The notes: a model not told the origin generated them from the sequence alone. 59,746 bases of DNA from Alphaproteobacteria bacterium (GCA_018650465.1 JABIFY010000143.1:1-59746); one strand, 5' to 3'. Counted from the stretch's first letter, positions 1-59,746 are shown. Program-made: numbers and translations.

Positions 1-81
1 AACATCTGGTACGAATGTACCAGAGAGCGCTGCCTTTTCCTAGCGAACACAAGTCCAAGTAACTGATATGATGTAGAAATT

Positions 82-158
<77 letters not shown>

Positions 159-224
159 TTATGGCGAGAACATAGCTTAAGCGGCGGGAACGTGCAAACC
201 CTCCGCTGTCACAAAAAAGCCAGG

Positions 225-1175
225 CTAAAAACCGCCGCCGCCGGTGATGTGCAAAAAGAGGTCTTCCAGATCACTTTCTTCAGTGCTGAGGTCGTGGATC
301 GTCAGGCCTGCCGTTTGCACGGCGGCGAGGACTTCGGCGACCTGGGTCTGGCTGGGCTGATAGCGGATGGCCAGGCGGTGGAAGGGCAGGATTTCCACGT
401 CATATTTGGCAAGTGCTTCAGGAATTTCCGGAATGTCTTCGCCAATATTGATGGTCAGGCTCTTTTTGTCGAGACGCGCGACCAGGGCCTTGGTGCTGTC
501 ACAGGCCACCAGTTTGCCGTGATTGATAATGGCGATGCGGTCACACAGTTCCTCGGCTTCTTCCAGATAATGGGTGGTCAACACGACGGTGACGCCGGCC
601 GTGTTCAGTTCGCGGATATAGGACCAAAGCTGATGTCGCAGTTCCACATCTACCCCGGCTGTGGGCTCGTCCAGGACCAGCACTGGGGGGTTGTGGGCCA
701 GGGATTTGGCGACCAGAAGACGTCGGCGCATACCGCCAGACAATGTTCTGGCATAGGAGTCGGCCTTTTCCGTCAGATGCACGGCCTCAAGGATTTCAGC
801 CGTGCGCCGTTCAGCGCGTGGTACACCATACATACCGGCCTGAAAATCCAGCGCTTCGCGAGCGGTGAAAAAGGGATCAATATTCAGCTCCTGCGGCACT
901 ACACCGATGGCCGAGCGCGCCCTGCGCGTGTCGCTGTCTATATCAGCACCCCAGATTGCAGCCGTGCCCGAGGATTTCAGCACCAGACCGGCTAGAATAT
1001 TGATGAAAGTCGATTTCCCGGCCCCATTGGGACCCAGCAGGCCAAAGAACGAACCGCGTGGAATGTCCAGATCAATAGCGTCCAAGGCCGGGCGCTTCAT
1101 GGTGCTGCCCTTATAGGACTTGCTGAGACCACGCACGGAGATCGCCAGGTCGGGCAAATCCTGAGGGTTGGACAT
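225..1175 (-). CDS. ABC transporter ATP-binding protein, NodI/CcmA/YadG type
   Basis: A 316-residue cytoplasmic ATPase of an ABC transporter, of the kind that pairs with an ABC-2 type permease in drug, polysaccharide or lipid export. It has all nucleotide-binding motifs in order: Walker [10 protein letters not shown] (about residue 50), signature LSGGMRRRL, Walker [13 protein letters not shown] and the H-loop in [14 protein letters not shown]-terminal domain of about 80 residues ends in [14 protein letters not shown], as in DrrA/YadG-type ATPases. I chose the ATG at 1175 (MSNPQD) over an upstream start because the preceding 25 residues do not look like the family. No permease gene is next to it: the tRNA gene follows and a divergent gene precedes. 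Substrate unknown. Confidence 0.9.
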
Positions 1176-1375
1176 ATCTGTCACTTGAAATTCCAGTCTG
1201 GAAAGCGGGAAACCACGCAGAAATATGCGGGCAGGCCGCCGGTTTAGCAATCAGCTCATTACAAGTCAAGAATCTCTGCTGGCATGTTTAAATGCAGGTC
1301 CCACAGGCGTATGATTGGTGCAAGGCTGACAAGCCATCCTAATTCTCGTCAAACTCCAGAGGAAAGCCAAAATTC

Positions 1376-1573
1376 ATGTCTGATGCCGCCGCAGATACTA
1401 AAGTCAAAACCGTTCTGGTCGAACAGGCCACCTTTTCTTGCGACGGCGGTGGCGGTGGCTTGGGTCATCCAAGAGTACAGCTGACTCTGGATAAATCCAG
1501 CCAGGTGGACTGTGGCTATTGTGGTTTGCATTTTGAACTCAAGGCGGGCGCTACTGCGGATTCTGGTCACTGA
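1376..1573 (+). CDS. Zinc-finger (CHCC) domain protein, NDUFS6-like
   Basis: A 65-residue protein with the compact zinc-binding pattern of the zf-CHCC family: Cys22 followed by a five-glycine run, His31 in GLGHP, then Cys46 and Cys49 in DCGYC. This family includes the mitochondrial complex I accessory subunit NDUFS6 and its alphaproteobacterial relatives, so a role in respiratory complex I assembly or stability is plausible but inferred. Its stop codon overlaps the start of polA by one base (TGATG), suggesting translational coupling. A small zinc-finger gene beside polA is, as I recall, common in Rhodospirillales-like genomes. Confidence 0.88.
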   Translation: MSDAAADTKVKTVLVEQATFSCDGGGGGLGHPRVQLTLDKSSQVDCGYCGLHFELKAGATADSGH

Positions 1574-4428
1574 TGGCAACGACGGGGGGAAGTGTCGGCG
1601 AAAAAGGTCGGGTCTATCTGGTTGACGGCTCGGGTTATATTTTTCGCGCGTACTATGCATTGCCGCCGCTGACGCGCAAGCATGATGGCACGCCCGTGGG
1701 CGCCGTGTCCGGCTTTTGTAATATGCTGAACAAACTGGTGGACGACATTACGGCGGAAGAAGACAGTGGCCATATGGCGGTGATTTTTGATACCGCGCGC
1801 AAAACCTTCCGTAGTGATTTTTATCCTGAATACAAAGCCCACCGCCCGCCCGCGCCAGAAGATTTGATCCCGCAATTCCCGCTGTTTCGCGAGGCCACAA
1901 AGGCCTTCAATGTAGCCACCTGGGAAATGGACGGGTTCGAGGCCGATGACCTGATCGCCACCTATGCCCGCATGGCGCGCGAGGAAGGCTATGAAGTTGT
2001 CATCGTTTCATCCGACAAGGACCTGATGCAAATGGTGAGTGACGGCATCACCATGCTTGATCCCATGAAACAGCGCCGTATCGGACCCGACGAAGTTTTA
2101 GAAAAATTTGGTGTCGGTCCGGACCGGGTGATCGATGTCCAGGCCCTGGCCGGGGACAGTGCTGACAATGTACCGGGCGTACCAGGCATCGGTCTTAAAA
2201 CGGCCGCTCTGTTAATAAATGAATATGGTGATCTTGATGCCGTACTGGACCGAGCCGGCGAAATCAAACAGAACAAGCGCCGGGAAAATCTGATCGAATT
2301 TGCCGACCAGGCCCGAATCAGCCGTGACCTAGTGACCCTGAAGCAGGATGTGCCCGTGGAAGATGGCATCGACGCCATGGTTTTGCGGGCTCCCGACCCG
2401 GTAGAACTGTTCACTTTTCTCGCTTTCAACGAATTCGACAAACTGGCGCAGCGCCTGAAGTCACGTTATGGCGATCTGGACGTTGAGCTTCCGGAAATCG
2501 CCGCGCCGCAATCCAGTGATGCGGCAGTGCCCCAGGCAGAAAAAGCCCCGGCCCCGGCGGACAGCAACTATGTCGCCGTGCAAACTGTGGATGATCTGAA
2601 AGACTGGGTCGCGCGGGCTTACGAAACGGGCTATGTGGCGGTCGATACGGAAACCACCGGGCTGGATGCCATGCAGGTTGATTTGGTGGGCGTCTCCCTG
2701 TCGGTCAAGGCGGGCGAGGCCTGTTATATTCCCCTGGCCCATACGGTGGGCGGTGCCGCAGGCGTGGCGCAAGGCAGCTTTGATTTGGGCGAGCCTGCTG
2801 AGGACATGCCGGACGCGCCAGACCAAATCAACATCGATGAGGCGTTGGTGATACTAAAGCCGATGCTGGAAGATCCGGCTGTGCTGAAGATCGGCCAGAA
2901 TATCAAATATGATGCCATGATACTGTCGCGCCATGGCGTGGCGATACGGCCCATGGATGATACAATGCTGTTGTCCTTCGTGCTGGATGCAGGCAGTCAT
3001 GGTCACGGCATGGACGCCCTGTCGAAGCTGCACCTGGATATCGTACCTGTGCCTTTCAAGGAAGTTGTCGGCACAGGCAAAAAACAGATCACCTTTGACC
3101 AGGTCCCACTGGACGAGGCCGTGCGTTATGCCGCTGAAGATGCTGACATTACCTTACGTCTGCACCAGGTGCTGAAACCGCGCCTGGCACAGGATAAAAT
3201 GGTGACGGTTTACGAAACCATGGAACGGCCCCTGTCACCTGTGCTGCTGCAAATGGAAATGGCCGGGGTCAAGGTTGATGCCAAGGTCTTGTCGGACCTG
3301 TCGACGGATTTTGCAAGGCGCATGGTTGACCTGGAAGCTGAAATTCATCAACTGGCAGGCCGCGAATTCAACATTGCGTCGCCCAAACAACTAGGCGAAA
3401 TCTTGTTCGATGAAATGGGTTTGCCCGGCGGTAAAAAATCATCCAAGACCGGTGCCTGGAGTACGGATGCCGATGTGCTGGATGGCCTCGCCAGTGATGG
3501 GTACGAGCTGCCGGTGAAGATTTTGGCCTGGCGTCATTATGCCAAGTTAAAAAGCACCTATACGGATGCCCTGCAAGAAAGCATCAATCCGGATACAGGC
3601 CGGGTGCATACATCCTATGCCATGGCCGGGGCGGCAACGGGGCGTCTGGCGTCTACCGATCCCAACCTGCAAAATATCCCTGTCCGCACCGAGGAAGGCC
3701 GCAAAATCCGCGAAGCCTTTGTGGCCAAAGAAGGTCATAAATTGCTGGCGGCGGATTATTCACAAATTGAATTACGCCTGTTGGCTCATGTGGCCGATAT
3801 GGACAGCCTGCGCCAGGCCTTCAAGGATGGCGTTGATATTCACGCTTTGACGGCCAGCCAGGTCTTTGGCATTCCGGTGGACGATATCGACGGTGAAACC
3901 CGTCGTCGGGCCAAGGCCATAAACTTTGGTATTGTCTATGGCATCAGCCCCTTTGGTCTGGCCCGGCAACTGGGCATCGGCCAGCGCGACGCCAAGGCTT
4001 ATATCGAAACTTACTTCGAACAATATCCAGGCATCCGCGCTTATATGGAAGACACCAAGGCCTTCTGTCGTGAACATGGCTATGTGGAAACTATTTTTGG
4101 CCGGCGCTGTCACCTGGAAGGCATCAATGACAAAAACGGGGCCAAGCGCGCTTTCAACGAACGCGCCGCCATCAACGCACCGCTTCAGGGGGCCGCCGCC
4201 GACGTCATCAAACGCGCCATGATCCGCGTGCCCGGTGCACTGGACAAAGCCAACCTGAAGGCCACCATGATGCTACAAGTGCATGATGAATTGTTGTTCG
4301 AAGTGCCAGAAGCCGAAGTCGAGCAAACGACCAAAGTTGTTAAACAAGTCATGGAGTCAGCCGCCCATTTAAGCGTGCCGTTGATCGTCGATTGCGGAGT
4401 TGGCGATAACTGGGGCGAGGCGCACTAG
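1573..4428 (+). CDS. polA: DNA polymerase I
   Basis: A 951-residue family A DNA polymerase for Okazaki-fragment processing and gap filling in repair. The N-terminal about 290 residues form the 5'-3' flap exonuclease (YLVDGSGYIFRAYYAL, DGFEADDLIAT, SDKDLMQ, GDSADNVPGVPGIG). The central 3'-5' proofreading domain looks active, with VDTETTGLD, GQNIKYDAM and YAAEDADITLR supplying the acidic residues of Exo I-III. The polymerase domain has motif A DYSQIELR, motif B RRRAKAINFGIVYG and motif C QVHDELLFE. Length and domain order match the family. It is preceded with a one-base overlap by the zinc-finger gene, so both are likely one transcript. Confidence 0.98.
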   Translation: MATTGGSVGEKGRVYLVDGSGYIFRAYYALPPLTRKHDGTPVGAVSGFCNMLNKLVDDITAEEDSGHMAVIFDTARKTFRSDFYPEYKAHRPPAPEDLIPQFPLFREATKAFNVATWEMDGFEADDLIATYARMAREEGYEVVIVSSDKDLMQMVSDGITMLDPMKQRRIGPDEVLEKFGVGPDRVIDVQALAGDSADNVPGVPGIGLKTAALLINEYGDLDAVLDRAGEIKQNKRRENLIEFADQARISRDLVTLKQDVPVEDGIDAMVLRAPDPVELFTFLAFNEFDKLAQRLKSRYGDLDVELPEIAAPQSSDAAVPQAEKAPAPADSNYVAVQTVDDLKDWVARAYETGYVAVDTETTGLDAMQVDLVGVSLSVKAGEACYIPLAHTVGGAAGVAQGSFDLGEPAEDMPDAPDQINIDEALVILKPMLEDPAVLKIGQNIKYDAMILSRHGVAIRPMDDTMLLSFVLDAGSHGHGMDALSKLHLDIVPVPFKEVVGTGKKQITFDQVPLDEAVRYAAEDADITLRLHQVLKPRLAQDKMVTVYETMERPLSPVLLQMEMAGVKVDAKVLSDLSTDFARRMVDLEAEIHQLAGREFNIASPKQLGEILFDEMGLPGGKKSSKTGAWSTDADVLDGLASDGYELPVKILAWRHYAKLKSTYTDALQESINPDTGRVHTSYAMAGAATGRLASTDPNLQNIPVRTEEGRKIREAFVAKEGHKLLAADYSQIELRLLAHVADMDSLRQAFKDGVDIHALTASQVFGIPVDDIDGETRRRAKAINFGIVYGISPFGLARQLGIGQRDAKAYIETYFEQYPGIRAYMEDTKAFCREHGYVETIFGRRCHLEGINDKNGAKRAFNERAAINAPLQGAAADVIKRAMIRVPGALDKANLKATMMLQVHDELLFEVPEAEVEQTTKVVKQVMESAAHLSVPLIVDCGVGDNWGEAH

Positions 4429-4450
4429 ATCGGCTCCCGCCGCTGGGGCC

Positions 4451-4885
4451 TTATTTCTTCGGTAGCCGATAGGCCTTGTGGCAACTTCCACAGGTCTTGC
4501 CGGTCCGCTTTTGCGACGCCTGCCCAGCGGACACATCATTGGATTTCAACGCTTGGCTTAAGGCAGCCGCGGCTAGCACAAATCTCTGATTGGATTTGTT
4601 GAAGCCAGCTGCATCCGACCAGATCTCTGGTTTGGCGCGACTGTCTTGTTTTTGTTCACCTGCAGGAAACAGGTTGGTCAGTGACTTGGCAATGGCCTGG
4701 ATTTCTTCGGCTTGTTTGTGCATATCGGGTGTGATCTGACCGGCCTTTAAACCCCGTTTGATGGCCTTCATATTTTTGCCCAGGGTTGTCATGGCGATAT
4801 GACGAGGGTCTTTATCGTCATGGGCTGAAACCACGACGGGTAAAACCAAGAATGACAAAATGGCCGCTACAAATAGTTTTTTCAA
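4451..4885 (-). CDS. Cytochrome c, class II (c-556 / c' type)
   Basis: A 144-residue periplasmic haem protein. An N-terminal signal peptide (residues 1 to about 21, ending VVVSA) is followed by a mostly helical body and a single haem site CGSCH near the C terminus (GKTCGSCHKAYR). The C-terminal haem position and helical length are typical of the four-helix-bundle class II cytochromes c-556/c'. The start codon is TTG, 8 nt after a clear AGGAG. It is the last gene of a minus-strand operon, 24 nt downstream of the multicopper oxidase, and may pass electrons to or from it. The direct partner is inferred only from the gene order. Confidence 0.85.
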   Translation of the reverse strand: MKKLFVAAILSFLVLPVVVSAHDDKDPRHIAMTTLGKNMKAIKRGLKAGQITPDMHKQAEEIQAIAKSLTNLFPAGEQKQDSRAKPEIWSDAAGFNKSNQRFVLAAAALSQALKSNDVSAGQASQKRTGKTCGSCHKAYRLPKK

Positions 4886-4909
4886 AACAATTGCTCCTGA
4901 ATAAAATGG

Positions 4910-6367
4910 TCAACCTACCCGAACCGCCGCGATCATCCCAGCGGTGACGTGACCCAGAACATGACAATGCATCAGCCAGTCGCCGGGGTTATCGGCAACA
5001 AAGGCGATGTCGACTTTTTCATCGGGAAAAACCAGCACCGTATCGCGCCATTCTGGTACGGCTTTTTTTTTACCGTTCACGGCGATGACTTGAAATGAAT
5101 GGCCATGCAGATGAATGGGGTGCGGGAAAGCCGTCTTGTTTTGCAAACGGAAGACATAAGTTTTGCCCAGATCAAGATTGAACAATTTGTCCTGTCGGGC
5201 GATTTCTTCCAGCGACGACCAGATTTTTCCATTGGTGGCCCAGACAACGCCCTTGCCCGCCAACTGACGCAGGGGCATTTGTTTGTCGTCCAGCATGGCT
5301 GAACGCAAGCCGCCCATGGCGCCGCCTTCAAATGTCACGGTCTTCAGGTTCGCGCCATCCAGGATTGGTTGGCTGTGTGGGTTGTCGGCCATCTTTTTTG
5401 GGGCTGCCAATGCCGTGCTTCGAACCTGTTTGCCGCTGATCCTGAATGACGCCAATTTGTTTCGCTGATTGCGATAGGTCGCATCTGCCACGCCAAAGAC
5501 TGCGCCGGACTTAGCCTCGATGGGAACGTCCAACACCAGGTCGGCCCGCCCGCCCGGCGGAATATATAAGGGATTGCCACCCAGACCACGGGGTTGGATC
5601 GGCTGCCCGTCCAGGGCGATCCACCAGCCGCTCAAGCCAGGAAAATCAAAAGACAATATGCGTGCGGAAGCCGCATTGATAATGCGCAGGCGGATACGCT
5701 CCCCTGGCTGTGCATCGATGGCAGGTCGGTGTTGACCGTTCACGGTGATCAGATTACCAAAGCGCCCAGCATGGCTGTTGTCATGCATTTGGGCATAGTT
5801 GTGCGAAACCTTGTCATCCTTGCCAATAAGCCAGTCGGCGACCATCCAGACCAACTCCCGATCAACGGGCAGAGGTTTTTCTTCCCATACAATCAGGGGC
5901 CCAAACAGGCCGCGACCGATTTGTTCCGCTGAATTGGCGTGCGGGTGATACCAGTAGGTACCTGCATCCTCGCAGGCAAATCGATACTGAAAATGACCGC
6001 CTGGCGGCACCGCCTTTTGCGTCACAAAAGGCACACCATCCATCTTGTTCGGTGTGCGAATTCCATGCCAGTGGATGCTGGTATCCTCCAACAACTGGTT
6101 GGACAAGGAAAGGTCGATTATCCCACCCTGGTTGACAAAGAGCGGGCGACCTGGTGATTCACCATCATATCCCCAGATCGGCAAATCTAAACTGCGCGTA
6201 CCCGCCTTTATCGTGGCTGAACCAAACCGTGCTACAAGCGTTGGCGGCGCAGAACGAACGTCGCCGGCAGGAATAGCAGCAGTAATGGCTGCTACGGTTC
6301 CCGCCTTCAACAGATCGCGCCTGGATATTTTTCGACTGTTGTTTTTCAAGAATGTCTTGGCTGGCAT
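4910..6367 (-). CDS. Tat-exported multicopper oxidase
   Basis: A 485-residue periplasmic multicopper oxidase. The N terminus carries a twin-arginine signal (SRRDLLKAG followed by a hydrophobic stretch). All four copper-binding motifs are present: HWHG, WYHPHAN, HPIHLHGHSF and HCHVLGHVTAGM. The last contains the Cys-His bridge to the trinuclear centre and an axial Met at the type 1 site, typical of laccase-like, low-potential enzymes. The long methionine-rich insert of CueO is missing, although a short GGAMGG-containing segment is present. Family members oxidise Cu(I), Mn(II), phenolics or other substrates with O2. Which one applies here cannot be read from sequence. It sits 6 nt after one cytochrome c gene and 24 nt before another, so copper detoxification or a cytochrome-linked oxidase role are both possible. 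Confidence 0.93.
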   Translation of the reverse strand: MPAKTFLKNNSRKISRRDLLKAGTVAAITAAIPAGDVRSAPPTLVARFGSATIKAGTRSLDLPIWGYDGESPGRPLFVNQGGIIDLSLSNQLLEDTSIHWHGIRTPNKMDGVPFVTQKAVPPGGHFQYRFACEDAGTYWYHPHANSAEQIGRGLFGPLIVWEEKPLPVDRELVWMVADWLIGKDDKVSHNYAQMHDNSHAGRFGNLITVNGQHRPAIDAQPGERIRLRIINAASARILSFDFPGLSGWWIALDGQPIQPRGLGGNPLYIPPGGRADLVLDVPIEAKSGAVFGVADATYRNQRNKLASFRISGKQVRSTALAAPKKMADNPHSQPILDGANLKTVTFEGGAMGGLRSAMLDDKQMPLRQLAGKGVVWATNGKIWSSLEEIARQDKLFNLDLGKTYVFRLQNKTAFPHPIHLHGHSFQVIAVNGKKKAVPEWRDTVLVFPDEKVDIAFVADNPGDWLMHCHVLGHVTAGMIAAVRVG

Positions 6368-6373
6368 AAGCGG

Positions 6374-6862
6374 CTACTTTTCTGAATCGGCCATCGCCTT
6401 ATTCATGGCGTCGTGGCGTGTACGGATTTCTTCGGGCCAGGTGCTTTTGATGAAGGACAATACAGCAATGATTTCCTGATCCGATAAAATGTCTTCATAA
6501 GTCGGCATGTTGGTTTTGTAGTCTGCACCGGCAATCACTTTCAGTCCCTTTTTTGTCAGATCAAAAAGAAGTTTGTCATTATGGTGCCATGTATGACCGG
6601 TTTCATTGTGTGGTGGGGCGGGCAGGTTGCCGTTGGCATTTCGTTGTTGCCAGTTTATTTGGCCCTGCAATTTATCACCGTGACAGGATGCACAATTGAC
6701 GGCGTAGACTTTTTTCCCCAAGCGAACAACCGACGATTCACCAGGCAAAAGTTTGATGGATGTGCCAAAGGAATTGTCAGCAATCCACAGCCAGACAAGT
6801 CCAGCGAGCACAACACTGATAACTAAAACACCAATCTTTCTGACCAAGGCTGAGGAAATCAT
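6374..6862 (-). CDS. Membrane-anchored class I cytochrome c
   Basis: A 162-residue monohaem cytochrome with one N-terminal membrane segment (about residues 10-29, IGVLVISVVLAGLVWLW), which acts as an uncleaved anchor. The haem motif is CASCHG. The likely axial methionine is in YKTNMPTYEDIL, followed by the C-terminal helix SFIKSTWPEEIRTRH. The insert between haem and Met is rich in histidine (PPHNETGHTWHHND), which could bind metal, though this is only suggestive. It is second in the operon, 15 nt after the preceding cytochrome gene and 6 nt before the multicopper oxidase, consistent with electron transfer to or from that enzyme. Confidence 0.88.
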   Translation of the reverse strand: MISSALVRKIGVLVISVVLAGLVWLWIADNSFGTSIKLLPGESSVVRLGKKVYAVNCASCHGDKLQGQINWQQRNANGNLPAPPHNETGHTWHHNDKLLFDLTKKGLKVIAGADYKTNMPTYEDILSDQEIIAVLSFIKSTWPEEIRTRHDAMNKAMADSEK

Positions 6863-6877
6863 TTATCTCTTTCGCTA

Positions 6878-7315
6878 CTACATCTTGTGTGCCTGGTAAA
6901 CGATACCGTTGGCTATCTGAACTTCCCGGACATAGCGAATAATCAGCGAGATTGAAGCATCGTCGACTTGAGGCTGGGGCGGCATGTTGCCAAATCGCCA
7001 GTGGTGGCCACGAACCCCTTTTTTTGCTGCCATGACAAATGAAATATCTGCATGGTGGCCTGGATTGTAGATATTGTGAATCAGAGGTGGTCCCTGATCT
7101 GATCCGCTGGCGTCGGGGCCATGGCAGACAGCACAATTGGCATCAAAGGCTATCTTGCCGGTTCGCGCTGGATCAGAAAGTACAGGCACGGTAACCTCAA
7201 CCGAATTCAAATTTGAACCTATGAATTTCCAACCTAGCAACAGGGCCCCGATGAAGCAGAAAGCGACAATCCCCAAAAAAGGCAGTCGCTCAGAGAAATT
7301 TGAAAATATGTTCAT
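6878..7315 (-). CDS. Membrane-anchored class I cytochrome c
   Basis: A 145-residue monohaem cytochrome, first gene of the four-gene redox operon. One N-terminal transmembrane anchor (about residues 13-31) precedes a periplasmic domain with haem motif CAVCHG and a probable Met ligand in FGNMPPQPQV. A histidine-rich stretch (NPGHHADI, RGHHWRFG) again sits between the haem and Met ligands, as in the next cytochrome. The operon reads away from the peptide transporter genes, and the 177-bp gap between them must hold both promoters; I could not identify them with confidence. Confidence 0.88.
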   Translation of the reverse strand: MNIFSNFSERLPFLGIVAFCFIGALLLGWKFIGSNLNSVEVTVPVLSDPARTGKIAFDANCAVCHGPDASGSDQGPPLIHNIYNPGHHADISFVMAAKKGVRGHHWRFGNMPPQPQVDDASISLIIRYVREVQIANGIVYQAHKM

Positions 7316-7492
7316 GTCCTGATTTTGGGGCTTCCAGTGGCTAGAAGGTCAAGCATATTTATTTGTTGGGCGAGGCCAACTGGTATTATTCAGGTAATCT
7401 TTAGATCTTCTATCCTCGATTGACCCTGTGCCCCCCCTTCGGTAACGTTTGGGCATGACACTACGGGGAAATTACAGACAGCGGGCGCAGGC

Positions 7493-8443
7493 ATGAGCGT
7501 TTTTTTGGCCAAGCGGTTTTTGACCTTTGTGGCAACCCTTCTGGGTGCCTCAATCGTCGTTTTCCTGGTGCTGGAGATTCTGCCGGGCGATCCGTCCATG
7601 ACCCTTCTGGGGGCGGATGCAGACGAGGAAGCCTATGCGGCGTTGCGCCTGAAGCTGGGGCTGGATGAACCAGCTGTATTGCGCTATTTCGACTGGATGT
7701 GGGGCATGATGCAGGGGGATTTCGGAATCTCCTATGCCTATTCCGTGCCGGTGATGGAACTGGTCTGGGGTGCCATGGCCCTGACCGTGCCTTTGGCCAT
7801 TTTTGCCATGCTGATTACCATTGTTGTGGCGCTTGGTCTGGGTGTGTTTGCCGCGTCGCGTCATAATAAGCCGGGTGATTATGTGGTCATGGCCTTTAGT
7901 CAGCTGGGTATTGCCGTGCCCAATTTCTGGTTTGGTATCTTGTTGATACTGTTTTTTGCCGTGAACCTTGGCTGGTTCAAGGCGGGTGGTTTTGTTCAGT
8001 GGGAAGACGGCGTTTGGCTGGCGGTAAAGTCGCTGTTTCTGCCGGCCATTGCCTTGGCCACTGTGCAAGCGGCCATTTTGGCCCGCACCACACGCTCCGC
8101 CGTGCTGGAAACTTTCCGCGAAGATTATGTGCGCACCGCCCGCGCCAAGGGATTAACCCGCAGCCAGACCCTGTGGCGGCATGTCCTGCGCAACGCCTTG
8201 ATCCCGGTAATTACAGTCATGGGCCTTCAATTCGCCAATCTATTGGCTGGCACTATCGTCATTGAAAGTGTGTTTTCCTTGCCCGGCCTCGGCAAACTGG
8301 TGTTCCAGGGAATCGCCAACCGCGATATGCCCGTGGTCAAGGACATTGTCCTGTTGCTGGCGGGCATGGTGATTGTGGTGAACTTTGTGGTCGACGTGAC
8401 CTATGCGGTAATTGATCCGCGCCTGAAGGTGCATGATGTCTGA
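7493..8443 (+). CDS. Peptide-type ABC transporter permease (DppB/OppB family)
   Basis: A 316-residue inner-membrane permease with six predicted membrane segments. The N-terminal RFLTFVATLLGASIVVFLV and LPGDP motif are typical of DppB/OppB/YejB proteins. The cytoplasmic EAA-type loop is in VRTARAKGLTRSQTLWRH, which contacts the ATPases. First gene of a tight four-gene operon encoding the membrane parts of an oligopeptide or nickel-type importer. No periplasmic binding protein is encoded next to it; the upstream neighbour is the divergent cytochrome operon. Substrate therefore unassigned. Confidence 0.93.
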   Translation: MSVFLAKRFLTFVATLLGASIVVFLVLEILPGDPSMTLLGADADEEAYAALRLKLGLDEPAVLRYFDWMWGMMQGDFGISYAYSVPVMELVWGAMALTVPLAIFAMLITIVVALGLGVFAASRHNKPGDYVVMAFSQLGIAVPNFWFGILLILFFAVNLGWFKAGGFVQWEDGVWLAVKSLFLPAIALATVQAAILARTTRSAVLETFREDYVRTARAKGLTRSQTLWRHVLRNALIPVITVMGLQFANLLAGTIVIESVFSLPGLGKLVFQGIANRDMPVVKDIVLLLAGMVIVVNFVVDVTYAVIDPRLKVHDV

Positions 8444-9299
8444 ACCTGTCAGCAAAAATCAGCTCATGGCGGCCCTCACTCTTATGACACGGTACCGGAA
8501 TTTTGTTATCGGTGCGGTGCTGACGGGCCTGGTTATTGTTTGTGCTTTCCTCAGCGCGGTTTGGACACCGCATTCCGCCGTTGAACTTGCGATCCGCAGC
8601 CGCCTTCAACTTCCCTCCCTGGAGCATTGGCTGGGCACAGATCATCTGGGCCGGGACATCCTGTCCATGATTATGGTCGGCGCGCAGAACTCTCTGATCG
8701 TGGGCATTGTGGCGGTCAGCATTGGTGTATTTCTGGGTGTGGGACTGGGACTGTGGGCCGCCGCCAAACGGGGCTGGACGGAGGAGTTGATAATGCGCTT
8801 CTCTGACTTTACTTTCGCCTTTCCAGCCGTCTTGTCGGCCATCATGATTACAGCAATATTGGGACCGGGGGCGGTCAATTCCATCCTCGCCATCGGCATT
8901 TACAATATACCCGTCTTCGCCCGTATCTCACGCGGTGCCGCCAATGCCATCTGGTCGCGGGAATATATCATGGCGGCCAAGGCAGCGGGTAAGGGACGCT
9001 TTCGCATCACCGTCGAACATGTGCTGCCAAATATCACCAGCGTCATTGTGGTTCAGGCCACCATCAGTTTTGCCATCGCCATTCTGGCCGAAGCCGCCTT
9101 GTCCTATCTGGGTATCGGCACGCAACCGCCGGAACCGAGCTGGGGGCGCATGCTGAACGACGCCCAGACCTATGCCACTATCAAGCCGTATCTGGCGATT
9201 TTTCCAGGGGCTGCGATTTTCCTTGCGGTGCTGGGGCTGAATATGCTGGGTGATGGCTTGCGCGATATTCTCGATCCGCGCCTGACGAGAGGTCGCTAG
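8433..9299 (+). CDS. Peptide-type ABC transporter permease (DppC/OppC family)
   Basis: A 288-residue second permease. It shows the DppC hallmarks: an N-terminal membrane segment, the periplasmic LGTDHLGRDILSMIMVGAQN motif region and the EAA loop around EYIMAAKAAGKGRFRI. The C terminus ends DILDPRLTRGR, as is usual for the family. The gene overlaps the previous one by 11 bp; a second ATG three bases downstream is an equally good start. It forms a heterodimeric channel with the DppB-like protein. Confidence 0.93.
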   Translation: MMSEPVSKNQLMAALTLMTRYRNFVIGAVLTGLVIVCAFLSAVWTPHSAVELAIRSRLQLPSLEHWLGTDHLGRDILSMIMVGAQNSLIVGIVAVSIGVFLGVGLGLWAAAKRGWTEELIMRFSDFTFAFPAVLSAIMITAILGPGAVNSILAIGIYNIPVFARISRGAANAIWSREYIMAAKAAGKGRFRITVEHVLPNITSVIVVQATISFAIAILAEAALSYLGIGTQPPEPSWGRMLNDAQTYATIKPYLAIFPGAAIFLAVLGLNMLGDGLRDILDPRLTRGR

Positions 9300-9301
9300 A
9301 C

Positions 9302-10318
9302 ATGGCCTTGTTGGAAGTCAAAAACCTTGATGTCACGCTGGCAACTTCGCGTGGTCCGGCGCGGGCAGTCCGGAATTTAAGCTTTGATCTGGACCGGGGC
9401 CAAACCCTGGGGATTGTGGGCGAAAGTGGCTGCGGTAAATCCATGACGGCCCTGGCTTTGCTGGGCCTGTTGCCGGAAAATGGCGTCACGACGGGCAGCA
9501 TCAGTCTGGGCGGACAAGATTTACTGGCCCTGGATGAAGATGCAATGTGCGGCGTGCGCGGCAATCGTATTTCCATGATCTTTCAGGAACCCATGACCTC
9601 CCTGAATCCGCTGCACACCATTGGTCGCCAGGTGACCGAGCCCATGCTGATCCACCAGGGCATGACCCGTGACGAAGCCCGCGCCGAAGCGGTGCGATTG
9701 CTGGAACGGGTTGGCATTGCAAGTGCGAGGCAGCGCCTGGATAATTATCCACATCAGTTGTCCGGCGGCCAGCGCCAGCGCGTGATGATCGCAATGGCGC
9801 TTTCCTGCAAGCCCGACGTATTGATTGCGGACGAGCCGACAACGGCCCTTGATGTGACGATCCAAGGGCAAATCCTCGATCTGATCGCGGACCTGGTCTC
9901 GGAAAGCGGTATGGCACTGATTCTGATATCTCATGATCTGGGTGTCATTGCAGAAACTGTTGATCGAGTGTTGGTGATGTATGGCGGGGCGGGCGTTGAA
10001 ACCGGACCGACAGCGTCTCTATTCCAGCATCTGGCGCACCCTTATACACAAGGCCTGTTTGCAGCCGTGCCGAAACTGGGCAGTGGCGGCAAGGGAAAGT
10101 CGCGAACCAGGCTGTCAACGATTCCCGGTCTGGTACCGGAACTGGCGGACCTGCCACCGGGCTGTACCTTTGCAGATCGTTGTGATCTGGCCGATGATAA
10201 ATGCGCGGGCACCATGCCAACCGTGCATGATGTGGCGAATGATGCAGGGCACCGGGTTGCCTGTCTGAAACCGGATGATGCCAAAAGCAGGATGGCAACT
10301 TCGGAGGCGGGCGCATGA
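9302..10318 (+). CDS. Peptide-type ABC transporter ATPase (DppD/OppD family)
   Basis: A 338-residue ATPase with Walker [10 protein letters not shown], signature LSGGQRQRV, Walker [12 protein letters not shown] and H-loop LILISHDLG. The C-terminal region has the oligopeptide-specific motif ([12 protein letters not shown] followed by PGCTFADRC) with cysteines that in some homologues bind an iron-sulphur cluster. Starts 2 bp after the DppC-like gene and overlaps the DppF-like gene by 4 bp. Confidence 0.93.
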
Positions 10319-11316
10319 CCGACACGCAAGTCGAAGCGGTTGTTGATGACGTTGTTCGGGCCACCAATGTGGTGCGTCACTACACCTTGCCGCGCGAAAG
10401 TTTGTTCCGTCCACCCGCTGTTGTCCAAGCCCTGAACGGTGTCAGTTTTTCTATTTCACGCGGACGCAGTCTGGGCGTGGTGGGTGAAAGTGGTTGCGGC
10501 AAATCAACATTAGCCCGCTGTGTCATGGCGCTGGAACCGCTGGATGGCGGCAGGGTCGAAATTGAAGGTGCGCATCTTGAAGGCCTGACGCCGGATGCCT
10601 TGCGCGACAAGCGTCGGGATTTCCAGATGGTCTTTCAGGATCCCTTTGGCTCGCTTGATCCGCGTCAGAAGGTCGCCCGCATTGTGGCTGAACCGTTGGA
10701 GGCCCTGGAAAATCTGGGCCGGGCCGAACGGCTTGAACGCGTGGCAGAAGTCATTGCCTCAGTCGGTCTGAAGCCTACTGATATCGACAAGTTCCCACAC
10801 GAATTTTCCGGCGGCCAACGCCAGCGCATTGCCATTGCCCGCGCCCTTGCTACACGGCCAACCTTGATTGTGGCGGATGAGCCTGTTTCGGCTTTGGATG
10901 TTTCCGTACAGGCCCAGGTGTTGAACCTGTTGCAGGATTTGCAGGACCAGTTCGGTGTGACCTATTTGATGATCAGCCATGACCTGGCCGTGGTCGAATA
11001 TGTTTGCGATGAAGTGGCCGTGATGTATCTGGGCTCCATCGTTGAACATGGCCCGGCGGTTGAGGTCTTTGCCAATCCCGTTCACCCTTATACCCGCGCC
11101 CTGCTGGAAGCTGTGCCGCAATTGGTGCCGGGGCGTAAAAAGCGCCTGCGCCTGAGCGGCAATGTGCAAAGCCCCATTGATCTGCCGGTAGGCTGCGCCT
11201 TTGCCGATCGTTGCCCGCAGGTTGAAGCGCGTTGTCGAGAGGGGAGGCCGGTACTGGAAGACGTCTCCCGTGGCCACAAATCGGCCTGTTTTCTTAATGC
11301 CCGGCAGACGACTTAA
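10315..11316 (+). CDS. Peptide-type ABC transporter ATPase (DppF/OppF family)
   Basis: A 333-residue partner ATPase. Walker A is GESGCGKST, signature FSGGQRQRI, Walker B LIVADEPVSALD, H-loop MISHDLAVV. The characteristic tail HPYTRALLEAVP and PVGCAFADRCP is present. Start overlaps the DppD-like stop (ATGA). Last gene of the operon; DUF2794 begins about 100 bp downstream and is probably separate. Confidence 0.93.
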   Translation: MTDTQVEAVVDDVVRATNVVRHYTLPRESLFRPPAVVQALNGVSFSISRGRSLGVVGESGCGKSTLARCVMALEPLDGGRVEIEGAHLEGLTPDALRDKRRDFQMVFQDPFGSLDPRQKVARIVAEPLEALENLGRAERLERVAEVIASVGLKPTDIDKFPHEFSGGQRQRIAIARALATRPTLIVADEPVSALDVSVQAQVLNLLQDLQDQFGVTYLMISHDLAVVEYVCDEVAVMYLGSIVEHGPAVEVFANPVHPYTRALLEAVPQLVPGRKKRLRLSGNVQSPIDLPVGCAFADRCPQVEARCREGRPVLEDVSRGHKSACFLNARQTT

Positions 11317-11413
11317 CTTTTGACGGCAAAGACAGAAAGTGTCATGATTTTGTCATGATCTTGCTTTTGACTTCTCTGGGGAACAAGACAAGCGTGGGGG
11401 TTCGGTTCGAAAG

Positions 11414-11782
11414 ATGAGTGACGTCGTTACCCTCGGCAGTTATAAACCTGCACGGACCGCGACAGAGGGACGTGCGAGCGCCGACCCTGTCGTTGTTTAC
11501 CAGCGCAAGGAACTGGAAGTTATTCTGCAAATGTACAGCCGTCTGGTGATGGCCGGCCACTGCCGGGACTACGCCATGGGGTTCGAGAAAAACCAGGCAA
11601 CATTTTCCATGTTCCGACATGCCTCTGAAGGGGCCTATTACCGGATTACAAAGACACCGGCACTCGCTCGCAAGCAGGGGGCCTATGCCGTACTGTCGGC
11701 CCATGGACGCATCCTGCGTCGTGGCCATGATCTGCAAACGGTCTTGAAAGTGCTGGAGAAAAAGTCGCTCAGATTGATTTAA
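11414..11782 (+). CDS. DUF2794 family protein
   Basis: A 122-residue soluble protein. The C-terminal two-thirds carry the pattern I associate with the alphaproteobacterial DUF2794 family: a VVYQRKELEVIL helix, MGFEKNQATFSMFR, then YYRITKTPALARKQGAY and VLSAHGRILRRGHDL. Function unknown. No membrane segment, signal peptide or known catalytic motif is visible. It is converging with the downstream TauE-like gene, leaving only about 10 bp between stops. Confidence 0.82.
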   Translation: MSDVVTLGSYKPARTATEGRASADPVVVYQRKELEVILQMYSRLVMAGHCRDYAMGFEKNQATFSMFRHASEGAYYRITKTPALARKQGAYAVLSAHGRILRRGHDLQTVLKVLEKKSLRLI

Positions 11783-11792
11783 GGCGGCTGGT

Positions 11793-12539
11793 CTAGAACC
11801 AAAAAGCGCGTACGGTGATGTAGCCACCCAGGACCAGCAAGGCGGTAAAGAAGACCTTGCGAAATTTGTCTTCCGGCAAACGATTTCGAATTCGAATACC
11901 CAGAGACATACCGACCAGTGCCGGTGCAACGGCCAGGGCCGAGACGCCGAGGACGTCCGCGTTCAGTAAGCCAAATCCACCCATGGAAAAACCCAGGGCA
12001 ATAGTAACGGTTGTAAATGACATGCCCAGAGACTGGATCAACATTTCCCGTGGCAGTTTCAGGGCTTGTAAATAGAGTGAGCCTGGCACCACAAACGAGC
12101 CCGTCATGCCGGTCATGAAGCCGGAAATCAGACCAATGACAGGGTTGAGAATTTTTTCAAAACGTCCGGGCGGCGGCACCTGAAACATGGTCAGACTGAT
12201 GGACGAATAGACCACAAGGATGACGCCCAATATGGCCATCAACAAGGAACTCTCGACGGTCGCGAGTACCCCGGCACCGACCCAGGTCCCCAAACAAACA
12301 CAAATCAAAAACAGCCAAAGTCGGCGCAACAATATTTTCAGGTGAGGACCCGCAAGGCTTTGCCAGATATTGGTCACAATTGAAGGAAACAACAGCATGG
12401 CGATGGCGGGCTGCAAACCGATGGTCGTGGCCAGAAGCGCTAGTGAGACCGTGGGCAGACCAAGGCCGACCGTGCCTTTGACAAAACCGGCAAAGAGAAA
12501 AACGACACCAACAAGGGTGAGAATTTCAGCTGTCCACAT
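11793..12539 (-). CDS. TauE/SafE (TSUP) family membrane transporter
   Basis: A 248-residue integral membrane protein with about seven to eight hydrophobic segments and the two family repeats: the N-terminal FAGFVKGTVGLGLPTVSLAL and the C-terminal GLISGFMTGMTGSFVVPG. TSUP proteins export sulphite, sulphoacetate or related organic anions. Nothing nearby points to a particular substrate. It lies downstream of the MotB-like gene with a short gap on the same strand. Confidence 0.88.
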   Translation of the reverse strand: MWTAEILTLVGVVFLFAGFVKGTVGLGLPTVSLALLATTIGLQPAIAMLLFPSIVTNIWQSLAGPHLKILLRRLWLFLICVCLGTWVGAGVLATVESSLLMAILGVILVVYSSISLTMFQVPPPGRFEKILNPVIGLISGFMTGMTGSFVVPGSLYLQALKLPREMLIQSLGMSFTTVTIALGFSMGGFGLLNADVLGVSALAVAPALVGMSLGIRIRNRLPEDKFRKVFFTALLVLGGYITVRAFWF

Positions 12540-12570
12540 TTGGCTTAAATCAGATCAGATTGGGAACAGA

Positions 12571-13233
12571 TCAACGTTCGATCTTGATTACAATGCGACG
12601 GTTTTCTTCCCGGTTTTCCTTAATGCCTTCGCCCTCGTCATTCAGGTTGGGGGACAGGGGCTTCGTGTCACCATAGCCCACGGCCCGCAGGCGTTCCGGA
12701 TCGACGCCCCGGCTGATCAGCCAGCGGACAACGGCTGCTGCCCGCGCCGCTGACAATTCCCAGTTGGAGGGAAATTGTTTGGTTTTGATCGGCACATCAT
12801 CTGTGTGGCCTTCGACCTCCACCGAATAATTGGTAATACCCATCAAGCTGACCATCTGTGCCACATGATCAAGCGACGCTTCTGCCTCAGGCACGACAAC
12901 GGCTGAGCCGCCCTTGAACATGGAATTGCTTTTGAAGTTAAAGGTCATGCCTTTATCGCTGGAATCCATCGAAGCACTGTCGTTTTCTTCGAAGTTGTCG
13001 ACGGTTTCCTGCATTTCCGCGGCGATCACCAGCAAGGCTTCGGCCTTGGCAGCATTCTTGCCTTCCAGTTCTTCCAGGATGCCGCCAGCGACTTCATCAA
13101 ATTTTTCCGGACTGGGCTCCGAGATGGAAAACATCATGACAAAAAAGGCCATCAAAATGGTGATGGCATCGGCATAGGTGACCAGCCAGTCTTCTGAAAC
13201 CGCGTCGCTGCCTATTTCTGATGGATCACTCAC
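12571..13233 (-). CDS. motB: MotB-like stator protein with OmpA peptidoglycan-binding domain
   Basis: A 220-residue protein of the MotB/PomB type. A single N-terminal membrane helix contains the ion-channel aspartate, Asp22, in WLVTYADAITILMAFF. A plug/linker region follows, then an OmpA-like domain (VEVEGHTDDVPI, NWELSAARAAAVVRWL, RRIVIKIER) that anchors to peptidoglycan. The start codon is GTG. It is 37 bp downstream of the motA-like gene and forms the stator with it. No other flagellar genes lie nearby, which is usual for stator genes in many genomes; the assignment to flagellar rotation rather than another motor is inferred. Confidence 0.88.
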   Translation of the reverse strand: MSDPSEIGSDAVSEDWLVTYADAITILMAFFVMMFSISEPSPEKFDEVAGGILEELEGKNAAKAEALLVIAAEMQETVDNFEENDSASMDSSDKGMTFNFKSNSMFKGGSAVVVPEAEASLDHVAQMVSLMGITNYSVEVEGHTDDVPIKTKQFPSNWELSAARAAAVVRWLISRGVDPERLRAVGYGDTKPLSPNLNDEGEGIKENREENRRIVIKIER

Positions 13234-13270
13234 GTCGTCACTCTTTCATGCCGATCATATTTCATGCTGA

Positions 13271-14083
13271 TCAGGCAGCTTTCTTACGCCGACCGCCTTT
13301 TTGGTCCATGGTGTAATGGATTGACGGATCAAGATAGCTGTTCATTTTGTCCTGAATGTAACGCGGGCTTTTGTGATCGGCCAACATGGAAAAGCCTTCT
13401 GTCACCAGGAAATTCCGGAACCTGAGGATGCCCTCTTTCTGAATGACCTTGGAAGACGCCGGCAGAAAAATCATCCGTGCCAGCAACACGCCATACAATG
13501 TCGTTAACATGGCGACGGCCAGACCGGCACCCAGTCCACCTGGATCACTGCCCAGAGATTGCAACATAACGATCAACCCCACCAGGGTTCCGATCATGCC
13601 AAAGGCAGGGGCGGCTGCGGCCATATTTTTGAGGATATCTGCCTGCACCATGGCACGTTGGAAAGCACCGGTTGAGGCAGCGGTCAACATGGACCGGACT
13701 TCTTCCCCCGAATAGCCGGAGATCACCAGTTCGATCCCGTAATTCAGAAAATGGTCCTGCTTTTTGGCACCCTTGATTTCTTTTTCCAGGGCCAGCAATC
13801 CCTGCTTCTTGACGAGATATCCCCAGCGAATGATTTTGCCGGTTTCAAGGGTCAGCATCTTGCGGTCGACTTTGCCTTTGATGAACAGCATGCCGACGTC
13901 GCGCAAGGCCAACAACACATAGCGGGCCTGATAGCCGATAAAGGTTGCCGACAAGGTACCGCCCAGAACCATAACGATACTGGGGCCGCTCAGAAAACTG
14001 GAATAGTTGTCGGTGGCTGTGACAATGGCCCCGATAAACAGGCCCATACCCGCCAAAAATCCTAATAAAGTGGCAATTGACAT
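13271..14083 (-). CDS. motA: MotA/PomA-like stator protein
   Basis: A 270-residue inner-membrane protein with four hydrophobic helices: about residues 5-22 and 33-50 near the N terminus, then MAAAAPAFGMIGTLVGLIVM and VAMLTTLYGVLLARMIFLP. The large cytoplasmic loop between helices 2 and 3 and the short form of the protein are more like PomA/MotP than enteric MotA. The last residues are basic (DQKGGRRKKAA). It forms an ion channel with the downstream MotB-like protein. Whether H+ or Na+ is used cannot be told reliably here. Confidence 0.88.
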   Translation of the reverse strand: MSIATLLGFLAGMGLFIGAIVTATDNYSSFLSGPSIVMVLGGTLSATFIGYQARYVLLALRDVGMLFIKGKVDRKMLTLETGKIIRWGYLVKKQGLLALEKEIKGAKKQDHFLNYGIELVISGYSGEEVRSMLTAASTGAFQRAMVQADILKNMAAAAPAFGMIGTLVGLIVMLQSLGSDPGGLGAGLAVAMLTTLYGVLLARMIFLPASSKVIQKEGILRFRNFLVTEGFSMLADHKSPRYIQDKMNSYLDPSIHYTMDQKGGRRKKAA

Positions 14084-14263
14084 GCAGTCGTCCCGATATT
14101 CCCAAGCGTGGCTATGCCGCGCTGGACCCCATTTTTAATGTCCCCAGATGCCCGCCCGGACTTTGAAATCGGTTGGACATACGTACCCATCATACACGAA
14201 GCCGCAAAATGGTTAATATTTTCTTGAAAAAGAATGTAACACGATCTTGTCAGCGGGTCTAAA

Positions 14264-14361
14264 GCGGTTTCGGTAAAAACCGAAGCGCCTCGGTTAATAT
14301 TAGCATTTCCTTTCAATGCCTTGCGGCAAACCTGTGTTTCAGAACAATACTGAAACACTCT
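14264..14361. repeat. 98-bp paired-hairpin dispersed repeat, copy 1
   Basis: This non-coding stretch aligns without gaps to 37230-37327, with 81 of 98 positions identical by my hand count. It starts with an imperfect inverted repeat (GCGGTTTCGGT/AACCGAAGCGC) and ends with a near-perfect one (TGTTTCAG/CTGAAACA with 7 nt between). The core contains CCTTGCGG in both copies. It lies in the 366-bp gap between the motA-like and pckA genes, which otherwise holds only the pckA terminator candidate and AT-rich sequence. Confidence 0.8.
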
Positions 14362-14402
14362 GGCCATTGAAACAGCATAAATCAGTCCGCCTGAACACAA
14401 TA

Positions 14403-14429
14403 AGGCCGACCTGCGATACAGGCCGACCT
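14403..14429 (-). terminator. Hairpin downstream of pckA
   Basis: Two copies of AGGCCGACCT (14403-14412 and 14420-14429) can pair in the minus-strand RNA as a 10-bp stem, with two G-U pairs, around a 7-nt loop. It lies 20 bp after the pckA stop. The following RNA is only moderately U-rich, so it may be a weak terminator or an mRNA-stabilising hairpin. Confidence 0.4.
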
Positions 14430-14449
14430 CATTGATACTTCGAAAACCG

Positions 14450-16057
14450 TCAGGCTGCGCGCGGGGCGGCGGCCTTGACGCTATCGGCAACACTTTTTTC
14501 AAATTGCTCGAAGTTGGCACTGAAACGACCCACCAGATCACGGGCTGTTGAATCATAGGCCCCTTTGTCAGACCAGGTCTCGCGCGGCGTCAAAACTTCA
14601 GCAGGCACGCCTTCGCAGGATTCCGGCACATTCAAGGCAAAGCTGGTATCTTGGCGAACTGGTGCGGCGGCCAAGCCACCATCCAGTGCTGCTGTCAGCA
14701 AGGCACGCGTGTGATTGATCGGCATGCGGTGGCCGGTGCCATAAGCACCGCCGGTCCAGCCTGTATTGACCAGCCAGCAGGTGACCTCATGACGGGCGAT
14801 CTTTTCGCCCAACAATTTGGCATACTCAGTGGGGTGGCGTGGCATGAACGGCGCGCCGAAGCAGGTCGAGAATGTGGCTTGAGGCTCGTTCCCAAGGCCT
14901 TTTTCGGTACCGGCAACCTTGGCGGTGTAGCCGGACAGGAAGTGGTACATGGCTTGTTCAGGCGTCAATTTGGCGATGGGCGGCAGAACCCCGAAGGCGT
15001 CGGCGGTCAGCATGACAACATTTTTCGGATGGCCGGTCATGCCACTGGCAGAAGCATTGGGAATGAAATCCAGCGGATAGGAGGCCCGGGTATTTTCCGT
15101 GAGTGATCCGTCATCCAGGTCCAGAACACGGGTTTCCGGGTGATGCACAACATTTTCCAGGATGGTACCAAAACGGCCTGTAGTGGCATGAATTTCAGGC
15201 TCGGCTTCGGCGCTCAGATTGATCACTTTGGCATAACAACCACCTTCGAAGTTGAAGACGCCATTGTCTGCCCAGCCATGTTCGTCGTCCCCGATAAGGG
15301 TACGGTTAGGGTCCGCTGACAAGGTCGTTTTGCCGGTACCCGACAGGCCAAAGAATATGGCCGCATCGTCGTCCTTGCCGACATTGACGGAACAATGCAT
15401 GGGCAACACGCCTTGCGGCGGCAACAGGAAGTTAAGGATGCCAAAAACGGATTTTTTGATTTCACCGGCATATGAAGTGCCACCAATCAGCACCGTCTTT
15501 TCGGCAAAATTAACCAAAACGAAGACTTCAGAACGGGTGCCGTCTGTTTCCGGGTTGGCCTGGAAGTTTGGCGCATGAATGATGGTGAAATCAGGATTGA
15601 AGTCGGCATGTTCCTCTGCGGTCGGCTGCAGGAACATGTTGTGCGCGAACATGGCATGCCAGGCATTTTCCGTAATCACTCGCACACCAACGCGCCACGC
15701 CGGATCTGCACCGGCCCAGCTGTCCTTGATATAAAGGTCACGGCACTGCAAATAAGCCAGCATTTGGGTACGCAGATTGTCGAAGACTGCTTCCGAAACC
15801 GGTTTGTTTACTTTGCCCCAACTGATGGCATCGTGATTCTGCGGCTCGTCAACAATGAATTTGTCGTTGGCGGAACGGCCAGTGTGTTGGCCGGTTTCGG
15901 CCAAAAGCACACCGCCCAAACCCATGGAGGCTTCGCCCCGACGGATTGCGTGTTCATAGAGTGTAGGGACGGAAAGATTCCAGTTGGCGATATTGGCGTT
16001 GCGAACGCCTTGTTGATCGAGGCCATTGCTCGATACATAGGGGCCGGTGGTTTTCAA
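14450..16057 (-). CDS. pckA: Phosphoenolpyruvate carboxykinase (ATP)
   Basis: A 535-residue enzyme converting oxaloacetate and ATP to phosphoenolpyruvate, the first committed step of gluconeogenesis from C4 acids. Clear family motifs are the N-terminal [15 protein letters not shown], the nucleotide-binding [16 protein letters not shown], and the metal/substrate segment [17 protein letters not shown]. The C-terminal [10 protein letters not shown] is also conserved. The likely start is TTG at 16057, preceded by GGAG. In many Alphaproteobacteria pckA lies directly beside chvI. Here two extra genes separate them, but the association is retained and ChvIG control is plausible. Confidence 0.96.
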
Positions 16058-16172
16058 CGGGGGGGTCTCCGAAATTGGCGGCTAAAAAAAGGTACATCTT
16101 AAACTTGGGACAAAACCTTAAAGTCGTGTTCAGCAAGGCGCAACCGGGACTGAAGGTTGCCAGAAAGATTCC

Positions 16173-16181
16173 TGTGGATAA
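16173..16181 (-). promoter_or_regulatory. Perfect DnaA-box 9-mer upstream of pckA
   Basis: The minus strand reads TTATCCACA, an exact match to the DnaA-box consensus, in the 172-bp region between pckA and the HugZ-like gene. It is a lone copy next to a T/A-rich run, so it is more likely a regulatory or chance site than part of an origin. Confidence 0.35.
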
Positions 16182-16229
16182 CTTTTTTCTAACTGGTTTG
16201 CAAGCCGAATTCGAACCTGTTTTGTGGAC

Positions 16230-16958
16230 TTAAGCAGCTGTTTTTGCAAGGTTTACCAAAAATGCCCTGGCTTGATCGATATCTGGCAATATTTCAGGGA
16301 AATCAATGCGAATAACCCCATGGCCAAGGCGTAAATCAACGCCTTCAGCATCCATGCCGGTCATTAACCAGCCGCCTCGGTCTGATCCACCAAAATGTCG
16401 GGCCATATTATCCAGGGCTGAAGTATGATCCGCGTTCATGTGATCGAGAATATCTGCTTCGCGCATTGCCAGTTCGGCGGTGCAGGGGGCAGACATCAAC
16501 AGGTCACCCCCCTTGATCCTGTTCACTTGGCCAAATCCTGCCACAAAATGGGTCAGATCCGCTTGCAGGCTGAAAAAGCTGAAGTCACCAAAATCAGCAT
16601 AGAGAGCCGCATCCGGATGGCGGCGCAGAAATCTCTGACGATGACGGTCTTGATCTGAACGCTCAAGCTTACCCGATACCGTAACCCTTGACCCTGTCAT
16701 GGGAATGTCTGTTGTTCGTGTGCCATCGAACAACAGGGAGACGCGCCCGTCCCGGTCAATGTTGCGAGTGTGGCTGGCCAGGGTCGACATCAACAGAATC
16801 GGACCAGCGTCCATATCGCAAGCCGCCAGGACCAGGCTCGCAAAGGGTGCGCCTGATTTATCAATAGTCGCCAGGCTGGTCGTCAAACACTGGCGCATAA
16901 TACGCCGGGCATCCGCAGCCGGATTGTCAGTTTTTTGAGCGAGGTCTGTCTTGGTCAT
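16230..16958 (-). CDS. HugZ-like pyridoxamine-phosphate-oxidase-fold protein with DUF2470
   Basis: A 242-residue protein with two parts. Residues about 15-150 are a split-barrel flavin-binding domain (CLTTSLATIDKSGAPFASLV, STLASHTRNIDRDGRVSLLF). Residues about 165-240 are a DUF2470 domain (ILDHMNADHTSALDNMARHF, DAEGVDLRLG). This pairing occurs in HugZ haem-degrading proteins and related flavoproteins. A haem role is possible, but key haem ligands cannot be judged by eye. The open frame extends upstream, but I place the start at ATG 16958 because the upstream residues are antisense to the MATE gene. Divergent from the MATE gene. Confidence 0.85.
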   Translation of the reverse strand: MTKTDLAQKTDNPAADARRIMRQCLTTSLATIDKSGAPFASLVLAACDMDAGPILLMSTLASHTRNIDRDGRVSLLFDGTRTTDIPMTGSRVTVSGKLERSDQDRHRQRFLRRHPDAALYADFGDFSFFSLQADLTHFVAGFGQVNRIKGGDLLMSAPCTAELAMREADILDHMNADHTSALDNMARHFGGSDRGGWLMTGMDAEGVDLRLGHGVIRIDFPEILPDIDQARAFLVNLAKTAA

Positions 16959-17018
16959 TTGGTTTCGTCCAAACCCTAATAAATTTTGTCTTTCGCACTG
17001 TATCATGGGACCAGGTGA

Positions 17019-18410
17019 ATGGGATATGTTCCGGCGATGGACAACGCCTCCCAAATCAATGCACCTGTCCCGGTGCGGACTTTTTCCGACCATGTTCGCC
17101 TTACCCTGGCGCTGGCTTGGCCTGTGGTTCTGTCGCGCTCTGGCTTGATGATCATGGTCTCGACTGACGTTGCCATGACCGGACATGCCGGTCAGATCGA
17201 ACTTGCGCATCTCAGTATCGCCATGGCCACGCAGATTACTCTGATGCTGGTTGGGATTGGCATGTTGTTTGGAACTATGGTTCTCACGGCGCAGGCCCAT
17301 GGCGCGGGCGATCATGCACAATGCGGTGGCATCTTGCGGCTGGGCCTGGTGCACGGTCTGGGGCTTGGTATCATTGTCGGTCTGCTCTGTCTGTTCGGCG
17401 AGGAGTTTTTGCTGCTGATCGGTCAGGATCCGGGCATTGCCGCCGGTGGTGGCCGCCTGATGATACAATACGCCTGGAGCATGCCAGCCATCTTGATGAT
17501 GGTGGCGACAGGTTTCTTCCTTGAGGGAATCAGTAAACCCCGGCCTTCAATGATCGTCACTATGGTGGCGATTGTCGTAAACGCCTTGCTGAACCAGTTG
17601 CTGATCTTTGGTGATTACGGTGCCCCGGCCCTGGGTGCGGAAGGCGCTGTAATCGCCACATCGATCTCTCGCTGGCTCATGATGATTGCCTTGGTGGCTT
17701 ATGCCTGGACCATGAAAGACAGTGTCGAATTTGGTGTACGAGGTGGCCGTTTTCCAGGTTGGCAGCTGGGCAAGACCCTGCGCAAGATCGGTTATCCTTT
17801 CGGCATCGCTCAAGGTATTGAAGCCAGTGCATTTTCCAGTCTGGTCCTGATGGCTGGATATCTCGGCACTGCAGCCCTGGGCGCTTATCAAATTGCCCAG
17901 AACCTGATTGCCCTCGCCTTCATGGTGGCTATCGGGTTTGGCGTGGCCACAGGTGTGCGGGTTGGCAACGCCATTGGTCGTGATGATCAACAAGGTATTT
18001 TCCGTGCCGCCTGGGTGGGTGTCGGCCTGACCTGCGTCGCCATGGCATTTATCGGCGTGGCCTTTGTGTTCATTCCGGATAAGTTGGTGGGTGTTTATAC
18101 GTCCGATCCAGAAGTTATGGCCATCGCAACAGCGACTGTTCTGGTTTCCGCCTTGCTGCTGGTCTTTGATGGCGCGCAGGGTGTTTTAATGTCTGTTCTG
18201 CGATCTTGTGGTGAAGTCTGGACACCGGTGCTGTTGTATGGGTTTTCTTTCTGGGCCGTGGCCATACCGTTCGCGGCCTGGGTCGGATTTAGTCGGGGGT
18301 ATGGTGCACCTGGATTGATGGGCGGAATGCTGGCCGGTGTCGTCCTTGCGGCCGTCTTGCTGGGTTTACGCTTCCGCTGGCTGGCCCGACGGCCCATCCG
18401 TCGACTTTAG
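17019..18410 (+). CDS. MATE family multidrug/metabolite efflux transporter
   Basis: A 463-residue inner-membrane protein with about twelve hydrophobic segments in two similar halves. The N-terminal WPVVLSRSGLMIMVSTDVAM and the middle GYPFGIAQGIEASAFSSLV are typical of NorM/DinF-like MATE antiporters, which expel cationic drugs or organic acids using H+ or Na+. The start may be 17019 or the ATG at 17037, which has the better local ribosome site. Its two-gene block with the HugZ-like gene lies between pckA and chvI, which are usually adjacent. Confidence 0.93.
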   Translation: MGYVPAMDNASQINAPVPVRTFSDHVRLTLALAWPVVLSRSGLMIMVSTDVAMTGHAGQIELAHLSIAMATQITLMLVGIGMLFGTMVLTAQAHGAGDHAQCGGILRLGLVHGLGLGIIVGLLCLFGEEFLLLIGQDPGIAAGGGRLMIQYAWSMPAILMMVATGFFLEGISKPRPSMIVTMVAIVVNALLNQLLIFGDYGAPALGAEGAVIATSISRWLMMIALVAYAWTMKDSVEFGVRGGRFPGWQLGKTLRKIGYPFGIAQGIEASAFSSLVLMAGYLGTAALGAYQIAQNLIALAFMVAIGFGVATGVRVGNAIGRDDQQGIFRAAWVGVGLTCVAMAFIGVAFVFIPDKLVGVYTSDPEVMAIATATVLVSALLLVFDGAQGVLMSVLRSCGEVWTPVLLYGFSFWAVAIPFAAWVGFSRGYGAPGLMGGMLAGVVLAAVLLGLRFRWLARRPIRRL

Positions 18411-18544
18411 AAACGTCGGCTTTGGATATTTGCCTTTAGCGAATATAGTCGCTTTGGTGCGCCACAGTTCCGTCACAGTTTGACCTTTGTCGTGTCACAA
18501 AGGCTGTGCACACTGGCAGACCTGAAAACAGAGGGATGCCACAT

Positions 18545-18577
18545 ATGAAAATGCGCGAGGACTCATTATATGAGTAA
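18545..18577 (+). CDS. Possible 10-codon leader peptide overlapping the chvI start
   Basis: A short frame, [10 protein letters not shown], begins at an ATG placed 9 nt after a good ribosome site (GAGGG at 18531-18535). Its stop codon at 18575-18577 overlaps the first codons of chvI (start 18570) in another frame. Such an arrangement could couple or attenuate chvI translation. No comparative evidence is available, so it may be chance. Confidence 0.35.
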
Positions 18578-19280
18578 ACAGGATGCTATGACCATCGCCC
18601 TGGTGGATGATGACCGCAACATTTTGACGTCGGTTTCCATGGCCCTGGAAGCTGAGGATTTTATCGTGCGGACCTATCGCGATGGAGCCGAAGCCCTGCG
18701 CGGTCTGATGGAGAAGCCTGCTGACCTTGTGGTGCTGGACATCAAGATGCCACGCATGGATGGCATGGAGCTGTTGACCAAATTGCGGCGCAAAAGCGAC
18801 GTGCCAGCCATTTTTCTGACCTCGAAAGATGACGAAGTCGATGAAGTTCTCGGTCTCAAGATCGGGGCTGATGACTACATCCGCAAACCCTTTTCGCAAC
18901 GACTGTTGATCGAACGCATCCGCGCTGTCCTGCGCCGGGCCGATATTGGTCAGGGCGATGACGACACAAAAAGTGAAAATGCCATTGTCCGGGGTGATCT
19001 TGTGCTGGATCCGGATCGTCATCTTTGCAAATGGAAAGACATCCCCGTTCAATTGACGGTCACCGAATTCCTGATCCTGCGCGCCCTGGCCCAGCGTCCG
19101 GGCCATGTCAAAAACCGCGATCAGTTGATGGATGCCGCCTATAGCGAAAATGTCTATGTCGATGACCGCACTGTGGACAGCCACATCAAACGATTGCGAC
19201 GCAAGTTCCGCCAACATGACGGTGACTTTGATATGATCGAAACCTTGTACGGTGTTGGTTATCGCTACCGGGAGGGATAG
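18570..19280 (+). CDS. chvI: Two-component response regulator ChvI
   Basis: A 236-residue OmpR/PhoB-type regulator. The receiver domain has the acidic pocket (LVDDDR), the phosphoacceptor Asp57 in [12 protein letters not shown] and the conserved Lys in IRKPF. The C-terminal winged helix carries [17 protein letters not shown] and [16 protein letters not shown]. In Alphaproteobacteria ChvI, with its kinase ChvG, responds to acid and cell-envelope stress and controls exopolysaccharide, motility and metabolism. The gene order with chvG, hprK, rapZ, PTS EIIA, HPr and ahcY is characteristic. Confidence 0.95.
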
Positions 19281-19324
19281 CTTGGTGCTGAATACAAACG
19301 TTTCACAGGCCCTCACCTGATAAA

Positions 19325-20953
19325 ATGCTGATCCGCGCCCGCAAACATATTTCGCCCTTAACGCTGCGCATCCTGGCGATCAATGTGTTGGCTCTGGCGC
19401 TGTTGCTGGCCGGACTTTTGTATCTGGATCAATATCGAGAAGGGTTGCTTGAGGTCAAGATCGACGCCTTGGCCACGAACGGCACAATCATTGCCGGGGC
19501 TTTGGGAGAAGCGGCGGGAAATGATGCACGGGGATTGCCGGTGTTGAACCCGCGTGGGGCCCGGACCATGGTTCGCAGACTTGTTGCCTTGACGGGTGCG
19601 AGGGCCAGATTGTTTGACGATCATGGCCGGATCCTGGCTGACAGTCGGGTGTTGATATCAGCGGGGCGTGAAGTGATTGCCCGCCCACTGGAGAGTAACG
19701 AGGCTGATGCCACGTCCCTTCACCGGCGCTTTGGGGCCTGGCTGGGACACGTCTTCCACCGACGCCATGATCTGCCCCCCTATAAAGACAATGACCGACA
19801 AACGGCAGCCAATTACGAAGAAGCCCGCGATGCCCTGCAGGGCGAAGCCAGCCAATCGCGACGGGTCACCGATGATGGCGAGGTGATCGTCAGTGTGGCG
19901 ATCCCCGTCCAAAGGTTCAAAAAAATACTTGGTGCCTTGATGCTCAGCGCCGGGACCGCGGATGTGGAACGCTCGGTCGCCGAAGCCCGATTTGCCATTT
20001 TGGGTGTGTTCGTCGTGGCCCTGGGCGTCACGGTTTTGTTGTCGCTGTATCTGGCGGCTTCCATTGTGCGGCCCTTGCATCATCTGGCGGAAGCAGCAGA
20101 AACCGTGCGCCAGCATCCAGGCCAACGGGAAAGCATTCCGGACCTGCGCCGCCGGGGAGACGAAATCGGTGACTTGTCCGGTGCCTTGTGGGAAATGACG
20201 ACGGCTCTGTATCAACGTCTGGATGCCATTGAAGGTTTTGCGGCTGATGTAGCGCACGAAATCCGTAATCCACTAACCAGCATTAAAAGTGCTGTTGAAG
20301 TTCTGGAGAAGTCGAAAGACAAGGAGGCGCAGGCGCGTCTGTTAGCGATTATCAATGATGATATTCGCAGGCTGGATCGGCTGATCGGTGATATCTCCGA
20401 TGCCTCGCGACTGGATGCGGAATTGGCCCGTAGTGAACCGGAGCCCCTGGACCTGATTGCACTGTGCGAAACCCTGATCGATATGGCCCGCACAACGCCC
20501 GTATCCGATACTGGTCCAACCTTTGAACTGGTGATCGAGAACGAGCTGGGCGTCGAAGCTGCAAACAAGGGTACGCTGATCGTACCGGGCATGGCAGACC
20601 GACTTGGCCAGGTCGTGTGGAACTTGCTGGACAATGCAACATCTTTCAGTCCACCACTGGGTCTGGTGCGATTAACTGTGATTGATGCCGGCAGCAAAGC
20701 GAAACTGATTGTTGAAGACGAGGGGCCAGGCTTGCCGGAGGGGAAATTTGTGGCCGTCTTTGAACGCTTTTATTCCGAACGTCCTGCGGGAGAAGATTTT
20801 GGCGTGCATTCCGGCCTGGGCTTGTCGATTTCCCAACAGATTGTTCTGGCCCATGACGGCAGCATTACAGCCAGCAATATAACAGGTGCAGATGGAGTGG
20901 TGTCAGGCGCTCGGTTTGAAGTCCGGTTGCCAAAGATAAACGCGTCAATTTAA
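19325..20953 (+). CDS. chvG: Sensor histidine kinase ChvG
   Basis: A 542-residue membrane kinase. Transmembrane helix 1 is at about residues 13-32 and helix 2 around residues 222-242, framing a periplasmic sensor domain of about 190 residues. HAMP follows (IVRPLHHLAEAAETVRQ), then the dimerisation/phosphoacceptor motif VAHEIRNPLTSIKSAVEV. The ATP-binding boxes are N (WNLLDNATSFSPP), G1 (VEDEGPGLPE), F (FERFYSERP) and G2 (HSGLGLSISQQIV). It begins about 45 bp after chvI. In other Alphaproteobacteria ExoR restrains ChvG from the periplasm; no exoR is seen here. Confidence 0.94.
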   Translation: MLIRARKHISPLTLRILAINVLALALLLAGLLYLDQYREGLLEVKIDALATNGTIIAGALGEAAGNDARGLPVLNPRGARTMVRRLVALTGARARLFDDHGRILADSRVLISAGREVIARPLESNEADATSLHRRFGAWLGHVFHRRHDLPPYKDNDRQTAANYEEARDALQGEASQSRRVTDDGEVIVSVAIPVQRFKKILGALMLSAGTADVERSVAEARFAILGVFVVALGVTVLLSLYLAASIVRPLHHLAEAAETVRQHPGQRESIPDLRRRGDEIGDLSGALWEMTTALYQRLDAIEGFAADVAHEIRNPLTSIKSAVEVLEKSKDKEAQARLLAIINDDIRRLDRLIGDISDASRLDAELARSEPEPLDLIALCETLIDMARTTPVSDTGPTFELVIENELGVEAANKGTLIVPGMADRLGQVVWNLLDNATSFSPPLGLVRLTVIDAGSKAKLIVEDEGPGLPEGKFVAVFERFYSERPAGEDFGVHSGLGLSISQQIVLAHDGSITASNITGADGVVSGARFEVRLPKINASI

Positions 20954-21009
20954 TTCAGGTGATTGTCTCATATTGACTTGGGGGCCAAGCGGCGTCACGC
21001 TCCGCCCTT

Positions 21010-21468
21010 ATGACCCTGGTCCATGGAACCTGTATAGCCTTTCCCCTTGTGGAAGAAGCTGGCGTCGCCGCAGCTGTGCTGTTGCGCGGCCTTTCTGGCA
21101 TCGGCAAATCCGATCTGGCCTTGCGCTTGATCGATGACGGGGCGCAGTTGGTCGCCGATGACCAGGTTGATCTTGAACTGACCGAAGAAGGCCTGCTGGC
21201 CAGCGCCCCACAAACCATTCGCGGCATGCTGGAGGTCCGCGGTGTTGGCCTCGTGCATTTGCCGGTGGCGAGCAAGGCTGCCCTTGTGGCAATCATTGAT
21301 CTGGTGGGAGTCGATACAGAAATTGAACGATTGCCGGAACCGGACGAAGTCGACATTGCCGGCACAACCCTGCCGCTGTGGAAATTACAACCTTTTGAAA
21401 GTTCGGCCATGGCCAAGGTCGGGGTCATTGTCGCGGTGGCGGCGGGTCGCGCGAGTATCGAGATATGA
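21010..21468 (+). CDS. hprK: HPr kinase/phosphorylase, short alphaproteobacterial form
   Basis: A 152-residue protein corresponding to only the C-terminal catalytic domain of Firmicutes HprK. It contains the P-loop GLSGIGKSD and the VADDQVDLE segment, with PQTIRGMLEVRGVGLVHLPV as the HprK signature. It is expected to phosphorylate HPr on its regulatory serine. The truncated form is normal for Alphaproteobacteria. It overlaps rapZ by 4 bp (ATGA). Confidence 0.93.
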   Translation: MTLVHGTCIAFPLVEEAGVAAAVLLRGLSGIGKSDLALRLIDDGAQLVADDQVDLELTEEGLLASAPQTIRGMLEVRGVGLVHLPVASKAALVAIIDLVGVDTEIERLPEPDEVDIAGTTLPLWKLQPFESSAMAKVGVIVAVAAGRASIEI

Positions 21469-22421
21469 TGGCAGCCCAAAATCTGATGACCAAAACAAAG
21501 GTTGTTCTTATTTCCGGCATGTCCGGGGCGGGCAAGACATCCGTCTTGAAATGCATGGAAGACTTTGGCTACGAAGCCATCGATAATTTGCCCCTGGCCC
21601 TGCTGGGTCGATTGCTGCACGGGCCCGAAGGCACGACAGGTGTTGAAGGCCTGGCGGATGCTGTGGCCATTGGCATTGATTTTCGCAGCCGTGATTTTGC
21701 CGTTACGGCTTTGCTTGATCTGATGGCCTCTTTGCGTCGGCGATCTGATATCGATCTGGATTTGTTGTTTCTGGATTGCGATCAACACACCTTGCGCCGT
21801 CGCTTTACGGAAACCCGGCGGCGACATCCGCTGGCGGCTGACCGACCCGTGGTGGATGGCATCGCCCATGAAGCTGAATTGTTGGCTCCTTTGAGAAAAG
21901 CAGCTGATCTGCTGGTCGACACCACCAATCTGGGGGTGGCGGAACTCAGGAAGATGATGGAAGACCGTTATGGGCTGAACGATAATGCCGGCATGACGGT
22001 CACGGTGACCTCGTTTGCCTATCGCCAAGGGCTGCCCCGGGAAGCCGATCTGGTCTTCGATGTGCGCTTTTTAAGCAACCCGCATTATGATGAAAATCTG
22101 AGCGAACGCACTGGTCTGGATGCCGAAGTTGGCGACTTTATCGCGCGCGATCCGGCCTTTAAGCCCTTTTTGCAGTCTCTGACCGGTTTGCTGGGGCAGT
22201 TGCTGCCGCATTACAAACGTGAAGGAAAAAGCTATTTGACCATTGCCATGGGCTGCACAGGCGGCCAACATCGCTCCGTTTATTTAAGTGAACGCCTGCG
22301 ACAGTGGTTTGAATCAGTTGGCGAGACCGTTTATGTCCGTCATCGCGAGCTGGAGCGGGATGGTAAATTGCCCATTGCAGCAGCCTCGTCATTTGAGGCA
22401 TCCGAAGAATTAAAAACCTGA
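21465..22421 (+). CDS. rapZ: RNase adapter protein RapZ (YvcJ/YhbJ family P-loop protein)
   Basis: A 318-residue P-loop protein. Walker A is ISGMSGAGKTSVLK, followed by EDFGYEAIDNLPLALL. The C-terminal domain has the metabolite-binding signature MGCTGGQHRSVYLSERL. In Escherichia coli RapZ guides RNase E to sRNA GlmZ and senses glucosamine-6-phosphate; in Alphaproteobacteria the role is less clear, but its fixed position with hprK and the PTS genes ties it to that pathway. A second start (MTKTKVV) six codons inside is possible. Confidence 0.93.
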   Translation: MMAAQNLMTKTKVVLISGMSGAGKTSVLKCMEDFGYEAIDNLPLALLGRLLHGPEGTTGVEGLADAVAIGIDFRSRDFAVTALLDLMASLRRRSDIDLDLLFLDCDQHTLRRRFTETRRRHPLAADRPVVDGIAHEAELLAPLRKAADLLVDTTNLGVAELRKMMEDRYGLNDNAGMTVTVTSFAYRQGLPREADLVFDVRFLSNPHYDENLSERTGLDAEVGDFIARDPAFKPFLQSLTGLLGQLLPHYKREGKSYLTIAMGCTGGQHRSVYLSERLRQWFESVGETVYVRHRELERDGKLPIAAASSFEASEELKT

Positions 22422-22453
22422 ATTGCGCATTATATGAACGAAAGAAATTCTAA

Positions 22454-22855
22454 ATGATCGGTATGGTTCTGGTCACGCATGGAAATCTGGCCGACGAATT
22501 TGTCGCCGCCTGCATCCATGTGGTGGGACCGCAAGACAATGTGCAAACTGTGTGCATTGGCGCGGAAGACGACATGGATCGCCGCCGGAACGATATACTC
22601 AAGGCTGTAGCAGAAGTTGATACGGGCGATGGCGTGGTTGTTCTGACGGATCTGTTTGGCGGCACGCCTTCCAATTTGGCCATCTCGATCATGGATCAGG
22701 CTAATATTGAAGTCATTGCCGGTATCAATCTGCCTATGTTGATCAAGCTGGCCAGCGTGCGCAGCAAGTGCGACCTGCAGGCTGCTGTCACCGCGGCCCA
22801 GGAAGCCGGGCGCAAATATATCAATGTGGCCTCGGCCCTTTTGACCGAAGACTGA
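22454..22855 (+). CDS. PTS EIIA component, mannose-family (regulatory)
   Basis: A 133-residue EIIA-Man domain. The phosphorylatable histidine is His9 in LVTHGNLADEF. The DLFGGTPSN loop and the C-terminal AGRKYINVASALL fit the fold. No sugar permease components (IIB, IIC) accompany it, so it is part of the incomplete, regulatory PTS of Alphaproteobacteria rather than a sugar uptake system. It receives phosphate from HPr, encoded 8 bp downstream. Confidence 0.92.
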   Translation: MIGMVLVTHGNLADEFVAACIHVVGPQDNVQTVCIGAEDDMDRRRNDILKAVAEVDTGDGVVVLTDLFGGTPSNLAISIMDQANIEVIAGINLPMLIKLASVRSKCDLQAAVTAAQEAGRKYINVASALLTED

Positions 22856-22862
22856 TGCCCTG

Positions 22863-23165
22863 ATGTCCGGGGCCCAAAATAAAGAAGCCTCTGAAGGTGA
22901 AATCCAGCGCCGGGTGAAAATCGTCAACAAACGCGGTTTGCACGCCAGAGCCGCTGCCAGTTTTGTCAAATTGGCGGGCGAATTTGACGCCGAAATCATC
23001 GTACACAAAGGTGGTAACACGGTTTCCGGTATTTCCATCATGGGCCTGATGATGCTGGCCGCAGCTACGGATTGTCATATCGATATCACGGCCACAGGCC
23101 CCCAGGCGGCTGAGGCTATGGCCGCCCTTGAACGGCTGGTTGCTGACCGTTTCGGGGAAGAATAA
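22863..23165 (+). CDS. ptsH: Phosphocarrier protein HPr
   Basis: A 100-residue HPr-fold protein. The catalytic histidine is His27 in NKRGLHARAAASFVK. The regulatory serine targeted by HprK is Ser58 in SGISIMGLMML. An extra hydrophilic N-terminal extension of about 15 residues is seen. Together with HprK and EIIA in the same transcript it forms the phosphotransfer relay; enzyme I is not encoded in the window. Confidence 0.94.
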   Translation: MSGAQNKEASEGEIQRRVKIVNKRGLHARAAASFVKLAGEFDAEIIVHKGGNTVSGISIMGLMMLAAATDCHIDITATGPQAAEAMAALERLVADRFGEE

Positions 23166-23181
23166 CCAGTACATATCAATA

Positions 23182-23202
23182 CATAAGCATTTCTTTATGC
23201 TT
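23182..23202 (+). terminator. Short hairpin after ptsH
   Basis: AAGCAT and ATGCTT pair across a 6-nt TTCTTT loop about 20 bp after the ptsH stop. There is no strong U-run, so termination would be inefficient; it overlaps the start of the ahcY promoter. Confidence 0.3.
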
Positions 23203-23254
23203 GATTGATTGCCCGCTCGCTGCTATAGACCACCCTGAAAAGTGATCAGGGTGG
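23201..23254 (+). promoter_or_regulatory. Predicted sigma-70 promoter and leader hairpin of ahcY
   Basis: TTGATT (23201-23206) and TATAGA (23224-23229) are separated by 17 bp, a good sigma-70 promoter. Directly downstream CCACCCTGA (23230-23238) and TCAGGGTGG (23246-23254) form a perfect 9-bp hairpin at or near the 5' end of an approximately 130-nt leader before ahcY. I do not recognise a known S-adenosylhomocysteine riboswitch consensus in this leader. Confidence 0.55.
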
Positions 23255-23343
23255 CTGGATGTGCGCGAAATCCCGTTAATAACCCACACTTTATTGAATT
23301 TTATCGATGGTCGGCGGCCTCCCGCCGGACTCTTACAGTTTGA

Positions 23344-24663
<1,320 letters not shown>

Positions 24664-24674
24664 TTATTAAACTC

Positions 24675-24762
24675 CGCCATGCCCGGGCTTGACCCGGGTA
24701 CCCACGTCTTAACGAAATCGGCCAAAAGACGTGGATGGCCGGATCAAGTCCGGCCATGACGG
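24675..24762. repeat. Palindromic dispersed repeat, copy 1
   Basis: Two arms mirror each other around a short centre: the left contains CCCGGGCTTGACCCGGG and ends CCCACGTCTT; the right starts AAGACGTGGATGG and contains GGCCGGATCAAGTCCGGCC. Each arm is itself a hairpin. A related copy lies at 54257-54356 in the opposite orientation, including a shared loop segment (GATTTCGT). Repeats of this general type are common between genes in Alphaproteobacteria. Confidence 0.85.
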
Positions 24763-24774
24763 AAATAGTTGCTT

Positions 24775-24814
24775 AACAGGCGGAACCAGGGAAAACCCGG
24801 TTCCGCCTGTTTTG
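24775..24814 (+). terminator. Rho-independent terminator of ahcY
   Basis: A strong stem, AACAGGCGGAACC at 24775-24787 against GGTTCCGCCTGTT, is followed by TTTTG on the plus strand. It closes the ahcY transcript after the palindromic repeat. The rest of this 299-bp gap up to 24962 is AT-leaning and shows no further gene. Confidence 0.85.
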
Positions 24815-24962
24815 TTTCCTTACTAGGGTGCTTCCGGCTTAAACGGAAACACAGCGTTGTATTGGCCAAGGGGTAGGCAACTGATACAACTGCAGAAGCG
24901 ATTTTGTAAGTTGCGAATTCGCCTTACCTGTTAAGAATCTGGTTCTAGGTTTAACGGTAGAT

Positions 24963-26714
24963 ATGCAAAAATTTGTAACAGCAATCATATTGGCGGCAGT
25001 GCTTTTGCCAGACAGCACAGCTATGGCCGCCAACGAGTCCTCGACAGGGGCGGCGGCGACAACGATTTTGATCGTCTTTGGCGCGGTCGTGTTGTCGTTG
25101 GGGGCGTTGGGGATCGCTGCCATCCTGTGGCTGCGCGGTCGGCGCTGGCGGGTGGCGATTGCGGACGAGCGGGCGACCATTGATGACCTGATGGGCGCCG
25201 CAGAAGATTTGCTGGCGACGGCTCAGGATGGGTATCTCATCTGGCCCCGTGGCGGGGATCGGGCGGCAGCGTCGGAAAAACTGGGGCGCATGTTTCGTCT
25301 CGATCCCGTGACCATTGCCGGTATCGATATTCTGGAGCCCGCTTTCAGGGCGGAGCATTTTGTCCAGTTCCGGCGGGCCGTTGGCGGCTTGCGCTCGGAC
25401 GGGGTGGCCTTTGATCTGGAACTACAATCTACCCATGGCAGTGCCTCTATTCGCACCCGGGGTATCCTTGCGGTTAGTGGTGCGGCGGTGGTCTGGTTTC
25501 ATGAACTGGCGGAATTGGAAGCCCTTGCGGCAACCTCGTCTGAACGACTGTCGGCAGTTTTGCAGGATGCTGAATTGATGCGCATGTTGCTGGATCAGGC
25601 CCCCTTCCCGGTCTGGCGGCGGGGAGCTGGACTTGAGGTCACCTGGGCCAATAAAACATATTGCACCGCTGTAGAAGCAGACTTTGCCCACGTGGTTGAG
25701 CAGGGCCTGGAACTGGTGCCAGGTATCAGCAATGACAGTGCCCGTGGCCTTGCCCGTGAAGCCAGGGAAAGCGGCAATACTCAAGTAGAACGCCGACGCT
25801 TTGTGGTCGGCGGTGCCCGGCGGACCTATGAATTGATTGAAACTCCCCTACAAAATGGTGGCGCAGCAGGGTATGCCCACGATGTCACGGAACGCGATGA
25901 TGCCGCTGGCGAGCTGGCCCGCTATATCGATTCCCAAAATGATGTCTTTGATCAGCTGTTGTCCGGCATAGCCATCTTTGGCGCCGACAAACAGTTGGTT
26001 TTCTGCAATGCCGCTTACGCCCGGATCTGGCAGCTGGATGAAGACTGGCTGACCAGCGGACCCTCTCACGGTGATATTCTGGAGCGTCTTCGCGACAGTC
26101 GGCAGTTACCCGAACAGGCAAATTTTCCAGCCTACAAAGCTGCCATCATGAGCCTCTATACCAGCGTCATCGACCGCCAGGAAGAACAGGTCCATTTGCC
26201 GGATGGCAGGACCTTACGTGAAGTGACATCCCCCCACCCCCTGGGTGGCCTGCTGTTCATTTTCGAAGATGTCAGCGACCGGCTGGAACTGGAGCGGGCG
26301 CGCAATACCGTTGTTGCCGTGCAACAGGCGACACTGGATCATTTGTTCGAAGGTGTCGCCGTTTTTGGCTCGGATGGCCGTTTGAAGCTGTTCAATTCCG
26401 GTTATGCCAAGGTCTGGAACCTGGACGCCAAGCTGCTGGCGCGTGAGCCGCATATCTCTGAAATTATCGAACTGACCCGCCCGTTGTTTCAAACCGATAT
26501 CACTGACGAAGAAGGTTGGTTGCAACTGAAAGAGGTTATCATTCGTGGCACGCTGGGGCGTGACACCGGCGAACATATCATTCGTCGACCGGATGGTGTG
26601 GTTCTGCGTCATGCCACCGTGCCCTTGCCGGACGGAGCCATGTTGCACAGCTATCTGGATATTACCGATACGGCCCAGTTGCGCATTCAACTGGAAGGCA
26701 AGGTGGGCGTATAG
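24963..26714 (+). CDS. Membrane PAS-repeat sensor lacking a kinase domain
   Basis: A 583-residue protein. The N terminus has a signal/transmembrane stretch (residues 1-22) and a second helix (about 34-57, ILIVFGAVVLSLGALGIAA). About four PAS-like modules follow; the last two are clear and similar to each other (GIAIFGADKQLVFCNAAYARIWQL and GVAVFGSDGRLKLFNSGYAKVWNL). In other Alphaproteobacteria the gene after ahcY encodes a similar protein that continues into a HisKA/HATPase histidine kinase. Here it stops at DITDTAQLRIQLEGKVGV, just where the helical linker to the kinase should start. No kinase-like sequence is seen in any frame of the following 250 bp. It is either a truncated relic or a dominant sensor without enzymatic output. 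Confidence 0.85.
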   Translation: MQKFVTAIILAAVLLPDSTAMAANESSTGAAATTILIVFGAVVLSLGALGIAAILWLRGRRWRVAIADERATIDDLMGAAEDLLATAQDGYLIWPRGGDRAAASEKLGRMFRLDPVTIAGIDILEPAFRAEHFVQFRRAVGGLRSDGVAFDLELQSTHGSASIRTRGILAVSGAAVVWFHELAELEALAATSSERLSAVLQDAELMRMLLDQAPFPVWRRGAGLEVTWANKTYCTAVEADFAHVVEQGLELVPGISNDSARGLAREARESGNTQVERRRFVVGGARRTYELIETPLQNGGAAGYAHDVTERDDAAGELARYIDSQNDVFDQLLSGIAIFGADKQLVFCNAAYARIWQLDEDWLTSGPSHGDILERLRDSRQLPEQANFPAYKAAIMSLYTSVIDRQEEQVHLPDGRTLREVTSPHPLGGLLFIFEDVSDRLELERARNTVVAVQQATLDHLFEGVAVFGSDGRLKLFNSGYAKVWNLDAKLLAREPHISEIIELTRPLFQTDITDEEGWLQLKEVIIRGTLGRDTGEHIIRRPDGVVLRHATVPLPDGAMLHSYLDITDTAQLRIQLEGKVGV

Positions 26715-26967
26715 GCGGATCAGGGCAATTCCGGTTTATAGGGAATCGCTTCGGCTTCGAATGTTTGCACACATCTTTGCTTTGAAAAAATGCTGCGTTT
26801 CCGCGAATTCCGAAAATGCTCTAACTGTACAAAACTTTGTTCTTCCACAAACCGTCGTTCTGCCGAAGGCCCGTGACCATATCATTTTAGCCGCCGGTCT
26901 GAGTGAAACAGGATATCTGAAAACCTGCAGGACAGCTTGAAGTTATTCTGGTCATGCGTTCTTCGCA

Positions 26968-26994
26968 CAAAAAACCCCGCCGAATCGGCGGGGC
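26968..26994 (-). terminator. Rho-independent terminator of pal
   Basis: On the minus strand, CCCCGCCGATTCGGCGGGG forms a compact stem followed by TTTTTTG, about 40 nt after the pal stop codon. It ends the tol-pal transcript and faces the 3' end of the PAS gene. Confidence 0.9.
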
Positions 26995-27032
26995 TTTCGG
27001 GACCGCAAAAGCGATCAGATATCTATCGTCGC

Positions 27033-27584
27033 TTAGTTAATGTGCGTTACACCACGACGGTTCTGGGCCCAGGCTTCGTCATTGGAGCCCATGGCAACCG
27101 GACGTTCTTTGCCGTAGGAAATTGTCGCGATACGGTTTTCAGCAACACCCAGGGCGACCAGGTATTTTTTAACCGCGTCGGCGCGACGCTGACCAAGTCC
27201 GAGGTTATATTCACGTGTGCCACGCTCGTCACAGTGGCCTTCCACTGTGATCGTGGCACTGGCATTGCGACGCAGCCATGCGGCCTGACGCTCCAGCGTG
27301 CCACGGGCACGGGCTTTGATTGTGTATTGGTCATAACCAAAGAAGACGCGGTCACCAACATTGACGACCAGGTCTTCTTGCGAACCAGCAGCTGGACCAG
27401 CAGGCTTGACCATCTTCGCGGCCGGAGCTGCGGTTGTTGAACCCGCACTGGACGTTGTCGAAGACGACGTTGTACTTGTCGTTGCTGCACCGCTGCCGGC
27501 AGAATCAGTTGACTCTTCAGCTGGCGTTGCGCACGCCGCAACAAAAAGAAGTGCCGAAAGGGCGGTTAATGCTTTAAGTCGCAT
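27033..27584 (-). CDS. pal: Peptidoglycan-associated lipoprotein Pal
   Basis: A 183-residue outer-membrane lipoprotein. The lipobox is VAAC at the end of a 20-residue signal peptide. A low-complexity Ser/Thr/Ala linker of about 40 residues follows, then an OmpA-type peptidoglycan-binding domain (VFFGYDQYTI, VEGHCDERGTREYNLGLGQRR, NRRGVTHIN). I chose ATG 27584 (MRLKAL) because it has an AGGAG site 7 nt upstream and gives a proper signal peptide; an upstream start would add eight residues. Pal links the outer membrane to peptidoglycan and is recycled by TolB. Separated from tolB by a 419-bp gap. Confidence 0.95.
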   Translation of the reverse strand: MRLKALTALSALLFVAACATPAEESTDSAGSGAATTSTTSSSTTSSAGSTTAAPAAKMVKPAGPAAGSQEDLVVNVGDRVFFGYDQYTIKARARGTLERQAAWLRRNASATITVEGHCDERGTREYNLGLGQRRADAVKKYLVALGVAENRIATISYGKERPVAMGSNDEAWAQNRRGVTHIN

Positions 27585-27648
27585 CGAGAACTCCTGGTTC
27601 ATTCCCATTGGGCTGGATCAAACCAGTCCGGGCTAATTCGTTTTACCA

Positions 27649-27675
27649 ATTACTGCCAGACCTTCCGGCAGTAAT
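27649..27675 (-). promoter_or_regulatory. Hairpin in the long pal leader
   Basis: ATTACTGCC (27649-27657) and GGCAGTAAT (27667-27675) form a perfect 9-bp stem in the transcribed region between the predicted pal promoter and the pal start. It could act in mRNA stability, attenuation or processing; no downstream U-run is seen. Confidence 0.5.
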
Positions 27676-27893
27676 TCGGGCGAAAATCAGTTAATTCAAT
27701 TCAACTGATCTAATCAGCTGATATCGCCAATTGATCGGGCAATAACTTCTGACAGGGCAATAACATCGCCCTCAGGGTATTCCCCTCAAGACCAGTATCA
27801 CCAAAATAAGTCTAACCAGATTAAAACCTGGTTAAGAGACTGTCATATAAGGCAGTTCTGCGGTCAAAACAAGAAGCCATGACCGTCGGGGGC

Positions 27894-27922
27894 ACTATAG
27901 AGTTGAAATATTGCCGAATCAA
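27894..27922 (-). promoter_or_regulatory. Predicted sigma-70 promoter upstream of pal
   Basis: Read on the minus strand, TTGATT (27917-27922) and TATAGT (27894-27899) are spaced by exactly 17 bp. It would give pal its own transcript with a leader of about 300 nt. The 419-bp gap between tolB and pal otherwise contains two hairpins and short direct repeats (GGGCAATAAC at about 27737 and 27757) but no gene I can support. Confidence 0.55.
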
Positions 27923-28003
27923 GCACCGCTCAAAGCCCCTTTTGGCCGATAAACCTTAATTTTTGAGGCTTTTTAGCGTGATCAGGCCTCTTAGCGCTTT
28001 CAC

Positions 28004-29380
28004 TCATCTATTCCGGGGCAACGACGCCAGTGGGGACCAGGCCGGGTCAGACGCTTCCGTAGGGGTGATGATTTCACGCTCGTTGTAACCGGTTAGATCA
28101 ACCGACATCAGTCGGGTACGACCGCCACTGCCATCCTTGTTGCGACGGTTTTGGCGAAAATACATCAGCACCCGGCCATTGGGCGACCAGGTTGGACCTT
28201 CGTCCAGATAGCTTTCGGACAACAACCGTTCGCCGGAACCATCTGGTCGCATAACCCCAATATAAAACCGTCCGCCCGTAAATTTGGTGAAGGCGATCAA
28301 GTCGCCGCGCGGTGACCAGACCGGTGTCGCATATCGGCCTTTGCCAAAGCTGATGCGCTTGATCCGGCTGCCATCGGCGTTCATGACGTAAAGCTGTTGT
28401 GAGCCACCACGATCGGAATTGAAAGTGATCCGCTTGCCCGTCGGCTCGTACGACGGTGAGGTATCAATGGCTGAATGGCGGGTCAGTCGCACGGTCTTGC
28501 GGGTGCGCAGGTCCATGGTGAAGATATCGGAATTACCGCCGCTGGCCTTGCTCATGATAACTTTGTTGCCGTCGGGTGAGAAACGCGGCGCATAGGTCAT
28601 GCCGTCAAAGTCACCCAACAATTCCTGTTGGCCTGTATCGATGTTGTAAATATAAACCCGTGGCCGTTTCTTATAATAAGACAGATATGTGATTTCTTGC
28701 AGCGTCGGTGAAAAGCGCGGCGTCAGCACCAGGTTGGAGCCATCGGTTAAAAAATGGTGGTTGGCACCGTCCTGATCCATGATTGCCAGACGTTTGATGC
28801 GCTTGTCCGCCGGACCCACTTCCGAGACATAAACAATGCGCGTATCAAAATAGCCTTCTTCACCCGTCAGGCGCTTATAGATGGCATCTGAAATAAGGTG
28901 CGCCACCCGTCGCCAATTGCTCGACGGGGCTGTGTAGACCAGGGCCGTCATTTGCTGGCCCGCGAAAACATCCCACAAGCGAAACTCGACGCGCATGCGA
29001 CCAGCCGCATCAATTTCTGTTTTGCCAGTCAGCAAAGCCTGGGCATTGATCACACGCCAGTCGGCAAAACGCGGGCCCACTTGCATGGCCTCGGGCGTCT
29101 GGATAAAAGCGGAACGCTCAATGGGCCGGAACAACCCTGAGCGGGCAAGGTCGGCGGCAACAACATCCGGGATTTGCCGCGCCATTTTTTGTCCCAATGC
29201 CGTATCCGCAAAAAACGGGCTGAGGGCGATGGGCATAGGGTCCACATTGCCGCGTGTGATGTTGATTTTTAGCAAGGCATGTGCGGCCTGTGGTGTCAAA
29301 GCTGCACACACAAATATCAGGCCGAGAAAACAGGCCGCCATACGGTTCGATAGCAAACGTTTCATCATCTGAACTGTCAT
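28004..29380 (-). CDS. tolB: Tol-Pal system protein TolB
   Basis: A 458-residue periplasmic protein. A signal peptide ends near residue 35 (PQAAHA). The N-terminal domain ([32 protein letters not shown]) is followed by a six-bladed beta-propeller with repeated [19 protein letters not shown] and GPTWSPNGR motifs that dock onto Pal and colicins. Start overlaps the tolA stop by 4 bp. Part of the canonical ybgC-tolQ-tolR-tolA-tolB-pal order. Confidence 0.97.
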
Positions 29381-30384
29381 CCGCCCATCATCTCTTTCGG
29401 ATCAAAAGTCATTTCCATATCCTGCCAGCGTTTGTATTTGGCGCGCGGCAGCATGTCATAAGGTTCACATTTTTGCACGGCCCGCAACGCAGCTTCGGAC
29501 GCCGTGCGATAAAAAACTTCGTTCCCGGCATGGCTACCCTGGTCAATAATTTTCGGTGCGCCCCGGAAACTGCCATCCGGATTAAGGGCAAATTGAATAC
29601 GTACGACGAAGTTTTCAGCCCCTTTCGCCCCGCCCGGCATACTCCAGCAAGTTTCAATCTTGGCTTTCACCGCATCGACCTCGGAAATCGTCAGTGGCTG
29701 GCCAAAGTCCTGGCGCTCGGCTGTCGCAGAAACTACTTTTGGCTGCTCAAGTTCTGGTGGCTTGACTTGATCAAAGGTTTTTTTAGGTGCTTGTTTGACT
29801 TCCGGTATATCTTCCTTTTTGGCCTTGTCCAGCAACGCCGCAATGCGTTTCAGGTCAAACTGCTTTGTCTTCTTTTTTGGTTTGGCCTTGGCAACATCAA
29901 CCGGTTTTGGCTTTGCTTTCGGCTTGGGCGGTGCCTTTTTAACGACGGGCTTCGGTGGAGGTTTCGGCTTCCAGCGCGGCTTTGGTGGCACTTTAGCCTT
30001 TTCCACAGGCTCTACTTTTGGCTTGGGCTTGGGCACCACCACGGGTTCCGGCAATGGTTCGGCTTTCAGGGGTTCCGGGGCAACTTCCGGGGGGGGCGGT
30101 GGGGCAGGCAAATCAGGCTGGATGGCGGCCACTTGCGTCTGCGCCGGTGGCGGGGGTGCAGGTTTCGGTTTTGGTTTTTCCGCAGTTTTGGTCGGCTTGG
30201 GTTTGGCTTTTACTTCAGGCGGCTTGGCCCGCGCCGCCCGGGTGACGTCGTCTACCGTGACCATTTCGACGATGATGTTCAAATCAACGAGCTCCTCATC
30301 ACGACTGAGCATGGGTAAGCCCACATAAGCCAGCACAACTGCAGCCACATGCAAAGTGGAAGATATAACTATCGCCGTCCGCAT
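29377..30384 (-). CDS. tolA: Tol-Pal system protein TolA
   Basis: A 335-residue inner-membrane protein spanning the periplasm. One N-terminal membrane helix (about residues 5-25) is followed by a long low-complexity segment rich in Pro, Lys and Val (about 60-200) in place of the enteric alanine-rich helix. The C-terminal TonB/TolA-like domain covers about residues 230-335 ([33 protein letters not shown]). It transmits TolQR force to Pal at the outer membrane. The opposite strand has a long open frame only because of this composition bias. Confidence 0.94.
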
Positions 30385-30401
30385 TGCCGAGATTCAGGCC
30401 T

Positions 30402-30854
30402 CTATTTTGGCTTCGCAGGTCGTTGGGTCACCAAACCGACCCGATTGAAACCTGCTGTGTTCAATATGCCCATGACTTCCAGAACGCGCCCGTAACTGAC
30501 TGTCTTGTCACCGCGTACAAAAATTCTTGTATCGGGCTTGTTGCCAATGATAGCGTTTAATCGTGGCACCAATGTGGCAGCGTCGACCTTTGTTTCCTGC
30601 AACCAGATTTGACCGTCCTTGTCCACGGACACCGCCAATGGTTCATCCTGTCCTTGCAAAGGCTTGGCTTCGGTTTTTGGCAGATCAACCGGCACGCCAA
30701 CGGTCAACAAAGGTGCTGTAATCATGAAAATCACCAGCAAGACCAACATCACGTCGACGAAGGGTGTGACGTTTATCTCCGCCATGGGGGCTTTGCCCCA
30801 GCGGGACCCACGACCCCGAATGCCACTTGAACCACCTGGCAGGGACGCCCCCAT
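30402..30854 (-). CDS. tolR: Tol-Pal system protein TolR
   Basis: A 150-residue ExbD/TolR protein. The single membrane helix contains the proton-conducting Asp in [19 protein letters not shown]. The periplasmic domain carries [10 protein letters not shown] and the [15 protein letters not shown] motif. The N-terminal about 20 residues are Gly/Arg-rich. Start overlaps the tolQ stop (TGATG). Confidence 0.96.
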
Positions 30855-31591
30855 CAGGGACGTTCCTCTAGTTGCCGAGACAGGATGGCCGAAAATTCAC
30901 CAGCGAAGGTCTCCAGGCGATTGCCGTAACGACCGATATCTGTCGAAAATTTATTGTAGGCCACAACTGCTGGAATGGCTGCGACCAGACCCAAAGCCGT
31001 CGCGAACAGGGCTTCGGCAATACCAGGAGCGACTACTGCCAGCGAGGTGTTTTTTGTCATGGCAATAGCCTGGAAGCTGTTCATAATGCCCCATACCGTG
31101 CCGAACAATCCAACAAAGGGGGCAGTCGATCCAACGGTGGCCAGAAAGCCGATATATTTTTCCAGCCGCTCCATTTCCTTGTTCATTGTGATCTGCATGA
31201 CCTGGCCGATACGGGCCTGGATGCCGGCATGCAGGTCGCGATCCGTTGTCGTGCGGTTTGGCTGAGTGGATCGTCGCCACTCCCGCATGGCAGCCGAGAA
31301 CAACATGGCCAGCGGATGATCAGGCGTTGAACCCACCCGTTCATACAGATCTTCCAGCGATCCCCCGGACCAGAATTCATCTTCGAAACTATCGCCAAGT
31401 TTGGCCAGCCTGCGCATGCGGCGGGCTTTGTCAAAGATGATGGCCCAGCTCCAGACCGACGCCAGCACCAACAGGATCATCACGGCTTTGACGATCGCGT
31501 CAGCCCGAAAGAACAGGCTGATCATCGAAAGATCACCGCCTGCGGCCACGGACCCGGCGACGGTTGCCGCATTTATTGCTTCATTTTCCAT
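30854..31591 (-). CDS. tolQ: Tol-Pal system protein TolQ
   Basis: A 245-residue ExbB/TolQ/MotA-type channel subunit with three membrane helices: about residues 24-50, then [23 protein letters not shown] and [23 protein letters not shown]. It forms the proton-driven motor with TolR that energises TolA, needed for outer-membrane constriction at division. First of the tol genes after ybgC, with a 35-bp gap. Confidence 0.97.
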
Positions 31592-31626
31592 AACGATATT
31601 TTTTCCAAATCAGCCTGAACTTCATA

Positions 31627-32073
31627 TCATACCAGTGCATCACGTATCACCGCGGGCAGGCGAATCGGTTTCCCGGCTGCATCCACACAAGCGGCCCGCA
31701 CCATCGCCACGACGAGGTCCTCACCATTGCGGCGCACAGTTTGGCGCATATCCAGTGAGGCCCCCCGCATCACTTCAACCTTTGTTTCCACCTCGATCTG
31801 ATCGTCCAGTTGGGCTGGCAGGTGATAATCAATTTCACAGCGACGGACAACAAAGTTCACGCCGTCCTCGCCCTTCATGCGCCATTGATCAATGCCCGCC
31901 AGACGCAGCATATCGCTGCGGCCACGTTCGATGAATTTCAGATAATTGGCGTAATAAACTATGCCCGCTGCGTCCGTGTCTTCCCAATAGACCCGTAATG
32001 GCAGGACATGCACACCGTCCGACAAGGTGCCTGCGGTCGGTGTAATTGTGCTTAACTCAGTCAACTTCGTCAT
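31627..32073 (-). CDS. ybgC: Tol-Pal-associated acyl-CoA thioesterase YbgC
   Basis: A 148-residue hot-dog-fold thioesterase. The active-site motif is [23 protein letters not shown], with the catalytic Asp. It hydrolyses acyl-CoA esters and is thought to act in phospholipid metabolism near the Tol machinery. Overlaps ruvB by 17 bp and lies upstream of tolQ. Confidence 0.95.
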
Positions 32074-33145
32074 CCTCTTCGGACAACAGATTCATTTGGG
32101 CGGCAACCTGTTTGGGCACGTTCAGACCGAGGTGCTGAAAGGCCGCCATGGTCAACATGCGTCCGCGTGGTGTGCGCTGCAAAAGGCCTTGCTGAATCAA
32201 ATAGGGTTCAACGATATCTTCAATCGTATCGCGCGGCTCACTGAGGGCCGCGGCGATGGTTTCAATGCCGACGGGCCCGCCGGAAAAGGAATTGGCGATG
32301 ACACCCAGGTACCGCCGGTCCATGGCATCCAGACCAAGATTGTCGACTTCAAGCCGGGTCAGGGCTTTGTCGGCTTCGGCGGCATCAATGAATTCAACTT
32401 TGTCGACAGATGCAAAATCACGTACCCGGCGCAGCAGACGTCCTGCCACGCGTGGTGTGCCCCTGGCGCGTCTGGCAATTTCTTTCGCCCCGTCGGCCTT
32501 GAGGCCCACACCCAATTTTGTGGCACCACGTTCCACAATGCGCTGTAGATCTTTCACGTCGTAAAAGTTCAACCGGCAGGGAATGCCGAAGCGGTCCCTT
32601 AAAGGTGTTGTCAACAAACCTGAGCGTGTGGTGGCACCCACAAGCGTAAAGGGCGGCAAGTCGATGCGCACACTGCGGGCGGCCGGGCCTTCACCGATAA
32701 TCAGGTCCAGCTGGAAATCTTCCATGGCGGGATAAAGCGTTTCTTCCACTGTCGGGTTCAGGCGATGGATTTCGTCGATGAACAAAACATCGCGCGGTTG
32801 CAGGTTGGTCAGGATCGCCGCCAGGTCACCGGCGCGGGCAATAACCGGACCGGATGTGGCGCGAAAGCCCACACCCAGCTCACGGGCAACGATCTGCGCC
32901 AGGGTAGTTTTGCCAAGGCCAGGTGGTCCCACAAACAAGGTGTGATCGAGGGCATCGCCGCGCTGGCCGGCGGCATCAATAAAGACTTTCAGATTTTCCC
33001 GTACCTGGGGCTGGCCGATAAAGTCGTCCAGGGTAACCGGGCGCAGGCCATCATCACGGCCATCACCGATTACCGTCTCAGGCGACAGCAAACGATCTTC
33101 GTTGTCGGTCTCATCATCGGACCAGGAAAGCGGCGCGTCATTCAT
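32057..33145 (-). CDS. ruvB: Holliday junction branch-migration helicase RuvB
   Basis: A 362-residue AAA+ motor. Key motifs are [18 protein letters not shown], Walker [11 protein letters not shown], Walker [10 protein letters not shown] and sensor 1 [18 protein letters not shown]. The C-terminal winged helix has [20 protein letters not shown] and TPRGR. It drives Holliday junction migration with RuvA, encoded just upstream with a 4-bp overlap. Confidence 0.98.
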
Positions 33146-33750
33146 GATGCCAATTCCTTGAGCCCAGCTGTAATTAGACTTTCAACGGTGGCCCCGTCCG
33201 GGGATTGTTGCAGCACACGGGCAACTGCGCCAAAGGCTTCTGTGCGGCCATAACCCAGGTTCATCAGGGCCGAAACCGCATCAGCCTGCACCCCGGCAGC
33301 CTTCGATTCAGCGGGCATGGATGCCGCCAAAGCCGCCCCCATGTTGGTCGCGGGTGCCTTGTCTTTTAATTCAGTGACTATGCGCTTGGCGACTTTCGGC
33401 CCGACGCCATTGGCCTGGGTCAGCGGCACATGGTCCTGGGCGGCAATTGCGTTGCCGATCTCAGCCGCGGACAAAGCCGACTGGATGCCCAAGGCCACAC
33501 GGGCACCAACGCCTTGCACGGTTTGCAACAATTTGAACCAGTCGCGTTCCTGCGCGTCGGTAAATCCAAACAGATGAATATGGTCTTCGCGCACATGGGT
33601 TTCAATTTCCAGGGTCACGGCTTCGCCGAGACCTGGCAGACTGCGCAAGGTCCGGGCCGAGCACATGACAAAATAGCCGACACCGCGCACATCGATAATG
33701 ACGTCAGCCTCGCCGATGGCGTCAAGGATGCCTTTCAGGCGGGCGATCAT
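33142..33750 (-). CDS. ruvA: Holliday junction DNA-binding protein RuvA
   Basis: A 202-residue protein with the N-terminal OB-fold ([33 protein letters not shown]), two helix-hairpin-helix motifs ([36 protein letters not shown]) and the C-terminal domain that binds RuvB ([14 protein letters not shown]). It overlaps ruvC and ruvB by 4 bp each. Confidence 0.97.
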
Positions 33751-34256
33751 TTTTTGCTACCTGCGACACGGGCATATTGTTCATGGGGTGAGCGATAATG
33801 ATGGGCATGACAGATGGCAACGGCCAGAGCATCCGCCGCATCAGCGCCTTTGATTTTGGCACCTCCCAACAACATTTTAACCATGGCCTGAACCTGTTCC
33901 TTGGCTGCACCGCCTGTGCCGACGACGGATTGTTTGACGCGGGTTGCTGAATATTCGGCAACCTCAAGACCCAGACGGGCCGGGGCCAACATGACAACCC
34001 CTCGGGCCTGGCCCAGCTTCAGGGCCGAGCCTGGATTGCGGTTCATAAAAGTTTCTTCGATGGCTGCTGCTGCCGGGTTCCAGGTTTCGATGATCGCCGT
34101 TACGCCTTCATAAAGTTGTGTCAAACGAATCGGTAGTTCGCGACTGCCATCGCTGTTGACCGTGCCATGGGCAACGTGAACCAGGCGGCTGCCGTCTACG
34201 TCGATTACGCCCCAGCCTGTGTTTCGCAGGCCGGGATCAAGCCCCAGCAATCTCAC
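33747..34256 (-). CDS. ruvC: Holliday junction resolvase RuvC
   Basis: A 169-residue endonuclease. Catalytic acidic residues lie in [14 protein letters not shown] (Asp), [22 protein letters not shown] (Glu) and [15 protein letters not shown] (Asp pair). It starts with GTG. First of ruvCAB, 34 bp downstream of yebC. Confidence 0.97.
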
Positions 34257-34290
34257 CCGGTCATTCCCCCACGATAGGTTGTCACAATCT

Positions 34291-35043
34291 CTATTCGGCG
34301 CTCAGTTGCGCCATGACTTCGTCGGATACTTCAAAGTTTGATGCGACTTTCTGCACATCGTCATTGTCTTCCAGCGCATCGATCAGTTTCAGCATGGTGC
34401 TGGCCTTGTCGACATCCACATCAATGGTATTTTGCGGACGCCAGGTCAGGGCGGCGCGTTCCGGCTCCCCCATGGCTGCTTCCAGTGCATCACGCACATC
34501 GGAAAAGGCGTTGGGATCACAGATCAAGACATGACCACTGTCGTCAGAGACACAGTCATCGGCGCCTGCTTCGATGGCCGCATCCAACATATCTTCAGCC
34601 GAGGCAGCGTCGACGGCGTAATAAAATTCACCGACGCGATCAAACATGAAACCAACCGAGCCGGTCTCGCCCAGATTGCCGCCATGTTTGCCAAATGCGG
34701 AGCGCACTTCAGAAGCCGTGCGGTTGCGGTTGTCGGTCAAGGCTTCGACGATGACGGCGACGCCACCGGGACCATAACCCTCGTAGCGAATTTCTTCGTA
34801 AACTTCACCGTCTGTACCACCCGTGGCCCGCTTGACGGCGCGTTCGATATTGTCTTTGGGCATATTGTCACTGCGGGCGGCAATCATCGCCGCACGTAGT
34901 CGCGGATTACCTTCCGGGTCAGGCAGACCAATTTTGGCTGCGACCATGATTTCGCGCGTGTGCTTGGCAAAGATTTTTGCGCGTTTTTTATCCTGGGCAC
35001 CTTTGCGGTGCATGATGTTACTAAACTGGGAATGGCCCGCCAT
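34291..35043 (-). CDS. yebC: YebC/PmpR/TACO1 family protein
   Basis: A 250-residue three-domain protein. Signature [21 protein letters not shown] at the N terminus, [20 protein letters not shown] and [20 protein letters not shown]. Family members act as transcription regulators or as translation factors that relieve ribosome stalling. Upstream lies a 187-bp AT-rich gap in which I see no gene. Confidence 0.96.
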
Positions 35044-35229
35044 GGCGACTATCGGTCCTTGTGCTTGTCAAATTTGAGAATGTATATACCAGATATTGTG
35101 GTGATGTGCAGGAGAAGATGTTATTTGACGCAGCCATTTGGCGACCTGAATACAATAGATTACGCCTCAATATGGCAATTTTGCGGCAATTGGTTTGGAT
35201 TTACCCGTTTTAAAGTTGAATTTGAAGGC

Positions 35230-36057
35230 TTAATCAGCGTTTTCTGACGCCTGGCCTGTATTGATCAAACGCCCGCCCAGGCGAACCGGTTCAATATGTC
35301 GGGCCAGACCGGACTTGTTGTCTGTCTCCACAATCAAACCACACATGGTGCCAATCCCATCCGCCGGGGTAAAACGCCCGCCAGAAATCTTGCGGGTAAA
35401 GCGGCGCAGGGGCTCTTCCTTTTGCATGCCGATGACAGAATTGTAGTCACCACACATCCCGGCATCAGTCTGGTAAGCGGTGCCCTTGGGCAAAATTTGC
35501 GCGTCTGCTGTCGGCACATGACTGTGGGTGCCCACAACGAGAGATACCCGGCCATCAGTAAAATGACCCATGCCCATCTTTTCGCTGGTCGCCTCACCGT
35601 GAATATCTACAACGATCACGTCCACCGAGGCCCCCAGGTTATAGCGCGCCAGTTCAGCCTCTACGGCGGCGAAGGGATCATCGAGAGCATCCATAAAGAC
35701 CCGGCCCATGACGTTCATGACCAGTACTTTTTTACCCGCTGTGGTTTGATAAACATTTGCGCCCAAACCCGGCGTACCTTTTGGAAAGTTCAAAGGCCGC
35801 AGCAGGCGTTTTTCAGAACTGATAAAGGCCAGGGCTTCTTTTTGATCCCAGGAATGATTGCCGCCGGTAATGACATCGACACCGAGGTCAAAAAACTGCT
35901 TGCAGATTTTTTGCGTGATGCCAAATCCGGCCGCTGCGTTTTCACCATTAATGATGACAAAATCGAGGCCCTGATCCTTGATCAAATCCGGCAGGAATTT
36001 TTCAACTGCATCGCGACCACTGCGGCCGACGATGTCTCCCAGAAAAAGCAACTTCAT
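35230..36057 (-). CDS. YmdB-like metallophosphoesterase (TIGR00282 family)
   Basis: A 275-residue calcineurin-type phosphodiesterase. Metal-binding motifs: FLGDIVGRSGRDA (Asp), INGENAAAGFG (Asn/Glu), GGNHSWDQKE and VVGTHSHVPTADAQ. The family (Bacillus YmdB) cleaves 2',3'-cyclic nucleotides and affects biofilm decisions; in Alphaproteobacteria the role is unstudied as far as I know. I chose ATG 36057, which overlaps the fthC stop (ATGA), over an upstream start. Confidence 0.92.
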   Translation of the reverse strand: MKLLFLGDIVGRSGRDAVEKFLPDLIKDQGLDFVIINGENAAAGFGITQKICKQFFDLGVDVITGGNHSWDQKEALAFISSEKRLLRPLNFPKGTPGLGANVYQTTAGKKVLVMNVMGRVFMDALDDPFAAVEAELARYNLGASVDVIVVDIHGEATSEKMGMGHFTDGRVSLVVGTHSHVPTADAQILPKGTAYQTDAGMCGDYNSVIGMQKEEPLRRFTRKISGGRFTPADGIGTMCGLIVETDNKSGLARHIEPVRLGGRLINTGQASENAD

Positions 36058-36620
36058 ACAAACGTCCTCGTTCCCTGTTCTGTGACAATCCACTGTAACT
36101 TGCGATCATGTGCCTCGCGCGGCAAGGCTTCGGTCTCCTGGGCCGCAAAAGCCAAACCTACGGTCAGCGTCTGCCAGCGCATGGGTGCCTGGGCCAGGGT
36201 ACGGTCATAAAAACCGCCACCATAACCCAATCGATAGCCATCCGCATCAAAGGCCAACATGGGCACCAGGGCCACATCCGGAATGACTTCGCGGGCAGAG
36301 GCGTGCGGTACTTGCGTTCCAAAGCCCCCTTCTACCAGAACGTCGCCCGGCGTCCAGTCCCGGAACACCAGCGGCTGGTCCTTGCCCACCACGACAGGCA
36401 GGGCCAGCGCATGGCCTGCCTTGCCCAGCTTGGCCAGCAGGGGTCTTGGATCAAATTCATTGCGCATGGGCCAATAGCCCGCAACGGTGCTGTGAGCCGG
36501 GATATCAATCATAGCCTGGAAATGCCGTGCCGCCGAGATCGACGCGACGGTCACATCGCTGGCAGCTTCATCGCGAATTTTTGTGAAGTGGCGGCGCAGG
36601 TCGGATTTTGATTGGGTCAT
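36054..36620 (-). CDS. fthC: 5-formyltetrahydrofolate cyclo-ligase
   Basis: A 188-residue enzyme converting 5-formyl-THF to 5,10-methenyl-THF with ATP. Motifs are the basic N-terminal KSDLRRHFTKIRDE, substrate-binding YWPMRNEFDPRPLL and the phosphate loop RLGYGGGFYDRTL. Placed after zapA and the 6S RNA gene, an order (zapA-ssrS-ygfA) conserved widely in Proteobacteria. Its leader contains three 27-bp tandem units. Confidence 0.95.
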   Translation of the reverse strand: MTQSKSDLRRHFTKIRDEAASDVTVASISAARHFQAMIDIPAHSTVAGYWPMRNEFDPRPLLAKLGKAGHALALPVVVGKDQPLVFRDWTPGDVLVEGGFGTQVPHASAREVIPDVALVPMLAFDADGYRLGYGGGFYDRTLAQAPMRWQTLTVGLAFAAQETEALPREAHDRKLQWIVTEQGTRTFV

Positions 36621-36625
36621 GTCAG

Positions 36626-36706
36626 GCGGGTACCGGGTATCGAGGTTAGTAGCCGGGTACCGAGTATTGAAGTTAGTAGGCGGGTACCGCCGTGGCCGTT
36701 AGTACT
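36626..36706. repeat. Three 27-bp tandem units before fthC
   Basis: Units at 36626-36652, 36653-36679 and 36680-36706 each begin (plus strand) with [GC]CGGGTACCG and end with GTTAGTA[GC]. The first two are nearly identical; the third is diverged in the middle. Each contains the palindrome GGTACC. They occupy the short stretch between the 6S RNA region and the fthC start codon at 36620. Confidence 0.85.
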
Positions 36707-36724
36707 TCGATCCACTGTGGCCTG

Positions 36725-36848
36725 CTTTAGCAGGTGGGCGCCGTGTGATCGGAACCACGGTTCCGGCAGGGACAGCTCCCATACAGATCGATATTGGCCC
36801 CAGGAATACTTGTCCCAACGCACCGGGCAGAGCCCGCCTGTCTTATAT
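36725..36848 (-). ncRNA. ssrS: 6S RNA (ends approximate)
   Basis: Located directly after zapA and before fthC, the conserved position of 6S RNA, the regulator that traps sigma-70 RNA polymerase in stationary phase. The minus strand shows a closing stem (CAGGCGGGC against GCCCACCTG with one mismatch). Inside are local hairpins GGGAGCTGTCCC and GGAACCGTGGTTCC, and the segment ATCACACGGCGCCCACCTG that I recall from alphaproteobacterial 6S RNAs. The ends are set by the closing stem and by the CCTGCTTTAGCAGG palindrome at 36721-36734. Confidence 0.78.
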
Positions 36849-37199
36849 TTAGGCGTTCTGCAGCTGAACGGCAACATCTTCGATGCGTTTTGCGGCATTG
36901 ATCATGGCTTGCGCGGCATCATCGGCCACGTCGTCCTGGACATCAGAGGCGGCAGATCGGGCCGCAGCCAATTCTTCTTCCAAAGCGGCAATACGTTCCG
37001 CAGACCCGACGCTTTCATCAGCCATCAGCAATCCGGCCATCAACAACAAGCGTCCTTCACCGATCTGGCCGATCCCGGCCACCAGTTCGGACACCCTGCC
37101 ATCAACATTGGCGGCCAGCGATGTCAAATGGTCTTCCTCGCCATCGTCACAAACCAGTGTGTAGTTACGACCGTTCACGGTTACCTGCACCTGTGCCAT
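36849..37199 (-). CDS. zapA: Cell division protein ZapA
   Basis: A 116-residue protein that bundles FtsZ filaments. The N-terminal half has the ZapA pattern (VTVNGRNYTLVCDDGEEDHL, LAANVDGRVSELVAGIGQ, RLLLMAGLLMADE); the C-terminal half is a coiled coil (RIAALEEELAAARSAASDVQ). It is the neighbour of a second coiled-coil gene upstream and of 6S RNA downstream. Confidence 0.93.
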   Translation of the reverse strand: MAQVQVTVNGRNYTLVCDDGEEDHLTSLAANVDGRVSELVAGIGQIGEGRLLLMAGLLMADESVGSAERIAALEEELAAARSAASDVQDDVADDAAQAMINAAKRIEDVAVQLQNA

Positions 37200-37229
37200 C
37201 TGAAAATTCCTGCCCGATCTATTTTTCCA

Positions 37230-37327
37230 GCGATTTCGGTTTAATCCGAATCGCCTCGTTTCATATCTGCATTGCCGTTCAAGGCCTTGCGGTCATCCGG
37301 TGTTTCAGAACAAAACTGAAACACTCT
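37230..37327. repeat. 98-bp paired-hairpin dispersed repeat, copy 2
   Basis: Gapless match to 14264-14361 in the same orientation. The first hairpin (GCGATTTCGGT/ATCCGAATCGC) differs from copy 1 partly by paired changes on both arms. The second (TGTTTCAG/CTGAAACA) is almost unchanged. The last base pairs overlap the stop codon of the upstream coiled-coil gene (stop at 37326-37328, minus strand), and the element fills most of the 126-bp gap before zapA. Confidence 0.8.
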
Positions 37328-37613
37328 AGTGACTCATTACTGTGCGGATACTGCTGATCGCTGTATCCAGGCGGCTGTCGACGGCGTCGGCGACTTCTTC
37401 CAAGGCAACATAGGCATTGCGCGCGTCGACCAATTCCGCTTTCAGGCCGGCATTTTCCTGGCGTAAAGTATCGATTTCAGCCTGCATGGCCTTGCTCTCT
37501 ACTTCGACCTCATGCTGCTGCGCATCGCCATCGGACGACCTGGTCTTGACCACGTCATCCAGTTTGGCCAAGGCCTGCTGCAATTGTTCTTTCGCCTGAT
37601 TTACTTCTGACAT
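37326..37613 (-). CDS. Coiled-coil protein adjacent to ZapA (DUF4164-like)
   Basis: A 95-residue, highly charged protein that is helical almost throughout with heptad-like spacing (QAKEQLQQALAKLDDVV, EIDTLRQENAGLKAELVDAR). Small coiled-coil proteins of the DUF4164 type often precede zapA in Alphaproteobacteria and may work with it at the Z-ring, comparable to ZapB; that role is inferred. The C-terminal residues (TVMSH) end at the border of the dispersed repeat. Confidence 0.8.
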   Translation of the reverse strand: MSEVNQAKEQLQQALAKLDDVVKTRSSDGDAQQHEVEVESKAMQAEIDTLRQENAGLKAELVDARNAYVALEEVADAVDSRLDTAISSIRTVMSH

Positions 37614-37743
37614 GTCAGCCCCCGCGCCCTCTGGACGTCATGCAGAATGCCTGGTTGTTGTCACAATCAAATTCTGCAAGGTAAAAAATTGTGCAAAAAC
37701 AATATGTTATGTGTTTTAGCATTTCCCGATCATACGCGGGCTG

Positions 37744-37788
37744 TTTACAGTCCGTCAACATCAGTTTACAGCCGGAAGGTCTTTACAG
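37744..37788. promoter_or_regulatory. Three TTTACAG direct repeats upstream of the ThiE-like gene
   Basis: TTTACAG occurs at 37744-37750, 37765-37771 and 37782-37788, spaced 21 and 17 bp, in the 241-bp region between divergent genes. The spacing places them on similar faces of the helix, as in operators. No regulator is assigned. Confidence 0.4.
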
Positions 37789-37854
37789 GCCAGAAAACCA
37801 GCACCTCAAAGCTCGCAGGCAGGCTGTCCCTACAGTTTCCGGAATCTGAAACCC

Positions 37855-38547
37855 ATGTCCAATATATATTCACCCAACTTGCCAGACTGCAGGCCCTACC
37901 TGATCACCCCCCCGGCTTTTGATCCGACGCCCTTTGCGCAACTGCTGGCGGCCGCCCTGGATGCAGGCAATATCAATAGCGCCCAGGTCTGGATGCCAGA
38001 GGCAGAAGCAGATGACGTCAAGCGCGCGCTTGAGGCCCTGTTGCCGGTCTGTCATCAACGGGATGTTGCCTTGCTGGTCTGTGATCATGTGGACCTGGTT
38101 GCCGCATGCGGCGCCGATGGTGTGCACCTGGCCCGACGCCCTGAAGATGCGGAAGATGTGTCGGACGTCCAGAATGCCCGCAAGGCGTTGGGCGATGAGG
38201 TTATCATAGGTGCCAGTTGTTATGCGTCCCGCCACCGCGCCTTGATCGCTGCTGAAAAGTGTGCTGACTACGTTTCCTTTGGCCCCTGCTTTGCCAGCGA
38301 CAACACGACTTATACGGACTACCTGGAGCTGGAGCTGTTGTCATGGTGGAGCACCCATATCGAAGTCCCCGCCGTCGCCATTGGCGGTATCACAAGCGAT
38401 AACTGTGGCGATCTGGTGAAAACAGGTGTCGATTTTGTGGCCACGTCTGGTGGCGTCTGGAATCACCCGGACGGTCCAGCCAAAGCCGTTACGGCGTTCA
38501 ACGAGGCCATTGCCAGAGCGCAGGAAGAAGCTGGCGGGAAAATCTGA
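37855..38547 (+). CDS. Thiamine phosphate synthase-like protein (ThiE/TenI fold)
   Basis: A 230-residue TIM-barrel protein. It keeps the skeleton of ThiE: ADGVHLARR, a GADYV-equivalent (CADYVSFGPCF) and the phosphate-binding AIGGIT. Key substrate positions look altered: the usual NDR of the pyrimidine site reads CDH (VCDHVDLVAACGADG), and the T-x-T-K loop after GPVF reads ASDNTTYTD. It may be a paralogue with another function rather than a thiamine enzyme. Followed by efp. Confidence 0.8.
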   Translation: MSNIYSPNLPDCRPYLITPPAFDPTPFAQLLAAALDAGNINSAQVWMPEAEADDVKRALEALLPVCHQRDVALLVCDHVDLVAACGADGVHLARRPEDAEDVSDVQNARKALGDEVIIGASCYASRHRALIAAEKCADYVSFGPCFASDNTTYTDYLELELLSWWSTHIEVPAVAIGGITSDNCGDLVKTGVDFVATSGGVWNHPDGPAKAVTAFNEAIARAQEEAGGKI

Positions 38548-38724
38548 TCTGGCCAGAAATACTCCAGCATTGCAGTGCCCGGCGTGACCTGCTAGGTTCC
38601 GCGCCGCATCCCCGTCAGACAATAAATGCCGTGGATCGTCCAATTTCGCCGACAATTGCGCCCTGGTGATAACATGCTGATCGCATGTTGATCGTTTGGG
38701 GCCCCTGATACAGAGTTATTCGTC

Positions 38725-39288
38725 ATGAAAATCAATGGCAACGCCGTTCGACCTGGCAATGTAATCGAACACAAAGACGGCCTGTGGGTCGCCGTGAAAA
38801 TCCAACACACCCAGCCTGGCAAGGGTGGGGCCTATTTGCAGGTCGAACTGAAAAACCTGCGCAATGGCTCCAAACTTAACGAGCGCTTCCGGGCCTCGGA
38901 AACAGTTGAAAAAGTTCGCCTGGAACAAGCGGAATATCAATTCCTGTTTTCTGATGGTGATATGCTGACTTTTATGAACAATAAAAGTTACGAGCAAATC
39001 GAACTGAACGCCGAGCTAGTGGGCGAACAGCGCGCCTTTCTTCAGGACGGCATGGAAGTTACCATTGAATCTTATGATGACGCACCATTGGGCGTGAAAC
39101 TGCCGGAAACAGTGACTCTGGAAATCACCGAAACAGAGCCAACCGTTAAAGGCCAGACAGCGACATCTTCGTTCAAACCAGCCATGCTGGAAAACGGTGT
39201 TCGTGTAATGGTACCGCAGTTTGTTTCCACGGGTGAGCGTATCGTTGTGAACACAGAAGACGCCAGTTATTCCAAGCGCGCCGACTAA
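38725..39288 (+). CDS. efp: Elongation factor P
   Basis: A 187-residue translation factor that rescues ribosomes stalled at polyproline. Three OB-like domains. The tip loop is TQPGKGGAY with Lys33 at the position that is beta-lysylated by EpmA/EpmB in many bacteria; no modification genes are in the window. The C terminus has the usual [17 protein letters not shown]. The proline-rich TolA and OmpA-like proteins encoded nearby are likely EF-P-dependent products (inference). Confidence 0.97.
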
Positions 39289-39340
39289 ATCAGTATTATT
39301 AAACCCGTTTTCAGTTACGACTTAAATCAAGTAGAATCAA

Positions 39341-40150
39341 ATGGCCCATAAATCCGCCCTTATCAATGTCATGGATGCCGCTGCACGCAAGGCATCCCGC
39401 CGCCTGTTGCGTGATTTTGGCGAAGTTGAACAGCTTCAGGTGTCGGAAAAGGGGCCGTCTGACTTCGTAACTTCTGCTGATCTGAAGGCCGAGGAAACCA
39501 TCCGCGAAGAGCTGGAAAAGGCGCGCCCGGAATACAGTTTTCTGCTGGAAGAAGGCGGCAAAGTCGATGGTAAGGATACGTCCAACCGCTGGATTATTGA
39601 TCCGCTGGACGGCACCATGAATTTTTTGCACGGTATTCCACATTTTTGCATTTCCATCGCCCTTGAACGCGATAGCGAAATTTTTGCCGGCATTATTTAC
39701 GATCCGGCGCGCGATGAAATGTTTAGTGCAGAAAAAGGCCAGGGAGCCTGGCTCAATGACAAGCGCCTGCGCGTCTCCGGTCGCAGCCAGGCCAAGGACG
39801 CCTTTATCGCCACAGGTATCCCCAACCGTGGTCGCGGCAGCACCAAAATTAAGGCTTTGTTTTCGAAAGAGCTGGAAATCATGATGCCGCTGGTTGCCGG
39901 GATCCGTCGTCAGGGATCTGCCGCACTTGATCTGGCCTATGTCGCTGCTGGCAGGTATGAAGCCTATTGGGAACGTGGCCTGAGCGCCTGGGACATCGCA
40001 GCCGGCCTGATTATCTTGCGCGAAGCTGGTGGTACCGCCAGTGAAATCAACCTTGGTGAGCGCATGCTGGAGACCGGCAGCATCCTGGCCAGCAACGGCC
40101 GAATGCACGATGCTGTATCAGACATGTTGCGGAAGGCATCACGCGCTTAA
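39341..40150 (+). CDS. suhB: Inositol monophosphatase family protein
   Basis: A 269-residue Mg2+-dependent phosphatase. Metal-binding motifs are FLLEEGG (Glu), WIIDPLDGTMNFLHGIP (Asp pair) and WERGLSAWDIAAG (Asp). It is similar to SuhB, which dephosphorylates inositol phosphates and in enterics also assists rRNA transcription. It is 52 bp after efp and probably in the same transcript. Confidence 0.94.
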   Translation: MAHKSALINVMDAAARKASRRLLRDFGEVEQLQVSEKGPSDFVTSADLKAEETIREELEKARPEYSFLLEEGGKVDGKDTSNRWIIDPLDGTMNFLHGIPHFCISIALERDSEIFAGIIYDPARDEMFSAEKGQGAWLNDKRLRVSGRSQAKDAFIATGIPNRGRGSTKIKALFSKELEIMMPLVAGIRRQGSAALDLAYVAAGRYEAYWERGLSAWDIAAGLIILREAGGTASEINLGERMLETGSILASNGRMHDAVSDMLRKASRA

Positions 40151-40377
40151 AGTCGGTCAATTTCACGGAGATTTGTGCTTGCATTTGTGTCGGCGTTCAA
40201 ACTTCCCGAGCAATTCTGTAATCAGGCCGGGTGCCGCCTGATGGCCATTGCCTTAATTTTGACAAATAAGCTTGAATATTAAGGCGCTATAGCTGTTGTC
40301 GCATATATTTTGCCAGGCTATTGTGCCAACGCTCGGTTGAGGGATTTTACCCTCACGAAGGGGAGTCAATTTCGCGC

Positions 40378-41490
40378 ATGTCAGAGGCCATGAATAAGTT
40401 TTTAAGTCAAAAACCAGTTCCCGGATTAATCGTGGGTCGACAGCGGTTTGCGGCTTTTGCCGGCAGCGCCTTGGCAATGGTTGTCGTAACTGGCCTTTCC
40501 GGTCTGGTCCAGGCGCAATCAACTGTCTTTATTGGTGGCACAGGAAAATCAAGTGTCGAAGTTAATCTCGACATTCTTGAGCCCTCGTCAGGTAACACTT
40601 CATCCTATGGTCGTGTCCTGAAGATGCCTGGCACAAAAAGCCTGAACGCCGAAGCGCCTGTTACATTGCGCATGCCTGGCAGCACAACTCGTTCAGGAAC
40701 TGCTGCCAATGTCCCTCGACTGAACCTGTTGCGACCTAAAACCCAAAGCCTGCGGGTTGTCGAAAGAAAATCTGCTCTACCAGCAGCGCGTGCGGTGACG
40801 CAGCGTCAACCAACAATCGCCCGGGTTGCCGTGCCAGCGCCAGCAGCGGTGCCAATGGTTAAACCGGCAACGCCAAAAGTGATTTCACGACCGGCAGCTA
40901 AAACAGCGCCGATGCCGACGAAGAAAGCCGTATCCAAGCCGGTGCAAATGGCCAAAAAGACACCTGCCGCTGCGCCACCTCCACCGCCGCCAGCTCCCAA
41001 GGTCATGACCCCCATAGAGGTCAAGCCAAGGGTCGTGAAACCTGCGCCTGCACCGGTTGTACCCAAACTTGTTGTACCCAAGCCGGTCGTTCAGGCGCCT
41101 GTTGTGCCAGCTGCACCAAAGGTAGCGCCAAAAGAGCAAAAAATTGCTTCCTTGCCGCGCAACGTCAATGTTTCAACACCGGGCCTGGCCATGCGTGTGG
41201 GCTTCAGCGGCAACAGCACACGTATTTCAGCGGATGAAAAAGTCCGCCTGAATGCTTTTGCGGCCAACATGGCCGATGGCGAAGACCGGTTACAACTTAA
41301 ATCTTTTGCTGGTGGTTCCGGTGAAACCCCCAGCGCATCTCGCCGACGCAGTCTGTCCCGTGCACTTGCCGTGCGATCCTATTTGATCGAAAAGGGCTTT
41401 CGGTCCACGCGCATCGACGTCCGCGCCCTCGGCATGGCGGCTGATCAGGGGCCATCAGACCGGGTCGATGTTATTATTCTGGTTCGTTAA
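40378..41490 (+). CDS. Proline-rich exported protein with OmpA-like C-terminal domain
   Basis: A 370-residue envelope protein, first of the stator-like trio. An N-terminal hydrophobic stretch (FAAFAGSALAMVVVTGLSG, ending VQAQ) is a signal peptide or anchor. Residues about 120-270 are a flexible Pro/Ala/Lys/Val-rich linker including a PPPPPPAP run. The last about 100 residues resemble an OmpA peptidoglycan-binding fold (RLQLKSFAGGSG, SRRRSLSRALAVRSYLIEKG, DRVDVIILV), but the aspartate that normally contacts diaminopimelate is not at its usual place. Start may be ATG 40378 or ATG 40390, which has the nearer AGAGG site. Confidence 0.8.
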   Translation: MSEAMNKFLSQKPVPGLIVGRQRFAAFAGSALAMVVVTGLSGLVQAQSTVFIGGTGKSSVEVNLDILEPSSGNTSSYGRVLKMPGTKSLNAEAPVTLRMPGSTTRSGTAANVPRLNLLRPKTQSLRVVERKSALPAARAVTQRQPTIARVAVPAPAAVPMVKPATPKVISRPAAKTAPMPTKKAVSKPVQMAKKTPAAAPPPPPPAPKVMTPIEVKPRVVKPAPAPVVPKLVVPKPVVQAPVVPAAPKVAPKEQKIASLPRNVNVSTPGLAMRVGFSGNSTRISADEKVRLNAFAANMADGEDRLQLKSFAGGSGETPSASRRRSLSRALAVRSYLIEKGFRSTRIDVRALGMAADQGPSDRVDVIILVR

Positions 41491-41609
41491 ATTCTGGTTC
41501 GTCAAATTCTGATTCGCTGGGCCAAATCGAAAAATGGGTCACGTCATAAAACAGGCCCGGTTCCGAAGAAACGCCATTTTGTTCGGGATCATTTGACAGG
41601 AGTGGGTGA

Positions 41610-42749
41610 ATGACCCGGCCACAACGTTTTCTCACCCGGATGGCCATTTTTCTGGTTGTCGTAATTATCATCGGCGGATTTCTGTCCGAACCTGTGTATC
41701 GCGCCTTCCTTGCAAATCCGGCGTTGAACGGCCTGATTGCCGGAGTCCTGGTGCTGGGCATCATTTATGTTTTCCGCCAGGTCCTGTTGCTGCGCCCGGA
41801 AGTCGACTGGATCGAAATGACCAGCCGCGATGGGCCGCGTCTCAGTATCCCCGTCACCCCGACACTGCTGGCTCCCATGGCGACGATGCTGGGCGACAGC
41901 GCCGGACATCGCTCCATTTCTGCTTTGGGCATGCGCTCTCTGCTGGATGGTATTGCCTCACGACTGGATGAATCGCGGGAAATTTCACGCTACCTGATCG
42001 GTTTGCTGATCTTTCTGGGCCTTCTGGGCACCTTCTGGGGCCTTTTGGGCACCATCGGTGCCGTCGGCAACACCATCAAAAATCTGGGCGTTGAGGGCGG
42101 CGATTTTGCGGTCTTGTTTGCAACTCTGAAGTCCGGTCTGGAAGCCCCCCTGACGGGCATGAGCACGGCCTTTTCATCTTCCTTGTTTGGCCTTGCCGGA
42201 TCCCTGGTTCTGGGTTTTCTTGATCTCCAGGCAGGCCAGGCGCAGAACCGATTTTTCAATGATCTGGAAGAATGGCTGTCGACCAAAGCAAGTCTCGGTT
42301 CCGGTGCCGCCATCGGCGACGGCGACCAGTCGGTTCCAGCCTATGTCAGCGCCTTGCTTGAACAAACAGCGGAAAGTCTGACCTCCCTGCAGCGGTCCCT
42401 GATACGAGGCGAAGAAGACCGCAGCCAAACCACCGAAGCCATTCAGGACCTGGGCGAGAAGTTGGCGGTGCTGGGCGATCAGATGAAAGCCGGTCAGGAT
42501 CTGATGATCCGTCTGGGTGAAGCGCAACTGGAAATGAAACCGGTATTGGAGCGTCTGGCCTCGGCCACAGAACGCGAAAACGCCATGACCCTGGATGATG
42601 TCAGTCGCGGCCATTTGCGCAACATCGATGTTTATACAGCCCGTCTGCTGAAGGATGCAGCACCCGGTCGCGATATGATGGTTGAAGAACTACGCAGCGA
42701 GATAAAGTTGCTGGCCCGCACTATCGCTGGACTGGCACGGGAAGGTTAG
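41610..42749 (+). CDS. MotA/TolQ/ExbB-like proton-channel protein with cytoplasmic tail
   Basis: A 379-residue membrane protein. Helices at about residues 8-29 and 37-57 are followed by a pair that resembles the MotA/TolQ channel: YLIGLLIFLGLLGTFWGLLG and the segment GLEAPLTGMSTAFSSSLFG. The C-terminal about 150 residues form a long hydrophilic helical tail (LEQTAESLTSLQRSLIRGEE, LEMKPVLERLASATEREN). MotA and TolQ lack such a tail, while ZorA of Zorya defence has one. AGGAG lies 6 nt before the ATG. The downstream MotB-like gene starts 8 bp after it, so they are one functional unit. Confidence 0.85.
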   Translation: MTRPQRFLTRMAIFLVVVIIIGGFLSEPVYRAFLANPALNGLIAGVLVLGIIYVFRQVLLLRPEVDWIEMTSRDGPRLSIPVTPTLLAPMATMLGDSAGHRSISALGMRSLLDGIASRLDESREISRYLIGLLIFLGLLGTFWGLLGTIGAVGNTIKNLGVEGGDFAVLFATLKSGLEAPLTGMSTAFSSSLFGLAGSLVLGFLDLQAGQAQNRFFNDLEEWLSTKASLGSGAAIGDGDQSVPAYVSALLEQTAESLTSLQRSLIRGEEDRSQTTEAIQDLGEKLAVLGDQMKAGQDLMIRLGEAQLEMKPVLERLASATERENAMTLDDVSRGHLRNIDVYTARLLKDAAPGRDMMVEELRSEIKLLARTIAGLAREG

Positions 42750-42757
42750 GCCCGGTT

Positions 42758-44065
42758 ATGGCCGCCCGACTTCGCGCCCATCGTTCCGACAACATCTGGC
42801 CTGGATTTGTCGACGCCTTGGCAACCTTGTTGTTGGTGATCATGTTCCTGTTGGTGATGTTTGTTTTGGCCCACGTCTTCCTGTCTCAGGCTTTGTCGGG
42901 CCGGGATGAGGCTCTGGAACGCCTGAACAGTCAGATTAGCGAACTGGCCAATCTGCTGGCCCTGGAACAACAGACAAGTGTTGAACTACGCAGCAATGTC
43001 ACCCAACTGTCGGCCAGCCTACAAGAAAGTACCAAGGGGCGCGACGCTCTGAATCTGGAAATTGAGATCCTGAAAGCCAGCCTGGCCGAAACACAATCCT
43101 TATTGTCTAACTCAGAATCACAAGCGGCTGACAATAATGAAAGCCGGGACGATATGCTGAAGCGTATATCGCGACTGGAATCAGCGCTTGCCTTTTCCAG
43201 TAACGAAACAGCCGCCTTGCGCGCCCGAACCCGGGAATTACAGGACCAGCTTTCGGCCTTGCGCGCCGCGACAGATGAAAAGCTTGAGATCGCACAAGAT
43301 CAGTTGGGTAGTACTCAAAACCAGTTACGCGACGCCACGACGAATCTGACCTCAGCACAAACGAAGCTGAAAGAAACACAGGAAAAGTCCGACAAGACGG
43401 ATGAACAGCTGCGCGCCGAACGCAAGGTTTCCGAAGCTGCCCTGGCCCAGGTCGCATTGTTGAACCAGCAAATCGCCGCCATGCGCCAACAACTGGCCCG
43501 CATCAGCAAAGCCCTGGAAGCATCAGAGGCTGAGGACAAGGAACAAAAGGCCGTTATCCTTGATCTTGGCAAGCGCCTGAATGTCGCCCTCGCCAAAAAA
43601 GTTGAAGAACTCTCTCGTTTCCGGTCCGAGTTTTTTGGACGGCTGCGGGAAGCGCTAGGCAATCGTAAAGATGTGCGTGTCGTCGGCGACCGCTTTGTTT
43701 TCCAGTCAGAAGTCCTGTTCTCTTCAGGCTCCGCAGACCTGGGCGGTAAAGGACAGGATCAGCTTGCCAAACTGGCGAAAACGATCCTCGAAATTGCCGA
43801 CAAGATACCGACCAAACTGCCGTGGATATTACGGGTTGATGGTCACACGGACCGTAATCCCATCGCCACGGCAAGGTTCCCCTCGAACTGGGCCTTGTCG
43901 ACCCACCGGGCCTTGTCCGTCGTTAATCAACTGATTAAGCAGGGCGTGCCCGCCAATCGTCTCGCCGCCGCAGGCTTTGGAGAGTTCCAGCCCCTGGATA
44001 CCAACAACGACGAAATCGCCTATCGCCGCAACCGCCGCATCGAGATCAAACTGACACAGCGCTAG
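42758..44065 (+). CDS. MotB-like protein with long coiled coil and OmpA domain
   Basis: A 435-residue partner of the preceding protein. The single membrane helix contains Asp19 in WPGFVDALATLLLVIMF, matching the ion-carrying Asp of MotB. It is followed by roughly 220 residues of coiled coil (about 50-275), far longer than the linker of MotB or TolR. The C-terminal OmpA domain is complete: LRVDGHTDRNPIATARFP, NWALSTHRALSVVNQLI, YRRNRRIEIKL, keeping the Asp and Arg that bind peptidoglycan. The coiled coil would let it reach peptidoglycan at a fixed distance. Confidence 0.88.
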   Translation: MAARLRAHRSDNIWPGFVDALATLLLVIMFLLVMFVLAHVFLSQALSGRDEALERLNSQISELANLLALEQQTSVELRSNVTQLSASLQESTKGRDALNLEIEILKASLAETQSLLSNSESQAADNNESRDDMLKRISRLESALAFSSNETAALRARTRELQDQLSALRAATDEKLEIAQDQLGSTQNQLRDATTNLTSAQTKLKETQEKSDKTDEQLRAERKVSEAALAQVALLNQQIAAMRQQLARISKALEASEAEDKEQKAVILDLGKRLNVALAKKVEELSRFRSEFFGRLREALGNRKDVRVVGDRFVFQSEVLFSSGSADLGGKGQDQLAKLAKTILEIADKIPTKLPWILRVDGHTDRNPIATARFPSNWALSTHRALSVVNQLIKQGVPANRLAAAGFGEFQPLDTNNDEIAYRRNRRIEIKLTQR

Positions 44066-44108
44066 GGTGGGGAGATCACCTACCTGTTTTCGTCAGAATG
44101 ACGGAAGA

Positions 44109-45173
44109 CTAGGGCAGCACACAATCCAGAAAGCCGGGGTCCAGGACCGGGCCAACGAGCAAGCGATTGCCGTATCGTGCCGCCACTGAGGAGCCGGACA
44201 AGAGATTACCGTCGTCCAGCATTACTTCGACGACTTCACCAGATTCCGGATCAACGCGTATCACCTGGCTGGGGGATTTCAGGGTGGCGTCTTTGGAATG
44301 TTCGACAAAGGTCAGCAACTTCGGATGGGCACCGATCCACAAGGCACCACCATCATCAACATCGATATTGTCAACGCCGGTGCCGGTATCCAGCCTGGCC
44401 TTTAGCCATAGATCACCGCTGGCCAGATCGCGGCCAAAGACATGCACCAGGCGATCCGTGGTGCCCGCCACATAAACTGTCTGACCATCGAGGCTGATAT
44501 TCACGCCATTGGCATAACGAATATCGTCGGCCACATAGCGCACGCTTTTACCGTTGTAATAAACAACCTTGGCAAGCGGCAAGCGAAGGTAGTCTTCCAG
44601 CATTCTTGAGAAACCGCTTGGGTTCCCATGGTCGATGGTGGCATAAAATTTACCGTTACCCACGGGCTGCACGTCATTCACCGCGCGCAGCAAATCGCCC
44701 TTGGTCGTACCCGTGTGCTTCAGAATTTCCCCCTCAATCTTGAAAGCCTCAATCGTATCTGGCGCACCATCAAAAACGCCGCTGCCGGAACCATGGTTCA
44801 CCACCATCAAGGTCAAACCGTCCTTACCGGTATGCAAACCAATACCATGGGGATGGAAAGAAATTTCCAGACCAGCGGTTAGATTGACGGGCCGGGCATC
44901 CGGTGTGTTCAGGTCATATGACCAGATCGCCCCCTGTACCGGTTCTCCAGCAATTGCTGCCCGGCGGTCATCGGTCGCCAGATAGGCAACGCCAGAGGCA
45001 TGGTCGATCACCAGGTCTTCTGCACCTACCACGCCATCGACCTTCTTACAGGTTCCGGCGAAGTGTGGCTCGATGGTTTTAAATTCGCCGGCCAGCCAGA
45101 CGGTGTAGCCCACGAAAGCAACAAGGCCTGAAAACAACAAAACTCCGAAGATGATCAGACGTCGCTTGGTCAT
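44109..45173 (-). CDS. Paraoxonase-like lactonase/arylesterase
   Basis: A 354-residue beta-propeller protein with an N-terminal membrane anchor (about residues 5-25). It resembles animal paraoxonases along its length: GAEDLVIDHASGVAYLATDD, FHPHGIGLH (catalytic His position), AVNDVQPVGNGKFYATIDHG, YANGVNISLDGQTVYVA, VDNIDVDDGGALWIGAHPK and LSGSSVAARYGNRLLVGPV. Paraoxonases hydrolyse lactones, including acyl-homoserine lactones, using two calcium ions. The native substrate here is unknown. Followed 10 bp away by the end of the ABC exporter gene on the same strand, upstream of it. Confidence 0.85.
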   Translation of the reverse strand: MTKRRLIIFGVLLFSGLVAFVGYTVWLAGEFKTIEPHFAGTCKKVDGVVGAEDLVIDHASGVAYLATDDRRAAIAGEPVQGAIWSYDLNTPDARPVNLTAGLEISFHPHGIGLHTGKDGLTLMVVNHGSGSGVFDGAPDTIEAFKIEGEILKHTGTTKGDLLRAVNDVQPVGNGKFYATIDHGNPSGFSRMLEDYLRLPLAKVVYYNGKSVRYVADDIRYANGVNISLDGQTVYVAGTTDRLVHVFGRDLASGDLWLKARLDTGTGVDNIDVDDGGALWIGAHPKLLTFVEHSKDATLKSPSQVIRVDPESGEVVEVMLDDGNLLSGSSVAARYGNRLLVGPVLDPGFLDCVLP

Positions 45174-45182
45174 GAAACTTTC

Positions 45183-46991
45183 CTACTGCGCAGCACTTGC
45201 TGGTGCGAGGCCAAATTGCAGTTCGGCCAGGTGAGCATAGAGCCCGCCTTGTGCCAGCAATTCATCATGGCGTCCACTGGCCACAATGCGACCTTCTTCC
45301 ATGACCACGATCCGACCGGCTTTTTGAATGGTGGCCAGACGGTGGGCGATAACCAGTGTCGTGCGACCCTCCATCAAGGTATCCAGGGCGCCTTGCACCA
45401 GGCGTTCACTTTCCGCATCCAGGGCGCTGGTGGCTTCGTCCAGCAGCAATACTGCAGGATTACGCAGTACGGCGCGGGCGATGGCCAAGCGCTGGCGTTG
45501 GCCACCAGACAGGCGCACACCTTTTTCACCCAGGTGTGTTTTGAAGCCATCGGGCAAACGATCAGCAAACTCAGTTACTTGCGCCGCGTCTGCGGCAGCA
45601 CGAACTTCTGCATCTGTGGCATCGGGTTTGCCATAACGAATGTTTTCCTGGACATCACCAGCGAAAATAACCGGGTCTTGCGCCACCAGGCCAATGCGGG
45701 CGCGCACGTCGCCAGGGCGGGCATCAGGCAGGGCCACGCCATCCAGCTTTAACTGACCAGTTTCAGGATCGTAATAACGCAGCAACATTTGGAATACTGT
45801 CGACTTGCCCGCACCCGATGGGCCGACAATAGCGACAGTTTCGCCCGGTGCGATCTTCAGGGTAAATTCTGACAGGGCCGAAATGGTTGGTCGGGCCGGG
45901 TAATGAAAGGTCACCGCATCAAATTCGATTTCACCGCGATGAGGTACCGGCAGATCAATGGGGTTTTCTGGTGCCTTGATGATCGGGTCTGTTTGCAACA
46001 ATTCACTGAGGCGACCAGTGGCACCTGCTGCCCGTTGCAAATCTCCCCAGACTTCACTTAAGGCACCGACGGAACTGGCCGTCATAATGGCGTAATAAAC
46101 AAAGGCTGCCAGCTGGCCGCCCGACATGGTGTTGGCTACGACATCCTTGGCCCCGATCCACAACACCAGATCAACCGCACCAAAGATCAGCAAGATAACA
46201 ACCGCCGTCAGCCAGCCACGCGCCCGGATGCGTTTGACGGCGATACTGAAAGCACCATCAACACGGTCGGAAAAAATACGCCGGTCCTGGTCTTCATGAC
46301 CAAAGGCCTGAACGGTGCGCACGGCATCGATACTTTCACCCGCGCGGGCACCCACATCGGCGATGCGGTCCTGGCTTTCGCGACTTAACACCCGGACCTT
46401 GCGACCAAAGATAACAATGGGCAGCACCACAAGGGGTACCACAATGGCAACCATGCCGGCCAATTTGGGGCTGGTGATCACAAGCAGGATACTGCCGCCA
46501 ATGAAGACCAGAATATTACGCAGGGCAATGGACGCAGACGAGCCGATCACCGTTTGAATAAGGGTCGTATCTGTCGTCAGACGCGAGAGGATTTCACCCG
46601 TCGGCGTTGTCTCGAAAAAAGCCGGACTGAGAGAGATAACATGGTTGTAGACTTCCTTGCGCACGTCGGCCATGACGCGTTCACCAATCCACGACACCAT
46701 ATAAAAGCGTCCAAAGGTGGCAAAGGCCAGCACTGTGACAACACCCAGTAAAGCCAGAAAATACTGATCCAGATAAGCCGCATTTTCGGGGCTGAAACCC
46801 AGGTCGACCACCCGGCGCAGGGCCTGGCCAATGGCCAGCACGGCGCTGGCAGCAATCACCAACGCAATCAAGGCTCCCAGGACCCAAAGTTTATAGGGCA
46901 TAAGAAAACGGACGATCCCCGACAACTGACTGATGTCTTTTGTCACGGGACGGTCGGATTGCGGGGTTGTTACACTGCGGGTATCACTCAA
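45183..46991 (-). CDS. ABC exporter half-transporter (fused permease and ATPase)
   Basis: A 602-residue MsbA/LmrA-type protein. Residues about 30-320 form six membrane helices with the conserved FFETTPTGEILSRLTTDT coupling region. The ATPase domain has Walker A GPSGAGKST, signature [10 protein letters not shown], Walker B VLLLDEATSALD and the H-loop IAHRLATI. It likely acts as a homodimer exporting lipids or hydrophobic compounds. The best start is TTG 46991, without a clear ribosome site. Confidence 0.92.
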   Translation of the reverse strand: MSDTRSVTTPQSDRPVTKDISQLSGIVRFLMPYKLWVLGALIALVIAASAVLAIGQALRRVVDLGFSPENAAYLDQYFLALLGVVTVLAFATFGRFYMVSWIGERVMADVRKEVYNHVISLSPAFFETTPTGEILSRLTTDTTLIQTVIGSSASIALRNILVFIGGSILLVITSPKLAGMVAIVVPLVVLPIVIFGRKVRVLSRESQDRIADVGARAGESIDAVRTVQAFGHEDQDRRIFSDRVDGAFSIAVKRIRARGWLTAVVILLIFGAVDLVLWIGAKDVVANTMSGGQLAAFVYYAIMTASSVGALSEVWGDLQRAAGATGRLSELLQTDPIIKAPENPIDLPVPHRGEIEFDAVTFHYPARPTISALSEFTLKIAPGETVAIVGPSGAGKSTVFQMLLRYYDPETGQLKLDGVALPDARPGDVRARIGLVAQDPVIFAGDVQENIRYGKPDATDAEVRAAADAAQVTEFADRLPDGFKTHLGEKGVRLSGGQRQRLAIARAVLRNPAVLLLDEATSALDAESERLVQGALDTLMEGRTTLVIAHRLATIQKAGRIVVMEEGRIVASGRHDELLAQGGLYAHLAELQFGLAPASAAQ

Positions 46992-47051
46992 GGTTTTGAA
47001 TCCAGGAATAGTCGTTTGAAAGTTTTCGGGAAGATGTTTGGCATATAGGGT

Positions 47052-47381
47052 TCAGGCGGGCTGGGTCAATGTTATCTTTTCACCAATGGCGGTACTGAGG
47101 TCGTCGGAAAAAAGCGTGTCCAGCCGACCTTGTTCTCGTGTACCCAGCCAGCTTTGTGTGGCCTCATCCCAGGCATAATGACTGGCACCAGAGATCGGCG
47201 AAGACAGCCAAAGCTGTTTCAGGGGCCTGTGGCGGTTCAGAATAAAAATCCGCCCGTCGTCCAGTTCGACACTGAGAACCGATCCGTCGCAGTCCACATC
47301 CACATCTACGGTGTCTTCAATCAGTTCGGCCCATGCCTCCAGCAAATTGGCGGCAATGGCCTCAAAGGCCTGATCTTCCAT
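47052..47381 (-). CDS. cyaY: Frataxin homologue CyaY
   Basis: A 109-residue frataxin-fold protein that binds iron and regulates IscS in Fe-S cluster assembly. The acidic N-terminal helix (AWAELIEDTVDVDVDCDG) and VLSVELDDGRIFILNRHRPL with the typical LKQLWLSSPISGASHYAWDE are clear. Start ATG 47381 has a GGAGA site 7 nt upstream; a longer upstream frame is unlikely. Confidence 0.92.
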   Translation of the reverse strand: MEDQAFEAIAANLLEAWAELIEDTVDVDVDCDGSVLSVELDDGRIFILNRHRPLKQLWLSSPISGASHYAWDEATQSWLGTREQGRLDTLFSDDLSTAIGEKITLTQPA

Positions 47382-47550
47382 ACAAAATTCTCCATTTAGC
47401 CGGTTTTTGCGCATCAAAAGACGCGATTGACCCAAATCAACAGCCTACGGCTTATCGGCGCAAGTTAACCTTCTGAAAGATTCTGCGCAACCGGCGCTTG
47501 CCATTGGGCCTCGCTTTGTCTATATAGGCCGCTTCCCGATTCGGAGCAGT

Positions 47551-47778
47551 ATGATGAAAAAAGAAATTCACCCGGAATACCACACCATTACCGTCGAAAT
47601 GACGGATGGCACGCAGTTCGAAACGCGCTCGACTTATGGCAGCGAAGGCGACGTGCTGAAACTGGACATTGACACCAAAACCCACCCGGCCTGGACCGGT
47701 CAGGGCGGCCACCTGGTTGACAGTGCTGGTCAGGTTGCCAAGTTCAACAAACGTTTCGAAGGTTTCGGCATCAAATAA
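47551..47778 (+). CDS. rpmE: 50S ribosomal protein L31 (cysteine-free form)
   Basis: A 75-residue ribosomal protein with the L31 pattern ([37 protein letters not shown]). It has no cysteine, so this is the zinc-free (C-minus) type, as is usual in many Alphaproteobacteria. GGAG precedes the start; the second ATG, one codon inside, is equally possible. Confidence 0.96.
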
Positions 47779-47800
47779 GCCAAACTTATCGTCCGACATT

Positions 47801-47839
47801 AAACGCGCCTGCGGATTTATTTCCGGGGCGCGTTTTTTT
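47801..47839 (+). terminator. Rho-independent terminator of rpmE
   Basis: AAACGCGCC (47801-47809) pairs with GGCGCGTTT (47827-47835), running into seven Ts. Confidence 0.9.
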
Positions 47840-47886
47840 GTGGGCGAATGCCTCCGCAAAAATCATTTTCTGGCACTGTTAAGCCA

Positions 47887-48024
47887 AATCCGGTGCCTGG
47901 CACAAGCGGCTTCGCGAAGCTGCCTGGCTCCGCATTTGGCGGTTGTTTTCGCGATGAACGCTGGCGATGCAAAAACCGGACGGAAAAGCGGAGCCAGGCA
48001 AGAAGAATGCCAGGCACCGGTTTT
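47887..48024. repeat. REPIN-like nested inverted repeat
   Basis: Two nested 13-bp arms mirror each other: CCGGTGCCTGGCA (47890-47902) with TGCCAGGCACCGG (48008-48020), and TGCCTGGCTCCGC (47921-47933) with GCGGAGCCAGGCA (47988-48000). The left side holds an extra 12-bp palindrome, GCTTCGCGAAGC (47909-47920). The centre is about 54 bp with no frame of interest. Two related motifs in inverted order resemble REPINs mobilised by IS200-like REP-associated transposases. No such transposase is in this window. Confidence 0.75.
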
Positions 48025-48071
48025 CCTGGGGCGGCGAAGCATGGGAGAAATTTTCCCTGACATTTTTCCCC

Positions 48072-48100
48072 CTTGAACCAAAAATCAGCTTGATTACATA
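48072..48100 (+). promoter_or_regulatory. Possible RpoH (heat-shock) promoter of hsp20
   Basis: CCCTTGAA (CTTGAA at 48072-48077) is the -35 form recognised by RpoH. A weaker -10-like ATTACATAA lies about 15 bp downstream. Distance to the hsp20 start codon is about 100 nt. Confidence 0.45.
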
Positions 48101-48107
48101 AGGTATG

Positions 48108-48203
48108 TCGGATGCCCATTTGGGGTCTGACAACCAAACCAGGGACTGGCCAATGATGGCAGGCCCGGTCATTCGTCCATTTGCTTCAAAGGAGAACTGG
48201 ACC
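48108..48203 (+). promoter_or_regulatory. ROSE-like RNA thermometer in the hsp20 leader
   Basis: In the roughly 95-nt leader the ribosome site AAGGAG lies just after TTTGCTTC. CTTC can pair with GGAG across a three-A loop, and TTGCT matches the conserved U-U/C-G-C-U of ROSE elements, which melt on heating and are typical of alphaproteobacterial small heat-shock genes. The rest of the fold was not computed. Confidence 0.45.
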
Positions 48204-48656
48204 ATGCGTAGCTTCGATTTATCTCCCCTTTTTCACACCTCTGTCGGCTTTGACCGCCTCAACCGGATGCTGGATACAGCCAACCGGGGTGACGAGCGCA
48301 GCCAGAATTATCCGCCCTACAATATCGAAAAGCTGAATGATAATGCCTATCGCATCATCATGGCGGTTGCCGGTTTTGGCGAAGATGACATTGAACTGAC
48401 CCAGCATGAAAATGCCCTGACAATCACGGGCAAGGCGCAAGAGGGCGAAAAGGATGCGGCCAAATTCCTGCATCAGGGCATCGCCCGCCGTGGCTTCCAG
48501 CGCCGCTTCGAACTGGCAGACTATATCCGCGTCTCAAGCGCCAATATGGAGAACGGCATGTTAGCCGTCGACCTGACACGCGAAGTGCCCGAAGAAATGA
48601 AACCGCGTCGTATCGAAATCCAGAGCGGTAGTGTGCTGGAACACAAAGCGGCTTAA
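48204..48656 (+). CDS. Small heat-shock protein Hsp20 (IbpA family)
   Basis: A 150-residue holdase chaperone. The alpha-crystallin domain includes YPPYNIEKLNDNAYRIIMAV, AGFGEDDIELTQHENALTITG and FQRRFELADYIRVSSANMENG with LAVDL. The N-terminal MRSFDLSPLFHTSVGFDRL is typical of alphaproteobacterial IbpA-like proteins. I placed the start at ATG 48204 with AAGGAG 8 nt upstream. Confidence 0.95.
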   Translation: MRSFDLSPLFHTSVGFDRLNRMLDTANRGDERSQNYPPYNIEKLNDNAYRIIMAVAGFGEDDIELTQHENALTITGKAQEGEKDAAKFLHQGIARRGFQRRFELADYIRVSSANMENGMLAVDLTREVPEEMKPRRIEIQSGSVLEHKAA

Positions 48657-48677
48657 GAAATCTTGTAACGTTTTTGG

Positions 48678-48711
48678 AAATGCCGGTATGGAAACGTACC
48701 GGCATTTTTTT
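48678..48711 (+). terminator. Rho-independent terminator of hsp20
   Basis: AAATGCCGGTA and TACCGGCATTT form an 11-bp stem followed by a T-run. Confidence 0.92.
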
Positions 48712-48772
48712 GTACCCTTGATTGCGGGTCCCTGCCGACGGATACTTCCGTACCCCTCAACAGGAGCGTCTC

Positions 48773-50155
48773 TTGGACAACTTGATCGAACAGTTTCAAA
48801 AACTTCTGGGCCCCAGCGGTGTCTTGCTGGGTGACGATGTCACGTCACGCGCGGCAGCCGTATTTGGTGGCGACGGCAGCAATCCGGCCAGTGCCATTTT
48901 ACGGCCGCGGACCACAGAAGACGTGTCGGAAATTCTGAAATTGTGCACTGCTGCCGGGCGGCGGATTGTGCCCTGGGGCGGCGGCACCGGCCTTGTGAAA
49001 GGCCAGATCGCCCATGATGGCGAACTTCAACTGTCGCTGGAACTAATGAACAAGGTCGAAAATGTGGACAGCCAGGCCCGAACAGCGGTGGTCCAGGCCG
49101 GTGTCACCTTGCAAGGCGTTCAGGAAGCGGCGGACGATGCCGACCTGTTTTTTCCGCTCGACCTGGGCGGACGTGGCACGGCCACCATCGGCGGTAATAT
49201 TTCCACCAATGCCGGTGGCAACAGGGTCGTGCGCTATGGCATGGCGCGGGACAATGTTCTGGGTATCGAGGCGGTGCTGGCCGATGGCACCATAATTTCT
49301 TCCCTGAACCAGATGATCAAGAACAATGCCGGGTACGATTTAAAACAAATGTTTATCGGCACCGAAGGTACACTTGGCGTGATCACACGTGCCGTCGTGC
49401 GTCTGCGTGAGAAGCCACGCAGTGAATGCACAGCCATGGTCGCCCTCGCAAGCTTTGACAACCTGATTGCCTTCCTGAAAGAAATCGACGGCCGCCTGGG
49501 CGGCACACTCAGTGCCTTTGAAGTGTTGTGGAACAACTATTACACCACCGTCACCAATGAAGACGCTTATCGCGCACCCATGCCGCAGGACTATCCCTAT
49601 TACATCCTGGTTGAGGCCCTGGGCGGTGATGCCAGTGATGATCAGGAGCGGTTTGAACGCGCCTTGATGGCGACAATGGAAGACGGTTTGCTTGCAGATG
49701 CGGTGATCGCCAAATCAGATTCAGAACGCGCGGACCTATGGGCTCTTCGGGATGCGGTTATGGTTTTCATCGAGGCTGGGCCCTGCTTCTCCTTTGATGT
49801 CAGTTTGCGCATTACCGACATGGAAGAATATTCCAACCAGGTCAAAACTGAAATCCAGGCGATTTGGCCACGGGGCAACGCCTATACCTTTGGCCATATT
49901 GGCGATGGCAACATTCATTTCCTGGTTTCGGTGGGTGATGGTAGCGACGACGCCCATCACAAAGTCGAGGAAATCGTCTACAAAAACCTGACTAAATATC
50001 GGGGCTCGGTGTCTGCTGAACATGGCGTGGGCATCGAGAAAAAACCTTGGCTGTATATCAGCCGCAGCGAAGAAGAAGTTGCCCTGATGCGCCGCTTAAA
50101 ACGCGCCATGGACCCGGGCGGTATTCTCAATCCCGGCAAAATATTCGACGTATAA
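48773..50155 (+). CDS. FAD-linked oxidase, glycolate oxidase/D-lactate dehydrogenase type
   Basis: A 460-residue flavoprotein. N-terminal FAD-binding domain of the vanillyl-alcohol oxidase fold: RIVPWGGGTGLVKGQ, LGGRGTATIGGNISTNAGGN, GTEGTLGVITRAVVRL. C-terminal domain has GHIGDGNIHFLV and EHGVGIEKKPWL with the conserved His residues, and the tail MDPGGILNPGKIF. Related enzymes oxidise D-lactate, D-2-hydroxyglutarate or glycolate. No GlcE/GlcF partner is adjacent, which favours a single-subunit D-2-hydroxyacid dehydrogenase. The TTG start at 48773 has an AGGAG 6 nt before it. Confidence 0.92.
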   Translation: MDNLIEQFQKLLGPSGVLLGDDVTSRAAAVFGGDGSNPASAILRPRTTEDVSEILKLCTAAGRRIVPWGGGTGLVKGQIAHDGELQLSLELMNKVENVDSQARTAVVQAGVTLQGVQEAADDADLFFPLDLGGRGTATIGGNISTNAGGNRVVRYGMARDNVLGIEAVLADGTIISSLNQMIKNNAGYDLKQMFIGTEGTLGVITRAVVRLREKPRSECTAMVALASFDNLIAFLKEIDGRLGGTLSAFEVLWNNYYTTVTNEDAYRAPMPQDYPYYILVEALGGDASDDQERFERALMATMEDGLLADAVIAKSDSERADLWALRDAVMVFIEAGPCFSFDVSLRITDMEEYSNQVKTEIQAIWPRGNAYTFGHIGDGNIHFLVSVGDGSDDAHHKVEEIVYKNLTKYRGSVSAEHGVGIEKKPWLYISRSEEEVALMRRLKRAMDPGGILNPGKIFDV

Positions 50156-50166
50156 TTCTCAAGACA

Positions 50167-50212
50167 CAAAAAAACCCGCCCCGGAATAATCCTCCAGGGC
50201 GGGTCGTTTTGT
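50167..50212. terminator. Bidirectional terminator
   Basis: ACCCGCCC (50174-50181) pairs with GGGCGGGT (50197-50204), flanked by A-run on one side and T-rich on the other. It serves the FAD oxidase on the plus strand and the acyl-CoA dehydrogenase on the minus strand. Confidence 0.88.
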
Positions 50213-50223
50213 TGTCGCGAAGC

Positions 50224-51426
50224 CTATTGGTATTTACGGGCTTCCAGACGGGCGATCTGATCGGTGTGGACTTCATCAGGGCCGTCGGCCAGGCGCAGGG
50301 TACGCTGGTGGGCGTAGGCCATAGCCAGGTTGAAGTCCTGACTGACACCACCGGCACCATGAATCTGAATGGCGCGGTCGATCACACGGGTCGACATGTT
50401 GGGACCAACCACCTTGATCATGGCGATTTCCTGGCGGGCTTCTTTATTGCCAACCGTATCCATCATGTAAGCGGCCTTCAGGGTCAGAAGACGCGCCTGT
50501 TCGATCTCCATACGGGAATCAGCGATGGCTTTACGGGTCATGCCAAGGTCGGCGATGGGACTGCCAAAAGCGACGCGGGATTTGGCCCGTTTGACGGCAG
50601 CTTCCAGGGCACGTTCGGCAACACCGATTGAGCGCATGCAGTGGTGAATACGGCCAGGGCCTAAACGACCTTGTGCAATTTCAAAGCCACGGCCTTCGCC
50701 AAGCAAAATGTTTTCGACGGGCACGCGTACGTCCTTGAAGTCCATTTCCATGTGACCATGCGGCGCATCGTCATAACCAAAAACGCTGAGCGAGCGCATG
50801 GCGGTAACGCCTGGTGTGTCCATGGGAACCAGGATCATGGATTGTTGCGAGTGGCGGCTGGCGGTTGGATCGGTCTTGCCCATGAAGATCAGTATCTTAC
50901 AGCGCGGATCACCGGCACCTGAGGTCCACCATTTGCGGCCATTGATGACATATTCATCGCCATCGCGCACGATGCTGCTTTCGATGTTTGTCGCATCAGA
51001 CGAGGCAACAGCCGGTTCGGTCATGGCAAAGCCAGAACGAATTTCACCAGCCAAAAGTGGCTTCAGCCATTTGTCCTGATTTTCCGGCGAGGCATAGCGC
51101 GTCAGCACTTCCATGTTGCCGGTATCGGGGGCGGAGCAGTTAAAGACTTCAGCCGCAAAGCCCACACGACCCATGATTTCGCACAAAGGTGCATATTCAA
51201 GGTTGGTGAGACCGGCACCCAAATCTGATTCAGGCAAGAACAGGTTCCATAGGCCATCGGCCTTGGCTTTGACTTTCAGTTCTTCGACAATGGCTGTTGG
51301 CTGCCAGCGGTCACCTTCGTCGATCTGTTCGTGGAACAGCAATTCGTTGGGATAGACATGTTCGTCCATGAACGCCATGACACGTTCGCGCAATTCCTGT
51401 ACGCGTTCGGAATATTCGAAATCCAT
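50224..51426 (-). CDS. Acyl-CoA dehydrogenase family protein
   Basis: A 400-residue flavoprotein of beta-oxidation or related acyl-CoA metabolism. The FAD/substrate motifs are [18 protein letters not shown] and [19 protein letters not shown]. Late motifs include [20 protein letters not shown] and the C-terminal [20 protein letters not shown]. The sequence resembles the ACAD10/11-like group (N-terminal [11 protein letters not shown]), acting perhaps on long or branched acyl-CoAs. Start set at ATG 51426; longer upstream frame is not family-like. Confidence 0.95.
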
Positions 51427-51517
51427 TGTTACCTGCCTTGATTCTTTGAGATTTGACGGAAGGGGGGTCGAAAAGATAATTCCCCGCCATTCTAGAAGGT
51501 TTTTTCCGGTTTGGGAA

Positions 51518-51970
51518 TTAGCGCCTGGTTTTAAAAAATTCGCGCAACAAATTGGCCGATCTTTGTTCATCCAGGCCACCATAGACATCCGGAGCGTGAT
51601 GGCACGACGATGAAGCATAAATGCGCGGTCCATGCTCAACACCACCGCTTTTTTGATCTGCCGCCCCAAAATAGAGCCGCCGGATGCGGGCAAAACTGAT
51701 GGCCTGGGCGCACATGGGGCAAGGTTCCAGCGTTACATAAAGATCACATCCCACCAAGCGTTCAGTTCCGCGTGAAGCTGCACCTGCCCGAATCACCAGC
51801 ATTTCTGCATGGGCCGTGGGGTCATCCTGTCCCCGTGTGCGATTACCGTCAGCGGCTACGACAGCCCCTGTGGACGGATCGACCAGCACAGCGCCTACGG
51901 GCACTTCACCGCGGGCCGCCGCCTGTTCCGCCTGGGCCAGGGCCTGGGCCATATAGTCCTTATTATCCAT
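51518..51970 (-). CDS. tadA: tRNA-specific adenosine deaminase
   Basis: A 150-residue zinc enzyme forming inosine at tRNA-Arg(ACG) position 34. Zinc and catalytic motifs: [10 protein letters not shown] (His, Glu) and [13 protein letters not shown] (two Cys). Length and N-terminal [20 protein letters not shown] fit the family. Located 92 bp upstream of the acyl-CoA dehydrogenase gene. Confidence 0.95.
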
Positions 51971-52023
51971 GTGTTGTTTATAAAGGATTGTCGTTTTTCT
52001 TCCATATGGTTATGTTCCCGCTC

Positions 52024-52746
52024 ATGAACAAAAGACCCTTGATCGGCCTGACCATGGATGCCGAGGATGCCGGTGGTTATTCAAAATTTCCCTGGTACGC
52101 CTTGCGTCGGAACTATTGCGGATCGGTGGTTAATGCCGGTGGTGTGCCGCTGGCTTTGGCAAATGAAGCCTCTCTGGTCGAGGCCTATCTGGATACCATT
52201 GATGGTCTGATCGTCACGGGCGGGGCCTTTGACGTGGACCCGGCCCTGTTCGGGGCATCGGACATACATGAAAAGGTCGACCTGAAGCCGGACCGCACGG
52301 ATTTCGAGATGGCCATCACCAAAGGTGCCCTGGCGCGTGACATGCCAGTGCTGGGAATTTGTGGAGGCCAGCAGTTATTGCATGTGGTGCTGGGCGGCAA
52401 ATTGATCCAGCATATCCCCGATACGATTGACACTGACATTAATCATGAACAGCCCAACCCCCGAGATGAAGCCGGGCACAGCATTACCGTCAAGGCAGGC
52501 ACCATGTTGCACAAAATTGTCGGTGCTACAGAAATGAACGTTAACAGTGCCCATCACCAGGCAGCCCTGGACGAACCAGACGGTGTGGTCATCAACGCCC
52601 GTGCCAAGGACGGCGTCATCGAAGGCATGGAAGCCCCGGCCTACAAATTTTGCCTCGGCGTGGAATGGCACCCTGAATTTGAGATCGATCCCGGCGACGC
52701 CAAAATCCTGAAAGCATTCGTGGAAGCCAGTTATGCCCGAGTCTGA
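52024..52746 (+). CDS. Class I glutamine amidotransferase, PuuD-like hydrolase
   Basis: A 240-residue peptidase C26 family protein. The nucleophile is Cys113 in VLGICGGQQLLHV; the His/Glu pair lies in GVEWHPEFE. Members hydrolyse gamma-glutamyl bonds, for example gamma-glutamyl-GABA in putrescine breakdown. The usual GICRG reads GICGG here. I chose ATG 52024 (MNKRPLIGLTMD); ATG 52006 is also in frame. It overlaps rluB by 14 bp. Confidence 0.9.
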   Translation: MNKRPLIGLTMDAEDAGGYSKFPWYALRRNYCGSVVNAGGVPLALANEASLVEAYLDTIDGLIVTGGAFDVDPALFGASDIHEKVDLKPDRTDFEMAITKGALARDMPVLGICGGQQLLHVVLGGKLIQHIPDTIDTDINHEQPNPRDEAGHSITVKAGTMLHKIVGATEMNVNSAHHQAALDEPDGVVINARAKDGVIEGMEAPAYKFCLGVEWHPEFEIDPGDAKILKAFVEASYARV

Positions 52747-53638
52747 AATACCCGAAGACCTGACGCCAGACGAGGGGGCCAAAGGGGAGCGTATTGCCAA
52801 ACGTATGGCTGCGGCGGGATTGTGTTCACGTCGTGAAGCCGAACGCTGGATCAATGCCGGGCGGGTTGAAGTCGATGGCGAAGTCCTGACCACTGCCGCC
52901 TTTCTGGTTACGGAAGAAAGCAAGATTGTCGTCGATGGAAACCCCCTGTCGGGAACCGGGCCGCAACGCCTGTGGCTCTATCATAAACCAACCGGCGTGA
53001 TCACCACCCACAGGGACCCGCAGGGCCGCCAAACCGTGTTTGAGACTTTGCCGCGGACTATGCCGCGTGTGGTCTCGGTGGGACGTCTTGATCTGAATTC
53101 GGAGGGCCTGTTGCTGCTGACCACAGATGGGGAGTTGGCCCGCAAGCTTGAACATCCGTCCAATGGCTGGGCAAGGCGTTATCGGGTACGTATCCATGGC
53201 CGGCCACAGCCCGATGAACTGGCAGCCCTGGATAAAGGCATCACCGTTGAAGGCGTGCACTATGCCTCCATCAAGGCCGAACTGGAACGCCAGCAAGGGG
53301 CCAATGCCTGGCTTAAAGTAACCCTGACCGAAGGCAAAAACCGGGAAATCCGCCGAGTGTTTAATCATCTTGGCTATGAAGTCGGACGTTTGATCCGTAC
53401 CGGCTATGGCCCGTTTGAACTGGGTCAACTGAAAGTGCGTGAGGTAACGGAGATTGCCGGGGCCGTGTTGCGTCAGCAAACCGGCGACAGCAGCAAACCG
53501 GTGCGATCTGACAAATGGGCGAAAGCCAAAAAGAAGCCAGCCAAAAAACGCCCTGGCAAAACCAAGGAATTCGAAGACCGCAAGCCGGGCGGCAAAAGAC
53601 GAAAAGTAAAAAAGAAGCCTGATGCCGCAAAACCGTAA
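52733..53638 (+). CDS. rluB: 23S rRNA pseudouridine synthase RluB-like
   Basis: A 301-residue RsuA/RluB-type enzyme. N-terminal S4 domain (ERIAKRMAAAGLCSRREAER) binds RNA; the catalytic Asp is in VGRLDLNSEGLLLLT; GKNREIRRVFNHLGYEVGRL is the late motif. The C-terminal about 50 residues are a strongly basic Lys-rich tail (KAKKKPAKKRPGKTKE), expected to contact rRNA. Probably isomerises U2605 of 23S rRNA. Confidence 0.93.
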   Translation: MPESEIPEDLTPDEGAKGERIAKRMAAAGLCSRREAERWINAGRVEVDGEVLTTAAFLVTEESKIVVDGNPLSGTGPQRLWLYHKPTGVITTHRDPQGRQTVFETLPRTMPRVVSVGRLDLNSEGLLLLTTDGELARKLEHPSNGWARRYRVRIHGRPQPDELAALDKGITVEGVHYASIKAELERQQGANAWLKVTLTEGKNREIRRVFNHLGYEVGRLIRTGYGPFELGQLKVREVTEIAGAVLRQQTGDSSKPVRSDKWAKAKKKPAKKRPGKTKEFEDRKPGGKRRKVKKKPDAAKP

Positions 53639-54242
53639 CCCCCGGCGTGATCCCGGTGCCGTGCGTATCATTGGCGGCAAGCACAAGGGCCGCAAACTGG
53701 ACGTGCCCAATGACGGCTCCGTGCGCCCCACATCCGACCGTGCCCGCGAGGCCCTGTTCAATATCCTGAGCCATGGCGATTACCGCACCGACGCAGGTCC
53801 CTTACCCATGGGCATCAAAGTGTTGGATGTTTTTTCAGGCTCAGGTGCCTTGGGGCTGGAGGCCCTGTCTCGCGGGGCTGATCATGTGGCCTTCCTTGAA
53901 CAAGATTCTGGCAATCTGAGAACAATCCGCAGTAACGCCATCAAGATGGGTGAAAGCGGAGCCATCTCCATGCTGCAACGCGACGGCACTCGCCCTGGCC
54001 CCACGCCAGTTGGCGGCCAGGTCCCGGCAGATTTGGTTTTCCTGGATGCCCCCTATGACAGTGGCCTCGGCAGTGTGGCGCTTGTTGAATTGGCCAAAGC
54101 TGGCTGGCTGGCCGACAACTGCCTCGCCGTCATCGAAACCGGTGCCCGCGAAGACGTCGCAACACCCGAAGGCTTCGACCAGGTCGACCAGCGCAAGTAC
54201 GGCATATGTGTGATGACGATCTTCCGGCGGGGTGAGGGTTAA
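53622..54242 (+). CDS. rsmD: 16S rRNA (guanine(966)-N2)-methyltransferase RsmD
   Basis: A 206-residue SAM-dependent methyltransferase. Motifs are RIIGGKHKGRKLDVP, VRPTSDRAREALFNIL, and the SAM-binding VLDVFSGSGALGLEALSRGA. The catalytic motif, usually DPPY, here reads DAPY (LVFLDAPYDSG), an uncommon change at a central residue. It overlaps rluB by 17 bp. Confidence 0.93.
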   Translation: MPQNRNPRRDPGAVRIIGGKHKGRKLDVPNDGSVRPTSDRAREALFNILSHGDYRTDAGPLPMGIKVLDVFSGSGALGLEALSRGADHVAFLEQDSGNLRTIRSNAIKMGESGAISMLQRDGTRPGPTPVGGQVPADLVFLDAPYDSGLGSVALVELAKAGWLADNCLAVIETGAREDVATPEGFDQVDQRKYGICVMTIFRRGEG

Positions 54243-54256
54243 CCGCCTTAACATAT

Positions 54257-54356
54257 CGTCATGCGCGGGCGTGACCCGCGTATCCACGTCTTCTGGCATG
54301 GAAACACATCTGATTTCGTCAAGACGTGGGTACCCGGATCAAGTCCGGGCATGACG
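54257..54356. repeat. Palindromic dispersed repeat, copy 2
   Basis: Left arm CGTCATGCGCGGGCGTGACC to TATCCACGTCTT; right arm AAGACGTGGGTACCCGG to CCGGGCATGACG. It is related to 24675-24762 in reverse orientation, down to a shared GATTTCGT-AAGACGTGGGTACCCGG junction. The centre is longer here (about 28 nt). Confidence 0.85.
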
Positions 54357-54403
54357 ATGAATTAAAGTTTGGGTGAAATTTCCCGCCCTCGACCCATTAA
54401 TCA

Positions 54404-54433
54404 CAAAAAGGAGCCGCCAGTTCCTGGCGGCTC
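54404..54433 (-). terminator. Terminator on the minus strand
   Basis: GAGCCGCCAG (54411-54420) and CTGGCGGCTC (54424-54433) form a 10-bp stem; the minus-strand RNA continues with CUUUUUG. It would end the transcript of the unknown gene at 54538-54996. Little else is in this 295-bp gap apart from the palindromic repeat. Confidence 0.8.
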
Positions 54434-54537
54434 AGTGTTCAACAGGGAGGCGCACCTCTCAGTGCGGACTTACATCCTGTAGGGACTATAGTGAAGGAAG
54501 TGTTAACGAATTTGTCCAAAATTTGACGAGACACGCT

Positions 54538-54996
54538 TTAACTTAACTTCGGTGGGGGTGGAAATCTGCCCAAGAATTTTCGAGCTCGTGGTAAAGCGTT
54601 GTGCAAAAACTGATTAGGCTCCCTCAACCACAGCCCTATGTAATTGCGGGATAATTTCTCCGAAACAAGAACTTCTTTTGGCAATTCGACAAGTGAAGCG
54701 TGCCAACCGCGCCATTTCCGTTGTGCTCCTTTAATGGTGTGTTCGATATATTTTTCGCGGCACGAAAAACCGTGATAGTCAAAAATCCAGTTATCCGATG
54801 CGACAACGATATGACTGCCGATATAACCGTCCCCTGGACAGAACCACAACGGAGTTGCTTTTTGGTCGGGATATTGCTCAAAAAATACCCAGGCCAGAAT
54901 ATGACAAGCACCACAAGCAAAAAATACACGGTCAGGCAGCGCCCAGCGTTTTACAGGATCATTTTTTGAGTAGCCTTGAGTTCTTGTTTGGTACAC
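54538..54996 (-). CDS. Hypothetical protein with conserved-looking Cys/His/Asp residues
   Basis: A 152-residue protein that I do not recognise. It starts with GTG, has no signal peptide or clear membrane helix, and is rich in aromatics and basic residues at the C terminus. FACGACHILAWVFFE (Cys28, Cys31, His32) followed by YIGSHIVVASDNWIFDYHG (His62, Asp73) is spaced like the Cys-His-Asp triad of papain-like/NlpC-P60 or transglutaminase folds. That link is a guess. Its codons and AT content differ from neighbours, suggesting recent acquisition. Confidence 0.7.
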   Translation of the reverse strand: MYQTRTQGYSKNDPVKRWALPDRVFFACGACHILAWVFFEQYPDQKATPLWFCPGDGYIGSHIVVASDNWIFDYHGFSCREKYIEHTIKGAQRKWRGWHASLVELPKEVLVSEKLSRNYIGLWLREPNQFLHNALPRARKFLGRFPPPPKLS

Positions 54997-55013
54997 CGGG
55001 AATCAATCTTCCC

Positions 55014-55682
55014 TCACTCTGCTGCGTCTGGCCTGGCCCGGTTACGTTTGTCTTCCGGGATGGCGGCATATTCAGCTGTGAATTTCATGCGCTTCTCGGC
55101 GATACCGGTGTCGCGCATTTCGTAGCCGTTGCCGGGGTAGGCGCGCATGTCTTCTTCAAGGGTCGGGGTGGTGACGTCCGGCCAATGGCCAGGTTGGGGT
55201 GCGGCACCTTCGGCGGCGATGTCCAGGGGTTGCACGTCGTGGATGGCGGGCGGGTTCACCACTTCGCAAGTGGCCCAGCTGATTTCCAGGGGAATGTTGT
55301 TGGGGTCAAAGAAATAAATTGACCACAGCGTGCCATGATCGACGGCACCGTCAACTTCGATTCCGGCGGCCTCCAGTTTGTCTTTGACGGCAAACAGATC
55401 AGCACGGCTTTTCACATGGACTGAAAGATGATCAAAGCCAAGTGGTTCCTTGGAGGGCGAGCCATGGAACTTGCGTTTCATGTCGCTGGCCCCTTCATAT
55501 TCGAAAAAGGCGATCAGGGTATTTCCGGCCCGGAAGAAATAATGCCGATAGCCATCGTGACCAATACCAGCATTCAGTTCCATGCCCAACAGGTCACGGT
55601 AAAAGCGCACGGTCTTCACCATGTCATTGGTAATGAAGGCAAGATGATCAATGCCCGTGATCTTGTCTGTTAAATCCACCAT
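55014..55682 (-). CDS. VOC family (glyoxalase/dioxygenase fold) protein
   Basis: A 222-residue protein with two beta-alpha-beta-beta-beta modules. Potential metal ligands are His13 in GIDHLAFIT, a Glu in LIAFFEYEG, His in FDHLSVHV and Glu in IPLEISWAT. A hydrophilic C-terminal extension of about 80 residues is unusual (DMRAYPGNGYEMRDTGIAE). Function could be isomerase, lyase or ring-cleaving dioxygenase. Divergent from the TRAP permease genes. Confidence 0.85.
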   Translation of the reverse strand: MVDLTDKITGIDHLAFITNDMVKTVRFYRDLLGMELNAGIGHDGYRHYFFRAGNTLIAFFEYEGASDMKRKFHGSPSKEPLGFDHLSVHVKSRADLFAVKDKLEAAGIEVDGAVDHGTLWSIYFFDPNNIPLEISWATCEVVNPPAIHDVQPLDIAAEGAAPQPGHWPDVTTPTLEEDMRAYPGNGYEMRDTGIAEKRMKFTAEYAAIPEDKRNRARPDAAE

Positions 55683-55866
55683 CAGTTTTCCCCTTATGTT
55701 ACTTCCACCGAACAATTTATTTGGAGGCGAGCTTAACCGTAATCAAGTCGTTCTGCCAATTGACACTACTGTGAACCTTAACGGAATGACTTCTGGATAT
55801 TGCCTTTCAGATTTATCCAGGCCAGGATTTGCCTGTGTAAGTCCTTGGGGAAGGTCAATAATCAAC

Positions 55867-56391
55867 ATGCAGATATCTGCATTTGAGCGCGTCCTGAACG
55901 CACTCGACAGGTCAATATCGTTTATCGCGGTCTTTGTTGGCTGGATCGCTATATTGGTCCTGGGTGGATTGCGTGTGTACGAAATTATCGCCCGACAATA
56001 TATCAACGTGCCGTCCGGCCTGTTGCGTTTTTACGAATTCACGGCCTTTGCCCTGCTGGTGATCCTCGCCTTTGGCTATACCTATTTGCGCAACGGCCAT
56101 GTGCGGGTCGACATTTTCCGCAGCAACCAGACGCCGCGCCGGCAAGCCTGGTTTGAAATCGGCGGCTGCATCCTGGCCCTGCTGCCCTTCACCCTTGGTA
56201 TGATCGGCCTCTATATCCCGTACATTCAGGAAAGCATGGTTTCGGATTCCATGCCCTTTCGCTGGGTATTGAAATCCATTGTGCCTTTTGGTCTGGGGCT
56301 GCTGGCTCTGGCGGGTTTGATTACCATGGCCAGAAATATTCTGTTTTTGGCGGGTCGACGAGTTACACCAGCACCTGAGGATCCCGCTTAA
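55867..56391 (+). CDS. TRAP transporter small permease (DctQ type)
   Basis: A 174-residue membrane protein with four helices, beginning MQISAFERVLNALDRS. Typical DctQ features are the GYTYLRNGHVRVDIF segment after helix 2 and FRWVLKSIVPFGLGLLALAG. It forms the membrane complex with the next gene, 1 bp downstream. The frame runs open further upstream but the start at 55867 fits the family length. No solute-binding protein gene (dctP) is adjacent. Confidence 0.88.
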   Translation: MQISAFERVLNALDRSISFIAVFVGWIAILVLGGLRVYEIIARQYINVPSGLLRFYEFTAFALLVILAFGYTYLRNGHVRVDIFRSNQTPRRQAWFEIGGCILALLPFTLGMIGLYIPYIQESMVSDSMPFRWVLKSIVPFGLGLLALAGLITMARNILFLAGRRVTPAPEDPA

Positions 56392-56392
56392 C

Positions 56393-57760
56393 ATGGAATT
56401 CTTGTCTGAGTGGTTGCCATTTTTGATGTTGCCAGTGATGGCCGTAGTGTTGTTTTCCGGCTTTCCGGTTGCCCTGATCTTGGCGGGCGTTGGCCTTTTA
56501 TTTTGTGGCCTTGGCTGGCTGACCGGTGATATCCCCGGCGTCGCCTTTCTGAATTTACCGCTACGCATTGGAGCTACATTTAGCGGCAATTTGATTTATC
56601 CCGCCGTGCCTATGTTGTTATTCATGGGGCTGGCCATTGAAAAGTCCGGTGTGGCGCGGGAAATGCTGTTGTGCATGCGTGTCTTGTTACGACGCGTGCC
56701 CGGCAGTATGACCATTGCCGTCATTATCCTGGGGATATTGCTGGCCCCGGCGGCCGGCTTGATCGGCGCTTCCGTGGCCACGCTGGCCATCGTCGCCCTG
56801 CCGACCATGTTGGAGCAAGGATACAAACCCTCTATTGCCACAGGTTCAGTGGCGGCGGCAGGTACGCTCGGCATCATCTTGCCACCAGGCATCATGCTGT
56901 TTTTCCTGGCCCAGCATCTAAACATCTCCATGGGTTCGTTATTTCTGGCCACCATCGTGCCCGGCTTGGGGTTAGCGGTTTTATTCATGCTTTATTATGT
57001 GGGGCGTGCGGCCTGGGAGGGCACTGGTGCGCTACCCATTGAAAACGACTTCAAGGGCCAGACCGGCAAGCTGTTGATATACGTCTTTCGCTCGCTGGCC
57101 TTGCCCGTCGCCCTGATCGCCCTGGTACTGGGATCGATTATCGCGGGTTGGGCCACACCGACCGAGGCCGCCGCAGTAGGTGCTGCCGGGGGTGTCTTGC
57201 TGATGGCATTGACCCGGACTCTGACGCCCAAGCGGGTCAACGAAGTCGTCAAGGGTACGGTAACCACGACATCCATGGTGTTCTTCATCGTCGTTGCGGC
57301 CACGGTCTTTTCCTACCCCTTTCGTTATCTCGGCGGCGACGATGTCATCATTGATTTGATGGGAGCCACGGAACTGGGCGATATGGGCCTGTTGGCGGTT
57401 ATCCTGATTACGATTTTCATTCTGGGCTTTTTTATCGACTGGATCGAAATTGTCGTCATAACCTTGCCAATCTTTTACCCCATTATTTCGGAACTGGATT
57501 TTGCCAGTTATGTGGGATCGGAGGAACTGGCCCGGGTTTGGGTTGCGGTGCTGATCGGCCTGGTGTTGCAATCATCCTTCTTGACCCCGCCCTTCGGATT
57601 TGCCCTGTTTTTTGTCAAAGGGGCCGCACCGCCCGAAGTCCGTATCGCTGATATCTACCGTGGTGCCATGCCTATCGTAGCCATTCAGATGCTGGGCGTT
57701 GGCCTTGTCTGGGTCTTGCCCGCAATTGCCGTGGGCCTGCCCATGTTGGCTCTGGATTGA
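56393..57760 (+). CDS. TRAP transporter large permease (DctM type)
   Basis: A 455-residue protein with about twelve membrane helices that performs sodium-driven uptake of organic acids. Motifs include AVPMLLFMGLAIEKSGVARE, AAGLIGASVATLAIVALPTM, GSVAAAGTLGIILPPGIMLF and the late FFIDWIEIVVITLPIFYPI. Sequence resembles the mannitol/chloroaromatic TRAP subgroup with wide substrate range. Substrate unknown without its binding protein. Confidence 0.93.
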   Translation: MEFLSEWLPFLMLPVMAVVLFSGFPVALILAGVGLLFCGLGWLTGDIPGVAFLNLPLRIGATFSGNLIYPAVPMLLFMGLAIEKSGVAREMLLCMRVLLRRVPGSMTIAVIILGILLAPAAGLIGASVATLAIVALPTMLEQGYKPSIATGSVAAAGTLGIILPPGIMLFFLAQHLNISMGSLFLATIVPGLGLAVLFMLYYVGRAAWEGTGALPIENDFKGQTGKLLIYVFRSLALPVALIALVLGSIIAGWATPTEAAAVGAAGGVLLMALTRTLTPKRVNEVVKGTVTTTSMVFFIVVAATVFSYPFRYLGGDDVIIDLMGATELGDMGLLAVILITIFILGFFIDWIEIVVITLPIFYPIISELDFASYVGSEELARVWVAVLIGLVLQSSFLTPPFGFALFFVKGAAPPEVRIADIYRGAMPIVAIQMLGVGLVWVLPAIAVGLPMLALD

Positions 57761-57908
57761 CCATAGCCATGGAACCCGACCATTCCTGCGGGTTTTAGAG
57801 GGATTCCAGGTTATGACAGGCTATTTAAACCTGCCATTGATCAGCGTCATTTGTCTGGTATAGTGCCGCCCGAAATCCATTTTTTTCAGTACAAGGGCCT
57901 GTACCGCC

Positions 57909-58037
57909 ATGAGTGAAACCAAATTTGACGATTCTCAAAATAAACAAATGTGGACAGATTTTACCAAACTGATCACGTGGGGCACCATTGGCTGCCTGGC
58001 AATCGTTGCCTTGATGGCAGCTTTTCTGACGCCATAA
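57909..58037 (+). CDS. aa3-type cytochrome c oxidase subunit IV
   Basis: A 42-residue single-helix protein. A hydrophilic start (MSETKFDDSQNKQMWTDF) is followed by one membrane helix (LITWGTIGCLAIVALMAAFL). Size and pattern match the small subunit IV of bacterial aa3 oxidases, which occurs upstream of transhydrogenase genes in many Alphaproteobacteria. The oxidase core genes are elsewhere. Confidence 0.82.
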   Translation: MSETKFDDSQNKQMWTDFTKLITWGTIGCLAIVALMAAFLTP

Positions 58038-58057
58038 CATCTGACGCCCTAATAATT

Positions 58058-58080
58058 GGGCGCAATAACGCGCCTCAATT
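58058..58080 (+). terminator. Weak terminator-like hairpin
   Basis: GGGCGC (58058-58063) and GCGCCT (58070-58075) can pair, followed by CAATTTT. Short stem, so termination may be partial. Confidence 0.4.
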
Positions 58081-58194
58081 TTCAGGTCCAGAACAAGATC
58101 AGATTCGGATGTCGCTGTTCCGCATGGGATAAGCGGCATCAAAAATGCCGGAGCATCCGAGAACATAGTTGCGCTTGAACAGGTACCGGCTTGT

Positions 58195-58216
58195 TTACGT
58201 TTGAGATAAAACGTAA
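58195..58216. promoter_or_regulatory. Operator-like inverted repeat upstream of pntA
   Basis: TTACGTTT (58195-58202) and AAACGTAA (58209-58216) form a perfect 8-bp inverted repeat with 6 nt between, about 80 bp before the pntAA start. A dimeric regulator could bind there. I do not recognise the site. Confidence 0.45.
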
Positions 58217-58298
58217 GTGACCTCAGCCATCGCATTATAAGCTGACCATGCCCGCCGAAAATACGGTCGGGCGCGCCGAAATAGAGGCAGGAAAATAC

Positions 58299-59432
58299 AT
58301 GAAGATTGCAATTCCCAAGGAACGCAGACCACACGAGAGACGTGTTGCCGCGACACCTGATACCGTCAAGAAACTGATTGGTTTGGGTGCGACAGTTATC
58401 GTTGAAAGTGGCGCGGGCATTTCTGCTGCCATTTCTGACGACGCCTTCAAGGATGTGGGTGCCGAGATCGCCTCTGATGCGGCCAGCGCTTTAAAAGATG
58501 CCGACGTTGTCTTCAAGGTCCAGGGGCCGATGGATGACGAGATCGCCTTGATCAAGGAAGGCGCGATGTTGGTTTCAACCCTGGCACCAACCCAAAGCCG
58601 AGACATGGTCAAGTCTTTGGCGGATCGCAAGGTACTGGCCTGTGCCATGGAATTGATGCCACGCATCACCCGTGCCCAGAGCATGGATGTGCTGTCTTCC
58701 CAATCCAACCTGGCTGGATACAAATCTGTCCTCGATGCCACCGATGAATTTGGTCGCGCCATGCCCATGATGATGACTGCCGCAGGCACCCTTGCCCCGG
58801 CCCGTGTCTTCGTGTTGGGGGCCGGTGTTGCTGGTCTGCAAGCCATTGCCACGGCGCGCAGGCTTGGGGCCATTGTCTCGGCCACGGACGTGCGTTCTGT
58901 CGCCAAGGAACAGGTCGAAAGCTTAGGCGCCACATTTGTTATGGTCGAAACGGATGATGCCGAAGACGGTGAGACCGCCGCGGGTTATGCCAAGGAAATG
59001 TCCGACGACTACAAGGAAAAGCAAGCCAAGCTGGTTCGTGAACACCTTGCCAAACAGGACATCGCCATTTGTACGGCTTTGATCCCTGGCCGCGCGGCCC
59101 CCACCCTGATTGACGACGACATGGTCAAATCCATGAAACAGGGTTCGGTGATTGTTGATCTGGCTGTTGAAGCCGGTGGCAACTGCACCATGAGCAAGCC
59201 CGGCGAAGTTGTCGACGTGGATGGTGTAAAAATCGTTGGTCATCACAATTGGCCAAGCCGCATCGCGGTAGATGCTTCGTTCCTTTATGCCAAAAACCTG
59301 TTGAACTTCATCACGCCGCTGATTGATGCGGAAAGTGGCGATTTGAACATTGATTGGGAAGACGAGATTATCCAGGGCGTGGCTTTGACCCGCGATGGCG
59401 AAATCGTTCACCCGCTTCTCACAGAAGGGTAA
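58299..59432 (+). CDS. pntAA: NAD(P) transhydrogenase subunit alpha, part 1
   Basis: A 377-residue cytoplasmic NAD(H)-binding subunit (domain I) of the proton-translocating transhydrogenase that makes NADPH. Motifs are the N-terminal MKIAIPKERRPHERRVAATP, QSNLAGYKSVLDA, the Rossmann VLGAGVAGLQAIATARRLGA and SVIVDLAVEAGGNC. Start at ATG 58299 has AGG/CAGG just upstream. The subunit is split into PntAA and PntAB, as in Rhodospirillum and its relatives. Confidence 0.96.
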   Translation: MKIAIPKERRPHERRVAATPDTVKKLIGLGATVIVESGAGISAAISDDAFKDVGAEIASDAASALKDADVVFKVQGPMDDEIALIKEGAMLVSTLAPTQSRDMVKSLADRKVLACAMELMPRITRAQSMDVLSSQSNLAGYKSVLDATDEFGRAMPMMMTAAGTLAPARVFVLGAGVAGLQAIATARRLGAIVSATDVRSVAKEQVESLGATFVMVETDDAEDGETAAGYAKEMSDDYKEKQAKLVREHLAKQDIAICTALIPGRAAPTLIDDDMVKSMKQGSVIVDLAVEAGGNCTMSKPGEVVDVDGVKIVGHHNWPSRIAVDASFLYAKNLLNFITPLIDAESGDLNIDWEDEIIQGVALTRDGEIVHPLLTEG

Positions 59433-59441
59433 GACCAGATC

Positions 59442-59729
59442 ATGGAACTCGCAGATCCCTTTATTTTCCAGTTCTCCGTTTTTGTCATGGCGATTTTTGT
59501 TGGCTATTACGTCGTCTGGAGTGTGACACCCGCTTTGCATACACCGCTGATGTCGGTCACCAACGCCATTTCCTCGGTGATCATCGTCGGTGCCTTGCTG
59601 GCAACCGGTCCCACGGACATGAGCATAGCCAAAATCCTTGGTTTCATCGCCATGGTGCTGGCCGCGATCAACATCTTCGGCGGCTTCGTCGTTACCCAGC
59701 GCATGCTGGCCATGTTTAAAAAGAAGTAG
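59442..59729 (+). CDS. pntAB: NAD(P) transhydrogenase subunit alpha, part 2
   Basis: A 95-residue membrane protein (domain II part) with three helices: [18 protein letters not shown], the segment with [20 protein letters not shown], and [20 protein letters not shown]. It ends in FKKK. It starts 9 bp after pntAA. Confidence 0.95.
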
Positions 59730-59738
59730 GTCAGTATC

Positions 59739-59746
59739 ATGTCAGC
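59739..59746 (+). CDS. pntB: Start of NAD(P) transhydrogenase subunit beta (partial)
   Basis: ATGTCAGC at the window edge is the likely start of pntB, 9 bp after pntAB. Only the first two codons are visible; identity rests on gene order. Confidence 0.55.

Follow-up and report, generated by a model that had tools for sequence, protein, structure and literature searches.

The three genes lie on the + strand between positions 40378 and 44065 of the 59,746-nucleotide stretch of DNA analyzed here (the window), and the position given in the original prediction was verified, together with their strand, integrity and tight spacing. The first (P1, 40378..41490) encodes a 370-residue exported proline-rich protein with a C-terminal OmpA-like domain; the second (P2, 41610..42749) a 379-residue channel subunit of the MotA/TolQ/ExbB superfamily with four predicted membrane helices and a helical cytoplasmic tail; and the third (P3, 42758..44065) a 435-residue MotB-like axle subunit comprising a membrane helix, a coiled coil and a peptidoglycan-binding OmpA domain. 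All three reading frames are intact, with 119 nt separating P1 from P2 and 8 nt separating P2 from P3. Upstream of P1 are thiE, efp (elongation factor P, 38725..39288, + strand) and a suhB-type inositol monophosphatase gene (39341..40150, + strand), and beyond P3 lie an arylesterase-like gene in convergent orientation and an ABC exporter. The two housekeeping neighbors that had been named, efp and suhB, are both found directly upstream and are often conserved in the loci of relatives; we place them outside the complex. A promoter and terminator scan of the locus gave signals too near background for use.

Channel and axle subunits

The hydrophobic helices of P2 fall at residues 7-25, 42-60 and 129-147, together with a TM4 region. 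Single-sequence searches gave no match of P2 to Pfam MotA_ExbB or to the NCBIfam TolQ, ExbB and MotA families. The Pfam model weakly matches 33 of 43 P2 relatives at E ≤ 0.01 (best 1.7e-5), and the homologue from S. meliloti passes its cut-off. When the P2 profile was run against PDB sequences, only coiled-coil matches to the tail and no channel were returned, and a structural model was therefore needed. The AlphaFold2 model of the monomer, which is of middling confidence (pLDDT 73.9, pTM 0.53), places four long helices in the membrane and a further two in the cytoplasmic tail that follows, this tail spanning about residues 206-379 (modeled helices at 244-378), or ∼170 residues. Its best structural matches in the PDB are ExbB, TolQ, ZorA and then MotA (Foldseek and VIA, E down to 5e-4), with a Z of about 11 to chains of the superfamily over residues 27-238, compared with about 9 for unrelated helical bundles. 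A MotA/TolQ-like channel with a long cytoplasmic tail had been proposed for this gene, and both the fold and the modeled tail agree with that description. The alignments begin near residue 27 for TolQ, ExbB and ZorA and at residue 3 for MotA (Z 9.7), so the model suggests an extra N-terminal helix in P2, as in MotA. The tail is short and nearly absent in the gammaproteobacterial relatives and is short also in those from Desulfobacterota.

At the level of sequence, a G-x-x-G-T-x-x-G motif is common to P2 and to the TolQ and MotA-like proteins encoded elsewhere in the window, and the TM3 motif of P2 (G-L-L-G-T-F-W-G-L) is nearly identical to that of TolQ. Profile-profile comparison (hhalign) relates P2 to TolQ with an E of 1.7e-5, to ZorA with 1.8e-5 and to MotA with 1.6e-3, although the TolQ and ZorA profiles (the latter built from three sequences) do not reach each other. 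Reaching TolQ and ZorA about equally and MotA less, P2 sits between the known groups of the superfamily.

In P3, the candidate ion-carrying residue of the membrane helix is Asp-19 (WPGFVD19ALATLLLV; codon 42812..42814, + strand), which is invariant in 32 of 32 relatives. The OmpA domain matches Pfam OmpA at 1e-14, and the peptidoglycan (DAP) aspartate and its partner arginine are likewise both present in all 32, so that the MotB-like protein foreseen here, with Asp-19 and a full peptidoglycan-binding domain, was found as described. Neither an ExbD/TolR domain nor MotB_plug was detected in P3 with Pfam or NCBIfam. Between the helix and the wall-binding domain a coiled coil of about 220 residues had been expected, and a heptad-like period of 3.52 extends over ∼245 residues (45-290), with none of 500 shuffles as strong. 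If straight, this coil would measure about 36 nm (245 residues × 0.15 nm), exceeding the usual periplasm, and it may therefore be bent or broken. The length of P3 varies widely among relatives (open frames of 303-914 residues), showing no correlation with that of P1 (rho -0.06, 35 loci) and a weak one with that of P2 (rho 0.34, 73 loci; kinship not corrected for). At 459.6 bits, P3 exceeds the threshold of 305 set for NCBIfam NF006543 (PRK09039), a family named only "peptidoglycan-binding protein", and homologues of the channel and axle are annotated as "MotA/TolQ/ExbB proton channel family protein" and "peptidoglycan-binding protein", respectively. The pair is accordingly already in the databases, but uncharacterized: we found no function, partner or paper for PRK09039 and no link to P1 or P2 in the family description.

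Distribution of the pair and of its proline-rich neighbor

With the profile threshold set at E ≤ 1e-15 in the case of P2 and at about 1e-30 in that of P3, we found both genes in 193 of 289 alphaproteobacterial genomes, P2 without P3 in 5, P3 without P2 in 3 and neither in 88 (Fisher p 8e-64, kinship not corrected for). P2 is thus present in 198 of the 289, and conservation of both genes across about two-thirds of the sampled Alphaproteobacteria shows P2 and P3 to be a real pair and not a chance juxtaposition. The two are nearly always single copy, often at the efp-suhB position, and genomes of 0.7-0.9 Mb retain both, some of them with the genes no longer adjacent. Outside this class P2 is rare: 97 of 348 Pseudomonadota have it, 89 of these 97 being Alphaproteobacteria, and further cases occur in Desulfobacterota and Gammaproteobacteria, whose loci have no gene neighbor in common besides the pair. 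Phages gave matches to the OmpA domain only.

P1 has one hydrophobic segment at its N terminus (residues 26-44, ending ..VQAQS), which by eye resembles a cleavable signal peptide, and proline makes up 22% of residues 111-265. The C-terminal domain (41173..41487, + strand) matches Pfam OmpA at 6.9e-7, and its AlphaFold2 model (pLDDT 88.1, pTM 0.84) has the OmpA/Pal fold, with a best Z of 17.2 to an OmpA-C domain (9uu2) and of 15-16 to Pal and OmpA over about 100 aligned residues. The protein is therefore, as the original prediction had it, proline-rich, apparently exported and OmpA-like. Compared with OmpA/Pal-like domains it shares the fold but differs by a shortened loop before the last strand, by the lack of a lipobox and of a barrel, and by the absence of the DAP-binding aspartate. 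This absence, noticed beforehand in the single sequence, holds in 30 of 30 P1 relatives, as against its presence in 32 of 32 P3 relatives; the GHTD motif is replaced by SFAG (consensus AYAG), and the partner arginine is kept in all 30.

P1 had also been counted as an extra protein of the complex, and here the genomic data speak against a fixed third subunit. In all 119 genomes where a strong P1 and P2 could both be located, P1 lies directly upstream of P2 in the same orientation (median gap 72 nt). However, P1 occurs in 26 genomes from which the P2–P3 pair is absent. At 15 of the 20 such loci inspected P1 stands directly behind efp-suhB, and in L152-L155 the ABC exporter follows P1 directly, the pair simply being missing. 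Conversely, in at least six checked loci (L116, L122, L124, L140, L150 and L151) the pair is behind suhB with no room for P1. S. meliloti likewise carries P2 and P3 but not P1, and Gluconacetobacter diazotrophicus and Thalassospira carry all three genes. These presences and absences rule out P1 as an obligate third subunit: the expected co-occurrence and adjacency hold for P2 and P3, but P1, adjacent as it is, can be separated from them. P2–P3 is therefore the unit, with P1 an accessory or independent envelope protein of the same neighborhood.

P1 could be an envelope protein proper to the efp-suhB locus with no physical link to P2–P3, the three genes being merely neighbors, and besides the separated loci this reading is favored by a suhB tree, itself too weakly supported to allow an independent-pairs test, in which the combinations of P1 and pair are scattered and, on a supported branch, separate within one family (L170 and L171). 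The unbroken adjacency of P1 to P2 argues the other way, as does the higher frequency of P1 in genomes with the pair (122 of 193) than in those without it (26 of 88; odds ratio 4.1, kinship not corrected for). We regard complete independence as a serious possibility, albeit one that we would not bet on.

A proline-rich protein encoded beside a channel gene also invites comparison with TonB, and P2–P3 might on this basis be a Ton/Tol-like energizer in which P1 acts as a TonB/TolA-like force transducer to an outer-membrane partner; that P2 is as near to TolQ as to ZorA fits such an arrangement. However, the end domain of P1 has the OmpA fold (Z 17) in place of a TonB/TolA C-terminal domain, on which ground we reject P1 as a transducer of this type. 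Moreover, its sole hydrophobic segment looks cleavable, P3 has no ExbD/TolR domain and the pair often occurs without P1, making a Ton/Tol-like energizer improbable.

Comparison with known motors

The window contains two further systems of this general plan, both of which had been pointed out and both of which are real by family matches. A full, separate Tol system encodes TolQ and TolR proteins that pass their family cut-offs, whereas neither P2 nor P3 matches TolQ (TIGR02796) or the TolR/ExbD domains. The likeness of P2 to TolQ lies in the TM3 motif (GLxGTxWG) and the overall A-subunit fold; P2 differs in its tail and the suggested N-terminal helix, and P3 by an OmpA domain in place of the TolR domain. 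The pair at 12.6-14.1 kb, in turn, shows both MotA family and MotB_plug kinds of match. With flagellar MotAB and PomAB, P2–P3 shares an axle with a peptidoglycan-binding domain and four predicted channel helices, but it has a long coiled coil and lacks a MotA family match, MotB_plug and evidence of a torque interface. This MotB-like plan, together with the MotA alignment from residue 3 and the four membrane helices that it implies, would be expected of an additional stator, flagellar-type or serving some other form of motility. Such a role is nevertheless very improbable, as the NCBIfam MotA match and MotB_plug are missing, MotA gave the weakest of the three profile matches, the genome carries two MotA genes elsewhere and the P2–P3 locus has no motility genes. 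Judged by these family assignments, P2–P3 is not TolQR, ExbBD or flagellar MotAB. The proposal of a separate stator thus stands as regards its distinctness, but not as regards P1 as a fixed part or the novelty of the pair.

A parallel in architecture is ZorAB, which likewise combines a channel bearing a helical cytoplasmic tail with an axle bearing a peptidoglycan-binding OmpA domain. PADLOC ZorA models match 43 of 43 P2 relatives (best 2.2e-16), the best PADLOC match of P3 is ZorB3 (4.4e-23), and P2 and ZorA have the TM3 and TM4 motifs GTFxG and L-x-GM-x-TAF-x-S/T-SL-x-GL in common. The pair might on these grounds be an anti-phage motor of the Zorya type, or a ZorAB employed on its own in defense, in which P3 would sense wall damage and the P2 tail would signal to a DNA-attacking effector. 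Zorya requires ZorC/D/E or equivalent effectors. As the original prediction had observed for this ZorA-like tail, ZorC, ZorD and ZorE are not among the neighbors, none being detected in the ten flanking proteins tested. P2 reaches at best 15.9 bits with NCBIfam ZorA against a cut-off of 500, and true ZorA1 is sporadic (3 of 299 genomes), whereas P2–P3 extends through about two-thirds of the sampled Alphaproteobacteria, reduced genomes included. The P2 tail, moreover, is far shorter than the about 460 residues of type I ZorA (PMC11890865), and the P3 coil is much longer than that of its counterpart. The ZorA cut-off, the neighbors and the distribution rule out membership of Zorya, and a defensive role of either kind is, in our estimation, highly unlikely.

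A putative envelope motor

Understanding of ion-driven 5:2 motors is limited to a few (MotAB, TolQR, ExbBD, AglRQS, GldLM and ZorAB), and reviews expect more. P2–P3 appears to be unstudied as a motor, as we found no experiment on the pair in the literature searched. Its function would bear on how Alphaproteobacteria build and hold their envelope, and the kinship of P2 with ZorA makes the origin of the phage-defense motor testable.

An A subunit of the superfamily fold constitutes an ion-driven 5:2 motor together with a B subunit that has a membrane aspartate and a wall-binding domain (PMC12505986, PMC9389320, PMC11890865). We consider it probable (about 0.6) that P2–P3 is a proton- (or sodium-) driven inner-membrane motor of this type, anchored to peptidoglycan and serving envelope growth or integrity, with P1 as an optional periplasmic partner. 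Five P2 subunits would surround two of P3, and ions would pass at Asp-19 of P3, between the conserved Thr-141 and Thr-186 of P2, making P2 turn round P3. With the axle fixed to the wall by the OmpA domain through the long periplasmic coil, the motion would reach the cytoplasmic tail bundle of P2, the coil of P3, or both of these. P1, with an OmpA-like fold lacking the DAP aspartate, would probably bind a protein or a different feature of the wall.

That the locus is single, fixed and of housekeeping character points to a basic role in the envelope, in which P2–P3 would be a housekeeping machine and not a transporter energizer, flagellar stator or phage-defense motor. Envelope growth or integrity is the most likely role from the gene neighborhood. 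The gene order in S. meliloti is thiE - Sel1-repeat exported protein - inositol monophosphatase - P2 - P3 - ABC exporter, and the Sel1-repeat gene, matched by description, is probably the polar-growth gene rgsF, which is essential by knock-out (PMC5929573). P2 and P3 are not named in the RgsF pulldown lists examined, and none of the known Rgs proteins other than RgsF is this pair. A Sel1 gene lies just upstream also in L122, L136 and L141. More speculatively, and on balance doubtful, P2–P3 and the Zorya motor could be sisters, P2–P3 being the housekeeping one: a 5:2 motor for growth of the envelope, anchored to peptidoglycan, already present in the ancestor of Alphaproteobacteria and equipped with periplasmic partners (an RgsF-type Sel1 protein in some lineages, P1 in others), a relative of which was later recruited for phage defense as ZorAB. 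Cultured carriers of the pair include Sinorhizobium, Thalassospira and Gluconacetobacter.

P1 behind efp-suhB without the channel pair

The exported proline-rich protein P1 directly follows efp and suhB in a series of genomes that lack both P2, the channel subunit, and P3, the MotB-like protein (loci L152-L160, L163-L166, L170 and L171). Given that P1 is kept in this position without P2 and P3, it must have either a role of its own or a partner other than these two proteins.

Several loci also carry an exported Sel1-repeat gene between thiE and efp/suhB (L172:6337-7482, L122:2540-3646, L136:2270-3313 and, in L141, near 2918-3784). In Sinorhizobium meliloti (L172), this gene probably corresponds to rgsF, which is essential and serves polar growth. 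The record holding L172 (CP090106.1) is labelled plasmid pSymB of S. meliloti Ak57, yet it spans 3.7 Mb and bears the chromosomal housekeeping genes purE and rpmE, and hence looks mislabelled. The contig of L056 is titled Candidatus Marinimicrobia and holds an efp-suhB-P1-P2-P3 locus typical of Rhodospirillales, which suggests that it was binned wrongly.

Solitary P2 and possible altered or longer forms of P2 and P3

P2 stands alone in small or divergent genomes (L123, where prfA adjoins it, and L126; also L112, L121, L127, L128 and L130), in several of which P3 is located elsewhere. The P2 match of L117, in a 0.9-Mb genome (G057:C2:75924-76745), contains a TGA and a TAA, so that the gene may have lost the end of its tail or be decaying.

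P2-like segments at G079:C7:11729-12592 and G172:C1:844171-845052 also lie within open frames of 1502 and 1349 residues, respectively, both in genomes of 1.3-1.4 Mb; these frames possibly represent a fused or a different giant channel protein. For P3, the open frames at G060:C3:22539-23432 (914 residues) and G241:C38:25661-26557 (886 residues) indicate that the periplasmic coil can reach several times its length in the window. Directly downstream of P3 in L143 (genome G112), a 1175-residue open frame at 9174-12701 matches the P3 profile (5.9e-17) and may be either an artefact or a second coiled-coil protein.

Flagellar-type stators in the genome of the window

Positions 12574-14083 of the window encode a PomA/MotP-like stator pair, and another MotA, 37% identical, lies elsewhere in the same genome (G000:C27:32778-33536). 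This genome therefore probably has two flagellar-type stators, in addition to Tol and the P2-P3 pair.
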